Of a stretch of DNA of 64,000 nt, positions 1 to 64,000 are shown in pieces; positions within the stretch are counted from its first letter, which is position 1; every line of letters begins with the position of its first letter. The notes beneath the pieces were generated by a model. That model had not been told where the DNA came from. It was given only the letters and a program-made list of their open reading frames with translations, and ran no database searches. The stretch covers positions 3,286,001 to 3,350,000 of the forward strand of contig OY744470.1 of the NCBI GenBank assembly GCA_963556145.1. The letters are read 5' to 3'. The translations under genes and the position numbers were made by a program. The stretch comes from Hygrocybe punicea. Taxonomy: Eukaryota > Basidiomycota > Agaricomycetes > Agaricales > Hygrophoraceae.

Positions 1-990
1 TTTTTCTTCCGAGAGAAAAGAATGGGAGCTCCGCAGGGAGAACGGGAGGAGCGGACGAAACCCGCCCGGAGATTCTTGTCAAGGAATTCCCGAAGGGTCT
101 CGAGCTCTAAGGGTGAAATAGAGTAAATCGGGCCAAAAGGAGGTTTTGCACCATCCTCCAAATTAATTTTGAGGTCGTAAGGACGGTGTTCAGGGAGGTT
201 CCAAGCCTTCGTTTTGCTAAAGACGTCAGTGAATTCGTGATACTCTTCAGGGATATTGTGAAGGTCCACAGAGGGTTCGGAGGACTCCGGAGGGCCGTAG
301 CTTGCAGAGCGACCGGTGGCGTCAGGTAATCGGACTTCCATACGGAAGACCTGAGTGCCGGGTACTTTGCAACCACGCAAAAAGGCTTGAGCGCTGACAA
401 AGGAGATGTCAGGCTTCGAGGCAGATGGTGAAGAAGGTTCAGGCGGAGCAGACGGAGAGGACGGAGGGGACGGAGGTCGTACTGGAGGGTCCGGAAGTGG
501 TGCCTCACTAGGCACCGGAGTCGACAACGGAGGCGCGGAATCAGAAGAACGGAATTTAACGCTATGCTCGACCCAGTCAATCAACGGATTGTATTTGGCG
601 AGCCAGCTATATCCAAGAACTGCGGAAACAGACGGATCCAACGGAGTGACCAAAAATTCTAAGATTAGAATTTCACCAGTAGAAAAACGGACAGAGATAG
701 ATACACATTTGTCGATGATTCCACCGGAGGAACCATCAAACAAGCGGAGGCGTTTCGGAGCAGTAGGAAAAATAGGAAGATTGTGAAGGGAACAAAATTC
801 CGGGTCAATGAAACAATGCGTCGATCCACAATCCACAAGGGTAACGATAAGCGTAGTAGAATGATAAAGAGAAATCGTCAAGGAATCGTTAGAAAGAGCG
901 GACGCGTTGAGTTTTACTTCCGGTAGCGCACAGTCAGGTTCAACGCAGCCTACATCCTGTGCCGGAGTATGCAGACTGCTCTCTATTTTT
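1..990 (-). pseudogene. Ty3/gypsy pol, N-terminal part: aspartic protease and start of reverse transcriptase (runs off window)
   Basis: Polyprotein that processes Gag-Pol and copies the element RNA. On the minus strand one frame stays open from about 990 to the window edge. It shows a retropepsin active site (VDCGSTHCF, near 830), then AVLGYSWLAKYNPLIDW (near 580), a Pro/Ser-rich linker, and the entry to reverse transcriptase near 120-1 (YHEFTDVFSKTKAWNLPEHR, then RSSRSPCGAPILF). The fingers, palm, RNase H and integrase lie outside the window. Pol is in the -1 frame relative to gag, which stops with TAG at 983-985, so expression would need frameshifting. I see no canonical slippery heptamer at the overlap. 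The parent gag carries a nonsense codon, so this copy is probably not autonomous. Confidence 0.88.
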
Positions 991-2155
991 CCGGCTCCTC
1001 TAGAGAATCGGAACTAGAGACCGGAGGTGCGGAGGAAGTGGAGGCGGCGCGGGCGGCAACGCGAGTGGACGAATATTTGGCCTTGGTGCAATCCTTGGCC
1101 ATGTGTCCGGCTCCTCCGCATATAATGCAGAGTTTATTGTCGATGCGGCGTTGACGTTCCGCGGGCTTGAGTTTACCATCCTTGCCTAGCTTGTCGGCGT
1201 AGACAGGAGGGGTTTTCGGAGTGGTGGAGGAGGTACTACCGGAGTTGGTAGTTTTGGCAGGGGACTTCTTCTCAGAAGCTTTTTCGGTTGAAGACTTGGC
1301 CTCGGAAGTAGAGGCTTTAGCAGAAGAGGATCCCGAAGCGTGGGAAATCTCCGATTTCCGCTTTCAATACCGGGCGTCAAGGAGTTGAGCCTTATCCTTC
1401 AGCTCGTAGAGGTTCTTTGGTTTCTCGGATTGGGCAAGTTGATCTTTGAGGCGATCCGGAAGTCCTCGGTAAAAAGAATGCCGTAAGGCACCGATGTCCC
1501 AGCCAGTCTGCGTAGCGAGACGATTGAAGTTGACGATATACTTCGCAATTCGTTGGTTATCCTTCATTACAAGGTTTTCCAACTCGCTCTCGGCGCTACC
1601 TTTAGGGTCCAGAGGTCCGAAATTATTCTGCAACTCCGTGCAGAAATCTCCGTAATCGGACATGAAGTCCGGCGGATAGGTATCGATATCTGGGTTCTCC
1701 AAAAGGTAAGGCTCGAACCACGCAAGTGCGATTCCTTTGAGGTAGGAGAGGGCGAAGTTGACTTTGGCGCCGTCCGTTTGGAAAGCGGTTGGTCGATCAT
1801 TGAAATTCAGTTGACACTGAACCAGGAAAGGGCGGAGTTTTGTCGGATCGGAGGCGTCAAACGTGTCCGGTTCTCGGACTTTGGTGCGTTGCTTGTCGTC
1901 TCCTTTGTTTCGGAGAGTAGTGGCTAGAAGAGCGATGGCCTCAGCAAGGTTGGTATCATCGCGATTAGGATTGCCCGGTCCGAGAGGATTGTTCTCTTCG
2001 AAGACTGGGCGCGGAAACGGTTCGTGTCTCGGAGTGTGAGTTTCTTCTAACGGAGAGACCGGGGTTATCGTTGGGCGTTGGGATGAGGTGTTTGCCAGTC
2101 GTGTAAGTCGATAACGTGTGGGGGTTCTTCGTTGGGAGAAGCCTTGGAAAGACAT
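983..2155 (-). pseudogene. Ty3/gypsy gag with CCHC zinc knuckle, interrupted by one in-frame TGA
   Basis: Structural protein of the retrotransposon particle. From the ATG at 2155, the retrotransposon-gag core includes ALAWFEPYLL, ELQNNFGPLDP and HSFYRGLPDRLKDQLAQ. An in-frame TGA at 1364-1366 falls where related elements read Trp (DARYW). The same frame then continues through a Ser/Lys-rich linker to a CX2CX4HX4C zinc knuckle, CIICGGAGHMAKDC, near 1115, and ends at TAG 983-985. Apart from the TGA the frame is intact over about 390 codons, so the inactivation is recent or the stop is read through. Confidence 0.9.
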
Positions 2156-2171
2156 GATCAAATTTAAAGGG

Positions 2172-2296
2172 AATACGACTCAAGAGTTGTTCAGAAAATA
2201 CTGTTAGAGGCGTGCAACTCCGGAAGGATCGGAGTTCTTCGGAGGAGCGGAGACGTCAACTCTTGAAGTAGGTTCACTACTTCCTTAAGTCGTATT
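2172..2296 (-). promoter_or_regulatory. Candidate self-priming structure (primer-binding site plus complementary LTR segment)
   Basis: Immediately inside the LTR, where a tRNA primer-binding site is expected, 2172-2189 is fully complementary to two LTR segments, 2257-2265 and 2288-2296 (nine bases each, contiguous in the complement). The bases between them form a hairpin with a 7-bp stem (2265-2271 with 2277-2283) and a 5-base loop. The site has no TGG start as expected for a tRNA 3' CCA. Sushi/Tf1-type elements use this kind of intramolecular priming. Its use here is inference. Confidence 0.6.
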
Positions 2297-2757
2297 GAGA
2301 AGACGTGGACGGAGCGGAGTTAGTCCGGAGTTCCGGACTAAGTATTAAGATAACTAATGAGCTTAAGGGAAAGCCTTAAGTTTGAGAGTGGGTAAGAAAT
2401 AAGGAACTCAAGTTGATTTTCTGAACGGAGTTACAGGACATTGTAGTTCTAGTTTATATACTTGGTAGACTAATTGTCATGTCCTTGGAGACGTGAAGAC
2501 AATATGAACTCCGGAAAGAGGACCGGAGTTCGGAAGAAAATAAAAGGGATAAAAGGTTGCTATGTACGGTGACAAGTAAACAAAGGGGAGGAAGAAAAAA
2601 GGAGGTCGGAGTAAACGGAGATGGGGAAGAATAGTAATTAACAAGAGAAGAACAATAACGTACGCGAGAAGATAAGATAAGATAAGATAAGATAAGTCGG
2701 CGGAAAAGTCCGGAGCGGAGTTCGTCGGAATCCGGCGGAGCTGCATGGGATATGACA
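2188..2757 (-). repeat. 5' LTR of the gypsy element
   Basis: On the minus strand it starts TGTCATATCC and ends CTGAACA, the TG...CA form, and is 570 bp long. It lies between the gag leader and the 58-bp repeat array at 2758. It contains a TATATAAA-like box (2451-2460 on the minus strand) and a GATAA microsatellite (about 2664-2697). The partner LTR and the target duplication are outside the window, so the right boundary rests on the TG start and the abrupt change to array sequence. Confidence 0.72.
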
Positions 2758-3330
2758 GTTGGCTGACCCAACCGGATATATTGGCTGGCCATTAGGCATG
2801 GGTTGGCCAACCAGTTGGGATATTTTGGCTGGCCATCCAGCATGAGTTGGCCGACCCAACTGGATATATTGGCTGGCCATTAGGCATGGGTTGGCCGACA
2901 CAGCTGGATATATTGGCTGGCCATTAGGCATGGGTTGGCCAACCCACTGCCATATGTTGGCTGGCCATCAGGCATGGGTTGGCCGACCCACTTGCATATT
3001 TGGCTGGCCAGGAAGCCTGGATTGGTGGACTCTCTGGCTTATCTTGGCTGGCCATCAGGCCTGGGTTGGCTGACCCACTTACACATTTTGGCTGGCCATC
3101 AGGCATGGGTTGGCCAACCCACTGGCATATATGGGCTTGCCATCAAGCATGGGTTGGCCAACCCTCTAGCCTATATTGGCTCCCTATCAGGCATGGGCTG
3201 GGGCATTGGTTGGCTGACTAGCAGAGAAATGTGGTTGACCAGCAGAGATGGGTTGGCTGATGCATTGGCTGGCCAGTTAGCATGCGTTGATCAACAGCAA
3301 TGGGTACGTTGGCTAGTCAACCAATAGTGT
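2758..3330 (+). repeat. Imperfect tandem array, unit about 58 bp (left arm)
   Basis: About ten degenerate units share GGCTGGCCAT, AGGCATGGGTTGGCC and a short ATAT spacer. Short reading frames through it are repeat artefacts. The same unit occurs in inverted orientation at 5786-6016 and 7095-7285, so the arrays could be the arms of one large inverted-repeat element broken by the gypsy insertion on the left. Confidence 0.85.
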
Positions 3331-3949
3331 TTGGCCTACCATGGAACAGCATCTTGTGGGAATATGTTTTTACCAGAAAATGTTTTGCTCAGCCAGCACA
3401 AGCTGGTTTTCACAGAGGTGGGTGGTCATTTCACCTAGCCATTAGGTATGACAAGCAATCTGAGAGATTTATCTTGTCTGGTCACATGCTCCAATTTTAC
3501 AACAACCAATTACATGAAAAGTGGCTGGTTCAATCAAGTAATGTACTCACATATTTTCATCTTGAGAAGATATCTGAATATTATATTTGTGCACCTCCAA
3601 ACTTCCTCCCAGTGACTTAGGGTTAGGGTTAGCAGCGATAAAAATTAATAAATAGGCCCACAGTGATTTACATTACATCCACTAAAGTACAACAATGTGA
3701 AATCACACATTTAAGTGTGAAAAGAATACTATGAAGAAAATACAGTTGCAAAGAAAAGTCATTCAGTCTCAATCTCAAAGGAGGAGCTCTTCTCCTTCTT
3801 GATCAAGACTGATTGACAAGAGAAGTAATGTCAAAATTTTTGCAAACACAGAACAAACCAACCATGAAAATACAAATGAAACACAATACAAGAAATTGAG
3901 ACAAGTAAAACACATCACCTGTTGATACAATGTCAATAATACAAGGATT
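3331..3949. other. Intergenic stretch, no gene recognised
   Basis: Holds a 106-codon open frame starting at 3300 with no motif I know. A short run of TTAGGG units lies at about 3615-3632; it is too short to be more than chance or an interstitial trace. Downstream is AT-rich. Confidence 0.5.
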
Positions 3950-4400
3950 AATAATGAAAATGAGACTTACCCAATAAATTCTTGTCAATGCCACCAGGCC
4001 CGCTACAAGTAGGTTGCCTAGCCAGGAACTCAGGTGGATTCACCCTCCCTGAATTCCTAATCGAAGACCCATGGTGGCAAGCGCTCATTGCTGAGGACCC
4101 ACCACCGATGGTTGGGCATGCAGAGATACCACAATATTCACTAAAAAGTAATCCTTGAAAAGAGTATTGTTAGTAATCAGCTAACAGAAATCCCTTATCT
4201 GAATGCAAACATGACAAAGACAATACCTGACTCCGGAAAAAGCAACAGTAAATGTAGCCCTGTGAACTAAACAGCAAATCCAAAGGAAATCAGATACCTG
4301 TCATGCCAATAACACTCCAGAATCTCTGGTTGTTGCCCGGTACAACAGCCAATGATCCTGTAGTGTTATCAAAGGTGGCAGTGGTGGTGGTGAGGTAAGA
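3950..4400 (-). pseudogene. Single degenerate copy of the repeated exon family found at 25836-26810
   Basis: On the minus strand about 4127-3960 encodes GISACPTIGGGSSAMSAC followed by GRVNPPEFLARQ and TCSGPGG. The same segment occurs three times in tandem at 25960-26810. Farther upstream (about 4320-4350) it also shares the sequence around the CAACA...TGTTG hairpin seen at 25774-25806. Function unknown, Cys/Gly-rich. Not intact here. Confidence 0.6.
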
Positions 4401-4552
4401 AGAAATTTTCAACCGCGTTTGATGGGCTTGTAGTTATTTGGTCTTGTAGTTGTTTGTTCATGTGACCCGACGCATTGTTTTGACGGTCACACATGTGTCA
4501 CAATATAGAATGTCATGTCTGGGCGCCCAGACACCTGACCTTCCCACACTAC

Positions 4553-4603
4553 CAGCCTTATAAGGCTGGTTGAACACGTGTCTCAACCAGCCTTATAAGG
4601 CTG
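4553..4603. repeat. 21-bp inverted repeat, each arm itself containing a palindrome
   Basis: 4553-4573 and 4583-4603 are perfect inverted copies. Each contains the self-complementary CAGCCTTATAAGGCTG. The 9-base spacer holds ACACGTGT. It lies in an otherwise geneless stretch (4400-4700). Confidence 0.85.
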
Positions 4604-4699
4604 AAAAGCGTTATTTCCCAACACTGGTGTAGTAGGAGGTCACGTGATAGGATCCCACGGTTCGTAGGATTACATAGTAGAGTACACTTGTTTGTAGAG

Positions 4700-5785
4700 A
4701 CTGAGCTTATCATACCATGATGTTCACCCCATGACACCCTGAGTGGGCTCCCCTGCCCACTCCACTGGGCATAAACCTTGCCCCAATACTACCCTTTGTA
4801 CTAAGTCATAGATAGCATTCTAAATACAGTAAATACCTGTTCGGGTAACACTTCTGATGTCAGGAACAAGGGCGCTGATGGCCCGGAACTTTCCTGTCAC
4901 CGTTGCCACAGCCCTGCCCATCACAACAGGGTTCCTTGCTCATCGTCGGCGACGATGAGCTCAACTAATTCCTCATCCCGCCGTTTCTTTCCTTAGATTT
5001 TTGCATATGTCATGTATTAGTACTACTACATGATATCTAGAGACTAATATACATGAAAAAAAGCGAAATAAATGAGAAATAAAAGAAATATAAAATAGGG
5101 ATACATGGGGTGCTGGAACTGAATTGGTGGGTACTCACCTTCACAGAGGGGTCGGACTTGGTCCACCCTTGATGAGGAAGGGCCCCAGGGGGTGGGTAAG
5201 GAGTGGGGAGTATGCTGGGGGTCAGGGAAGGGGAGCCTGGGAAGGGGTCAGCAATGGGTGGTGGGGAAGAGGTAGGGATGCGATTTCAGTGGGGGAAAAG
5301 GATATGGGATGGATGGAGGAGGGTTTCCAGCTCCGAACGAGCGGCAGGAAGGGGTCAGTATGTGGGAGGAAAGGCAGGAGGGGGGGGGGTACTTACCTAC
5401 GCCATTAAGGCCCCCCACAGCCGTCCCTGTATTCCACTGTTAATAAAAACACTGGGGACATCATCCTCAATGTCCCCAGCGGCCCCATCGTGGTTTTCGC
5501 TGTCCCGATTGGTCCCGTCATCGAGTTGCGCGAGGGTGGTGATGGCGGCAGTTGTGGCGACTATACCTCGACAACGATGGCGCCGTTGACGACGCCATCG
5601 CCGTGGGCAACATTCTACATCGCCTTTGTCGTGTTCGTTGCTGTGCGCCCACGCCACTGCCGCTAGTTCCGATGTTCGAGGCCGTTGGTTGAAAACGGCG
5701 GGGGCACCCCTACTTGGTTTTGAGGGAGTCCAGAGGGATGCGCTTAATGCGAATCGTTGCCGACGTCGTCCTCCTCCTCGTTTCT
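4700..5785 (+). repeat. Dispersed repeat family E, copy A (one arm)
   Basis: About 1.1 kb shared in the same order with 60951-62046 and, as inverted arms, with 45000-46332. Landmarks are GATGTCAGGAACAAGGGCGC (near 4858), two GTGGGTACTCACC/GTACTTACC motifs (near 5128 and 5390), and a block beginning GGGGACATCATCCTCA (near 5453). Apparent open frames on both strands are G- or C-rich and are not conserved as protein, so I treat it as non-coding mobile DNA. A hairpin lies near 4938-4960 (GCTCATCGTC/GACGATGAGC). Confidence 0.7.
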
Positions 5786-6016
5786 GTCAATATATCCAGT
5801 TGGGTCGGCCAACCCATGCTTGGTGGTCAGCCAATATATTCCAATAGGTCAGCCAACCCATGCCTAATGGCCAGCCAATATATCCAGCTGTGTCGGCCAA
5901 CCCATGTCTGATGGCCAGCCAATATCCAGTTGGGTCAGCCAACCCATGCCAGATGGCCTGCCAAAATATTCCTACTGGTCGGCCAACCCATGCCTGGTGG
6001 CCAGCCAATATATGGC
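5786..6016 (-). repeat. 58-bp unit array, inverted relative to 2758-3330
   Basis: Reverse-strand copies of the GGCTGGCCAT/GGGTTGGCC unit. The array is split by the hAT-like element at 6017-7086 and resumes at 7095. Confidence 0.85.
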
Positions 6017-7086
6017 TAGTGTATTGCACGGGTACGGGTAAACCCGCGGGTTTTGCCGCGGGTACAGCCACAGGTGCGGGTATGGGTACAGCAATTTGTA
6101 CCCATGCGATTACCCGTACCCGCGACAGGTAACCCATGTACCCGTGACATTCAGTCACACGAATGACGTGTCGGGTTCAACCGCAACCGCAACAATCCAA
6201 CGGGGCACGACAACAAGATGATAGAAGACCACGGTGACGAAGACCACGACGATGGCAACGGAGAGGATGGCCGGGAGGGTGGTGCGCCCACCTACCGGCC
6301 CAGGTACATATTCAGATTCTACTTCCATTGACATGGACTAATTCCATACACACCCTGACACGTCAACTGATGCGTCGTCATCGTTCGCGATGTAACAGAC
6401 ACCAATAAGGACAACAAGGCTCAAGACTCATCCCAGGCCCCACCATACCTCGCGAACACGCCCTGACGCGTCAACTGATGCGTCGACGTCATTCGCGAGG
6501 TAACAGGCACCAAGCAGGACAACAGGGCTCAAGACTTATCCAAGGCCCCTGCATACCGGTCGGCAATGGGCCAGAGCGCCCGAAGACATCCACCCCCGTT
6601 CACCTTGCGTCCATGCCAAGTGAAGAAAGACCGGGGGTGTAGTGCACCCACTCCCCGGTCGCCAGGTGAGTTTCTCACTGGCAATTCCACCAGCCCACGC
6701 ATCCACTAGCCCACACGTCCACCAGCCCACGCATCCACCAGCCCAGGCATCCACTGGCCCAGGGGTCCAACCACGCAATCACCCCGGCTTGGCACCCACC
6801 ACCCACCAACTACGCTGCACCGGGCCTGCACCCATCCCACCTCACGCTCACACAGCGTGTGTCAATTGACACATGTCCGGTGTCGCGAGGTCAAAGGGCT
6901 GCATGTCCGGTGTCGCGAGTGTGAGACCCGCGGGTTACCCGCTACGGGTATGGGTACGGGTCGGGTATGGGTAGGAAAAAAAAGACCCGGCACAAAACCC
7001 GTACCCGCGGTGACGGGTACGGGTATTCATGGGTATGGGTACGGGTATCCCCAAAAGTACATGGGGGTTACCCGTGCAATACACTA
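6017..7086. mobile_element. Non-autonomous hAT-like element (1,070 bp) with 8-bp target duplication
   Basis: Perfect 18-bp terminal inverted repeats, TAGTGTATTGCACGGGTA, fit the hAT YARNG terminus. They are flanked by identical 8-mers TATATGGC at 6009-6016 and 7087-7094. Subterminal regions are rich in ACGGGTA repeats on both sides. No transposase is present. It is inserted in the inverted 58-bp array. Confidence 0.92.
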
Positions 7087-7094
7087 TATATGGC

Positions 7095-7285
7095 AGATGG
7101 TCGGCCAACCCATGTCTGATGGCAAGCTGAAACCCCCACCCAGTTGGGCAAAATATCCCCTGGTTGGCCAACCCACTTGGGGTGGCCAGCTGTATGCCTT
7201 GGCCAAGCCATCTGCCTTGGGAAAAGATATTGGTCGGCCGAGGTCGGCTGGCCCACTTCAAGTGGGAATTGTCCATCTCGGCTGA
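7095..7285 (-). repeat. Continuation of the inverted 58-bp array
   Basis: Same unit as 5786-6016, restarting at the second copy of the TATATGGC duplication. It decays toward 7285, where KDZ coding sequence begins. Confidence 0.75.
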
Positions 7286-9667
7286 CCCACGTTTCATGGA
7301 AACAATACGCTGTAAGGTGTGGACGATGACCCTGTTGACCAAGTGCAACAAACATTTGGTGATCAAGTTCGAGTCAACATTATTAAACAGTAAGCTTCTA
7401 TGATTTTTTCAATGCTACTCCTTTATATTGGAATAGGTACCAGCGTGCAAAGAGACCCCAGCGGCGACAAGACCACCATACTCATGTTGCACGTAACCGC
7501 TCAGCTCATCAGGCCTGGAACAAACAAATGATGGAACTCGTGACATCTTTTTTATGTTGGAAATATGCAGTGTCATTGGAAAATGCTTCATGTATGCCGT
7601 CTTGTGATCATAGCTTTGAGGTGACAGCTCTCAGCATTTGACTAGGAGGTGAAGTTCCAACAGTACTATACTAAATATTATTTATTGAGACGCATGCAGA
7701 ATTTACTACTAGAAAATTGATGCCACAATGTACTGATGAATCAGCAAATGCTGCACTCATTCATGCTGGCCTTCTGGGATGTTCTCCTGTTCAACCCACC
7801 ATCGCCATCTCACTCGAGTGCCTTGAAGTATATCACCAAATCTGATGCTGACAGTCTTCCTTCAGCACACAGGCGATGGCAAAGATATTATGTACATTGC
7901 ACAATGTGAGTGTACCTGTTGATCTGCCATGCTTCAACATGTAAGTTTTATTTCAGGTTACCTATTTTTGGGTATTCCAAGATCAACTTTCTATTGCATT
8001 TGACGTATTCTTGAATATCATGCGTTGCATAAATAACAAAGTGGAGACTGCACTGGGCCATGACAGGGACTGGAAGCTTTGGTTTGGCTGCCCACCATGC
8101 AGCTATGAGGTGTGTGCTTTCTTCTTGCCATGGTATTTAGTAACATTGCAAGATAGTTACCAGATGACCCTAAGCTCGACCCTTCACGCCTTCTTGCATT
8201 CAATGGCAACAGTTCAGCCAAGCGTCTTGATGGAGGGGGTCATGCTGATGAGTGTGTCTTTGAAAGCCACTATCTGATCCTGCACACAAAGGTCAAAAGT
8301 TTCAAAGATGTTTCGGTCTGTCCTGGAAAACAGGCAAATCCAAAACAACAAATGGAATCACAGACATTTGGATATGAAGAGACACCATGCACGAAGAACT
8401 GGACAACTGCTAATAGTGTTACCGAGGATACAACTGCGGTGTTTGAACAGATGGGGATATTTATCAGTGCATGTCGCCATGGCATCGTCAAAACATTGGT
8501 TGAGATACGTCACAGTGGTGAACTGTAAGGACACAATATTCACAGCTCAGACAACCATTAACTTACTGGTCTTTGAACAGTTCAAAATATGCTCTTGCAA
8601 CAGTTGACAAACTGCTCGACATCTTTGGTGCAGACCAGGGGGTTGGTTATGACATTGGCTGCGCCTTCAGGTCTACCATAGCATCAAGTTCCATTTGTGA
8701 GAAGGTGGAGATTCAAAGGCTTATCTTGGTTGTCAACACTTTCCATGGCCATGCACATAACCGATTATGCCAACTTCACCATCACCCACTGTATCTATCA
8801 GGCTTCGGCTTAGAGGACCTTGAAACATGCAAGCAAGTTTTCTCATCTTCCAACTCTGTTACACATATTATTCGTCACTCTTCATACTTTCATTGGTTGC
8901 AATTTCTCGACCTTCACTTTGACCAATGGGATATGGATAAGTACCTCAAACTTAGTGAGTATATTTTAATTCAATATTACATTTCAACTAATTTCCATCA
9001 GGCAAATTTCTCTATGACAACCTCCAGCAAGCACTCTTGATTATTTCCAAGTACACCTCTGAAGTTGAGCAATTCAAGACCCTCCGTGGCTTCAGTAATG
9101 ACGATTTTGAGGCATGGCGAACTGAAGAGTTAGAGTGTCTCAGAGACCTTGGAAAAGAGCCAGAATATGATGTACTGGCAATCGCTTACATCGAAGCATT
9201 GCAAGCTTTGCAGAGTGCACAGTGAGTGGACCTTGTTCGAACCCCTCAAGTACTGTTTAACAGCCATGTTTCACCATTTCAGAGATCATTATGAGGCTGT
9301 TACAACCCCGAATTTTGTTATATACACCGCAGATGATTTTTCAACCAATCAAGGCCTTCAACAAGGGAGCCAGGCAACGGCCAGGGCTCATGAAGCAGAA
9401 CAGAGGGCAGCACACCATCGACTCGTACTTGTGATGAATGTTGCTGATAACATGGAGTGTATGTTAGGAGTGGTCAAGCGATGGACGCCAGCACACAGTG
9501 ACTATCAAAAGGCTGTGGAATACCTTAACCACTGCCAGTTCATTCATGCCATGGAAGTGCTTGAAAGCCTGGTTATTCAATGGCTATTTGAGCTTTCGAA
9601 AGCCAACCTTGCTGGTACTGTTAATGAAATTGTTCACATTGTGTGATTGAGATGCAACTGACTATGG

Positions 9668-11067
9668 TAGTGATGGACAGGTCTGGTTCGGAACCGTGGT
9701 TCGAACCTGAACCAATGAGAACCGAACCACGGTTCGGGTCCAGGTTCGAGGCCAGGCATGAACCGGACCTGAAGTCCAGTTCCGCATTCACGTGTTTTTC
9801 CGTGGTCCAGAACCCGTTCGGACCGGTCCGAACTGGTGTCCAAAACGAGTGTACTGTGACATGTCATGTCATGCCCAACAGCACGACAACTTGTTGAACC
9901 GTTGAAGATGAACTTGCTTCCCGCCTCCCACCACACTCCCACTCCCCACCCCCTCAACAACAACGGAAACTCGGACGCCGGCGACGATTCGCACCCTGAT
10001 GAGCAGAACTGTTCGCGGCGAACTGTTCTGCTTAAGATAAGTCCCATTTTTTAGGTATTTCATGTACTTCAACTAACTTTAACTTTTAGTTACTTACTGC
10101 GCTAGGCATGAGTTAGCAATGCCAGCAGCAATCCATCCCACCGCCGCTGCCACCACCACTACCACCAGCAACCCCACAACGCCAACACCAACACCAACAC
10201 CAACACCAACGCATGCTAACGGAATCGGCATCGGCTACGGCATGAACCACAACGGCAGCAGCACCCGGCCCCTTTGCTCAGGTGCCGGTGGCTAGCACTC
10301 ACCCCCAATGGCGTGAATGGACGGCGAATGGCGGCAGGGGGGGTTGCCGGTATTGCAATAAATAGTAAGTCCTCTTTTTTGGTTAATTTATCTATTACTT
10401 TTTTCTAGCGGAGAGTTAGCAACGATAACCACCCACCACCACCACCACACCAGCCACAATGCCAATGCCACCATCAACGCCTCCGATGCTAACGGTAACG
10501 GCAATGGATATGGAAATGACAATGGACACGTCAAGACCCACGCGACTACGGACCACAGTGACTACGGCACGAAACCCAACGGCTATGGCTATGGCAGCAG
10601 CAACAGCAACGGCAGTAATCGCAGCAGCGGCAACAACCACAGCAGCAACCGCCCCCTTCGCTCAAGCGCCGGTGGCCAGCACCCACGCCCAATGGAGTGA
10701 ACGGATGGCGAATGGCGGCAGACGGGGGTGGCAAGTTGCAATAGCAGGCAGCGTGAACGGCAGGAGTCTGTGACTGTGAGGTGAGGCGGGGTGGGGGCAG
10801 GCCACTCTATAATTTTTCTTTAACAATATATTAATTAAATACATGGTTGTTTTACTACCTGCGACCTGAGTGTAAGCCGAAAAACGAAAAATGCAAAAAT
10901 ATACTTACATGTAAGGTTCGGTTCTTGGTTCTATGAAGCCTGAACCAGAACCAGACCCGATGGTTCGGTCCGGGGTTCTGTACTTAAGTAGAACTGGACC
11001 TGAGGTTCGGTCCGGGGTTCACAAAATTTGGCTGAGAACCGGACCGAACCGGACCTGTCCATCACTA
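9668..11067. mobile_element. Non-autonomous hAT-like element (1,400 bp) inside a KDZ intron
   Basis: Inverted termini TAGTGATGGACAGGTC continue into GGTTCGG-rich subterminal repeats. They are flanked by the exact 8-bp duplication GACTATGG (9660-9667 and 11068-11075). The interior is low-complexity (CACCAA and GGCAAT-type repeats), with no transposase. Removing it restores a short intron that starts GTTAATG at 9617 and ends TTACTTAG at 11080. The insertion therefore lies between a probable branch point (CTGAC) and the 3' splice site. Confidence 0.93.
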
Positions 11068-11381
11068 GACTATGGTTACTTAGATGCGGAAGCACATCTC
11101 CAAAGCAATTACACGACGCTCTGCTGCAATACGAACTGCACTCGATAAATACAATCTTCTGGCTCCGCAACAAAACCCACCATGCCCTATCCTTGAATAC
11201 TCCAAGATTATCACATATGGAAGCCTTGGCAACTTTGAACTCCTAAAAGAATCCTGGCCTGACATCTTGCAAAAACCCTGGGCACTAACAGTGAATCAAG
11301 AGATCGCTGTGAAATATTTCAAAGTTCTTCAGGCACGTGAAGAGATTTATTGGCTCAATGTTGAGATACGATGACTCCATG

Positions 11382-11629
11382 TGTTGGGAGTAGTGGCTGA
11401 ATGGTCACAGAAAGGATTAGTAATCCATATCACGTGACCCCAGAACTCAAACATGCCTGTCCAATGATTAATGCTGGGGCGCAGCATGTATTCTACATAC
11501 CACAGGAAACTTCCAGTAGATTTAGTTAGTAGTATAAAAAGGTCCTCTCAGAAAGAGGCAAATAATAATTCATTCCACATAAATTACTTAGTGATCAACA
11601 ACCACTGCACTATATAATATATTCCAACA
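11382..11629. mobile_element. Solo LTR, Ty1/copia-like, 5-bp target duplication
   Basis: 248 bp beginning TGTTGGGAG and ending TTCCAACA, with the 5-bp duplication CCATG on both sides (11377-11381 and 11630-11634). It contains a TATAAAA box near 11535. No internal retroelement sequence remains, as expected after LTR-LTR recombination. It is inserted in the 3' part of the KDZ gene. Confidence 0.9.
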
Positions 11630-11773
11630 CCATGCCTGGATCGAGTACTATGAAGATACTCACATTCTTTCCATTGTCAAAGACCTTTCCGTGTCCAACC
11701 CCTGGAGCTGTTAAAGCCTTCTATCATCAACACCATCGTGTGAACAATGTCCATTGTGTCCATCTTGATGCTA

Positions 11774-12395
11774 TACTATCATCACCCCACACATCGGACA
11801 GGCCCAGCTTTCGGCCAGTCACACAATGTCACAGTGGCATATTTGAACCCGGCCTGTCAAAGCGTGACCAATTGCCTTTTTTTCTCCTCACGACAAACTG
11901 CATTTTACACCTAGAAAACACTTCTAAAATAACAATATGATGTATTATATGTCTTGTATCAAGTTTACTGTGGATTGAGTTATTGTTATTGTCACGTGAC
12001 TTGGCGGCGTGACCAAAACACTTCATTTTACTCGCGCAGAATGCAATTGCCATATCTCCCTCAAATCACATCCTATTGACTAGCGGTTGAAAATATGGGC
12101 TTCTACAGTCATTGTCTCGGTGTAAGCCACTTTCCAGACTCTAATTCGCTTTTTTTATAAATCAACTTTTTCGTAGGTTACACCATCGTGCAGCAGTTCT
12201 ATAACGAGCAAGCATCATCCTAGTCATGGGAAACTGGTGAGAATTTATTCTATGCTATACTATCTTGGTGCTCATAGCATTTAAGACTCAGTATACCTCT
12301 CCGAAGCTTCATTTTTCAACCTGCATCATTTCAGTTCGCATCAGCAGTACCGCCAGCGGCGCCGGTGACCCAGCTTCATAAATCGGTGTCATAGG
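11774..12395 (+). repeat. Left terminal inverted repeat of the mariner-like element
   Basis: Matches 20074-20541 in reverse complement nearly throughout, for example GTCACGTGACTTGGCGGCGT near 11991 and the segment ending TGTCATAGGT near 12394. About 160 bp unique to this arm lie between about 11818 and 11980. Confidence 0.88.
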
Positions 12396-12622
12396 TTGAT
12401 CAATCATGTATATACAGCCTATTGTCTATTATATGTTTGCTTATCCAGCCTTTGTCCGAGCCTCATGAGTTACATAGCAAAACATGGAAGAATATTCAAA
12501 CAAATGTTCTACACACTACAACATATCAATTGGATACCAGATCCCAGCTATTTTCCACAATACTAACAAGAAAAGAATGATTGGAAAGGGGAAAAAATCA
12601 AAGTAGAAGACCGAGATGTTGC

Positions 12623-13825
12623 CTACACGTATCCGCAGTGCCTAAACCACCCAAAGATATCATCACTAGTACTCTCATATAATGCTTCAAGCAAGACACA
12701 AACAACCTCCATTGATGAGAGTTCAGACATGGCAAGGCGGGCATATTCCCCATTGCGGCGAAGGTGATACTTCATGGCAGAAAACGCAAGTTCAATCGGG
12801 TTGTAGTCAGGAGAGTACGGCGGTAAAAATTTGTATCGCATGCCTCTAGCATGAAGAGAACAGCATGAGCCGCAGCCTTTAAGTTATAAGCATACTGACA
12901 TTGAGCACTCACCGAGAAGTAATAAGATCCAAAATCACAGGATTTTTGTGAATTCGGCAATTATCCATCACTATCACGGAGTTTGGTTCTGGAAACGGGG
13001 ACATCTGATCTAACAAACGAGAGATGAAGTCATGGAAAAGATCTGAATCGAATGAGCCTTCGATGATATCACAATGAAGGATGCCATCATTGAGAGACAG
13101 TGCTGGTAGTACTGAATAGCTACAAGAAAAAGGCTCAACAGTACTGCCCATGATAATAAAAGAGAGAATTACCATCGCCCACAGCAGAAAAATGCTTTCC
13201 GAGTAGCTGGCCTCCCACGGATGGCCCAGGCTCTCCCCCGATATGTTGTGCGGTGATCAACTGCACTCTCGTCAACAAAGACAAGCTGATTAGCTTCATA
13301 GGTCCCAATCCGAGCCGCAAAGTCTGTTCGTAGCTCTGCACTTCGTTCAATCGCTTCCCGAGTCAGCTGGGATAACTGTAGTATAAATATCATTGCTATA
13401 GAATTAGAAACGAGCACATACCCTCTTCATCGTGAATCCCCCTTTCCGCAGTGTCCGCCACACCGTATTTAGGGACACTGATACTCCACACTTTGCTTGT
13501 AAGTCCAAACGTAGCTCATCGAGATAGAGGTCGGGTACTCTGGTCATGGTGGCGAGCAAATGCTGTGATAATTGATCAGCGACATAAATGACACAAAAGC
13601 CCCATGTACTTCAACGTCATAATCACAGAGCGCCTGCTGGAGTTGATGTTTTACTTTTGATGCTGGCACCATGACAGCGCCTGTCTGCCCAAAGTGTGCC
13701 ATTATCCTTTCCACTGAGCGCTTGCTGACATCTGTGTACATGCAGACATCATCCATAGACATCGAAGTTGATAGACGGATGACAATCCATTGCACTAGCT
13801 CAGGGATGGCTTTGCCTTGAACCAT
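12623..13825 (-). CDS. Tc1/mariner (DD34E) transposase, five exons
   Basis: Cut-and-paste transposase. From ATG 13825, exon 1 holds a helix-turn-helix region (ELVQWIVIRLSTSMSMDDV, DVSKRSVERIMAHFG). Exons 2-5 follow introns with GT-AG ends. Catalytic residues: Asp in LVFVDESAVD, Asp in VIVMDNCRIHKN, and Glu in YSPDYNPIELAF. Joining the exons leaves 34 residues between the second Asp and the Glu, which defines DD34E. The protein ends WFRHCGYV at TAG 12623-12625. No internal stop remains after splicing, so it may be active. It is convergent with the left inverted repeat and diverges from the captured coatomer sequence that starts about 120 bp upstream of its ATG. Confidence 0.86.
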
Positions 13826-13944
13826 CAGTGATACAAGGTGAGTGGAAAGTTGCGAAGTTGAACTTGCTTACCATTTTCGCATGCTTTCCCACCATGACTC
13901 ATTTTCAATAACACTCAAGTTCACTATTTCATCTAGGACAATGG

Positions 13945-14150
13945 TTCAAGTGTGGGAGCTGGCTAAAAGGACGATAATTTCTCCCAGCACAGTCTCAGGC
14001 GCATGGGACGACACAAGCATGTTTGCTTTTCCTTCCTTCGTTTCACAGCTGAGCTAACATGTTCAAATTGGAACGCGAGAGGCCTGCATTTGCTGTTCAC
14101 CAAGACACACTGTACTACACCCAAGACAAATACGTCCGCGCATTCAATTT
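13945..14150 (+). other. Mosaic of rearranged coatomer-alpha fragments
   Basis: Three short pieces of the downstream coatomer-alpha sequence are stitched together. 13951-13980 resembles 15188-15215 (GTGTGGGA..CTGGC.AAAAGGAC). 13979-14030 resembles 16090-16175 with an internal deletion (TTTCTCCCAGCA..., CAGGCGCATGGGACGACACA). 14026-14150 resembles 15293-15467 with about 45 bp deleted. The last junction falls within the sequence encoding AFNFN. Confidence 0.8.
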
Positions 14151-14183
14151 CAACTGCTTGATGACTTCTGGACTACAGACTGC

Positions 14184-17100
14184 ATGCTTACAAAGTTCGA
14201 GTCGAAGAGTCACCGCGTAAAGGGTATGTTTACGATCTGCGCAGTCTTCAGCGTGACCAATACCCATTGCAGGATTGGCATTCCATCCTACCCAACCTCT
14301 CCTCGCGGCTAGCTTACACAACGGGAGTGTTCAGTTGTGGAACTATCGCATGGGGGTACTCGTAGACTGATTTGAGGAACACGAAGGCATGCCGCAACAT
14401 ATGACAGGGCAGTCACTCGATCCTGATTGATTCATATAGGTCCTGTGCGAGGTGTTGCTATTCATCCCACCAGAGCCCTATTGGCTACCGGAGGCGACGA
14501 CTATAAGATCAAAGTCTGGGGTGGGTGTTATCTTAATTTTGCTTCACACCAAGGTCTGACTTGATTCAGACCTCAAGCCTCAAAGTAGGCGATATCTCTT
14601 CACGTTGCACGGACATTTGGATTACGTTCGCTCCGTCCAATTCCACCATGAAATGCCCTGGATCGTGAGTTACCCTTTTTATTGTGGAACGGGTGATTGC
14701 TTATTTTCGAGCAAAGATGTCTGCCTCCGATGACCAAACCATCCGCATATGGAATAGCACATCTCGCAACTGCATTGCTATTCTTACCGGTCATTCTCAC
14801 TTCGTCATGTCGGCCCAATTTCACCCAAAAGACGATCTTGTCGTTTCAGCCTCCATGGATCAGACTGTGCGAGTGTGGGATATATCAGGTCTACGCAAAG
14901 GCACACCGAATGCAGGACCTGGCAATTTGGAGAGCTTTGATACTTTCTCCACCGTCAAGTATGTTCTAGAAGGACACGATCGTGGAGTCAACCACGCCAT
15001 GTTCCACCCTTCACTTCCTTTAGATATATCGGCTGCTGACGATAGGGTCATAAAGATATGGAGAATGAGCGAGACGAAGGCGTGGGAGGTCGATTCGTGC
15101 TGGGGCCATTTCAATAATGTTTCTAGTGCTCTATTTCATCCGAAGCATGAGTTGATTGTGTCTTGCGGAGAGGACAAAACGGTTCGAGTGTGGGATCTGG
15201 CCAAAAGGACCGCGATTCAGACGTATAGGAGAGAGCATGATCGTTTTTGGGTTCTGGCTGCCCATCCTCAACTGAATCTCTTTGCTGCTGGTGTGCTTTT
15301 CCTTCCTTCGTTTCACAGCTGAGCTAACCAATCCGGGATCATGATCGACAGGGCACGATAGTGGTCTTATTGTGTTCAAATTGGAACGCGAGAGGCCTGC
15401 ATTTGCTGTTCACCAAGACACACTGTACTACACCCGAGACAAATACGTCCGCGCATTCAATTTCAACACTGGTTCAGACATTGGTTTGTTGAGCGTGCGC
15501 AAGTTTGGAAGCCCATATGTCCCGCCAAGAACGCTGAGCTTCAACCCGGCGGAACGTGCAGTCATCCTCACCATTTCGTCAGATAATGGAATATTTGAGT
15601 TGACTAGTCTCCCAACGCAAGTGCAGGGAGAAGTGAAAGATTCTTCTGTGGACGGGAAGAAAGGTAACGGACAGAGTGCTATTTTTGTTGCGAGAAATAG
15701 GTTTGCGGTATTGAATAAAACTACACAGGTTAAGTTTCACCGTGCTCGCGCATAGGTCTTCATCTGACATGCGCACAACAGCTCATTGAGGTTCGGGACC
15801 TCTCAAATTCCGTCGTCAAAACCATCAAACCGCCGGTGCAGACTAATGAGATTTTCTATGGAGGCACTGCCAGTCTCATCTTGAGCTCCACCTCTTCTGT
15901 CGTGTTGTATGATATTCAACAACAAAAGACCGTTGCAGAAGTAAACAGTCCACCTGTGAAATATGCCATATGGAGTGGGGACGGATCGTTGGTTGCTTTG
16001 ATGAGCAAGCACAGTACGTCTTGCTTTTCGATCCCTTATCACAGTCTTATTCTGTTTTGGTGTTCTGCTTTCCCTCTTAGCTATTACCATTGCAAACAAG
16101 AATTTCTCCCAGCATTGCCTCATTCATGAAACCATCCGAATCAAGTCAGGCGCATGGGACGACACAGGCGTGTTTATATTTTCCACACTCAACCACGTCA
16201 AATATTGTCTATCACAAGGGTACGTTAGCATACCGCCTGGCGTCACGACTGTTCGTAATCTGAATTTGTAATTTAGCGATCATGGTGTCATCTGCACTCT
16301 CGATAACCCCGTCTACTTGACCCGAATCAAAGGCAAAACGATACATTGCCTCGATCGCTCAGCCCGCCCACATACTATTACCTTTGATCCAACGGAATAT
16401 CGCTTCAAGCTCGCACTGTTGCATAATAATCACGAGGAGATGCTACATATCATCCGGACGTCAACCCTTCTTGGCCAGAGTATAATTGCTTACTTGCAGC
16501 AAAAAGGATTCCTGGAGGTGAGGAATATCTGCCTTCTAGTGCGAGATTGATTTGACTCTGGTGGCAGATTGCCCTGCATTTCGTCCAAGATAACAACACG
16601 CGGTTTGATCTCGCCATCGAGTGTGGTAATCTCGACGTTGTGATGGAAACAGCCAAAGCTATCGAACGGCCCGAATGTTGGGAACGACTGGCGCAGCAAG
16701 CACTGAAGCAAGGCAATCATACGGTTCGTAGACTTGTTGATGCCATGATTTATTAATCTTCTCTTGCTCCGTTGTACCCTGTAGATCGTCGAAAAAGCTT
16801 ACCAGCAAACTAAGAATTTTGACCGACTATCCTTCTTGTACCTTGCAACCGGCAGCAGTGATAAACTGTCGAAGATGCAAAAAATTGCGGAAGCGAGAGG
16901 CGACCCCATGTCGAGGTTTCACAATGCATTGTATGCAGGTGACGTATGCGGTTGCATTGCTGTTTTGCACGAAGTTGGACTTCGTGAGGGAACCATGATA
17001 TTTCTTTTGTGTTCTACCACTAATAATTCTTGACACAGATCCTTTGGCGTATAAGACGAATGGATTGGATGATCTGGCGGATGAAATCCAGCAAGCCGCT

Positions 17101-17490
17101 GGCCTGACTTCATTGGATATCGATGATGTACCATCATTTGGTTCATCAAATCTGAAGCCGCCATCGGTTGTTACTTCAACAACAAACCTCAACTGGCCAT
17201 CTGTATCTGCCGGTGAGAATTTTTTCGATTGTGCCCTGACGAATGGCAAGTTGGAAGTGGGTCTGGATGTTCCACACATCAACACCATCGATGTTACTGG
17301 TACTGCAGCATCTTCGGCTTTGGATGCCTGGGCCAAGGAGGAAGAAGTACACAACGGCATTGATCCAGAAGAAGGTAGATGGGAACTTGACGCTGATGTG
17401 GGGGTTGCCCACCAAAACTTAGTCGAGCAAGGTAGCAAGATGGAGCTCCTCAGTACACCTACGTTCGACATACATTTCATAGACATTTGA
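14184..17490 (+). pseudogene. Coatomer subunit alpha (COPI) copy, truncated, with introns retained
   Basis: Alpha-COP is the WD40 scaffold of COPI vesicles acting in Golgi-to-ER traffic. The ATG at 14184 begins MLTKFESKSHRVKG. Beta-propeller repeats follow ([68 protein letters not shown]), then the alpha-solenoid part (IRTSTLLGQSIIAYLQQKGF, DNNTRFDLAIECGNLDVV, IVEKAYQQTKNFDRLSFLYL). At least eight introns are present, one with a GC donor (14387-14439). A TGA at 14368-14370 replaces the expected Arg in DRFEEH. The frame ends at 17488-17490 just after GRWELDAD, so the conserved C-terminal coatomer domain (several hundred residues) is absent. It is a genomic, not retroposed, copy and lies inside the mariner-like element. 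Confidence 0.87.
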
Positions 17491-17664
17491 ATCACAATTT
17501 ATGAACCTTCTCATGCTTCATATATGTCACCGAAAAGCTTACTGCCAAACTAAATAGGGGGACATGGACTAGAGATAGACTCCGACAAATACACTAGAAG
17601 CGTGCGCAATGTTCCGTAGCTAAACTGAAAATACAGGCACGTTCTCAGGCAATTTTCCCCCCAT

Positions 17665-19838
17665 ATGACCCAGTTGCCAGTGCCTATGGGACAAGGAGCA
17701 GTAAAAGCACGACAGCAGGCAGCAAAGGCCAAACGCCAGGCCGATGCTGCTCTCAAAGGTGCAATTGGATGCATTGCCTCTCCCTAAACGACGCTGATTT
17801 ATTGCTACAGTCAAAACAGGTGGAAAAGACGATAGCAATGCTACAGAACTCACTGGACTTGCTCCTCCCATCCCTGTCCGTCCAAGCAGCCGTGCTTCAG
17901 CTGTATCTAATCCCCGTTCTTCGAGGAGTATGAAGTTGGTATCAACAAAGTCCTCTGGAGATCATGAAGTTACCACTAAACGACCTGTCCGCCAATCTGC
18001 AAAAGCTGTCAAGGCACTGTTGAGGGAGATTCAGGCAAGTGAGATCGAAGAGGAAGAGGACAACGGACCTGGATTGGAAGAGTCTCAAGATGAACCAGGA
18101 TATGCTGATGCGGATGAGGATGATCAAGACAAGGACGACTATGACGAAATTGGCGACAAGGAGAACTCGGACTTGGAGGAATCAGACGAAGCAAAGCCAG
18201 CTGCAAAGGCAAACCCGATGGCCGAAAAGGGCAAGAAAGCCTTGCCGACTGTCACGGCAGATGAGATTAGCAGCGAGTCATTTGATGAAGATGGTATGCA
18301 TTTCCAACCACACTTGGGGCCTCGTCTCACTCTTTCACACAAGTGAGGCCAGCTGTGAAGGCAAAATTAACTGCGAAGGCGAAATCAACTGTGAAGGCGA
18401 AATCAACTGCGAAGGAGAAATCAACTGCGAAGGCAAATCCAACAACCAAAAAGGACAAGACGATCGCAGTGGATGAGATTAGCAGTGAGGAGTCGTCTGA
18501 TGAAGACGGTATGCTTTGTTCTGACCGTACTCAGGCCTCATCTCATGCCATTTCCTTCACAGTCGCTTTCACATTTACTATGGAAGTGCTTAGTGCCTCG
18601 AAACAGTCCCGCAATATTGATGTCATCTCATCATCGGTCTCACTCTATTCTCTCCAACAGAAGATAGCAAGTTCTTTGAACATCTATCCTGAATCCTCAC
18701 AAGCACAATATCGCTTTAGTACCGATTCAAAGGACTCTCTCTCTTGCGATCTTTTAACTCACGGCCACTTCAACACACTTCTCCGACTTCTCCGCGAACG
18801 ATCCGTTCCAGCCAAGTTGGCCAATGGTTGGCGTTCGACTCGGAAGATGAAGGCATTTACATTGCAAGTCTCTAACAAAGGTGATTCCCCCTATGTGGGG
18901 TCCACGGATACAAAGGTACGTATAATTCTGTTGGATTCCTATCACGTTGAGTTAAATATTTTTCGCAGGGCGGTGGGTCTGCGAAGTCCAAAGCAGCTGC
19001 TGCTCTCAAAGAGCAGGTGAAGACTGCAGTGGATACTTTCCATGAACAACGCGTTACGGCCCGCCTCGCCATTACAGAGTACTGGACCTGTGAGATACAC
19101 AGTCTACCCAACAAGGCGTCGTTGTGCTTCAAGAATCCGTCAACGGGCTTATGTCATCCAATCACGGAGAATAATCTGAACCTTTGGGCAGCGCTTCATG
19201 TATGTATTTTTCTATTCATATCTATGATGCTAATTTTTTGCCAGGTTAAGGATCCTCATGCCAATCCTGTCAATGAGAAGCCGGCTGAGGTCAATGTGCT
19301 GGGAAATACTGCACGAGGACGACTGGCAGCTAAACCGTCTGCAAATCCCAATGACCAAGTCACATTCCCTTATGGCTGCTATCCGCCACCATTGATGTTG
19401 CCGGCAATGTATTATTCATCTATGGTAGCTCCTCAGATGCCGGCGGGATTTTTCCCGCCAGCTCCTGGATTCACTGTACCGCTGTCAGGTTTTTTGCCAC
19501 CTCCGGGACCACCCACGGTTTCTCCTCCTGTTCTTTCGCAACCATTGAATTATCCCCTCATCTCTGAGTGGATTGAATATTGCGACCGACATCCCAATCG
19601 TGTTGGCGGCAATCTCAGTTCTGTCATTCCAAAATTCCAGGACCAAGGCTTCCGCTACATAAATCAACTCACTGGCAGTCGTGTCACCATCGAAAAGCTC
19701 TCAGACTGGCTCTCCGTTGGCCCTTGGACAGCTGATTTAATCATCAGCTATGCAGAGGAGGATTGTAAACTGATCGCAACAGGTACTTTCAGGATGGAAT
19801 TGCCGCGTGGGTTGGTCGCGGCAGCAGAGGAAATTTAG
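17665..19838 (+). CDS. Accessory gene of unknown function, charged repeats and a SAM-like C-terminal region
   Basis: From ATG 17665 I can join six exons (introns near 17761-17811, 18294-18343, 18510-18562, 18917-18967, 19201-19244; all GT-AG). The protein opens MTQLPVPMGQGAVKARQQ, then has acidic stretches (EIEEEEDNG, DADEDDQDKDD), a Lys/Ala/Ser tract (VKAKSTAKEKSTAKAN), and a folded region near 18560-18800 (MEVLSASKQSRN, QYRFSTDSK). A Pro-rich segment is followed by a helical end (LISEWIEYCDRHPNR, FRYINQLTGSRVTIEKLSDW, ADLIISYAEEDC). Similar proteins are common and uncharacterised in Agaricomycetes. Because it is enclosed by the element's inverted repeats it may be cargo or an accessory transposition gene; that is inference. 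Confidence 0.68.
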
Positions 19839-20073
19839 TTTCGCTATCAACGGTCTTAGCCTCCCCCTTCACATATTCATGTATCAAGTGTTCTTTATTG
19901 TCCGAAGGTGTTTCAACACACCTGATTCTCTTCTCGACGGTTTGATGTGTTCAACACGCTTTTTTTATTATGCTACACTAATACATTCCACTGGTGATAA
20001 AAAATTGAGTTCTGAGACCAAGGCTGAATGAATGTACATTGTAATACTAGATAATGGAATGTACACACTACCT

Positions 20074-20541
20074 ATGACACCCATTTATGATGCTGGGCAA
20101 TGTCAAAGTTCATAATACCAACTGAAATGATGCCGGTCAGAAAATGATGCTTCGGAGAGGTATACTGAGCCTGGAATGCTATGAGCACCAAGATAGTGAA
20201 GCATGGAACAGATTCTCACCAGTTTCCAATGGCTAGGATGATGCTTGCTCATCATAGAACTGCTGCACGATGGTGTAACCTGCGAAAAGGTTGATTTATA
20301 AAAAAAGCGAATTAGAGTCTGGAAAGTGGCTTACACCGAGACAATGACTGTAGAAGCCCATATTTTCAACCACTAGTCAATAGGATGTGATTTGAGGGAG
20401 ATATGGCAATTGTATTCTGCGCGAGTAAAATGAAGTGTTTTGGTCACGCCGCCAAGTCACGTGACAATAACAATAAAATCGAGCGAGAAATTCGAAGTGG
20501 CCGAAAGCTGGGCCTGTCCGATGTGTGGGGTGATGATAGTA
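20074..20541 (-). repeat. Right terminal inverted repeat of the mariner-like element
   Basis: Reverse complement of the left arm without its extra 160 bp. The outer end is TACTATCATCACCCC on the minus strand, next to TA 20542-20543. Confidence 0.88.
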
Positions 20542-20580
20542 TATCACCTGTATACTTTTCATTTTACGAACTCCGCCCCA
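20542..20580 (+). other. Remaining leader of the Crinkler-RHS-type gene
   Basis: Only 39 bases separate the element end from the ATG, so the original promoter of this gene has been displaced or replaced by the element's inverted repeat. Confidence 0.55.
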
Positions 20581-22411
20581 ATGATAATGTCATCAGCAAC
20601 CAACCCGACTCAGAAGCGATATCGCTCCCCAGCTAAAGATGCCTCATCCCGTAAACCCAAATTAGCAACGTCATCTATCCTTGTCGACGATTCTCCTGGT
20701 GATTCGGATCCTATGATGATTGACACTGCTGAAAGCGAGCCTGCACCTGCTCCAGGTTTCCCCACAATCAGTCTGGATATGGTGCCGAACAACCTCGACG
20801 ATGCCACTCACCACCGTTTAGACGCTGAGGTCTTAAAGCGATTTCCCAATTCTCAACTTCCTGCATCATCCGACACTTCTTACCTCTATACGGCTGCTGT
20901 TCTTCTCTTCATCATCGTATCAAAATCAGAAGGGTTACTCGACGGATGTGTAAAAAGTTTCGATAACGCAGAGGCTATTCTCACCGAGCATCCGACGTTG
21001 CTAGATATGTTGGAATCGGCGATAGTGGCCAAATCGTTCAAGGAGATAAGGAACTGCAGTACGATATCAGCGTTTAAATGAAGGCTTAGCTGACGTCTGA
21101 CGTGTGGACAGAACTCCTCCGCCCGTCAGAAGGTCCTGGTAAGTTGGCCCCGTCGCTTGTGAATGTGACTATTGACGATTCCGGCTATTTTGAACACATC
21201 CCGCTTTCCGCGTCCTTACGTTGCTCCCTCTCATTTTGCATCCATTCTCCAGATTCCGTGGAATCCCATATTTTCAGACCTTGACTCTCGTCGAGTTCAC
21301 TTGATAGCTGAACACCGGTACGTTATCTTTCCCGTATCATTGCCGCTGGACTCATGTCGAATGTAGTCTGGACACCATTTTGAGTAAGAGTGATACCAGT
21401 GTGATATATCTACCCTCTCATTTCTGATGTCAACAGTTCTGGCCGACGCATACAATGCCAAATTCGTTGGTAATACCGCCGAAGAATTCATCGGCCATCT
21501 CGAAAGCCTTGATGTGGCGGAGCGCAACAATCAAGAGCATATTTATGCCAAAACGATCTCTGTGGTCCAAAGTTCTGGAACAGGGAAATCACGTATGCTT
21601 ACAGAGGTGCGTCGGTGGTACTCGGCTGGATTTTTTGCATGATGATTGTTCGTGCCAGGCTGGCAATCACATTTTCACTCTTCCTGTCTGCCTTCGGAAT
21701 CCCCGAGATCCCGGTTACCCTGTCTCCGATGAAGTTGTCTTTAGATACTTCAAGGGTACAGCGTCGGATAACGACCTGAGCATCACGGCTCATATCCGCC
21801 GCCGGTTTCCTTTCTGCTGTGCATGTCACCATGCTCGAGAGGATTAAGTCTATACAAGCCGAGCGTCCTCTCAGTGGACTGGAGCTACGTGGTGCTTGGC
21901 ATAACCTCATAGAAACAAATCCATCATACCGGAATAAATTTTTTGAAGAGGTGGTCCAGAAGGCAAAGCTGGCAAGTCGTTATTTTCCTCATGTGTTTTG
22001 GAGGACCAATTGTTTGTTGACAGGCAACGATCTCAAATTGTAAGCAAAGTCCTAAACGCACCGATACTGGACAACCTGATAAGCAAGACGTGGATATGAC
22101 GAAATTCGCCAAGCTCTGTTATGAGAAGTTCGTAAAGAAGGAGGTTGAAAACCTCATGCAATTTGTGCAGGCCCAATTTCCCGGCGAAGCTCCTTTATGC
22201 GTGACGTACTTTGATGAGGCTCACGAGCTTAGATTGTGCTATTGGGTTTTGTTGCGCTTATTGCAATTCCAGTCATCCTCGACGAGAATGTGGTACGTGT
22301 TCATGGGAACAAAGTCAAGTATCTCGTATTATGCGCCTACTCCTGAAAACAGTGAGTCTTTGCCTGCCAATGCAACCACACCTGATGTACTGCCAGTGCT
22401 TTCGTTGAAAC
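20581..22411 (+). pseudogene. Crinkler-RHS-type protein, N-terminal P-loop NTPase half
   Basis: From ATG 20581 (MIMSSATNPTQKRYRS) a basic, low-complexity leader leads to a P-loop segment. Landmarks are KFVGNTAEEFIGHLESLDVA and ISVVQSSGTGKSRMLTE (Walker A-like SGTGKS, near 21590), then IFTLPVCLRNPRDPGYPVSD (21672-21731), LMQFVQAQFPG and LCVTYFDEAHELRL (Walker B-like, near 22215), and MWYVFMGTKSSISYY. Several introns are needed. The sequence stops at SLKL just before the point where this fungal family continues into its nuclease-like C-terminal half. No C-terminal half follows here; a matching half lies inverted at 48824-50228. The mariner-like element has inserted 39 bp upstream of the ATG. 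Confidence 0.72.
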
Positions 22412-22660
22412 TGTGAACAGTCTTTCCACCTTGTTTCTTTTCCACCACCATAAATTCAACCTCTCTGGCAAATTCCTTTTTTTTTCCCAACCGGGAAATG
22501 ACTTTTGATTTCGGCATGGATGAACAATAGTTAGATGAGTGTGGGAAAAGTGAGAAAATGACACGCCTTATAAAGACCAATACACGAGGCAAAACACATG
22601 GATAATAATAAAGATTATTACGTCGCTTGATATACAAATACATTTGAGGACAGGAAAATG
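22412..22660. other. Spacer between convergent genes
   Basis: No coding sequence recognised. Contains a T-rich tract (22480 region). A short plus-strand tail beyond the Crinkler-RHS fragment is not conserved with the family. Confidence 0.5.
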
Positions 22661-24484
22661 TTACAAATCCGATGAACTGTCAGAATCTGATACCATAGTT
22701 GGGGCCTCAAACCAACCGGGGACCAATTTAACATCACCGGATGAACCCTCCTTTCCTTCCAATACAACCCTTTCCAGCGCATCACCCTGAATGCAATTAC
22801 GAACAGCTTGCCTGCACAACGCCCCCTGGAGTTCCTGACGGAGCGTGGGTATCCACCCGTCTTGCCATGGATCTTTGGCAGCTCTGATAGCAATCTCATC
22901 ACCCAGCATGATGTTCATCATTTCTATTGGGTTTTCTAAGAAGATTCGGAGGAAGTGCAGCATGTAGATGCCGCAATCATCAAAATTCGGCTGGACAGGT
23001 ACCTGAAAACAAATGTTCAATTCATTCGCAACACGGAGGTTAGACGTGGTTCACCTTGGGGGTGATTCTCTTGATAGGTGCCAGCTTTTTCACCTGTCTG
23101 GTGTTCTTCGCAATGCAGGCTAGCCACGCATGAACCAGGGATATATCTTTTTGATGGTGTGCTGGGGGCAGTGAATCGAGAACAAATGTTACGCTAACCG
23201 ACGATGAGTAAGTTCAATGCAAAGCTGAAATGGATAACTACGTGTGTAGTCCATCAGGAGGATTTTCTAACAAACATGCAGCAGGATTTGCCACGATAAT
23301 CAAATACCAGTGGTCACTGATGGTGAAGTGAGATGTTGCCTTCACGAAAACTGACTACACTCACCCAGTGGGCACAGGAAAGACCAAGTATGGGAGCGAA
23401 AATATGTCGATTGCCTTCGTCCACCTCTTCAAACTCTTCACCCCGTTCTTCCTATGACCAGATTCAGAGGAAATGAAGTTATATGAACAACCAAGCAACG
23501 TGCACCTCAATTTCTCCATGAAAAAAGTAATGAATATGTGTATGTTTGCCGGCAACTCCGGCTGATGGATTGCTGCTTGCTGCAGAGCGTAACTGAAACG
23601 GGGAATAAGCTACTGCACTGGAGGGTTGAAATGTACCTACTGGGTACCGAAATTAATCAGTTTGTCATCTAGCCAATCCTTTTCCAAACGTTGATATGAC
23701 ATCCACGGAACAGCACCCCACTCTGAGTATTTTGCAACAGTACACGTGTTTTCAAACCTAGAACACCTGAGGTGAGTGACGGGCCTGGCCATGGCAATGT
23801 GATGTACATGACCGCATCTGGCCTTTCATTCAACTGCAAAAATCGGCCATTGGTTTCGATGTCATTTCTGTTGAAGTAGAGATTAGTTGTGGTATGATGA
23901 ATGTGTGATACTCACTGTAAATACTTGATGCTACTTTCGCCCAGTGTACTGGTGAGCAAACTGAGCAAATCCGCATACATATCTGATGTCCAGGATGCAT
24001 GCTCGTTGTCGAAATAAATGCCAATTTGATGTTTTGAAACAATCTCTGAGTATCAATTGCAGTCACATGTAAGCTTATTGAAATGGTGGCGTACCATTGT
24101 TCTCTCTGCCTAAAAACACACATGTGGCTTTATCCACATGCCGAGAAATAAGCACATACAATACCAAGCCGCGTATCTGCTCTTCATTTGGTTTGGTGGC
24201 CTACAAAATTACTTGAATATCAAGGGTGGGCTGTTGAAGACTGACAATCACCTGGCAACTGACAACATCGCGTTCCACCAATAGTTGCATGGTCACAGAG
24301 CTGTCCTCTGTCAAAATACAACAAACACTTGTATACGACAGTGAGTGATGATTAGGATGCTGAACATGATGACTTACCATGATCCTTTGCATTCAAACTC
24401 GACAGATGTGGTCCCTTCCGGAGATTTGTGGTAGGTGTTTCCACCAGAGACCGTGAAAAGGACGGGGAGTAGGAGAGATGGCAT
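22661..24484 (-). CDS. Ulp1-like (C48) cysteine protease, multi-exon
   Basis: SUMO/Ubl-type protease fold. On the minus strand I read a possible start MPSLLLPVLFTVSGGN (24484). Short exons follow: SSVTMQLLVERDVVSCQ (about 24300), NEHASWTSDMYADLLSLL (about 24000) and PDAVMYITLPWPGP. The catalytic region comes next: WGAVPWMSYQRLEKDWLDDK (about 23690), FTISDHWYLIIVANPAACL (catalytic His, about 23300), VTFVLDSLPPAHH (catalytic Asp, about 23190), and VPVQPNFDDCGIYMLHFLRI (Gln and catalytic Cys, about 22990). All four catalytic residues are present. It ends DSDSSSDL at 22661. The start and the small 5' exons are uncertain. Ulp1-like genes in such regions are often transposon cargo. Confidence 0.75.
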
Positions 24485-24574
24485 ATTCGATTGATGTGAG
24501 GTTATGCACGTGATGGTTGAGAACAAAGAGAGCTGTTCAATCATGTGATGCCGGGTCACATGTAATGCGGTCCC

Positions 24575-24600
24575 GTGACATCACACATGCGTGATGTCAC
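24575..24600. promoter_or_regulatory. 10-bp inverted repeat GTGACATCAC / GTGATGTCAC
   Basis: Arms 24575-24584 and 24591-24600 with a 6-base spacer, about 90 bp upstream of the Ulp1-like gene. The core TGACATCA resembles bZIP-type sites. The same core occurs in the 36-bp palindrome at 25566-25601. Confidence 0.6.
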
Positions 24601-25059
24601 GCCGCTGTTGGACACATTTAATGCAGTAGGGAAATTGGATGGCAAAGCAGAGGTAATAGCAGCGCTGCACAAATTGCACATCCTCTATGAGATTGCTCAT
24701 TCCCCACGTAGCCATTATTCTATGTTTTCTAGTAGATATGATACCCTAAAATGGGCATTTGTTTTTATTTGGTCAGAAATTACCTTATTCCATCACATCC
24801 TGAGTCGCACCATCAACGTTGGCCAAGGTAATTTCTCTTGATTCCAACACACTACCATCTTGCTGCATGGCAATAATCACTGGTATGGCAGCAAATGACA
24901 GCGCTGTTGTATCCTTGGTAGGGCGCTGTACCAGGGAAATGTGGAACGCCGCATTTACGGCGGTTCTTGTTGACGTGCGGCCTGGTAAAGCTGCTGATTT
25001 TCACGACATTGAATGCTTCCCCCAGTGTGTTTACAACATTACACTGACCCCACTTTTGA

Positions 25060-25324
25060 TTGTTTAGGATGTGCCTGAAATCTATTCGTGTCTTTTCATG
25101 CGGCCGTCACCGAACAAGAACAATATTCTGTCCGATGGCTCGGCATGATGCGATCGGAAGACGCAGGCCATGCACGAACGCCGTTCCTGAAAGGAGGCTG
25201 GCCACACATGTTTGGTGTGGACGAAAATGTTCGTATGCATATGGGATATTTCGTTCACCTAGCCACTAGGTTTGTTGCAGGTGTGCTACATCCCTTGATT
25301 GTCGGTGAAACCTGTGAACATTAA
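25060..25324 (+). other. Open coding-like stretch of unknown function
   Basis: The frame from 25088 includes YSVRWLGMMRSEDAGHA and WPHMFGVDENVRMHMGYF. The composition looks like a genuine exon, but I do not recognise the family and see no complete gene around it. 24600-25060 holds only short frames. Confidence 0.35.
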
Positions 25325-25565
25325 TTTTCACCAACCGCCCACATATACAGTTGAAATCAAGGCAAAGGTGTTCATTATTCGGCAGCGACGCTGTAATTAA
25401 ATGTCTGTGCAACAAAGTGCCATTCAAAAGCTTCCTGCCCAGAGCATGAATTTCAAATATAACAATATACAGTACTGACGTTTCCGTAACTACGGGCCTT
25501 TGCAACACTGCCATTTATGACTTTCCTAGCCAGTATATGAATGCACACAACAACAAGTCACGCCT

Positions 25566-25601
25566 GTGATGTCACGTTTGGACGTCCAAACGTGACATCA
25601 C
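25566..25601. repeat. Perfect 36-bp palindrome
   Basis: Centre GACGTC at 25581-25586. Every base from 25566 to 25601 pairs with its mirror. It contains two TGACRTCA-like cores and a CACGT/ACGTG pair. It lies in a geneless stretch (25325-25770). Confidence 0.92.
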
Positions 25602-25773
25602 GGACGTGACTTGTCACCATCCAAACTTGGCCACATCATGTGAGTCAAGTCATTTCACGTGATGAAAACCAACCACGTTTGTCACATGAACAAATACAAC
25701 CAATCACAAGCGCTGATTGAATTCTTTTTCCCATCCTTCGTTGTTTTCCCCCTCATCATTGTACATCCCACAC

Positions 25774-25806
25774 TGCGAGATTGTTGTACCGGGCAACAAT
25801 CTCGCA
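25774..25806. repeat. 13-bp stem hairpin
   Basis: TGCGAGATTGTTG and CAACAATCTCGCA flank a 7-base loop TACCGGG. It ends one base before ATTATGGG and the ATG at 25813. A degenerate counterpart lies at about 4320-4350 with the related exon family. Confidence 0.85.
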
Positions 25807-25812
25807 TTATGG

Positions 25813-26810
25813 GATGCCACGCACTTTAGGTTACATATCATTCTTCTACCCGAATGGTGAGTGGTTTGTTATGTCTCTGCTGAATGCCATTCACTTAGAA
25901 TATTCGTAAGTGACTGATTGTTTGTCACTGCGATTGATCTTCTACAGCTTCCTGCCAAGGTTTCCACATGCATTAATTGTGGAATCAGTACGTGCCAAAC
26001 CGATGGTGGCCGGTCCTCGGACATGGGTGCTTGCTGCTGCCAGTCAACCTGGAATGAAAAGGTGGGTGAATCTCACCGATTTGCTTGCCAGGCAACCTCC
26101 TTGCAACAGGCCTGGCGGTATACCCGTTTGCATCCAAGGTGTGTGTCTTCTCATTTTAATATTGCGCTTTTAGTAGTGATTCACTTTCATTACAGCTTCT
26201 CTTTCCATCATGTTTTGTGGCGGTGAATAGGCTTACTGACAATTTTACTGCATTCAGATAAGTTATCCATGAGTGCGAGTTGTGGCATCAGTGCGTGCCA
26301 AACTGGTGGTGGCAGGTCCTCAGACATGGGCGCTTGCTGCTGCCGGTCAACCTGGAATGAAAGGGCGGGTGAATCCCCCTGATTTCCTTGCCGGGCAACC
26401 TCCTTGCAGTGGGCCTGGCGGTATTCCTGGCTACAACCGAGGTGTGTGTCTGCTCATTTTAATATTACCCATGTTGACAGGTTGACTCACAGGTGATATA
26501 CGTCGTCTTATAGTAGTGATTCCCTTTCATTACAGCTGCTCTGTCCATCATGTTTTGTCGCGGTGAATAGGCTTGCTGACAATTTTACTTATTTCAGACC
26601 ACTCCTTCATAGCGCAAGTTGTGGCATAAGTGCATGCCAAACCGGTGGTGGCCCGTCCTCAGAAATGGGCGCTTGCCGCTGCCGGTCAACCTGGAATGAA
26701 AGGGCGGGTGAATCCCCCTGATTTCCTTGCCAGGCAACCTCCCTGTAGTGGGCCTGGTGGCCTTGTTGACGAGTCTTGCTGTACTTTTGACTATTCTATC
26801 ATTCACCAAA
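25813..26810 (+). repeat. Gene-like region with an exon unit repeated three times in tandem
   Basis: Units of about 300 bp start near 25975, 26280 and 26620. Each contains GCCGGTCAACCTGGAATGAA-like and GGGCCTGGCGGTAT-like segments separated by intron-like sequence (CATTACAG, TTTCAG). One frame reads GISTCQTDGGRSSDMGACC, Cys-rich. Another reads GRVNPPDFLARQPPCSGPGG. A 1-base shift between the two frames relative to the copy at 3950-4400 suggests decay. I do not recognise the protein. An upstream ATG at 25813 starts MPRTLGYISFFYPN. Confidence 0.6.
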
Positions 26811-27026
26811 CGGCACAGGTATCAATCAGCTTATAAATGTGCATGGTCTGTATATGTATATACACTGAATCTGCTCGGCATTGCCATTTTTTGTGCTATA
26901 TTGTGTGTTATATCATAGTTGGTCGTTCTTGTGACATGGCGAAATTGCTGTATGCAGCAAATTATTAAATGCTAAAAGTTCTAACCATAATAACACCTTA
27001 TTAAATTATACCGCCTCGAGGCCACC
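26811..27026. other. AT-rich spacer upstream of the TET/JBP gene
   Basis: No gene recognised. An ATTATTAAATG-type AT-rich stretch lies at 26960-27010. Confidence 0.5.
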
Positions 27027-28642
27027 ATGTGTACTAAAACCGACCTTCCCAATTCTCAACCAATCTCACTTCTCAACCATTATGTACGCAGACAGAATCC
27101 CCTCAAAGAATGCACAATCCAAGGCAATGGAAGCCTCGCTTTCCGTCAACATGAAAACAAAGGATTGTGGTCTGGCTCCAAATCTAAAGAAACATATGTG
27201 GACGAGGCTGAGAAGAATCCTCTCAAACACTACATCATATTATAGGAAGTCGGGCATGCGCCCTCCGAAGTCTCCTGTAGAGGAATGCAAACGGCTGAGG
27301 TCAGATCCATGCTGCTTCAATGTCATATCTTACATGTTTTGTAGATCACGTTTGATGATGCTGAGGGATCAGCTTCCAGTTAGCAAGGGCTTGGGAGATT
27401 CGGCCCCAGATTGCGAAACATTCTCCAAGTCGGACATGGTCTCAGAATCCGAACTGGAGAGGGTTCTCCTCACTGTGGCAGCCGCGATTTTGAACCCTAG
27501 TACGTTGCTGCCATGAAAGTCGGCATATTTAGACTGACATCTTGCCTCAAAGTAATTGTGCCCTTGGATGCGAATAGACTGGCAAATCGAGTGAAGAATA
27601 TCAAGGACACTTCGGATGCTGACAATGAAAACCTACTCAGGTTTTTTCAGGAGATTCACATCGGACATGTGAATGAACCAGCTACAGTAATCGACACGTG
27701 TGGTTCAATTTTGGTGTGGTATCTACCTGATGTTGTAACTCCAAGACGTATTGTGAGTCACTTGCCCCCCGGAAATATGGTTTTTGACAGTACCCACTGC
27801 GACACAGGAGGAATTGAATGTCAGTGCTGAAATGATAACCGAAATTCTGGAAGAATCCTATTCAGAGTCCCTCAAAAAACTTGAGAAAGGGAAAGATCCG
27901 CAATGGAGGAAAGATCCAAACATTTTCTTTCCACCTCCAAACCCACGATTTCACCCAGGATCAGTGGATTTCGCCGCAGCATGGTTTGCTCAGGGTAGAG
28001 AGGTAACACCTTTAGTTAGTCGTCTGTTTTACATGAGCTGACCGCCTGTTTTTTCAGCGACTTACCAATAGGTTGATCACCTCGACAACTCTTCGAACAA
28101 CTGAAGCCACCATGTGGATGGCTGCAATTGAACCCAGCGAGCTGATCTTCAACGCAATTACTGTGTTAACCCATCAGTCATTGTACACAGCTGGCCTTCT
28201 GGCTGTGACGAAAATCCGGGACAGCGAAACGATCGAGAACGTGGAAACACACGAAAATGTTAAGGAGTGGACATCTGTTTACACTGGAATCGCCGTTATC
28301 GTTAACAGGATTACAACTCGACACAGAGATGTTGGAGGGTGTCCAGAATGGTATGATTTGCTGGCGAGTTGTGGGACACATACGAACGCGGAACTAGCCA
28401 TCCCTGAGTTGGATGCTACGTTCTCTTATTTGCCAGGAACTGTCATCGAAATTTGTGGCAAGGTTCTCAGTCACAGTGTAGGCAGATGGGAGGGCGGTGA
28501 AAGAATATGCATGGCGCATTATATGCGAAACATGGTACATGACCGTCTCAACATTGACAAGCCCACCTGGAGCCGACACAATTTGTTTGCAAGGGAGATG
28601 AATGCCGAGTTTCGGGCATCACAGGAATGGAGATGGAATTAG
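27027..28642 (+). CDS. TET/JBP-family 2-oxoglutarate-Fe(II) dioxygenase
   Basis: This family oxidises 5-methylpyrimidines in DNA. The N-terminal part (27027-27510, frames joined by introns I cannot place exactly) is basic. Next come IHIGHVNEPATVIDTCGSI and VWYLPDVV (about 27650-27735), then PPNPRFHPGSVDFAAAW (about 27940). The double-stranded beta-helix is in the last exon (28060-28642): VYTGIAVIVNRITTRHRDVG with the Fe-binding His-x-Asp (HRD), GCPEWYDLLAS, TFSYLPGTVIEICGKVLSHS (distal His), and GGERICMAHYMRNMVHDRL with the expected 2-oxoglutarate-binding Arg. All key residues are visible. Fungal TET/JBP genes are expanded together with KDZ transposons, and a KDZ gene lies about 16 kb away. 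Start and 5' exon structure uncertain. Confidence 0.78.
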
Positions 28643-29035
28643 CTATTGTGCCAAGGGAGATATCATCCTAACATAAAAGTACGATGGCTACCGTTGCATG
28701 CTTTGTACGACTGTAGTCAGAAACCTCTGTGGAACTAAATCTCGTTATCCTCATTCACGGACGATGAAGGCCTATGAGTTTCAACTAACAGATAGCTAGA
28801 CAGTGTTAGACAGTGTTCGGAGAATTTCCATGGCTTTACATTGATAACTCTGTCACATTGACAACTCAGTCAATTCGAAATGTGTACTTGAATGTGGCAA
28901 TTCACGTGATGTGGTCACACGTGATCACAGTAAACCGTGACGCGTCATTTTTTTTTATACCTTCTGCACCCTTATCATCTAGCCTCAGCCTCTCTTGAAT
29001 TGCTCTCAGATACACTCGAATTGAACATTTTGGCA
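28643..29035. other. Intergenic, with E-box-like inverted motifs
   Basis: No gene seen. 28902-28924 has TCACGTGATG...CACACGTGATC, two CACGTG-like cores, followed by a T-tract. Confidence 0.4.
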
Positions 29036-30003
29036 ATGTCGTCATCAGCAAGCACCTCGGCGCCGTCAATCGCTTCTCTACATGCGTCTGTAATGTCTGG
29101 CAGTAATTTCTGAAGCATGAATGTGTTCCAGGACTTCCCGTGGGTCAATGGCACGCCTCTTGCTGAAGATTCACTTGAGAAGGCTATCGTAACCTTAATT
29201 GGCAATCAGTCTGCTCTAGGAAACACACCGTCCACCTTGGCTGTGATGGTGCGTCAAATCTCCCACCTTGTAACATTGACGGTCAACTTGTCTGCTAGGC
29301 CCTGGCAAAGCAATTGGATTATGTGAATCCCACAGGTGAAATCTCACGTAAAGCCCAAACCATCCAAGAACACCTCTCTGCTGATGGCTCTGCTATGCGT
29401 GATGTGGCAAGGTGGACTACTGTGTACCGGAATGACCTCCTGGTAGCGGCTCACTCAATCCTTCACTATACCCTGCTCGATAAGCTCATGGACGCTGTTG
29501 GGTTGCCTCGTCATCCAAGTTTCAAAGTAATTCGGAGATCAGCGAAACCAGAGATGAGCGAGAAGTTGACCAAGGTGAGTTCACCATTCACATTTGGGCA
29601 GAGTTGACATTTGCACACCGTCTTGAAGCTCTACAAATTTCTGAGAGACTGGAGTAAGCCGATCACGAAGCTTCATATGACATGCAAAAGTCTATTAATC
29701 ACGCAACAAGATCAAGAAGTGGTGGGTGTTTCAGCCGTGGCAGTGCCGCAGAAAGTGGTGTCCAGTATGGACACCATCCCTATCTTTGCAGTCGCTCTCC
29801 CAGCACACTTGACACCAGCCCAAAAAGAAGTAGAAATGAACATCCGGATCCTTTACCATGCATCTGTCAACCTTGAATCCTCTGACGTCAACCAGATCCT
29901 CCTCAATCTAGAGCTTCTTGCATTCTCATTCACGTGGTTTGGCCAGGTATACGTATCAAATAGTGCCAAGTATGGCTTTGTTGTAACCTCACATATTCCG
30001 TAA
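29036..30003 (+). pseudogene. Hypothetical multi-exon gene, unrecognised
   Basis: Starts MSSSASTSAPSIASLHAS at 29036 but meets TGA at 29114. Open blocks follow: FQDFPWVNGTPLAEDSLEKA (about 29125), YVNPTGEISRKAQTIQEHL and DVARWTTVYRNDLLVAAHS (29316-29460), and MDTIPIFAVALPAHLTPAQK (about 29770). The blocks lie in different frames and need introns or shifts. Helical, no motif I can name. Confidence 0.4.
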
Positions 30004-30227
30004 GTATAACTAGGAAGTGTGCTGTGCAGTGCCCCTCCCTACCTCCCCTCCCATTCTTGGAATATCATGTCATCTCACTTCAGCAGTCCAAACTCGACTT
30101 TCAATAACGTAGGTGGGCATCAATTCAATATTTATAAAATCTACATTCACGTTTCCAACGATGATGGTGTGTCCCTTTCTACACGATATTCTGTCCTCAC
30201 ACTAATATTGAAACCCAAGGGCTGATT

Positions 30228-30420
30228 GAAATCATGCAAAAGTAAACTGCAATCGCCCTCGCCCAAACTGACACCGTGCGAATGCAAACGGCAAACGCCC
30301 TCACCCAAACTGAGATCGCATGAGCACTCACCGAAATCGCTCGAACACAAGCAGAAATAGTTCAAGCACAAACGGAAGCTGCTAGAACATGTCGAACGGA
30401 AATCATTCAAGCACGCGTTT
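30228..30420 (+). repeat. Degenerate coiled-coil-encoding repeats
   Basis: Imperfect 21-24 bp units encode variants of AQTEIARTQAEIVQAQTEAA in one frame, with two stops. A remnant of a coiled-coil gene segment. 30004-30227 and 30421-30640 show nothing else recognisable. Confidence 0.5.
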
Positions 30421-30633
30421 TATGGTATTTTCGTCCCCTAATCTAGAATTACAATTCACCTCTCCCCATCGAATCATTTTGGTTGTTGGTTTCATAGCTT
30501 ATTGGTTACATTAGCTACTGCACCAAACTTTACAACGTTGACAATTGCTGGTGGATCCAAGTGACACACTGCTGGAACAATACCTTATTACAATGTTCAA
30601 CGTATAGCAGAAGTATCTGTATTTATTGCAATT

Positions 30634-31371
30634 GTGCCTGCCAGATCGAGGAACCGTCAACACATGCAGTACAGCCTGAAGCCTACCGAGTTGTCAAGCT
30701 CCAGTGAGTGCACCCAAGTCTCCCTATATCATCCTGATGGAATTGCCAGCTTTCCATCTCATTTCCCTACCGAAATTCAAGTTTATAGACCCCCTCATGT
30801 TTATCAAAGTCCTGGCATTGCCAAGATTACCAGTCACGATGGTCTTTTTGCAGCACTATCACTCAATGGCTAATTATTCACATTCACCGTGTCGAAGCCT
30901 GCCCAAATAGAAATTTTTTTATTGATAAACTCCCAGCGTGTTTGGGCGCTTCACAAGAAGTTTACCTCCGTTAAGGTGAGGAACCAATAGTCAAGAGATC
31001 GTTTGATCGTTCTGATCTTTGATGTCATAACTAGGATGTGGCCCTTGGCGCCAATGGCTCCATCATCATTTGTACAGAATCTGAACACGTTTTTGTTTGC
31101 TCGAGAAGTGTCCAGAGCTGGTTTGGTAATGCCCAAGTTCCAACGCGTCCCTGACATCCAGCGGGTTACCAACGTGTGCGCCAACAATACTGGTGCATTT
31201 GGTGCAATTCGTATAGATTCCGCGACGAAGCCCATCTCCGTGGTTGGAAATTCTTTGGCCCAGGACTTGGCGGCAGTCCTGCCATGTTCACGTCTTCCTT
31301 GCATTGCAGAGTTTGGGACAAAGTCCACTCTCAACCCAGGGACAAAGTCCACTCTCAACCCAGGCCATTGA
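30634..31371 (+). other. Unrecognised open stretches
   Basis: 30704-30910 and 31003-31371 hold open frames (for example LNTFLFAREVSRAGLVMPKF). A 17-bp direct repeat encodes GTKSTLNPGTKSTLNPG near 31318-31365. No family recognised; may be parts of one degraded gene. Confidence 0.3.
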
Positions 31372-31739
31372 AAGAGTCCTGAGACAGAACCAAAGTAATT
31401 TCATCTTGTTGATATTTTTACCTTGTCCAACTCATTATATTATGTAGGATATACCTGAGGGAAGTGGACATTGCCGTCGAATCTACGTTCACGATGAGTA
31501 GGACAGTTTTCTCAATGGGACACTACTTATGTCGCTAACTAGCAACCATTTGATGGTTGGGATCAAATACGACGTACGGTGAATGTCACAGTTGTTGAGC
31601 TCAGCAAAAGGTTTCAGGGAATGGCGCAGTACTCAACATTAAAGGCAAAAGAATATCAGCCCCCAGGTTGCGACTTCAGTAGACCCAGTCGTTTTGGTTA
31701 ACCCAATCGCACATATAGTTGCAAAAGGTAGGTACACAT

Positions 31740-32880
31740 AGCACAGTTGCTTGCTGGGGGGGTAGGTTAACCCAAAAGACAGCTCTTGCTGGAGAAATGT
31801 GGTGTGGTAGGTTGACCCAGGCACAGCTGTTGCTGTTCAAGGGCAGCTGGGTGGGTCAACCTGGTGTCAGCTCTGCCATGGGGTAGGTTAACCTGGGGCA
31901 GCTATTCCAGGCTGGTTGGGTTGACCCAGGCCCAGCTGTTTAAGCAATGTGGGTTGACCTGACTTCAGCTATTGCTGCAGCACTGGGTTGACCCTCGACC
32001 AGCTCTTGCTGCAGGCTAGGGTTGACCTGGGTCCAGCTGTTGCATCATAACTGGGTTGACCCAGGCCCACCACTTGCTGCAGGGTAGGGTGACTGGGGTC
32101 CAGCTATTGCTGCAGCACTGGGTTGACCAGGCTATTGATGCAGCACTGGGTTGACCCAGGTCCAGATGTTGCTGTATCACTGGGTTGACCATGATCCAGC
32201 ACTTGCTGCGGAGTCAGGTTGACCCGGATCCAAATATCGCTGAAGCACTGGGTTGACCCTGGTCCAGCAATTGCTGCAGGGCTTGGGTTGACAAGGATCC
32301 AGATATTGCTGCAGCACTGGGTTGACCCCGGTCCAGCACGTGCTGTAGCACTGGGTTGACCCGGGTCCATCACTTGCTGCGGGGTTTGGGTTGACCTGGA
32401 GCCAGATATTGCTGCAGCACTAGGTTGACCAGGGTCCAGATATTGCTGTAGCACTTGGTTGACCCCGGTCCAGCATTTGCTGCAGCACTGGGTTGACCTG
32501 GGTCCAGCACTTGCTGCAGCATTGGGTTGACCCGGGTCCAGCTGTTGCTGTAGCACTGGGTTGACCTGGGTCCAGCAATTCCTGCGGTGTCAGGTTGACC
32601 CTGGACCAGCTCTTGCTACAGGCTTGGGTTCACTGGGGCCCAGCTATAGCTGCACCGGTCCAGCACTTCCTTTAGGGTAGGTTGATTGGGGTTCAGCCCA
32701 TCCTGTAACATTGCATTGATTCCAGACCCACTCATGTAGCAGGATTGGGTTCAGGAGGGTCCAGCTATTGCTCCAGCATTGGGTTGTCATGGCCCTGCCC
32801 TTGCTGCAGAATTGGGTTGACCCCAGCCCAGCTCTCAATGCAGGATTGGGTTAACCAGGGTCTACCGCTTGCTGCAATGT
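31740..32880 (+). repeat. 37-bp tandem array, left arm
   Basis: Roughly 30 degenerate units with consensus GCTGCAGCACTGGGTTGACC then GGGTCCAGCA and short variation. GGGTTGACCC is itself palindromic. The right arm (36640-37600) carries the inverted array. Confidence 0.85.
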
Positions 32881-34003
32881 GGGCCCATATTGGTCCGCTG
32901 GATTGAGCCACATCCCACTTCGTCTGCATGTATTGCATGTTGACAACATTGACAGGGCTCACAACAGCTGAAGCCAATATTTATTCAGACACTGCCGTCT
33001 ATATAAAGCAATCAAAATGTTTCAATCTGTACTTCAAGTAAATGTACCATGTAATATAATTTGAATGCAATTATTAAAAGCACAGGGAATAGCAAAATTA
33101 CACAATTATTATTTTGACAATGCACAATATCTTACTTTTACTATCAGCTATCAGCCATTATAGGAGCTACTTATCCCCAATGACAATCTTTGGCAAAATC
33201 AGAAATTACCCCACTTGGAATATTGTGCTTTTCTATTTCATATTGCTCAATTCTCTATTGGAATCAATATGTATAACCTCACCATTACTTAAAGTAGACA
33301 CATAAATTTAATGATTATTAAAATACATAATTAAATAGTAAAGGGCAGGAGGCAGGTGAGAGGAAGGTGTGGTGGGTGTGGAGTGGGAGGAATGGTGTGG
33401 TTGTGGGAGGAAAATGGGTGTGGGAGTGGAGGAAGGTGGGTGTGGGAGAAGGGAGTGGGAGTGGGAGAAGTCGGAATGTGGGAAGGCAGCAGGGAAGGGC
33501 AGCAGGGAGAGGGGGAGAGGGAGAGGGAGGAGAGTGGGATGTACATACCTGTTGCGTTCCCCTCGTCCTCGTCATCTTCGTCTACATCTCCGCCATCCTC
33601 GTCCCCATCGTTCCCATCCCTGTTGTCCCCGTTGTCCCCATTGTCCTCATTGTCCCCATTGTCCCCATTGTCCCCGTTGTCCCCATCCCCATTGCCCCCA
33701 TCCACGCGTTCCCGTTCCCGTTCCCATCGTTCCCCTTGTCGTCATCGTTGTCATTGTCATTGTCATCCCCCGTAGTCCTCATCGTCCGCTGGATTGTTGT
33801 CATCGTCATCTCCGTCATCCTGTCGTCCTCTCGCTGGCCGGCTCCATCCCCGTCGTCGTCCTCAACATCCCCTGGATGGTCGTCGTCATCGTCTCCATCG
33901 TCCTGTCGTCTCTTCGCTGGCCATCTCCATCCCCATCATCTTCCCCTGGCTGGCCGTATGTGCCCTCGCTGTCGCTGTCCTCGTCATTGCCACAGTGCTT
34001 GTC

Positions 34004-34918
34004 TCAGCTGTCTGTCTCAGTCGTTGGCGCATCCTCATACCCAGCCTCGTTTCCGTGGCCATTTTCATCGGCGTCCATTCTGTTTGCTGGGGTGGCCGTG
34101 GCGTCGTCTTCTGGGTTGGTGTTGGTTGCGGTTCAGGTTCGACTGTGTTTGTCGTGGGTCTAGCTGCACTCATTATAATCATTAGCATACAACTCAGAAA
34201 AAATTAAAAAAGAAATTATTACCTCGGGCACCTGTTTCGTTGAAATTTGAAAACCAGGAACTCCAACTGGCAGTTGCCGATTTCCCAAACGGGTCCGAGT
34301 TGCCATGGCTGAAGCTTTTGAATCTTCTGGCATGCACAACAAGGCATGTATACCCCAAGTGAGATCCTGAAAAGATGTAAATATAGTACACTTACTCTCA
34401 TGTCAAATTTTGTATTTTATTCGGTCCTGCATAAAGAGTTATTCACAATTTATTCCATTCCTCTGCCAGAATTGGCCCCTTAATGATCTAACTTGGTCTG
34501 AAAAATCCGAAATTAATCTAAGGAGTACTTGAATAAGTAGTCATTGTGGTACACATAAGTGCCTGATTGTTGGTGGACCAGGACCTATGTTGCAGCCAGC
34601 AAATGCACAGAATTGTGCATTGTGGCTGGGCCACACCTCAACCGAAGTCAAAACTAGCTGTCCAAACTAGCTGCTTTACTTTGAACCCGTCAAAACTTTC
34701 TTGGCTACAACACATTCCTGGGACCACCAAGTACCAGGCACTGATTATGAATACAATGGATACTTTACATAGTAGTTTCAAAATTATTCTCATATTTTTC
34801 AGAGCAATATTGGTAAAGTTGCACTTTAAGGGTCTGAAATTGGCAGGAAGGTATCAATGAATCATGAATATCTCTCTGTGTAGATCACAATAAAATACAG
34901 AATTTGGGTAGGAGGTAC
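34004..34918. other. Spacer of the fold-back element, no gene
   Basis: Mostly AT-rich after 34200. A 97-codon frame (34567-34860) has no recognisable motif. Confidence 0.45.
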
Positions 34919-35239
34919 TAGTGTTGCCACGACTAAGACTACTAGTCAACTGGCAGTCATAGTCATAGTTGATTTTAGCTGCAACTCAGCTAGTTGCAAC
35001 TATGACTATCTAGTTGACTAAAATTATATCATGTCTGTTCTGGTATTTGTAAGTGATTTAACATACATTTGTTTAATTATAGTTGACTATTCTCAAGTTT
35101 AGTTGACTACAATGACCAGCTAAGCTGCAACTTTAGCTGCAACTATCAACTATGACTACTAAAATTTTGGTGTAAATAGTCTAGTCATAGTTGTGACTAT
35201 GTAGTCGCGACTATGACTAGTCTAGTCGTGGCAACACTA
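34919..35239. mobile_element. hAT-like MITE (321 bp)
   Basis: Terminal inverted repeats TAGTGTTGCCACGACTA. Flanking 8-mers GGAGGTAC (34911-34918) and GGAGGTAG (35240-35247) match at seven of eight. The interior is made of many short CTAGTTGACTA/AGTCATAGTTG-type inverted motifs. Inserted in the spacer of the fold-back element. Confidence 0.88.
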
Positions 35240-37737
35240 GGAGGTAGTTATAGGCTAATTCTATCCCCACATGGTCTTAAATGTGTTACAAAGTTATTGT
35301 GCTCTATGCAATAACATTGAGAAAAGTCAGATCATGGTTACAAATAAGGCAACTCATACCCCTTTGGGCAATCGGCAACCTCCGGCGTGGGGTTGAATCG
35401 TCGCGTACTCCATGATGCGTCCATGAGAACAGCAACAGCAGCAAAATGAAGTAGAAGGTAAGTAGATTTCTTATCTATTACTATGCTAACTAATATTGTT
35501 GTTTTTATGTAGAACTTTCTCACTGCTGCACTGGGAATGGACTGCAACACGCATGCCCACGCCACGTCACCTCAATGCCCAACTGAAGGGCTGAAACGAC
35601 AGATGGCAGGTAATGACGAGGACAAAGGCGACGAGTGCACATACGGCCAGCCAGGGGAAGACGACAGGGATGGAGCCGGCCAGCGAGAGGACGACAGGAT
35701 GACGGAGATGACGATGACAACAATCCAGCGGACGATGAGGACTACGGGGGATGACAATGACAATGACAACGATGACGACGAGGGGAACGATGGGAACGGG
35801 AACGGGAACGCGTGGATGGGGGCAATGGGGATGGGGACAACGGGGACAATGGGGACAATGGGGACAATGAGGACAATGGGGACAACGGGGACAACAGGGA
35901 TGGGAACGATGGGGACGAGGATGGCGGAGATGTAGACGAAGATGACGAGGACGAGGGGAACGCAACAGGTATGTACATCCCACTCTCCTCCCTCTCCCTC
36001 TCCCCCTCTCCCTGCTGCCCTTCCCTGCTGCCTTCCCACATTCCGACTTCTCCCACTCCCACTCCCTTCTCCCACACCCACCTTCCTCCACTCCCACACC
36101 CATTTTCCTCCCACAACCACACCATTCCTCCCACTCCACACCCACCACACCTTCCTCTCACCTGCCTCCTGCCCTTTACTATTTAATTATGTATTTTAAT
36201 AATCATTAAATTTATGTGTCTACTTTAAGTAATGGTGAGGTTATACATATTGATTCCAATAGAGAATTGAGCAATATGAAATAGAAAAGCACAATATTCC
36301 AAGTGGGGTAATTTCTGATTTTGCCAAAGATTGTCATTGGGGATAAGTAGCTCCTATAATGGCTGATAGCTGATAGTAAAAGTAAGATATTGTGCATTGT
36401 CAAAATAATAATTGTGTAATTTTGCTATTCCCTGTGCTTTTAATAATTGCATTCAAATTATATTACATGGTACATTTACTTGAAGTACAGATTGAAACAT
36501 TTTGATTGCTTTATATAGACGGCAGTGTCTGAATAAATATTGGCTTCAGCTGTTGTGAGCCCTGTCAATGTTGTCAACATGCAATACATGCAGACGAAGT
36601 GGGATGTGGCTCAATCCAGCGGACCAATATGGGCCCACATTGCAGCAAGCGGTAGACCCTGGTTAACCCAATCCTGCATTGAGAGCTGGGCTGGGGTCAA
36701 CCCAATTCTGCAGCAAGGGCAGGGCCATGACAACCCAATGCTGGAGCAATAGCTGGACCCTCCTGAACCCAATCCTGCTACATGAGTGGGTCTGGAATCA
36801 ATGCAATGTTACAGGATGGGCTGAACCCCAATCAACCTACCCTAAAGGAAGTGCTGGACCGGTGCAGCTATAGCTGGGCCCCAGTGAACCCAAGCCTGTA
36901 GCAAGAGCTGGTCCAGGGTCAACCTGACACCGCAGGAATTGCTGGACCCAGGTCAACCCAGTGCTACAGCAACAGCTGGACCCGGGTCAACCCAATGCTG
37001 CAGCAAGTGCTGGATCTGGGTCAACCTGACCCTGCAGCAAGTGCTGCAGTGGGGTGAACCCAGTGCTACGGCAATATCTGGACGCCGGTCAACCTAGTGC
37101 TGCAGCAATATCTGGATCCTGGTCAACCCAAGCCCTGCAGCAATTGCTGGACCAGGGTCAACCCAGTGCTTCAGCGATATTTGGATCCGGGTCAACCTGA
37201 CTCCGCAGCAAGTGCTGGATCGTGGTCAACCCAGTGATACAGCAACATCTGGACCTGGGTCAACCCAGTGCTGCATCAATAGCCTGGTCAACCCAGTGCT
37301 GCAGCAATAGCTGGACCCCAGTCACCCTACCCTGCAGCAAGTGGTGGGCCTGGGTCAACCCAGTTATGATGCAACAGCTGGACCCAGGTCAACCCTAGCC
37401 TGCAGCAAGAGCTGGTCGAGGGTCAACCCAGTGCTGCAGCAATAGCTGAAGTCAGGTCAACCCACATTGCTTAAACAGCTGGGCCTGGGTCAACCCAACC
37501 AGCCTGGAATAGCTGCCCCAGGTTAACCTACCCCATGGCAGAGCTAACACCAGGTTGACCCACCCAGCTGCCCTTGAACAGCAACAGCTGTACCTGGGTC
37601 AACCTACCACACCACATTTCTCCAGCAAGAGCTGTCTTTTGGGTTAACCTACTCCCCCAGCAAGCAACTGCGCTATGTGTACCTACCTTTTGCAACTATA
37701 TCTGCGATTGGGTTAACCAAAATGACTGGGTCTACTG

Positions 37738-38158
37738 GTTGAGGGATCTCTTCGCGTGGGCTCTGGGAAATGGTTGCGAGGGGTTGTGAGGGCCAGGGAA
37801 CGAGGCTGGGGGTCCTAACGAATGTGCGCGAGTGGGGTGGGGTTGCCAGGGTTGTGGGGTGACACGAGACGGCGTTTGGGTTCCGGACATGGTGGGAACG
37901 GCTCGTTCGGGGTGTTGGTGGGACGCAGGGTGCACTGGGGTGGTAAATGGGTAGGCCGCGAGCTTGATGAGTGGGCAGGGGCCGCGTAAGTCGACGCAAT
38001 GGGGGTGTGGCGCTGGTCCACCCAAGATGGCGGTGGGGCTTGTTTGAGGCAGCGTGGGGCGGATGGGGGTTCCTCAACATCGAGCATGGGTGCGAGGGAC
38101 ATAACGGGTGTGCGTGGGGCTGGGATGGTGAGAAACGGGGTTGCGATGTTGAGGTGAC
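37738..38158. other. G-rich host sequence, first segment
   Basis: Plus strand rich in GGGT/GGGG. It continues after each nested hAT-type insertion at 38946-39220, 40183-40191 and 44595-44930. Open frames on the C-rich strand are compositional. No gene recognised. Confidence 0.6.
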
Positions 38159-38937
38159 TAAGGGTTGACCCGCGGGTCCGAAACAGCGCAACCGCACCCG
38201 CACCTGCCAAAACCATACCCGGATGGGTAACTGGTGCAAACCGCACCCGTTACTCGACGGGTCACCACAGTGACTACCACAGTGATGTTGTGCACGTCAA
38301 GCACACGTCAATAGATGTGGCCCGTCCATGTCGCGACGTCTGCACGCCTCCATTGAACGCCGTCTACGGAATGGACTGGCCAATGGGCCAGTGCCAACCG
38401 AGAAAGAGTCGTTTAAGTCCGTGTGTGCGGTCGTGCATCATGCTGCGTTGTGTGTGCTTGCGCGTGCGTGCATGCATCGTGCTGCGTTGTGTGTGCATGT
38501 GCGTGTGTCTTCGGGTTATTTGATGAATTCTGGTCAGCGCGAGATGGGTGAGGGGCAGTGGGCACGTACCTGGAGACTGGGTGGTGGGCGCACCACCCAC
38601 CCGGCCATGCTTGTCCTCTGCATGTGTCCTCGCTGGCGTCGTCCGTGCAACCAGCGTCGGTCGCCACACGGCACGATGTTGATGTGTGGTGGTGGTGGTG
38701 GTGGTGGTGGTGATGGTGGTGGCAAGTGACAGCTGTGGTCAAAAAATAAGTAAAAACATAATTATTAAAGAATAAAAGCTTACCTCAGGGTCCTCAAATA
38801 AGGACCCGTGAAAAACCCGCACACCGTGGGTAACAGGTGCAGTTTGCGCTCGGTGTGTGTTTTGGAACACCGTACCTGAACCCGCGCCACCCGTTTAGGA
38901 AACACCATGGGTAAACCTGAACCCGTGTCAATCCTTC
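38159..38937. mobile_element. Non-autonomous hAT-like element (779 bp)
   Basis: Identical 8-bp duplication GAGGTGAC at 38151-38158 and 38938-38945. Imperfect inverted termini TAAGGGTTGACCCG and GAAGGATTGACACG. Subterminal ACCCG-rich repeats resemble those of 6017-7086. Contains a GTGGTG microsatellite near 38690. No transposase. Confidence 0.85.
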
Positions 38938-39220
38938 GAGGTGACATGGCGGGGTTGTTGGGTCACCAAGAAGGGCGGGGCGGTCTCATTTGGGGTAACG
39001 GAGCGCAATGGGGGGCTCTGGCATGTGGAACGTGGGTGCCGGGGGTCGAATGGGTCCATGTTGGGTTGGGGTGCGCGAAAAAATGTGGGTCCGATGGTGG
39101 TGACGTGGCAGGACGTGGGGCACTTAACTTGGACGGCGACGGGGGTTCGTTTGGGCAGAACCGGAACGCTGGGTCATCGAGTGTGAGTGCAGGGGTTTGG
39201 GTGAACGCAGGTGGAGCCTG

Positions 39221-40174
39221 TAGTGTTGCCATAGTTGGGTTCCGAACCTAGCCGAACCTGGTTCAAACCCCGAACTGAACCCTAAGTTCAGTCTAAGTTC
39301 AGCCAAGTGCTGAACCGGACTGCGCGTTCAGTTCCGGGTTTCGAGGCCTGCCAGATTTCCTGAATGGCTCCAAACTGCGTCCAAACCGCGAACGCGGATA
39401 TTTTTAAGGTATTTATTTTATTTATTTTTCGCATTCCTTTACTTACTTTTTCGTGTTAAACGGTATCATGTGACCGTTACAGGTAGCTTTCTTCACCAAC
39501 ACGCAACAACGCAAGGCCAATGAACGCGACACAATGTCGCATTCATGAACACAGGTACGTATTTTACTTTCCTGAACTTTACTAATGTTGCTTGCTACAG
39601 GAAGCTTGACCGCGACTGCAGTGTGACCACACCCACGGCCGCGAGATGACCACCCAACGCCAATGGACATGGGACAGCCGCAACACCACCACCACCACCA
39701 CCAGCGGCGGCAATGGCAATGGCAATGGCAATGGCCAGCAACAGCGGCAGCAGCAGCAGCAGCAACTGCAGCACCGGCAGCAATGGCAATGGCAATGGCA
39801 ATGGCAACAGCAGCAGCAACAGCAATGGCAGCAGCAGCAAACGCCGGCAATGCCAGGCAGGGACCATGGGACAAGACGCCCCATCCCTCCACATCCCTTG
39901 GGGACACCGGAGGGCTCCCCTGCACCCATCTACCTCACAATATGCAGCGCCGTATCTATTGATACGTGCCTGCCATTCGCAAGGAGAACGGAGCTCATGG
40001 GAGCCCACCTTGGTCTGGGTTTCAGACCGTGTCTGAACCCAGACCGAACGTGGCAAGACGGTTCGACGCCATCTGGGTCCAGGTTTGGCCATGCGCCAAA
40101 CCAGACCCGAAGTTCAGTTCGCGGTTCCACCAAAAAGTGTTGGAACCAGACCGAACTGAACTTCGGCAACACTA
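39221..40174. mobile_element. Non-autonomous hAT-like element (954 bp)
   Basis: Termini TAGTGTTGCC inverted at both ends. Identical 8-bp duplication GGAGCCTG at 39213-39220 and 40175-40182. Subterminal GAACC/GGTTC repeats. Interior with GGCAAT and CAG microsatellites (39710-39850) similar in kind to the element at 9668-11067. Confidence 0.93.
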
Positions 40175-40317
40175 GGAGCCTGGTTACACGAAAAAAATGC
40201 AGTGTTGGTATCGATGGGGTTATTAACCGCAGTTTTTTTGGTTAAGCCTTATCTCTTAAGTAAAAGGTTATTAACGCTATGTTTCTAAGGGGTTATTAAG
40301 ACTCCGACCAATACAGG

Positions 40318-43300
40318 TCACCCATCAAAATCATCGCCCGAGCCCTCCAAGTCACCATCATCCGGCATCCTCTGGTCATTGGCTTCCTCATCTGCCAGCA
40401 GCTCCATGAGTTGTGCTTCCTCTGTGTACGCTTTTTGCCTCCATATCCGCCTTATTTGCTCATCAACATCTGTTTCTTTCTGGCCCCCAATAGCAAGTCG
40501 AGGGATTTTGGGAGCCACTTGGAATGCTGGTGACCATACAATACATCCGGTAAGTCGTCATTTTCCTCTTCACTTTGTTCTTGCTTCACGGACCCATTTA
40601 GCCATCTCCTTCCGCCAATCTGCACGACCTTTCACCAACCCTGATGGCTTCACTGGCGCAACTTCATCGTCATTTATCTCACCATCGTCATCCAAGACGT
40701 CTGCATACTGGGGCATGGCAAGAAGCATTGCTACATTAGCCTTGTCGTGGTTCTGCTGCTTCAACCGGTCATCAACAAAACCAGCTTCTTTGTGCAATGT
40801 TTGAATGTCGGCACCAACCTGCCAATGCATGTGAGAATGGGCACAGTGAGTATTTTGTACTATGATGCGGACCTTTGCCATCTTCTCAAGTGTTGGCAGT
40901 CTCATCCAGTTCCGGAGACAGGTTTTCTTGATCTTGAGGTCAGAAAAACTGCGCTCCAATCCAGCCTGGTTCACTGATATACCAAGCAAGAGGATTGCAA
41001 AGTCGGCGAGTTCGGATATGGATGGTGTCGGAAGGAAAGCTCTCCACATGGTGGGGGGTCATCTCCCTAGAATTGGTGAGCACCACTTCACTGATATGAG
41101 ATGGATCACTGATGTGTACTCATGCAAATGTCTCCTTGTTGTTCACCCAATCTTCAAATACCCCTTTGGAACTGAGGTAGCTCAGGAAGGCTTCGGAAAC
41201 CTCCTTCTCCTTCTTTACTTGTCTAGCCTCATACACTTGCTCTTCTTCTTCAGAACGAGGAACTTTCAAAGGTTGAGAATGAACATGGTGGTAAGTCTAT
41301 GTATGGATGTGAGCAACCGGTTATGTATGTACATATGAACGAGAATCACTCTACCTCCAATAGAATTGTATGCAGTGTGAATGGATTGACTGCTGCTTTT
41401 TCCCCAAAGCATGAAGCACCCTCGAAGGGATTAAGCACAAGTGCCAACACAAACATCCATTGATCGAGAGCTTTCCAGCGCTTTGCAATTCTTTTTGTCA
41501 TGCCGTTTGCGACCAAGTGCTTCGAGTGCTTCTGGAAATATAAGAAGATACCTGCAAATGTCAAGAGTGCCTGGTAGTGATGCCGAAGTTCGGTTCAGAA
41601 CCGGTCGGAACCCGGTTTGAACCGCAAACTGAACTGAAAAACCCGGTTCAGTTCAGCCAAATGCTGAACCGAAACCGATGGTTCGGTTTGCAGTTCTGTG
41701 GTTTTGAGCAATTCTGAACCGCGGTTGAACCCGGTTCGAACCGCGAACCGATAGATACGGTTCTTCCCGTCATTTTGATCGACTGATCATCCAAAACGGT
41801 CAAGTATTGAGTGAGTTATGATTAAAACAACTTTTACTCAATATATCTATATATTTGATTTTAAAAATGGCAATAACATTATAAATAAAATAGATAAAAT
41901 TACCAAATTATTTGAGTACATTGCCCACACTAAATGATAATTGGTCCTCTGCTAAGATTAGTTAATTTAACCAATATCTGGTCACTCATTAAACTGACTT
42001 CAATTTGTAACCAATTATGCAGAAATTCCAAGTTGGTCCAATAGGTGAGTGGATATTGATTATATTAATTAATGTTAACAGAGAACCCATTACCTTTTGA
42101 TGAGGGTAATGTACTCAAATAATTTGGTAATCTTACCTATTTTACTTATAATGCTATTTTCATTTTTTAAAATCACAATCTATATATTGGGAGGACATCC
42201 ATAACGATAAAAATATTCTGGGCAATAAACAGGGTGCCAGTCAGGGTTGGAACTGCTTTGCTTATATCAATTTGGGATTGTTGATGGAACCAATAGATGA
42301 CATGCCAGTGATCGGCATGGCCCACTTCAGGAGGTCGGACCTTGAAAATAGTTTTTGTAGTCTATTCAGGGGGTCGACCCCCTCCAATAGATATCACATC
42401 TCTGTATTATATCTATACCCCGTTTAGGGTGGGGAGTTCAAATGTTTTTCTGGGGTCTTTGCGGTGTTGGAATCTCGTCCCAACATGGGGAAACTATATC
42501 CGAATAAAAGATATGTTACGGATGTCCTCCCATTGTAAATAAAAGTTATTTTAATCATAACTCACTCAATACTTGACCATTTTGGATGATCAGGGAATCA
42601 AAATGAAGCTGACAGGTAGGAGAAGCTTTAGATCAAATCGGTTCAGCGTTTCAACCGGGTTTGAACGCGAACCGAACGCTAAAAAATGGTTCGAAGCGGT
42701 TTCGGTTTCGGTTCAGCATTTTTCTGAACTGAACCGGCGGTTTCAGTTCAGGTTTTTCAAAAAAAACTGAAAAAACCGAACCGAACCGAAATTCGGCATC
42801 ACTAGTGCCTGGTCAGGATGCATTGTATCCATTTGATTCATGTTTAGGCCAAGGCATATAGGCTCGAGATTGTCAATGACAGACTTCAAGCGACGCCAAA
42901 ACACCCCATCATCTATGAGCTCACAGTGAGTGACTGCGCTCTTCTCAAGCTTCTGTTTCTTTTGACGATTCTTTTCTGCACCAACTTGGCCTGCAATTAT
43001 ATCTTGTCTTCGTGAAATCACTGCCCGTTGCATGGGATCTTTCAAGGTAAATAAGCGGTCAAACACGATGAAATGGGTATTCCAACGTGTCATGTTGGCA
43101 ACAAGGAATGTAAGAACCTTCCCAGGTGGTGTCAAGATCTCGGCTTGGGTCTCATTGAACACTGATCGCACTAATCTGTGATTGAGGACCCAACCAATCA
43201 GATTGGTCGCTTCTTCTGCAATGTCTGCAGCTTCATTGTTCTCAGTGAAATAGTCTCCAAGGATCAGTTGGAACTACAGGACACCATTAGGTCCGAATCC

Positions 43301-44412
43301 ATGGATGAAGATATGCAAATCGGATTCACCTGATGTGCACAACACGGCGGACCAAATAACCACGGGCATTTCAACACAAGATCCTTCCTTCCTCGCTGAC
43401 TACCACCATCATTATCACAGCAAAAAGCCACGATCTGTACACGGTACAAATCCTCTGCCTTGTCAATCATACGTTCGAATGCTTGACACATGGATGCTCC
43501 ATCTTTGCGATGTGCATTAGCCAAGATTAGATCAACAAGATATGTCTTTGGAGACCAATGGTGAGTTTTTAGTGGTCAATGGTTGAGGATAGTCTTACCT
43601 TTCCATCAACAGATAAGTTTACACCACTAATTGAATTCTTTGATTCGTCCTTCCAGCCATTGGAGGCCATGACCGCATACTTGCCTTGCAGGTCATTCTT
43701 CACCTGGTTCGTGACGTCTATATCAGCACTATCAAGGAGCTGACCAGCGATTTGCCTGCATGAAGGCAAGATGTCGCCTGAAGTGGACCGGAAGAGCATG
43801 AAGAGAAGGATCACTTCAGGATCATCGACCCATCGAAATGGCAGGTTGGCAGAGATGGTTGCACGAAGGAACTGTTTTTGAACAAGCTTCTGCTGCTCCT
43901 CTGTGAATAGGACATTGATTCCTCGGAAGACCTTGAGCTGAGACTGTTTCATCAATGTCTCAACCTTAGTGAGTAGCTGTCTTTTTGGTTTTTCTCATCA
44001 TCACTGCTCTCACTGCCAGAGTCATCCCGCTCACACTTTCCCTTACCCTTTTTCAGCCGTCTTGCTGTTTTTCTAGCATCTGGAGATGCGTTTGGGCATG
44101 GGGTATTGCCTCCCCTGCCCAATATATGGGCAATCATGGAATCCTTGACTCCGAGGACACCACCAACGCCAGATTTGCATGCTTCGGGTGCATGTCAGGA
44201 AGTCCTGGCAAGGCATAATGTAGGTGTTACGTACCTTTGATAACCCATGATTCTGATGACAGCTTCGGTTTTCCTTGGTTGTCAAGTTCCATGACAGCTC
44301 CATCGGGTTGATGCTTCTCAAGGCAACCATGACAGTGTGCACGGACATGAGATCCGTTCTGTTTTTCACCGGCTAGGAAGTGATCCCAGATGGGGCCCTT
44401 TACAGGTGGCAT
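40318..44412 (-). pseudogene. hAT transposase, disrupted by a nested element
   Basis: Cut-and-paste transposase. From 44412: a BED-type zinc finger (PIWDHFLAGEKQNGS, HCHGCLEKH); acidic linker; LPFRWVDDPEVILLFMLFR; YAVMASNGWKDESKNSISG and LSVDGKTYLVDLI (catalytic region); FCCDNDGGSQRGRKDLVLKC; MTRWNTHFIVFDRLF (RW motif); SKHLVANGMTKRIAKRWKAL; then the C-terminal dimerisation domain SELADFAILLLGISVNQAGL ERSFSDLKIKK; ending DLEGSGDDFDG at 40318. A 1,230-bp hAT-like element splits the exon encoding MHPDQALLTFAGIF (41575-42804). A stop lies near 41123 (between ETFA and VHISD) unless it is intronic. The unspliced copy is therefore inactive unless the insert excises. Confidence 0.88.
41575..42804. 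mobile_element. Non-autonomous hAT-like element (1,230 bp) in the hAT transposase exon
   Basis: Inverted termini TAGTGATGCCGAA with GTTCGGTTC-rich subterminal repeats. Exact 8-bp duplication GTGCCTGG at 41567-41574 and 42805-42812. AT-rich interior with a second, inner set of inverted segments (near 41800-41960 and 42080-42190, and near 42550). Confidence 0.94.
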
Positions 44413-44930
44413 TGCAGACTTGTGCAGTGGCTTATCAATTTGATATTATTCATACATATCCTCTGAGTTCAAGTTTCTAAGACTTAATTAACCCTTACGA
44501 TCTCCCTCAGGCGATACTAACCCTTAGTCTTAGAATGTGTTTAACCCTTAAACCTTATTAACCACTAAGCCTTAATGCCAACACTGAAAAAACGGGGGGT
44601 CGAAAAATGGTGATGTGACCTGGGGCTTGTGTGTTCAAAGGGGGTCGCGGCTGGGTTTTTGGGTCAATGGGGGGCGACGTGGGGCCTGTTGGACTGACGA
44701 GAGCGTCGGGGGGTGATGTGCATGTCTGAATGGCCAGGCGTAAACGAAAATTGGGGTTGCACGGCAACCAGGCTGGTGAGGCCAAAAAGAGTCGTCTTGC
44801 GAGAAAATCGTAAGGAGTGGGAACCTGAGAGAAGAAAAAAAGAGAGGCGTGGGTCGAAAATCACCCTCACCACCACATTGGAGTGGTACCGAGGTACCAC
44901 CCCAGGGGCCCACGCAGGACTCAAGAGGAA

Positions 44931-46332
44931 GTCCACTGGATAGGATGGATGGACTGACTACTACATCTGGAAGGCTACTAACTAGGTCAAACCATGGGAA
45001 CCTGATCACGTGACTGACCAGGCACAACTACTACACCAGAGTAAGGAGAGGGCTGGGGGAGGGTTCCTGGCCCAAAACAAGGAGCAGGGATGGGTCGGTA
45101 AGTGGGGGGAAAGAGCAGGAAGGGCTGGGTACTCACCTGTGCCATTGGGCCCACCACAACCCTCCATGCACTTCAGTACTGATAACGATGATGGGGATGT
45201 CATCCTTGACATCCCCAGCAGCGCCGTCGTGGTTTTCGCCATCCCAATTGATCCCGTCATTGAGTTGCACGAGGGTGGTGACAGCGGCAGTTGCAGTGAT
45301 GATATCTCGACAATGATGATGCCATTGATGATGCCTTCACCATGGGCGACCCTCCACATCACCTTCGTCACCTTTGTTGCTATGCGCCCACTCCACTGCT
45401 GCTGGTTTTGAAGTTCGAGGCCATTGGTCGAAAATGTCAGGAGCGCTCCTGTGTGGTTTTGAGGGTGTCCTGGGTGGCAGTCTTGGTTCAAATCATCCTT
45501 GTTGCCCTCATCGTCCTTCTTTCCATTTTTGTTGAGGTGGTGGGGAGTGGGAGTGCAGCGGAATGGGGGATGGTGGTGGTAAAGGCCTAAAAGGCATGTG
45601 ACTGTAAGTTTGCCTTTTACTACCACATGCCTGCCTCCCAACTCACCTCCTGCCACACTCCCACACTCAACCACTTCAACAATGACAGAAATGAGGATGA
45701 GGATGAGGACAGTGATCATTGGCACCAAGCCCACAAAACCAAGTAGGAGCGCCCCCGCCATTTTCAACCAACAGCCTCAAACAGCAGAACTAACGGTGGC
45801 AGACCGGGTGCACAGTAACGAAGAGGATGAAGGTAATGTGGAGGGTTGCCACTGGCGATGGCGTGGTCGATGGTGGCGGCGGCGTTGAGATATCACCACC
45901 ACAACTGCTGGTGCCACCATCCTCGTGCGACTTGACAGCAGCAGCGATCTGGACTGTGAAAACTGTGGAATGGATGATGGGGATGTCTGAGATGACGTCC
46001 CCACTAGCTTTATTGATGGTGGGATGTGGAGAGGGCCATGGGGGGCCCCGAGGGCTTGGTGAGTACCCACCCTCCCTCCTGCTTTTTCCCCATGTACTTA
46101 TCCCTTCCTGCCACTTTTTCGGGGCCAGGAGTCCTCCGGGACTCCTCCCCCATCCATCCCCTTTCCATTTTCCCCATCCACCTCACTTCGAGGCCTTTTT
46201 CCCACCATGCATTACCACCCCCCACTCCATGCAACCTTCCCCACAGACCCCACCCTCCATCATCCGTCCCAGCCCTCACTCACCCTCTAGTGTCCTTTGC
46301 CACCAATTTCAGACCCCATCTGGCGCCCCTGC
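44931..46332. repeat. Repeat family E, copy B (two inverted arms)
   Basis: The left arm (about 45000-45590) matches 4700-5785 and 60951-62046. The right arm (about 45605-46330) is its inverted counterpart. The centre near 45590 has AAAAGGC/GCCTTTT. This is the only copy here with both arms, which shows the family is a fold-back type element. A 253-codon minus-strand frame (45006-45767) is not conserved in the other copies. Confidence 0.7.
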
Positions 46333-47156
46333 TAGTGATGGTACAGTTTGGTTCTGAACCTGGGTTCGAACCTGAACCTACATGAACCAAACCTAAGTTC
46401 AGTTCGAGGTTCAGGGTAATGCCTGAACCGAACCTTAGGTTCAGTTCAAGGTTCAGTCAAGGATGGAATCTTGTGAACCTGGTTCGAACTGGTTCGAACC
46501 TGAACCTAATCTTTCACATATTAGTCTAATTTCTGCTGAGTAGAGACTTAGTTTTGGTCCAACCATTTGCTGACTTGAAATTTCAGCACCATTAATAACA
46601 GAATTCAGATTAGTTAGAGTTTATACAGTTGCAATTAGTGCTTCTGTAACAGGAATAATTGAAAACTTAAATATATTTTAAAATGTAAAGTTGAAATTCA
46701 GCCTAGGATGCCATGTTGTGTGATTCAGTTATACTGATTGCAAGGTCTTTTCTTCCTGTTAAAATACTGCAAAACATTTGCAATGACCATCTGAACACTT
46801 GTCCAGGATATTTCATGCTTACTGTGCTTCAGACACATCTAACACAAGATTCTATTGATTCATTCACAGTGAACATGGACACAGTACATGTAATTGAAGA
46901 GTCAAACCATTAGCACAACAACAATGTAGAGTGGTAGGAAATAAAGGAAAAATTTGGATTGAGAAAATTGATTAGCTTGTATTTTCACAGGTTCAGTTCA
47001 GGTTCAGCCTGGCCTGAACCTGAACTGAACCTATCTGAACCTGAACCAAAGGTTCAGTTCAAGGTTCAGCATATGAGCGGAACCGAACCTCAGGTTCAGT
47101 TCAAGGTTCAGATTTTTTTGGCCTGAACTGAACTGAACCGAACCTGACCATCACTA
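46333..47156. mobile_element. Non-autonomous hAT-like element (824 bp), no target duplication
   Basis: Inverted termini TAGTGATGGT followed by GGTTC/GAACC repeats, related to 9668-11067 and 41575-42804. Flanking 8-mers GCCCCTGC and TTGACATG differ, so ectopic recombination or a flanking deletion is likely. Confidence 0.78.
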
Positions 47157-47338
47157 TTGACATGGGCAAAATCGGGTTACCAATATACGCATATAAAGAT
47201 AAATGGAGCGATGTTCTGTTAAAGTTATCTGTTGTGCCCAACTGTTGCAATGCATGCCATTGGCCACCTTTACTTAGACTTTATAACTGAAATTGGAGGT
47301 AAGAGATTTCATCTGGAGGACTTCGCTTCGATCTCAAA

Positions 47339-48095
47339 ATGAACAGGTATCCCAATCCAATCAACAACAGACAAAAACTCGGAAATTGGATGGCAGTATG
47401 CATTCCAGGATGCTCTTCGGTGAGTGACATCAAGCTGCTTATGGTGCATTTATTGAATTGGACCTACAGGAACACATATGCACCGGACATCGATACTGAT
47501 ACTTTCCCTTCATACGTTATTCTTCCGAGTCCCCACCATATGACTATTGAGGGTTTTTGGCGATGGCTTAAAGAGAAAACTGGCCTCAACATTAAGGACC
47601 ACATACTGCGTGGCAAACGAGAGCATATCTTCAATCCTAATGTGCCATTCCATAAGTTGGTTTGGTACCCTGCCGTGACACGTAGCCTTCACACTGACTA
47701 CATGAAAAATACACAGGGATCTATTCAACTGGATATTCCCCCCTCTCGTTCAAGCTGAACTTGATGATTTTCGCAAGTGGTGGAATTACCATCAGGTTCG
47801 CACTCAGGCTGATAAAGCAATGCCTTCTGGACATGTCCCAATTGATGTTCTTGAGCATCCAACCCTTTACGGAGGGCTTAACTGCCTCATTCCTGTCCCT
47901 ACACAAGCCATTGATCATCTCTGGGAGTACCTTGTGGAAGAAGTTGGGCCGCGGAGTACCTATCTTGACTGGGTCAGTGAAGACTTTTCAGCTGTTGCTG
48001 AAGCGGCACACCAGTCCCTCGGTAATCCGGTGATAACCTTTACAAATTGCTGGGATATATTTCATGACATTTCGACAGTGATTGCTGCATTGTAA
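47339..48095 (+). pseudogene. Integrase-type (rve-like) transposase, C-terminal fragment
   Basis: Fungal DDE-type transposase or integrase-core protein. The 3' end is visible: IEGFWRWLKEKTGLNIKDHI (with the expected catalytic-Glu region upstream of it), then an intron from about 47656 to 47718, and KDLFNWIFPPLVQAELDDF, RKWWNYHQVRTQADKAMPSG, LYGGLNCLIPVP and ITFTNCWDIFHDISTVIAAL up to TAA 48095. The N-terminal DDE core is missing upstream, where a hAT-like element ends at 47156. Confidence 0.62.
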
Positions 48096-48823
48096 TAATA
48101 ACCCCCCCCCTCGACTGTGCCTCTTGTTGATGTATATAGTGTCATTCTGTCCGCCTCGTTGATCCCCTTCCCCCCCGAGTGTCCGGATTGCGCCTTGTTG
48201 ATATATGTAGTCATTCTGTGTGTCTTGTTGATCCTCCCCAAAATATATTATCATTGCCTGCAATTATTGTTGCCTGCTGTTCAATTATAGGCATAGGCAA
48301 TGATCTAATGAAAAATAATATTATAAACATTGAGTTTATATAATAATCTATGATATCGCTGGTTGAATCGAACCACGGCCATTCCGCCAACCGTAATAGT
48401 GGGTGAGGTCAACAGCTTGCCTTTGTTGCTTCCATTGGCCTCATCAATGCCTTACAAGTTGAAAGTAGTATCAAATCCATCATCTCCCAAAGAACATTCG
48501 GGATCAGGTTCAAGTTCATTGGCCTGCATCTGGTTATCAGGTGCACTGGGGGCAAGAAGGATGATCTTTTTCGAAGGGGGCAGACAGTGAAAATGACACT
48601 AAGTACATGGCCATGCTTTATGGAAACAGCTGTAAGAAGAGTCCAGTGCATCACTATACATCTACAGTCGTGCAATACTCAGACATCCAAGCGGCATGCG
48701 GCGAAGACTCTGCTAAATGCATGAGGGGTTGCATATGCTGACAGGCCCTATATTGAGGGGAAGGGGGGGAGGTTGTCGTTATGCGAAGCAAGGTTGCAAA
48801 CTCCTGGACTATCTCTGCCTCCT
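48096..48823. other. Spacer with short duplicated motif
   Basis: CTTGTTGATATATGTAGTCA-like segments occur near 48122 and 48195, interrupted by poly-C runs. 48360-48760 shows no recognisable gene. Confidence 0.45.
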
Positions 48824-50228
48824 TCAAATGCCATAAGTGTCAGGGCCAGCACCTCGAACAGATATGGAGTATCGGTTGCAGGCATCCATCGCCAGCCGCT
48901 TCACCTTAACATCCTCTCGCAATTGCTGAGTGCGTCCATCAGTCTTCTTGGTTTTATTTTCTAGATGTTGTTTGAGATGGGCAATTGCCGACATCCACTG
49001 GTCCACCGCTTGGTGAAATTGGCTGTCGTCGGAGGTGAGGTCTGGGGTAGTAACTTTAAAGTGAGTTCTGGTTGCTTGATGCCTGGACTCAGTGCCGAGT
49101 TCCATCAGTATGGCGAGATAAGGAAGATTGCCATCATTTGGAATGGCGCCGCATCGCATTTTAGGCTCTGCTTTCGTATCTGCCATGTCTTGGAGCTTGA
49201 CCTGCACGACACAGTCCGAGAGTAGGTCAGGATCAAAGATAGCATCGGCTGACACAGAGCCAAGGTATACAACCACGAAGCAATCAATTGTCGATTGGAG
49301 GAAACAGCATTGTAGTACCGCGCCACGGGCCCACAAGTTTGCCAGTAATTTCCTGATCAACACCAGTCAAAGGGATGCGGGCTGTGATGGAAAACATGCC
49401 TCACCAACTTGGTCTCTCAGGTAATTGGTCGTTCGTGACAATCCAATGTGTAAAATTGACATACGCATTGGCAAAGGCGTCTTTAAACTTTTGTTGTTGT
49501 TTTGTGCTGGCCCATTTGGTCTTGTGGCCGAAGAGCTTGTCGAGGACGTCGAGGAGGCGCACTGGCTTTAATAGATTCCGGCCCGAATGTAGCTTCGGAG
49601 CCGCGTAGTCACGCGCGGTGAGCAGGAGTAGCCTGGCGCTAAGTTCGCCTAAAAGACCCTTGTCGACCATGCCCGCACCACATAGATCATTGCTGAGAGT
49701 GTTTAAGACCTTCCCCAAGCGTTTCCGATCGAGAGTATCGTACAATATAGAGGTAGCGCCAAGGGCGAGGATTGGTTCCGATGGAGAATGCGTGTAAAAC
49801 ATTGAATGATTATCGGAGAAGCCGGTTAGCATTCTCATGTGGTGGGCAACACTTCGATTGGCCAATTGGATCGCTTCGGCATTAGTTAAAACAGGATCAA
49901 GGCACAAGCGCTGCGAAAGGACCGCAAACACATGATCTTTGTCGTTTTCATTGAACCCTTTGCCATTGGTGAGCTTCAGGGAGGCGGAGCGGACAGTTTC
50001 ATCGGGTCCCACCACTGGCAACTGCGCAGCCCATCTGACACTAGGTGAATGTGGCAAACGGAGGACGAGGAAGGACACCTACAGAGGTCGTCCGTATTGG
50101 GCCAGGTGTTCTATGGTTTCGAAAGTGCTGACGGGAAGATATCTATCTGTTGCCGCTTGGTGACGAGCAATCGCATGTTGGTCGAAATCGAGGGCGATGT
50201 ATGGTGGTACTAGTCGGAGAATTTCCTT
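48824..50228 (-). pseudogene. Crinkler-RHS-type protein, C-terminal nuclease-like half
   Basis: Reading from 50228: ILRLVPPYIALDFDQHAIAR, TFETIEHLAQYGRPL, intron (about 50089-50039), WAAQLPVVGPDETV, VFAVLSQRLCLDPVL, MFYTHSPSEPILALGATSI, LLGELSARLLLLTARDYA and NAYVNFTHWIVTNDQLP to about 49401. After a gap or intron: LLANLWARGAVLQCCFLQST, DCVVQVKLQDMA and YLAILMELGTE, to about 48824. The Q-x-K motif (VQVK) after a conserved Asp is compatible with a PD-(D/E)XK-type nuclease fold as described for this effector family; that is inference. There is no P-loop half upstream; an Spt5-like gene abuts it. Confidence 0.7.
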
Positions 50229-51520
50229 TCATTATTGCAAGAAACCACCCAGCTCGTCTTTCCGATCTCCTGTCCTGACCTGACTTTGACGAAGTCGCCA
50301 GGCCAAAAGTGCCTTGTGATATGGACAGCGGGAACATCAATGACATTTTCCGAAGCACCCATTCCGCTGGGAAGGACCTGGATAATGGCAGCGCTGACGG
50401 CATGCACCTCGCCAATCACCCCTGCCCATCGACCCCAAGTGACTTCTACTCGATCTCCAGGATGTAGAGAAGAATTGGAAATTTGATTAAATGCACCGGA
50501 GAGGTTGTTTGATCGAACACCCCCACTTGCCTGAAATTCGAGCAACTCAGCCACCGTCGGAATGGCCAGTTCCTGAACGAAGTCCTCTAAAATAAATTGT
50601 TTCTCAAGGAGGCCGTTCTTGTATATTTCTTTTTGAAACTTCCAACACTGGTTGCACTTCTCCACCAAATCTGGCCCATATGCGTTAGCAATGCCATCTT
50701 GATCAAATAGATGCTTGGGAGGCCGGTTTTTCCGGGCCGCCTTCCGCTTTTTGCGATCTAATCACAGGTGAGGGATGAGAGCTACCTTGGCGGATATATG
50801 AGTCTTAACCACAAGAACGTAGGCTAGATCCCCACAGTATAGGCCCAACGCAATCCGGACCCAGCTCCCTACCTGGGGATTGAAAAAGGACACGGAGAGA
50901 GTGAGTAACGATACTGCCTCCTCAATGGGAACGCAGACAATGTCTTGTATAAAGATATTAGCCTGAGCACGGCAGGCTTCACAAATGTCGCATTCAGATT
51001 TTGCCTCCACATAAATTTTGCCAGGAAGAGAAGGCCCAGTGAAAGCAGAAAGTATTTTCAGCTGCTGAGAGGAAACTGTGGAGTTAAACAGCAAACGATA
51101 GGTGATGTTTTGTTCATCCATGTGCTGTCGAGACAACATCAGTATGACAGGAAAACTGGAGAAACCGTACTTACGTGGACTGGTACCATCCAGAGCGGGG
51201 CATTGTATATGTTGGGAGCAGGGTAACCTGGGGCACATCCACTTCCGGGATATAATGTTGGGCACACGGTCCATACTTTTCAGTGAACTCTTGGGTGATC
51301 TGAGCTAGGTCAGCATCTGGAAGTTCAAGTGGTTGATGATAGAGAAGATATTCTTCGCCCGTGCGGGCCAGTAAATCCTCGTTTGCAACTGGAACCAGGT
51401 TAGCTTGTTGCAATGCTTGTGAGTGATCACCTACAAAGCTCGCTTCATCATGATCGTCCAAGTCACTGTCTGAGTCATTGTCCAAGTCAGCTGTTGCTTC
51501 AATGTCTATATAATGCAAGG
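50222..51520 (-). pseudogene. Spt5-like protein (NGN plus KOW) with one nonsense codon
   Basis: Spt5/NusG homologues bind RNA polymerase in elongation. In order: acidic N-terminal segment (NDSDSDLDDHDE, about 51470); ITQEFTEKYGPCAQHYIP; NGN-like part GPSLPGKIYVEAKSECDI and ACRAQANIFIQDIVCVPIEE; GSWVRIALGLYCGDLAYV; KVALIPHL, then TGA 50762-50764 in the same frame before LDRKKRKAARKNRPPKHLFD; and a KOW unit LHPGDRVEVTWGRWAGVIGE, HFWPGDFVKVRSGQEIGKTS. Much shorter than true Spt5 and truncated after the second KOW-like unit where the Crinkler-RHS fragment begins. A 5' exon upstream of 51520 is likely but not identified. Confidence 0.72.
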
Positions 51521-51673
51521 TTTGGTTCTGTCCAGTGCACCCAATCAATTCGGAACTCTACACTGAAGTAAGCCCCAAGCATGACTTACATCGACTCTAG
51601 CCTTTTTTCTCATTTTACATGAGAGTATTGTGATTGAATGCGAACACTAAAACTATTTTTATTGCATGATAAC

Positions 51674-51909
51674 TTTAGGGCCGGTTCATTGTTCGCAAAC
51701 GTTCAAAGTTCATCCCTAATTCAATATGGCTACTAGTAGTAGTATGGAGCCTCGGTATGCAAGCAATGACTGGGTAGGGTTTTCCTGTGCACACTGGGCA
51801 GAAAATGCAGAAGATAGGGAAAGCGTGACTGTTCAAGCAAGGACTCAGATTCGTATTTATGCCGGGATTGTTTAGGGCCGTTTCTGAGAAGGCTTGAACC
51901 GGCCCTAAA
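51674..51909. mobile_element. Small MITE-like element (236 bp)
   Basis: 15-bp inverted termini TTTAGGGCCGGTTCA. A second internal GATTGTTTAGGGCCG at the right end makes a 15-bp stem hairpin (about 51866-51914). No clear target duplication. The TTTAGGGC start resembles the TTTAGGGCTGGCA next to the Plavaka copies. Confidence 0.6.
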
Positions 51910-52276
51910 CAATCTCCAAATAAAAGTTGAAAGCGTCAAGTTGAGGAATGCTTTCACTCTTTCTATACTGATACTGTAGTAGTGTAATATAGTGCTACTA
52001 CTAGTACCAATAGTACTATAGTTGAACAGCAATGACTAAGGCTAAGAGTACTAAAGGCAAAAGAGGAGTAGGTCTTTCAAAGTTATAATTTTGTGCCTCT
52101 GTTGGTTACTCACACATGGCTATCATCATGATAGGCTCTGGCTGGGGGATCTGAGAGATGGATCCATAACACCAGAAGTGGGGCAGTGCCACTACCGGCC
52201 CGAAAAAACAATGTCGTACCACCAGTCCACGGTCTGCATACCCCTCGATTCTCAAATGACCAGGTCAAACGAATTA
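51910..52276. other. Spacer, no gene recognised
   Basis: Contains short simple inverted motifs around TAGTACTA (52000-52020). Nothing coding. Confidence 0.45.
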
Positions 52277-53088
52277 CAGCTGTTTTAGTAATTCATGGCA
52301 GTAACTGGATTTTTTTTCATCAATTGAGAAATTTGGACTTAGAGGAATTTCCAGTGCTGAATCTTGTATCTCATGAAATACTGTATGGATTGAGATGGTT
52401 ATAGAGGGAAAGTTGTACTATTTCTTAAGGGCTATCTACTCCTATCATTACATTTGGACAATATTTGGTGTTTGGTGACTTGTGGATGAAACAAAAGGTA
52501 AACCAGTATTTTTTAACACCCAAAATGATATTGTCAAATTATGCCATCAAATGAGCTCATATGAAAAGGATTGTAGGGAGAAAGTTGTTTATTTTTTCAA
52601 GGGCTAGAAGTACATATATCGTGTTTTTCTTTATTTTTGTTCTTTGAGCCAACAATCAAAATTCATGCAATATTTCAAGCCTAATGCAGACAAACATAGT
52701 ACAGATGCAATGTTGGCTCCAAGGACAAAAATAAAGGAAAACACGGTATTTGTACTTCTAGCCCTTGAAAAACTGGAGAAGTTTCTCCCTACAATCTTTT
52801 TCATATGAGCTCATTTGATAGCATAATTTGACAATATCATTTTGGGTGTGAAAAAGTACTGGTTTACCTTTTGTTTCATCCACAAGTCACCAAACACCAA
52901 ATATTGTCCAAATGTAATGATAGGAGTAGATAGCCCTTAAGAAATAGTACAACTTTCCCTCTATAACCATCTCAATCCATACAGTATTTCATGAGATACA
53001 AGATTCAGCACTGGAAATTCCTCTAAGTCCAAATTTCTCAATTGATGAAAAAAAATCCAGTTACTGCCATGAATTACTAAAACAGCTG
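52277..53088. mobile_element. Hairpin (fold-back) element, 812 bp, nearly perfect arms
   Basis: Arms of about 375 bp (52277-52655 and 52712-53088) are inverted copies with few mismatches. The loop is about 55 bp. Ends are CAGCTGTTTTAG and CTAAAACAGCTG, flanked by TA (52275-52276 and 53089-53090), which fits a Tc1/mariner-type MITE. No open reading frame of interest. Confidence 0.9.
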
Positions 53089-53363
53089 TAAGTTATCAAA
53101 GTTGGTTGATCTGGAGGCCAAATTTTTTGAGAAGCGTGCAAGATGGTTTGGTGATTTTTTGGAGAAGCCCGGGAGTGAGTGTTTCCAGCTAATTGAGTTT
53201 TTACTTTTTTTGACAGAAAAAATGATTAGATACAGTTGTATGTAAGGGAATTAGGTTAGTGGACTTGTGAGAACGAGCAATCACGCAAGAATGCATTCAA
53301 AAAGCCCAACAGCACTTTGAAGAAATGCAAGCGTCTAATTGCCCTTCTTGTGACACTTCCCGG

Positions 53364-53504
53364 TGGACTAGCAGAGAGTCCTCAAGCTCAATCGCTAAGC
53401 TTGAGTGGCTAAGATCAATCCTAATCCTACTGACTACCAAACAGAGCTATCTACTGAATCCAACCGTGGGAAGGTCATGTGATCTACCAGATCTCCCTAC
53501 CTCA
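53364..53504 (-). repeat. 3' LTR of the compact element
   Basis: 141 bp. Differs from the 5' copy at three positions that I see, one of them at a CACGTG (CATGTG here). Confidence 0.82.
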
Positions 53505-53914
53505 TGTCCCCTCCTCCAAAATGGCAGTGTGCCCGCTGCCAGCGAAAGAGAAAAGAGGGAGACAGAAAGACAAGAAGAGAGATGGAAAGGAATAAAGAAA
53601 ATGGAAAAGAAATGGAAAAGAGTCAGATAGAGGAAGCAATGGAGAAAGAAGAAAGAATATTAAATAAACAAAATTTCCTATCTTGGCTTCTTCCAACCTA
53701 GGGCCTGGAGAGCCCTACTCAAGTCTGAGAGACGAGGGTCCTGGTCCCAGTCAAGATAGGTAGATCTTGGGGCGGTTGAGTATGTTGTGTGGAAAGGCTT
53801 CGTGAAGATGGGTCAGCCAGGTGCAATGCCAGATGGATGGCTTCGTGTGTAGACAGGACCCATGGGAATGGAGAAAACATGATGAGGTTGGAATGGCCAT
53901 CGTGATCGTTGTGA

Positions 53915-55336
53915 TCATTGTGATCGTCCAGCATGGTGTTGCAAGGTGCTGAATGGTTGCTGGAACTTGGAACGGAGAGCTGAGAAATCACGTGGGGGGT
54001 GTGGAAATGGGAAAATGGGGTGAAGAGGGATGGCTGCAGCCTCTTCAGCCCAGCTGAACCTCATGTGTGGTGCTGGCTCAGTTGTTGGGGTGGGATTGGG
54101 GCCGTTGGGCACACGAATGCATTGGCTTGTCTCATCCTTGACTCGGGGCATGCCCCTGTTTGTCTCTGGGGCTTCCTTGCTCGTCTCGGCTCCTCCCGTC
54201 ATCATTGTCTCCTCTATCCTTGTGCCGTTGCCCTCACTGGCACTCCCTTTGCTTGTGTATACGCTGGCCCATGTTTCGATGCCGTTTGGCCTCGTCGTTC
54301 GCAGTTGCGGTGTCTGGATGGCGGCGTCGTGACCTTGGGTTGGCCTAGGTGTTGGGGCACGGCGGGTCTCACGGTCAGTGCTGGGCAATAGGGGGCATGT
54401 TGTGATGCTTGGGGTTGTTCTCGACGCGTGTGGGTGGGCTGGCACTGCGATATGCAGTGGGCCTGGTGACGTGGCACGTTCTGGTGCAGCAGGGGTCGTT
54501 TTTGGTAAGGGTGGGTGTGCTGGGGCTTGTTGAGACGCGTTTCCGCGTGCGCATGGGGACGTGTGGGCATTTTCATGTGCATTGGGTGTTGGTGGATGCG
54601 CTTGTGGCTCATCCGTTTGTACTGATGCGAACACGAAGGTGGATGGGGTTGTTTGAGTAGGCGCTGGGACGCAGCGCAGTGTTTGGGTGGTGCCAAGTGG
54701 GGTGGTGCATGTGCATGGCACGGCTTGTGTCATCTTGTGGGCATACATGGTCGTTGGCGAAGGTGTGCTGGTAGCTGAGCCGTTTTGTGTTGTTACGGAA
54801 AGGAAGATCGGTGCTGTTGTTTGTGATGACACGGATGTATAGACGGGCTGACTGTGTTGGGTTGATGATTCCGTTTGTGTGGTTGCTGATATCTTCACCG
54901 ACGGTGTGCTGGTTTGCGCGGTGTCAGGCGATTGGCAGGCTGCATCTGAACGGCCGTTGTTGTACCCTTCAGTATAGCCATCGTATTGGCCAAAGTCCTT
55001 GCCTTCCTCATACCCTGCTTCGTATCCTACCAATTGGCCATCGTTGTAGGCTCTTCGTTGGTCTTCATCTGCTTTCACGGCTCTTTTGGATGCTTGTTTG
55101 GCTGCTGTTAATTGTCCAAGAGCAAAAGCGATCTCGAAAAATTCTTTTAAGGCATTGGCCTTGTCGAATGAAGCGTCGAGCTCGTTGATGGCAGCTTCGC
55201 GCATGTTATCTTTATATTCGACCGTGTATTTGTCTATCGTAGTGGATTCGCTAAGTGTGGCAGCTCGAGTTGGCTTGACATGGCGTGCAGCTTTTGCTTT
55301 CTTTGTAGCAGCTTTTTTATTGCTGGGGCCTGGCAT
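53915..55336 (-). CDS. Single ORF of the compact LTR element, possible Gag-like protein
   Basis: 473 codons, uninterrupted. N-terminus basic (MPGPSNKKAATKKAKAARHV), then a helical part (NMREAAINELDASFDKANAL, FFEIAFALGQLTAAKQASKR) and a Gly/Tyr/Glu repeat (GYEAGYEEGKDFGQYDGYTE GYNNG). A long Thr/Pro/Ser-rich low-complexity region follows, then a C-terminal PHMRFSWAEEAA. No zinc knuckle or protease motif. Position between primer-binding site and polypurine tract, in the element's sense strand, suggests a Gag role. That is inference, since I do not recognise the fold. Confidence 0.6.
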   Translation of the reverse strand: MPGPSNKKAATKKAKAARHVKPTRAATLSESTTIDKYTVEYKDNMREAAINELDASFDKANALKEFFEIAFALGQLTAAKQASKRAVKADEDQRRAYNDGQLVGYEAGYEEGKDFGQYDGYTEGYNNGRSDAACQSPDTAQTSTPSVKISATTQTESSTQHSQPVYTSVSSQTTAPIFLSVTTQNGSATSTPSPTTMYAHKMTQAVPCTCTTPLGTTQTLRCVPAPTQTTPSTFVFASVQTDEPQAHPPTPNAHENAHTSPCARGNASQQAPAHPPLPKTTPAAPERATSPGPLHIAVPAHPHASRTTPSITTCPLLPSTDRETRRAPTPRPTQGHDAAIQTPQLRTTRPNGIETWASVYTSKGSASEGNGTRIEETMMTGGAETSKEAPETNRGMPRVKDETSQCIRVPNGPNPTPTTEPAPHMRFSWAEEAAAIPLHPIFPFPHPPRDFSALRSKFQQPFSTLQHHAGRSQ

Positions 55337-55524
55337 GTTGAGCAGGTAGATTGTGGGGAATGACAGAAATTCGGGGACACGAAAACACTGAAATGCTGAA
55401 ATGCAAAATGCAAGACTCTGGAACGCTGAGACACAGAACGCTGAGACACAGAACGCTGAAACACTAAGACACTGAGAGAAAGGTGCTGAGATTGTGACAA
55501 CAGAGCAGAGGTGAGCGTGTTAAA

Positions 55525-55548
55525 GGTCGAATCGCACTCTCATCACCA
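55525..55548 (-). promoter_or_regulatory. tRNA primer-binding site of the compact element
   Basis: On the minus strand begins TGGTGATGAGAGTGCGATTC; on the plus strand it ends CCA preceded by GGTCGAATC, the T-arm form of a tRNA 3' end. Three bases from the 5' LTR. Confidence 0.75.
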
Positions 55549-55551
55549 TGA

Positions 55552-55692
55552 TGGACTAGCAGAGAGTCCTCAAGCTCAATCGCTAAGCTCGAGTGGCTAA
55601 GATCAATCCTAATCCTACTGACTACCAAACAGAGCTATCTACTGAATCCAACCGTGGGAAGGTCACGTGATCTACCAGATCTCCCTACCACA
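55552..55692 (-). repeat. 5' LTR of the compact element
   Basis: 141 bp, TGTGGTAGGGAG at its start and CTGCTAGTCCA at its end on the minus strand. Confidence 0.82.
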
Positions 55693-56912
55693 CTGGAGAT
55701 GGGTAGAGGACATTGAGGATGAGCCTGAATGGCTGGTAATATATGCAGGAGAGCATGAAGATACAAAGGATGAACTCAGAGGTACAAAGGGTGAAGGTAC
55801 AAAGGATGGAGGTACAAAGGGTAAAGGTACAAAGCATGGAGGTACAGGAGGTGCAAGTACAGGAGGTGGACATCAGGTCAAGGTTAAGGTCAAGGATGGG
55901 TTCAATGTAACTTTGTCATTCCTGATGGTGACACTTGTGATAATGAAGATTTGCAGGAAAAAGAGGTCCAATTCATGCTTGAAGCAGCACAAGATTTATT
56001 TGCGGAGAATCCACCAGTTTGTCCAGAGGTGGGGGATGACAAGCAACATCAAGAGTCAGCACATTATCCATTCCTGGATTATGATATACTCTCAGATGAG
56101 GAAGATATGGGAAATAAAGAAGTAAGAATCGTAATCTTTAAATGTCTCTGGCTGAATCATTTCTGCACAGTTAACACATGAGAACACCAAGGATCCATTC
56201 TCTGCTGATGCTCATGAACCCATAGGGCTAAGGCACGATGTACAGTCATGGCACCAACAAGCACATGAAGTAAGTACTATGGTTTTGTCAGATTTGATAC
56301 TTTCTCAAAGTAACTCAGGCGGAGGGGCTCGTTCCCTCTGCTGATCTCCTTGGCACACATAGTGCCCAAAGATTAAAGTCTTCCCGTCGTTACTTACAAG
56401 CCACAGAAAAGCACACATCATATCTCAACAAGATATTGGAACGACTGTGTCCGAAAGAATGGAACCGCCTGCAACGAGCACACAGGCTGGCCGCTGGTAT
56501 CAAGATATAAACCAATCTTGCTTCCTGGGTACAGCTACAGTCTGGAAGCTTCAGGTCGATGTTCACATCGATCAGAATGATTTTGAGTTGTCTGTTCTGA
56601 CCTGTGGAGGTAATTTTGTTGGGGGTGGTCTGTATTTACCGGACCTGAATTTGTGCCTAACGCAAGTGCCTCAACCTTTTGAATATCTTTTGGGTTGACA
56701 GACAACATCTTAGGTACAACCCTGGTGATATTGTTATTATCAGATCACAGTACTTATTCCACACAATTGGGAAGTGGGACCCAGGCCCCATGTTGCCTGA
56801 ACACACCTGTACACCAGGTCATGTTGCTTGGGTTTATTTCACACATCATGACGTAGTTTTGGAGTTGGAAGGAAAGCCCAAGGACTGGGTAATTCTGGGA
56901 CAAAAAAAATAA
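55693..56912 (+). pseudogene. 2OG-Fe(II) dioxygenase-like protein, 5' end cut by the LTR element
   Basis: Double-stranded beta-helix oxygenase of a fungal family distinct from the TET/JBP gene above. N-terminal remnant VEDIEDEPEWLVIYAGEHE, a GTKGEGTKDGGTKGK repeat (55785-55860), acidic EAAQDLFAENPPVCPEVGDD, LKSSRRYLQATEKHTSYLNK. Then RWYQDINQSCFLGTATVWKL, QVDVHIDQNDFELSVLTCGG (His-x-Asp, HID), FVGGGLYLPDLNLCL, NPGDIVIIRSQYLFHTIGKW (distal His), and GHVAWVYFTHHDVVLELEG to TAA 56912. A GC-AG intron with donor GCAAGT lies at 56662-56713. Frames change several times upstream, so the 5' part may be decayed. Confidence 0.62.
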
Positions 56913-57199
56913 GACTGGAGTTAGCTAGTTTATTATAATTCCCACTTGGGATCCCACAGTTCATGTTATCAATATTACTTAGTTGTAAACAGAGAACACT
57001 TGTTCAATTTGATATATTCATGCAAATAGCACAAGAGCAGCAACATTACACAACCTGATATGGCCTTGTGATACCACCATGGCCCCGTGCACCATCCCCC
57101 CCACTGACCAGCTTAACCTGTCGTATAACGACAAATTTGACTGCTCCAGCCTCCGTGTGAAGCCAATGCAGTTGGGATGTCCAAGTCATTGTGTAATGA
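56913..57199. other. Spacer downstream of the dioxygenase-like gene
   Basis: AT-rich, no gene recognised. Confidence 0.45.
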
Positions 57200-57970
57200 T
57201 TGTCACAGGTTTTTTCCCACAACCCGTACCCGTACCGGTCAAAACCTGTACCTGCCAAGTACGGGGCCGCAGGTTACTCACTATGTAGAAAATTTATGAT
57301 AAGTATTATTAAAATAAAATTGAAAGATGGTCAGGCGTAGGATGTAGGAACTGCTTACCCTACTAACTGCTGCCACCCCATGTCCATCGGCACCAATACC
57401 GTGATGTCGTTGTCATCTGTGTCACCCTCCTGGATACCTCATGGTTGCCATGCCGACGTCAATTGATGTGACAGAGCGTGTCCGCGAGGTGCATTTGGAG
57501 AGCCGTTGGCCGTGGTGATCCATGTGGGACGTCGGCACAAATGGTGCTGACATGTGGATGTGGCGTGGTCATTGATGACATGCCACTGTGGTTGTGGGAG
57601 GGATGGTTAGTCTTCGCATTCACGCTTGTGTTTGCTTTGTGTATGTGGGTGTGGGTGTGGGTGTGGGTGTGGGTGGGGGTTATACGTTGTGCGTTGTCAC
57701 GGTTGGTGATAGGTGTTGTAAGATAGAACAAATAAAAACTTATCTATGGCAGCGGGGGTCGGTGCACCACTCCCCGCTGCATTTCTCCTCGTCTTCTGCC
57801 ATTGTCTGCGGTTGTTGCTGTTGCGTTGCTCGTGTTGAAGGTAAGGTTGCGTCATGCGGATGTGAGCCAACATTTGGGTGATGAAATAACCAAACAAAAA
57901 TGGGTAATATATATAACGTGCGGGACTCACCTTTTTTACGAGAAACCAACTGAAACCCGCACAGGTCACA
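57200..57970. repeat. Probable remnant of an ACCCGTACCC-type hAT-like element
   Basis: ACCCGTACCCGTACC repeats near 57222 and GGGTAATA...CCCGCACAGGTCAC near 57905-57968 resemble the subterminal repeats of 6017-7086 and 38159-38937. A (GTGTGG)n tract lies at 57645-57682. I could not find matching termini or a target duplication. Confidence 0.45.
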
Positions 57971-58489
57971 AGATCCATGTCATGTGCATGATAGCAAGTG
58001 AGCTCTGTCTAGGAGCTGTCGAGGACGTCACTGTAAATGCAGAGTCATGTTGCCGCCTGCCCACCTTTACATTTGCCATCATTATTGTTGCATGCATTTC
58101 AATTGGCGTCGCGTTAATAGTGGCATCCCAGAAACCGCATGACACCGTCATTACATTGGCAGCATAACTCTGTACCGTCTCAGTTTCCAATGTGTACATG
58201 ATTGTCCTGCTGATCTGCACTGCATCTGTCACCTAAATTCTAATTGTCCCAGGTAGCATTGGGTATGAAAACAGTGTAGAGGTTTGTCAAAGGGGCATCC
58301 TGCTGTGTCGGCTTGTCGTACTATCAAAATCGTTGCCTTCAGTATCTATAAAGGTGTCTTGTGACTCGTGACTAGTCGGGGTGATCAGTATGGGTTCCAT
58401 AGAAGATGGGAGGGATCGACGAAAATTTTGATTCGTTGTCCTCGCTCAAAAGTTGATGATGCCAGCAAAAAAATACAAGGGCCCTGAGA
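57971..58489. other. Spacer, no gene recognised
   Basis: Only short frames on both strands. Confidence 0.4.
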
Positions 58490-59030
58490 ATTGAACACCC
58501 ATTGCAGCCTTCCAGTTGTATTTGCACTTCACAGCGAGTGTTTCCTTCCCGGGGTCATTGACCCTCCAGAAACTGGCCCAGCAAAACAGGGCCCTCTAAA
58601 CCATTCTGCCAAGGTGTTGCCTACGGTTAGTGGCTGCAAAGGAAATACAGGGGATGGAAAGCGGTGTGACCAGGTTTTAGAATGGAATGCCGCTGACAAG
58701 CTCGGTAGTGGCTTCTTATAGATGACAGCAGGGTTCGGTGGGAGGAATCAATGGATGATATCTGACTCATGAGGGCATCCTCACCCAAAAGTTGAGGCAG
58801 CGCTAGCTATTGAATACGAAGGCTGAGAGAAAACCAGTCGTATTTGGCCTTCACAACGAGTGTTTCCTTCCTGGGGTCATTGACCCTCCAGAAACTGGCC
58901 CAGCAGAACAGGGCCCTCTAAACCATTCCACCAAGGCATTGCCTACGGTCGGTGGCTGCAAAGGAAAGACAGGGATAGAAAGCGGCGTGACCAGGTTTTA
59001 GAACGGAATGCCGATGACATGCTTGGCGTG
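58490..59030 (+). repeat. Two tandem copies of a 210-bp segment, about 320 bp apart
   Basis: 58515-58680 and 58840-59005 share TTTCCTTCC, GGGGTCATTGACCCTCCAGA and GTGACCAGGTTTTAGAA and are about 88-90 percent alike by eye. The first frame reads VFALHSECFLPGVIDPPETG, the second VFGLHNECFLPGVIDPPETG, so coding potential is shared. GGGTCATTGACCC is palindromic. Family not recognised. Confidence 0.65.
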
Positions 59031-60032
59031 AAGTGCCTGACCTAAATCGAAGACAGGGTCAGTGTTGAAAAACATAGAATGAACGGTTCCCAAAGCAAGT
59101 GTATTTATGGATTATGTTCTGACGATAACCCGGTCAGTAACGAAAATGGGGTGGTTGGACAGACAATGCCTCACGAGGTCGTAACCTTTGCAGCAAAGTC
59201 AATTGAACGTCATCTTGTTGCTTTCACAGATCTGGGCTCACCAAAAGGGTCTGGAGAGGGATCACCGGTGTCATTCACAAGTCACTCATAAGAAAAATTG
59301 AATTCAACGTACTCTCTATTTCTCCACCAGCGACAAGGAAGAATCCAAAGAAAATGAATGCCTGCAGAAGCGCAATTCAGGCAAACTATCGTTGCACATG
59401 GGATGATATCTCACCTACTAGGATAATGGTTGCAACAACAGTGTGCCATTTCATTGTGGGCCATATTTGGAACAGCGGCAGATGCCCAAGCCCAAGCGTC
59501 CATCTCACAGAAAGCAGTGTTGACTCTTACCAAGGTAAGACCATAATGAGGGTGACCATCCCACATATGAAAAGAGTACCTAGATTAGATTGTATGTGCA
59601 TAGTGATTAGTGAACACACAAGCAATTGCATGTTGCCCAAAGAGAGGCCTGTAGCAATAAAGTAGAGTGGCAAATGAGATGTGAAGAGAGAGAATACGAA
59701 GGGGCGGCCACCCTGGAGCACCTTGTCCTGCGCCAAAAAGTCGTAGGACGCACTGCCAGACATTTTTTCAAGTACAAGTTGTTAGCTTGATTGCTTCGAA
59801 CGTCGTTGAACTGAAAGTTCCGGGCAGAGATGGTGGTTGCGGTGTGGGATGTGATATCAATTTCTCAACGACATTAATGTGTTAAAGGCAGTTGCAAGTG
59901 ACCGAGTTGTCATTATGCTATGACTGTATTCACTTATTTCGTGCTTTGCATCTGCTCCTCATTGCTAGGTAGGTAGCAAATTTTTTGAGTACATTCACCA
60001 GAAATCTTTTAGAGCGAATCACAATCCATATC
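59031..60032. other. Spacer before the first Plavaka fragment
   Basis: Short plus-strand frames (59079-59291, 59354-59665) have no recognisable motif. Confidence 0.4.
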
Positions 60033-60694
60033 CTACCCATACATGTCATCCATGGCCAGAACCATCTCATCATCACTGAATTCTTCACACTCCCCGTCAG
60101 CGTGCCCATCACTCAAATCATTGGTATCTTCCCAATCATCCCGACTTCGTTCCCATTGTGCGGTATCAGATCCTTCTTCATTGAACGCCTGGTTGTTGTT
60201 TGCACCTGGGTCTAAGTTTTCAGGGGCCACTGGCATCACTTCCAATTCCATATTGCATTCAACAGAATGGGAAGACCGATTGGAGGGCGTGACCCTGCTT
60301 GCAGCTTGTGGTTTTCATTGTCCAGAATAAAACCAATCTAAGAACAATATTTAATGAGCAGATATCTTTCATCATCCTCAGGATAACGAACCTCTATTGC
60401 AACCACTGGGTCTGCTTTCTGTGGTGCCAAACGTGCCAGAGGCACCTCATTGGCCTCTGAAGATGATGAGAGAAGTCGTCGCCTTTTAGGTCCTAACCAG
60501 AGCTGTTTTGCTTTTGCCAGAGCGCTGGAAAGGCGCTTTTTTGACGATTGGCATGTGCGCTTGTGGTTGGTGAAAGCACTGAGCTGTCGGAATGATCGGC
60601 CGCACACACAAACTGACTCCATGTTCATAAGGGGCATACAAGTAATAGTGATTGGCAGGTTCTGGCAAACTTCAAGAGCATTAAGTACCAACAT
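60033..60694 (-). pseudogene. Plavaka transposase, N-terminal fragment (copy 1)
   Basis: Plavaka is a fungal CACTA-like (CMC) transposase family. Reads from 60694: NMESVCVCGRSFRQLSAFTN HKRTCQSSKKR, a C2H2-type finger; LWLGPKRRRLLSSSSEANEV. Past a probable intron: IGFILDNENHKLQAG (about 60325), and an acidic segment DDWEDTNDLSDGHADGECEE ending 60033. The rest of the transposase is absent. Inverted relative to copy 2. Confidence 0.65.
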
Positions 60695-60950
60695 TCAACT
60701 TGTAAGTGACTGAGTCAAGCTCACTATAGTCATTGCTCACGTTATAGTCCTTTCTTAATGATTAAAAACAACTAAGTCTACGGTGTACATGATTAAATGA
60801 GGCAAATACTACATGTGAGTAGGCGGGGTGTTTAAAACTAATTGTTGTGCATGACGTTCGGATGGGTGGCGAAAAAATATGACTCGAATCTTCAGCTCAT
60901 GTTTTATTGCCAGGCTTGTTTAGGGCTGGCAGTTATGAGGCTGAGTCATC
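60310..60950 (-). repeat. Inverted copy of the Plavaka 5' end, left
   Basis: Nearly identical to 62047-62690 in reverse complement. Includes the finger-encoding exon and about 250 bp of upstream sequence down to GATGACTCAGCCTCATAACT at its outer limit. Confidence 0.88.
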
Positions 60951-62046
60951 AGACCACCTGACCATCCCACTATGTAAGCCTAACACTAGTACTACTGTTG
61001 AGCACGTGCCTCAGCAGCTGTGGCTGGAGTGCTCTTTTCCCAACCCCAGCAATAAATCCAGCCCCAATAACTTAATACCCACACATAGTATAGAGTAGAT
61101 AGTATTCTAAATATAGTAACGTTGGCACCGGAAGCACATCTGATGTCAGGAACAAGGGCGCTGATGGGCTCGGGCTTTCCTGTCACCCTTGCCATGGCCC
61201 TGCCCATCACTCACAGGCATACGCGCTTGTCATCATCGATGTTGTGCACGACTATTTCACTATCCCTCCATATTTTCTTGTGGATTTTTTACATATCATA
61301 GATATATTCTTATAAATACTGTATATAGACTAATATACATGAAAATAAACAAAATAAAAGGGAAATAAAAGAAATAAACAATAATGATACATGGGGTGCC
61401 GCCGATGAACCGGTGGGTACTCACCTTCGCGGAGGCGCCGGATGGGATCTAAACTTGATGGTGAAGGGTGCTGAAGGGTGGGTGATGAGAGGGATGGACA
61501 CTGGGCGGGGAAGGGTGCATGGAGAGGGGGGTGGCGATGGGTGGCGATGGGTGGCGGAAAAGTGAGGGGGTGGGTGGGGGAGGGCTCCCGGCCCAGAACG
61601 AGTGGCGGGAAGGGGTAGGTACGTGGGGGAAAAGCAGGAGGGGGATGGGTACTCACCTGTACCATTAGGGGCCCCCGCGGCCCTCCCAATATCCCACCTT
61701 CAATGAAGCAAGTGGGGACATCATCTCAGATGGCCCCATCATCCATTCCATGGTTTTCGCAGTCCAGATAGGTCACGCCATTGAGTTGCGTGAGGGTGGC
61801 GACATGGGTGGTTGCGACGGCGATATCTCAACGATACTGCCGGTGGCAACCCTCCATGTTGCCTTCGTCGTGTTTGTTGCTGTGCGCCAAGCCCGCCGCC
61901 GCCGGTCTCGACGTTCAAGGCCATTGGTTGAAAAAGCCGGGCATGCTCCTGCGTGGCTTTGAGGACATCCGAAGTGGTGGTCTCTGCGCAAATTGTCGCT
62001 GTCATCGTCCTCCTCATTTCCATCGTTGTTGAGGTGGTGGGGAGTG
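60951..62046 (+). repeat. Repeat family E, copy C, between head-to-head Plavaka ends
   Basis: Same order of landmarks as 4700-5785: GATGTCAGGAACAAGGGCGC near 61142, GGGTACTCACC near 61416 and 61649, GGGGACATCATCTCAGATGG near 61714, and GTTGAGGTGGTGGGGAGTGG near 62028. The right end is abruptly joined to Plavaka sequence at 62047. Confidence 0.72.
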
Positions 62047-62305
62047 GGAGATGACTCAGCCTCATAACTGCCAGCCCTAAACAAGCCTGGCAATAAAACA
62101 TGAGCTGAAGATTCGAGTCATATTTTTTCGCCACCCATCCGAACGTCATGCACAACAATTAGTTTTAAACACCCCGCCTACTCACATGTAGTATTTGCCT
62201 CATTTAATCATGTACACCATAGACTTAGTTGTTTTTAATCATTAAGAAAGGACTATAACGTGAGCAATGACTATAGTGAGCTTGACTCAGTCACTTACAA
62301 GTTGA

Positions 62306-64000
62306 ATGTTGGTACTTAATGCTCTTGAAGTTTGCCAGAACCTGCCAATCACTAGTACTTGTATGCCCCTTATGAACATGGAGTCAGTTTGTGTGTGCAG
62401 CCGATCATTCCGACAGCTCAGTGCTTTCACCAACCACAAGCGCACATGCCAATCGTCAAAAAAGCGCCTTTCCAGCGCTCTGGCAAAAGCAAAACAGCTC
62501 TGGTTAGGACCTAAAAGGCAACGACTTCTCTCATCATCTTCAGAGGCCAATGAGGTGCCTCTGGTGCGTTTGGCACCGCAGACAGCAGACCCAGTGGTTT
62601 ACTCTATACCTAATACGATGAAAGATAACCGCTCATTAAATATTGTTCTTAGATCGGTGTTATTCTGGACGATGAAAACCAAGCCGATGACTCCTATATG
62701 TCTATGATGGAATGTGTGCCATGGACCCGAAGACTTCATCATCGACTCCCTTTACAATTCAGAGATCCACTGCCACAACCGCCACCACTTTTACCACCGC
62801 CATCCATCATCCATTGTATCGCGTCGACTTCGCAATTGACGGCGAACAATAGAATAACTTCAAGTTCATCGTTGGGCTGGAGCTCAGGAGCGGTACCCCG
62901 TCGATTGTGCCAAGTGTTCAGGACAGTACGCAACATATTTGGGCTATCCGGCTGTACCACACTGCAGAATTGCCTTCACACGATCCAGAGGAGTACAACG
63001 AGTTATCCGATATCCCATCTCAATCCCCTTCCACATCCGCTCCGCAAACATTTTATCCTTATCCAAACCACAGCTCATTCTGGTTAGGCGAGTGGTATTG
63101 GAATGGCGGCGTCCAGAAGTCTCAGTCTAGCTTTAATGAGCTTTTAGACATCGTTGGAGATCGTGGCTTCGAGCCCGCAGCCGTTCGAGATACCAAATGG
63201 AGTGAGATCAACAATATTCTAGCAAGTGGTGAAGATGAAGAATGGTTGGATGAGGATGCCGGAAGGAAACATATGCCTGTGACCATTGAAGTGCCCTATC
63301 AGCTTCGCCGTGGCATCTCCCCAGATCCCGACGCCAGTCCTTGAAGTTACACGATTGACGACTTCTATCACCGCAGTCTGGTTTCGGTCATTTGGGAAAA
63401 GCTTTCGGATTCAACAGGAAATCATCGGCATTTTCATTATAAACCATTTGAGCTGAATTGGCAGCCTGGCGAAGTCCCTTGCCCGGTGCGTGTTCAGGGT
63501 GAACTGTACACATCTCCTGCCTTCATCAATGCCCATTGCAAACTGCAAGATTCTCTGGCAGAACCAGGTTGCTCACTTCCACACGTGGTTGCTGCACTGA
63601 TGTTCTGGTCTGATGTTACGCAGCTGACGTCTTTTGGTGATGTGAAGATTTGGCCCCTTTACATGTTTTTCGAAAACGAATCCAAATACTATCGGTGTAA
63701 ACCCTCATGCCATCTCAGTCACCACATTGCGTATTTTCATTCGGTGGGTGCTATATTTTTGCTGATTGCCGGATCATGGCTGATCACCTATGTAATAGCT
63801 TCCTGGGGCCTTTAAGGATTTTACCACCAAGAAGACCACAGGGGGGAAAGAACCCAGCGATCAATTCATGGCGCACTGCGCTCAGGAGCTCATGCATGCC
63901 CAATGGATGATTCTACTCGATGATGAGTTTCTGGAAGCTTGGGTGCACGGCATCGTGATTACATGCTGTGACAGGATTACACGACGGTTCTATCCCCAAA
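62306..64000 (+). pseudogene. Plavaka transposase (copy 2), runs off window, frameshifted
   Basis: N-terminal finger as in copy 1 (62370-62460), intron ending TTAG at 62653, IGVILDDENQADDSYMSMME, RDPLPQPPPLLPPP (about 62760), and RRLCQVFRTVRNIFGLS (about 62905). A one-base shift follows, then LYHTAELPSHDPEEYNELSD, SFWLGEWYWNGGVQKSQSSF, TIEVPYQLRRGISPDPDASP, TGA 63342-63344 where Arg is expected, SYTIDDFYHRSLVSVIWEKL, NHRHFHYKPFELNWQPG, VRVQGELYTSPAFINAHCKL, PHVVAALMFWSDVTQLTSFG, WPLYMFFENESKYYRCKPSC and QFMAHCAQELMHAQWMILLD. The sequence matches the Plavaka order closely. It is inactive because of the shift and stop. Confidence 0.82.

Follow-up and report, generated by a model that had tools for sequence, protein, structure and literature searches.

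Tc1/mariner elements are usually regarded as small, single-gene transposons, and the locus described here holds one that is far larger and carries part of a host gene between its ends. An earlier note on this DNA had proposed a Tc1/mariner-like element of 8.8 kb, bordered by positions 11774 and 20541 of the window (the whole 64,000-nucleotide stretch of Hygrocybe punicea DNA analysed) and carrying a captured coatomer-alpha segment and an extra gene. The large element was confirmed, but its proposed borders were not. The TACTATCATCACCCC ends at those two positions are inverted, have TA on both sides and are almost perfectly complementary, yet they are actually the tips of a 275-bp MITE that is uninterrupted elsewhere in the genome. 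Its left part (11774..11982, forward strand; own tip TACTATCATCACCCC, last two bases TA) matches positions 1-209 of the uninterrupted copies at 98–99%, and the additional 160 bp or so that had been counted as an extra left-end repeat belong to it; its right part (20474..20541, forward strand) was placed from genome copies and the alignment of the joined flanks. The left part is found at at least eight other places in the genome, with both parts listed for seven, and the repeat fits a MITE in being short and non-coding, with inverted ends, a TA duplication and several copies. When the window flanks are joined they align gap-free inside the MITE against two intact MITE copies, and removal of 11983-20473 gives back a MITE in which the two TAs are reduced to one (left, 11981..11982, in a TTAA context; right, 20474..20475; both from empty-site and end comparison). 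An element of 8,491 bp with tips TTGTTATTGTCACGTGAC (11983..20473, from copy, tip and empty-site comparisons) sits inside a MITE to which it is unrelated, and since the joined flanks rebuild an intact MITE, the outer ends are those of the MITE and not of the element. An 8.8-kb element ending at TACTATCATCACCCC is refuted by this alignment; TACTATCATCACCCC ends elsewhere enclose 275-bp MITEs, other copies of the large element have different flanks and the inner tips, and we give that reading next to no credence.

The inverted repeats had been put at about 470 bp. Long repeats are indeed present, and their length proved to be less: the left arm (11983..12336, forward strand) is 354 bp long and 94% identical to the right arm (20120..20473, reverse strand), with an extra 28-bp block at 12369-12396. 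A second copy with the outer ends, the absence of which the earlier note had offered as grounds for refutation, was not found; with the inner ends, the same search yields 15 genome copies that have both arms, 14 of them with both tips, and the flanks differ among the 11 copies that were printed out. A number of at least 15 copies in the genome, with differing flanks, is far beyond chance. The single-TA empty site that had also been sought exists for the window insertion, in the form of the intact MITE copies with one TA. TTA adjoins all 28 ends that carry an exact tip (the window and loci L009-L026), and also a further end whose tip is a variant; the tip is missing from one damaged end. The genome contains MITEs with similar tips, including pairs about 383 bp apart that carry the inner tip, and one might suppose that two MITEs inserted separately and flank unrelated DNA by chance. 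This idea is refuted by the contents common to the element copies (the 15 copies have both inner arms and the same contents between them), and here the outer halves make up a single MITE; we consider it the least probable reading of the locus. Two hallmarks of Tc1/mariner elements are therefore present, namely terminal inverted repeats (354 bp at 94%) and a TA target-site duplication (seen at the MITE empty site and, as TTA, at the 28 exact-tip ends), whereas the usual short single-gene form is not, as this multicopy element is far longer than usual and contains two predicted genes and a captured segment.

The first of these genes, on the reverse strand at 12623..13825 (predicted exons 13825-13610, 13562-13422, 13375-13173, 13119-12913 and 12845-12623), encodes a predicted transposase of 329 amino acids with the triad D154 D239 E274, in which 34 residues separate the last two (DD34E). 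Its DDE_3 domain scores 90.7 bits against a Pfam cut-off of 28.6, and an N-terminal HTH_Tnp_Tc3_2 match (E 9.5e-5) reaches 23.0 bits, under the Pfam cut-off of 31.5. The splice sites, predicted from sequence, are kept in all 11 aligned copies and the frame is open in six of them, with a pN/pS among copies of 0.42; the predicted spliced frame is open in the window copy, in agreement with the apparently complete DD34E transposase originally described there.

The second gene lies on the forward strand at 17665..19838 (predicted exons 17665-17758, 17811-18293, 18344-18508, 18563-18915, 18969-19199 and 19245-19838) and would encode a protein of 639 amino acids with an acidic, low-complexity first half. 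Its frame is open in eight of 11 aligned copies, and pN/pS is 0.36 among copies and, for the last exon, 0.30–0.44 between five families. The extra gene of the earlier note is thus present, but it does not look like captured cargo, as its relatives accompany transposase relatives genome-wide: of 67 second-gene loci outside the family, 40 have a listed transposase relative no more than 12 kb away, and 33 of the 47 closest second-gene relatives are near a transposase, against a random mean of 1.1 and maximum of 6 in 2,000 draws. Conversely, 21 of the 76 transposase loci listed lack a second gene at a distance of up to 12 kb. In a second large family the two genes are separated by about 8.3 kb (for example C2:2952075-2960406). 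This co-occurrence across the genome rules out a one-off cargo and, because it extends to 40 of the 67 loci, indicates that the second gene is a regular, ancestral part of this transposon lineage. The protein might still be thought a captured host gene like coatomer-alpha, as it has no known domain, its first half is acidic and of low complexity, and it has no match among solved structures. Given the steady proximity to transposase relatives, which is seen also in families that have no coatomer sequence, and the conservation of the last exon between families, we find such a capture improbable. Twelve distant second-gene loci (<36% identity) mostly stand alone, only one being near a transposase, and because they stand apart in this way they could be host relatives and the gene could have an older host origin. 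From its steady company and its conservation, the second protein is probably an accessory to transposition or regulation. One relative was found outside this genome (P0001); neither protein has a Pfam match up to E 5. The structure model of P0001 has a mean pLDDT of 34, and that of the last 97 residues (pLDDT 50) gave no Foldseek match at E 0.001 or better; since the models are of low confidence and Foldseek returned no match, we claim no fold for this protein.

Between the two genes lies the coatomer-alpha sequence, whose capture was borne out, introns included; all 15 copies with both arms contain coatomer sequence, and a host gene segment that moves with the element between its ends, the trait of a Pack-TIR, is therefore present throughout. 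The captured segment (14184..17417, forward strand) runs from codon 4 to about codon 881 of the resident gene and is collinear with it at 94.3% identity across exons and introns; judged by sequence, the capture is one of genomic coatomer-alpha DNA. Shuffled scraps from six places of the coatomer-alpha locus make up its left edge (13935..14183, forward strand), and two more lie at its right edge (17469..17553, forward strand): 17469-17519 (E 0.001) and 17533-17553 (E 7.1, not significant alone). The scraps are thus out of order on both sides, and their junctions, judged by eye, have short or no microhomology. Because shuffled scraps of the same gene edge the segment, it was likely acquired by template-switching DNA repair.

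It could be argued that the segment functions in the element and was kept under selection until a recent decay, since the captured frame retains a methionine at codon 4 and the changing-to-silent ratio against the resident gene is low in three of four stretches. The segment, however, is without the last third of the coatomer-alpha protein and has a stop at codon 49 in the window copy; stop codons occur in the coatomer sequence of six of the 16 copies or pieces compared; eight of the 15 copies multiplied despite losing most of the segment, and four more have lost a 1.2-kb part; and the element has changed states at positions that do not vary among 106 outside proteins, such as codons 130 and 242. 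We therefore regard a function as unlikely.

The donor of the segment was approached by comparing the resident gene with the ancestor of three long copies in four stretches, with P calculated under neutral carriage. Silent differences outnumber amino-acid-changing ones by 21 to 2 in the first stretch (window 14184-14868; P 1.1e-5), 22 to 7 in the middle stretch (P 0.0006) and 10 to 3 in the third (P 0.018); in the last stretch (about 17030-17417), with 19 to 16 (P 0.08), neutral carriage is not rejected. Since the divergence is largely silent in three of the four stretches, the segment probably came from a functional coatomer gene in a diverged lineage and not from the resident gene. Changes after the split among copies are not uniformly neutral (ratios 0.61, 0.36, 1.18 and 0.28 by stretch), and pairwise ratios among copies range from 0.28 to 1.28. 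How closely the segment matches the resident gene changes along its length and from one copy group to another, as exemplified by a first-stretch dS of about 0.22–0.25 in long copies versus 0.04–0.06 in eight short ones; because the divergence is patchy and group-dependent in this way, conversion or recapture must also have been involved, and a foreign origin for the whole of the coatomer divergence is weakened. The same patchiness, and the same dS difference between long and short copies, would suit a donor that was the resident gene itself, captured long ago, with the low ratio produced by repeated gene conversion. Conversion cuts silent and changing differences alike, however, and leaves the 21:2 in the unconverted first stretch unexplained, and we think this origin rather less probable than a working gene of another lineage.

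We propose the following scheme with good confidence: an 8,491-bp transposon, inserted in an unrelated MITE, has a predicted DD34E transposase, a predicted second protein and a coatomer segment probably acquired through template-switching repair. The long arms would be bound by the transposase, which would then cut at the TTGTTATTG tips and insert the element again at TTAA with duplication of TA; of these features we observe the TTAA context and the doubled TA, and we infer the cutting and joining. In an ancestral element, repair of a break would have copied in scraps and then 3.2 kb of a coatomer-alpha gene with its introns, which has probably since been a passenger between the two genes. The middle stretch would later have been copied from (or to) the resident coatomer gene, and the family then multiplied, half of its copies arising from a form that had lost most of the passenger. 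More tentatively, a large lineage of two-gene Tc1/mariner transposons, with long arms, a target of TTAA and a partner protein not described before, may be a cargo carrier in agaricomycetes; this family may have brought a coatomer-alpha gene segment from one species into another, after which the segment and the resident gene exchanged sequence. An Rfam search of the window and a Pfam search of the two flanking ORFs gave no match.

A lineage in one fungus that keeps a second gene beside its transposase, with one family holding 3.2 kb of a housekeeping gene whose capture scars are still readable, illustrates how transposons of a type that is normally small can become large and reshuffle genes of their host. 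Three points become testable: what the partner protein contributes to transposition, by what route host DNA is copied into a cut-and-paste element, and whether working-gene DNA travels between fungal lineages in transposons of this sort.

Among the titles listed by literature searches, which were incomplete for subscription papers, none dealt with a transposon that carries coatomer sequence or with this transposon family. In the pogo/Fot1 branch, the Fot1-type Ant1 of Aspergillus niger (about 4.8 kb) is reported to contain a portion of an amylase gene. Gene capture, which had been called rare in Tc1/mariner elements, is less so: in the accessible text of PMC8277862, 115 of 370 animal Pack-TIRs are assigned to TcMariner, and that of PMC3538342 reports one fungal Tc1/Mariner case, in Pyrenophora tritici-repentis. 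The element shares with Tc1-like DD34E elements the triad, DDE_3, TA duplication and inverted repeats; a typical Tc1, as outlined in the available part of PMC7325037, has repeats of about 30 bp (long in some, such as Minos), one ORF and about 1,300 bp, whereas the present element is 8.5 kb long, has two genes and arms of 354 bp, and is bordered by TTA at every scored end. According to the same part of that source, the ciliate Tec/TBE elements are Tc1/mariner elements with several genes, one of them for a DD34E transposase; Tec has very long repeats, and the extra ORFs are for a tyrosine recombinase, a zinc-finger protein and one unknown. Judged by this description they resemble the present element in combining a DD34E transposase with further genes, and the present element differs in being fungal and carrying a host gene, none being reported there for Tec/TBE. 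As in animal Pack-TIRs, host sequence lies between transposon ends; template switching, the explanation given for those, is the likely one here too, but Pack-TIRs are, in the accessible text, mostly single-copy and transposition-independent (PMC8277862), whereas here there are 15 copies with the transposase frame open in some. The P. tritici-repentis repeat (46 members) is likewise fungal and encloses a second coding region; as far as the available text of PMC3538342 goes, its extra ORF has an osmosensory-transporter coiled-coil domain, there is no coatomer and there are no scraps, and its host belongs to another fungal phylum. In Pseudocercospora fijiensis, too, a DNA transposon has taken up and multiplied a housekeeping gene (histone H3), although that element is, in the accessible part of PMC6710886, of the hAT superfamily and its copies are inactivated by RIP. 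Gene capture by Tc1/mariner elements is thus already known, and what is new here is the large form with two genes and a coatomer piece.

With the left end that the earlier note had given to the element, a search of the 92.2-Mb genome (G000, in which the window is C36:3286001-3350000) returned two separate signals rather than one repeat: bases 1-209 of that end (11774-11982) match one repeat at no fewer than eight other places, and from base ~207 onward the matches are to a different repeat. The former is a 275-bp MITE, both halves of which are listed at seven of the eight other places (place counts are lower bounds, 40 of 82 and 40 of 74 candidates having been scored). Since the window's left and right outer halves (11774-11982 and 20474-20541) rebuild one whole MITE when the TA is counted once, the large Tc1/mariner-like element is 11983-20473 (8,491 bp), inserted in the MITE, which has TA at its ends, and younger than it. 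The outer ends at 11774 and 20541 proposed earlier are thus those of a MITE that is present elsewhere, and in place of inverted repeats of ~470 bp we find arms that match at 94% over 354 bp, plus 28 bp. The joined halves also supply the empty site with a single TA that the earlier note had proposed as a check.

Arm and tip searches of the genome found 15 copies with both arms, 14 of them with both tips; the right tip of the C34:6468515-6481517 copy is damaged and was left out of TTA scoring. Further copies with both ends, which the earlier note had suggested seeking, therefore exist when the inner arms are taken as ends; the outer ends, being the MITE's, do not bound the large element. Two or three single-ended remnants (L023, L025, L026) were found besides, and flanking DNA is different among the 11 copies compared. 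TTA precedes all 28 exact-tip ends in the window and the other element loci (L009-L026), as well as the variant tip of L025; this context, together with the empty site, argues that the element inserts at TTAA and duplicates the TA. The tip word also occurs in pairs ~383 bp apart (C7:4779342-4779724, C35:2985584-2985966, C36:861138-861520 and others), likely MITEs of the element's tip family, and a tip-like word with 2 mismatches recurs every 765 bases at least 15 times in a tandem array at the start of contig C2 (C2:667-11394).

The predicted transposase (5 exons, 329 aa) has the triad D154, D239 and E274, its second aspartate and the glutamate separated by 34 residues; its DDE_3 domain match is well above cut-off and its HTH matches are below cut-off, and its closest match among those listed is from Amanita phalloides (60% identity). 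Predicted splice sites are kept in all 11 aligned copies, and the frame is open in six (window, L009, L011, L012, L013, L016); a 1.4-kb insertion breaks the gene in L018, stops close it in the other four, and the pooled changing/silent ratio among copies, L018 left out, is 0.42. The predicted second gene (6 exons, 639 aa), right of the captured segment described below, is open in 8 of 11 (window, L009-L014, L018) and damaged by stops in L015 and L017, the latter having also lost a donor site, and by a frame shift in L016; both genes are open in five of the 11. Its pooled ratio is 0.36, and for its last exon across five families the uncorrected ratio is 0.30-0.44, silent sites being near saturation in several pairs. 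The second protein matches nothing in Pfam at E values of 5 or less, and the one outside relative found is a 374-aa metagenome protein (38% identity).

A protein search of the genome with the second gene gave 94 hits at 83 loci, which we compared with 78 transposase rows out of 150 listed, at a distance of up to 12 kb. By this measure a listed transposase accompanies 15 of 16 loci of the window family and 40 of 67 outside it: 33 of 47 at 42% identity or more, 6 of 8 at 36-41%, and 1 of 12 below 36%. When the 47 closest loci (the ≥42% group) were placed at random 2,000 times, on average 1.1 and never more than 6 fell near a transposase, versus the 33 observed. Against regular pairing, 21 of 76 listed transposase loci have no second gene within 12 kb. 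The two genes mostly point away from each other, as they do in the window, and some pairs share a strand. Related families have the same tips, and pairs of tips enclose the two genes at C34:3369490-3378257 and C39:2222817-2229659. In a second family (for example C2:2952075-2960406, C2:2981718-2990049, C34:207586-215917 and C8:4021897-4030176), with the transposase at 74-80% and the second gene at 36-48%, the last exons of the two genes lie 8.3-8.6 kb apart at 11 of the 12 loci counted and 9.7 kb apart at the twelfth; given this spacing, the family is likely to hold several kb of additional DNA as well. No match to coatomer appeared in this family or in the related-family places among the 150 of 447 candidates scored.

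The resident coatomer-alpha gene lies on C1 from about 364,863 and is the one strong coatomer match outside the element family among scored candidates; its protein reaches no more than 88% identity with any of the outside proteins listed (best Collybia nuda), the named top matches among them being agaricomycetes. Window 14184-17417 follows the resident gene in unbroken order through exons and introns, at 94.3% identity; it starts at codon 4, ends inside the gene at about codon 881, and matches solved coatomer alpha structures. To its left (13935-14183) lie six out-of-order scraps of the coatomer locus, five with E 7e-5 or better and a sixth of 14 bases (E 0.55); to its right is one scrap with E 0.001 and another with E 7.1. 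Judged by eye, the capture junctions share few or no bases. Template-switching repair would leave a segment edged by scraps in this way. Elsewhere, at C36:5.15-5.46 Mb, numerous long WD40-repeat frames, open over 700-760 aa, lie clustered and bear a weak resemblance to the propeller of coatomer.

All 15 copies with both arms carry coatomer sequence (13 fetched copies, the window and the C6 copy), and the segment is nearly whole in three: the window, L017 and, as far as seen, C6. Two deletions (window 14868-15753 and 16622-17421) are common to eight copies (L009-L014, L018, L024). Four others (L015, L016, L019, L021) lack 14155-15371. A 95-bp coatomer scrap is present twice (14060-14154 and 15373-15467), and the missing DNA is exactly what separates the two, a loss that recombination of one scrap with the other would produce. 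Stops interrupt the captured frame in 6 of 16 copies or pieces.

Divergence from the resident gene is patchy. For the window copy, the first stretch (resident 1973-2656) has 22 silent differences and a single changing one (dS 0.249, dN 0.003), with dS 0.082 in the middle stretch (2657-4410) and dS 0.259, dN 0.066 in the last (4825-5212); eight short copies have dS 0.039-0.060 to the resident gene in the first stretch. A neutral-carriage test comparing the resident gene with the ancestor of the long copies over four stretches gave silent:changing counts of 21:2, 22:7, 10:3 and 19:16, with P for neutral carriage since the split of 1.1e-5, 0.0006, 0.018 and 0.08 in the same order. At 25 amino-acid differences, the residue most frequent among 106 outside proteins is in the element at 5, in the resident gene at 15 and in neither at 5. 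Both sets of counts therefore indicate that most silent divergence arose at a time when the two sequences were each functioning as genes, and that fewer changes, at sites fixed in other proteins, followed later in the element. The simplest reading is a diverged donor gene, from another species or a very diverged allele, and the patchiness calls for conversion or recapture in addition; copying between element and resident gene may have run either way. For changes after the copies split, the changing/silent ratios of the four stretches are 0.61, 0.36, 1.18 and 0.28, so these values do not establish neutral decay in every one of them.

Capture and extra genes are not new by themselves, given that TcMariner makes up 115 of 370 reported animal Pack-TIRs, whose origin that account explains by gap filling or fork switching with template switching (PMC8277862), that a 46-member Tc1/Mariner repeat with an extra ORF is described in Pyrenophora tritici-repentis (PMC3538342), that histone H3 is reported as amplified by a hAT element in Pseudocercospora fijiensis (PMC6710886), and that DD34E elements with several genes have been described in ciliates (PMC7325037). 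As far as literature searches reach, what is new here is a partner gene that recurs regularly at many loci, TTA beside every end scored, and a coatomer capture with readable scars.
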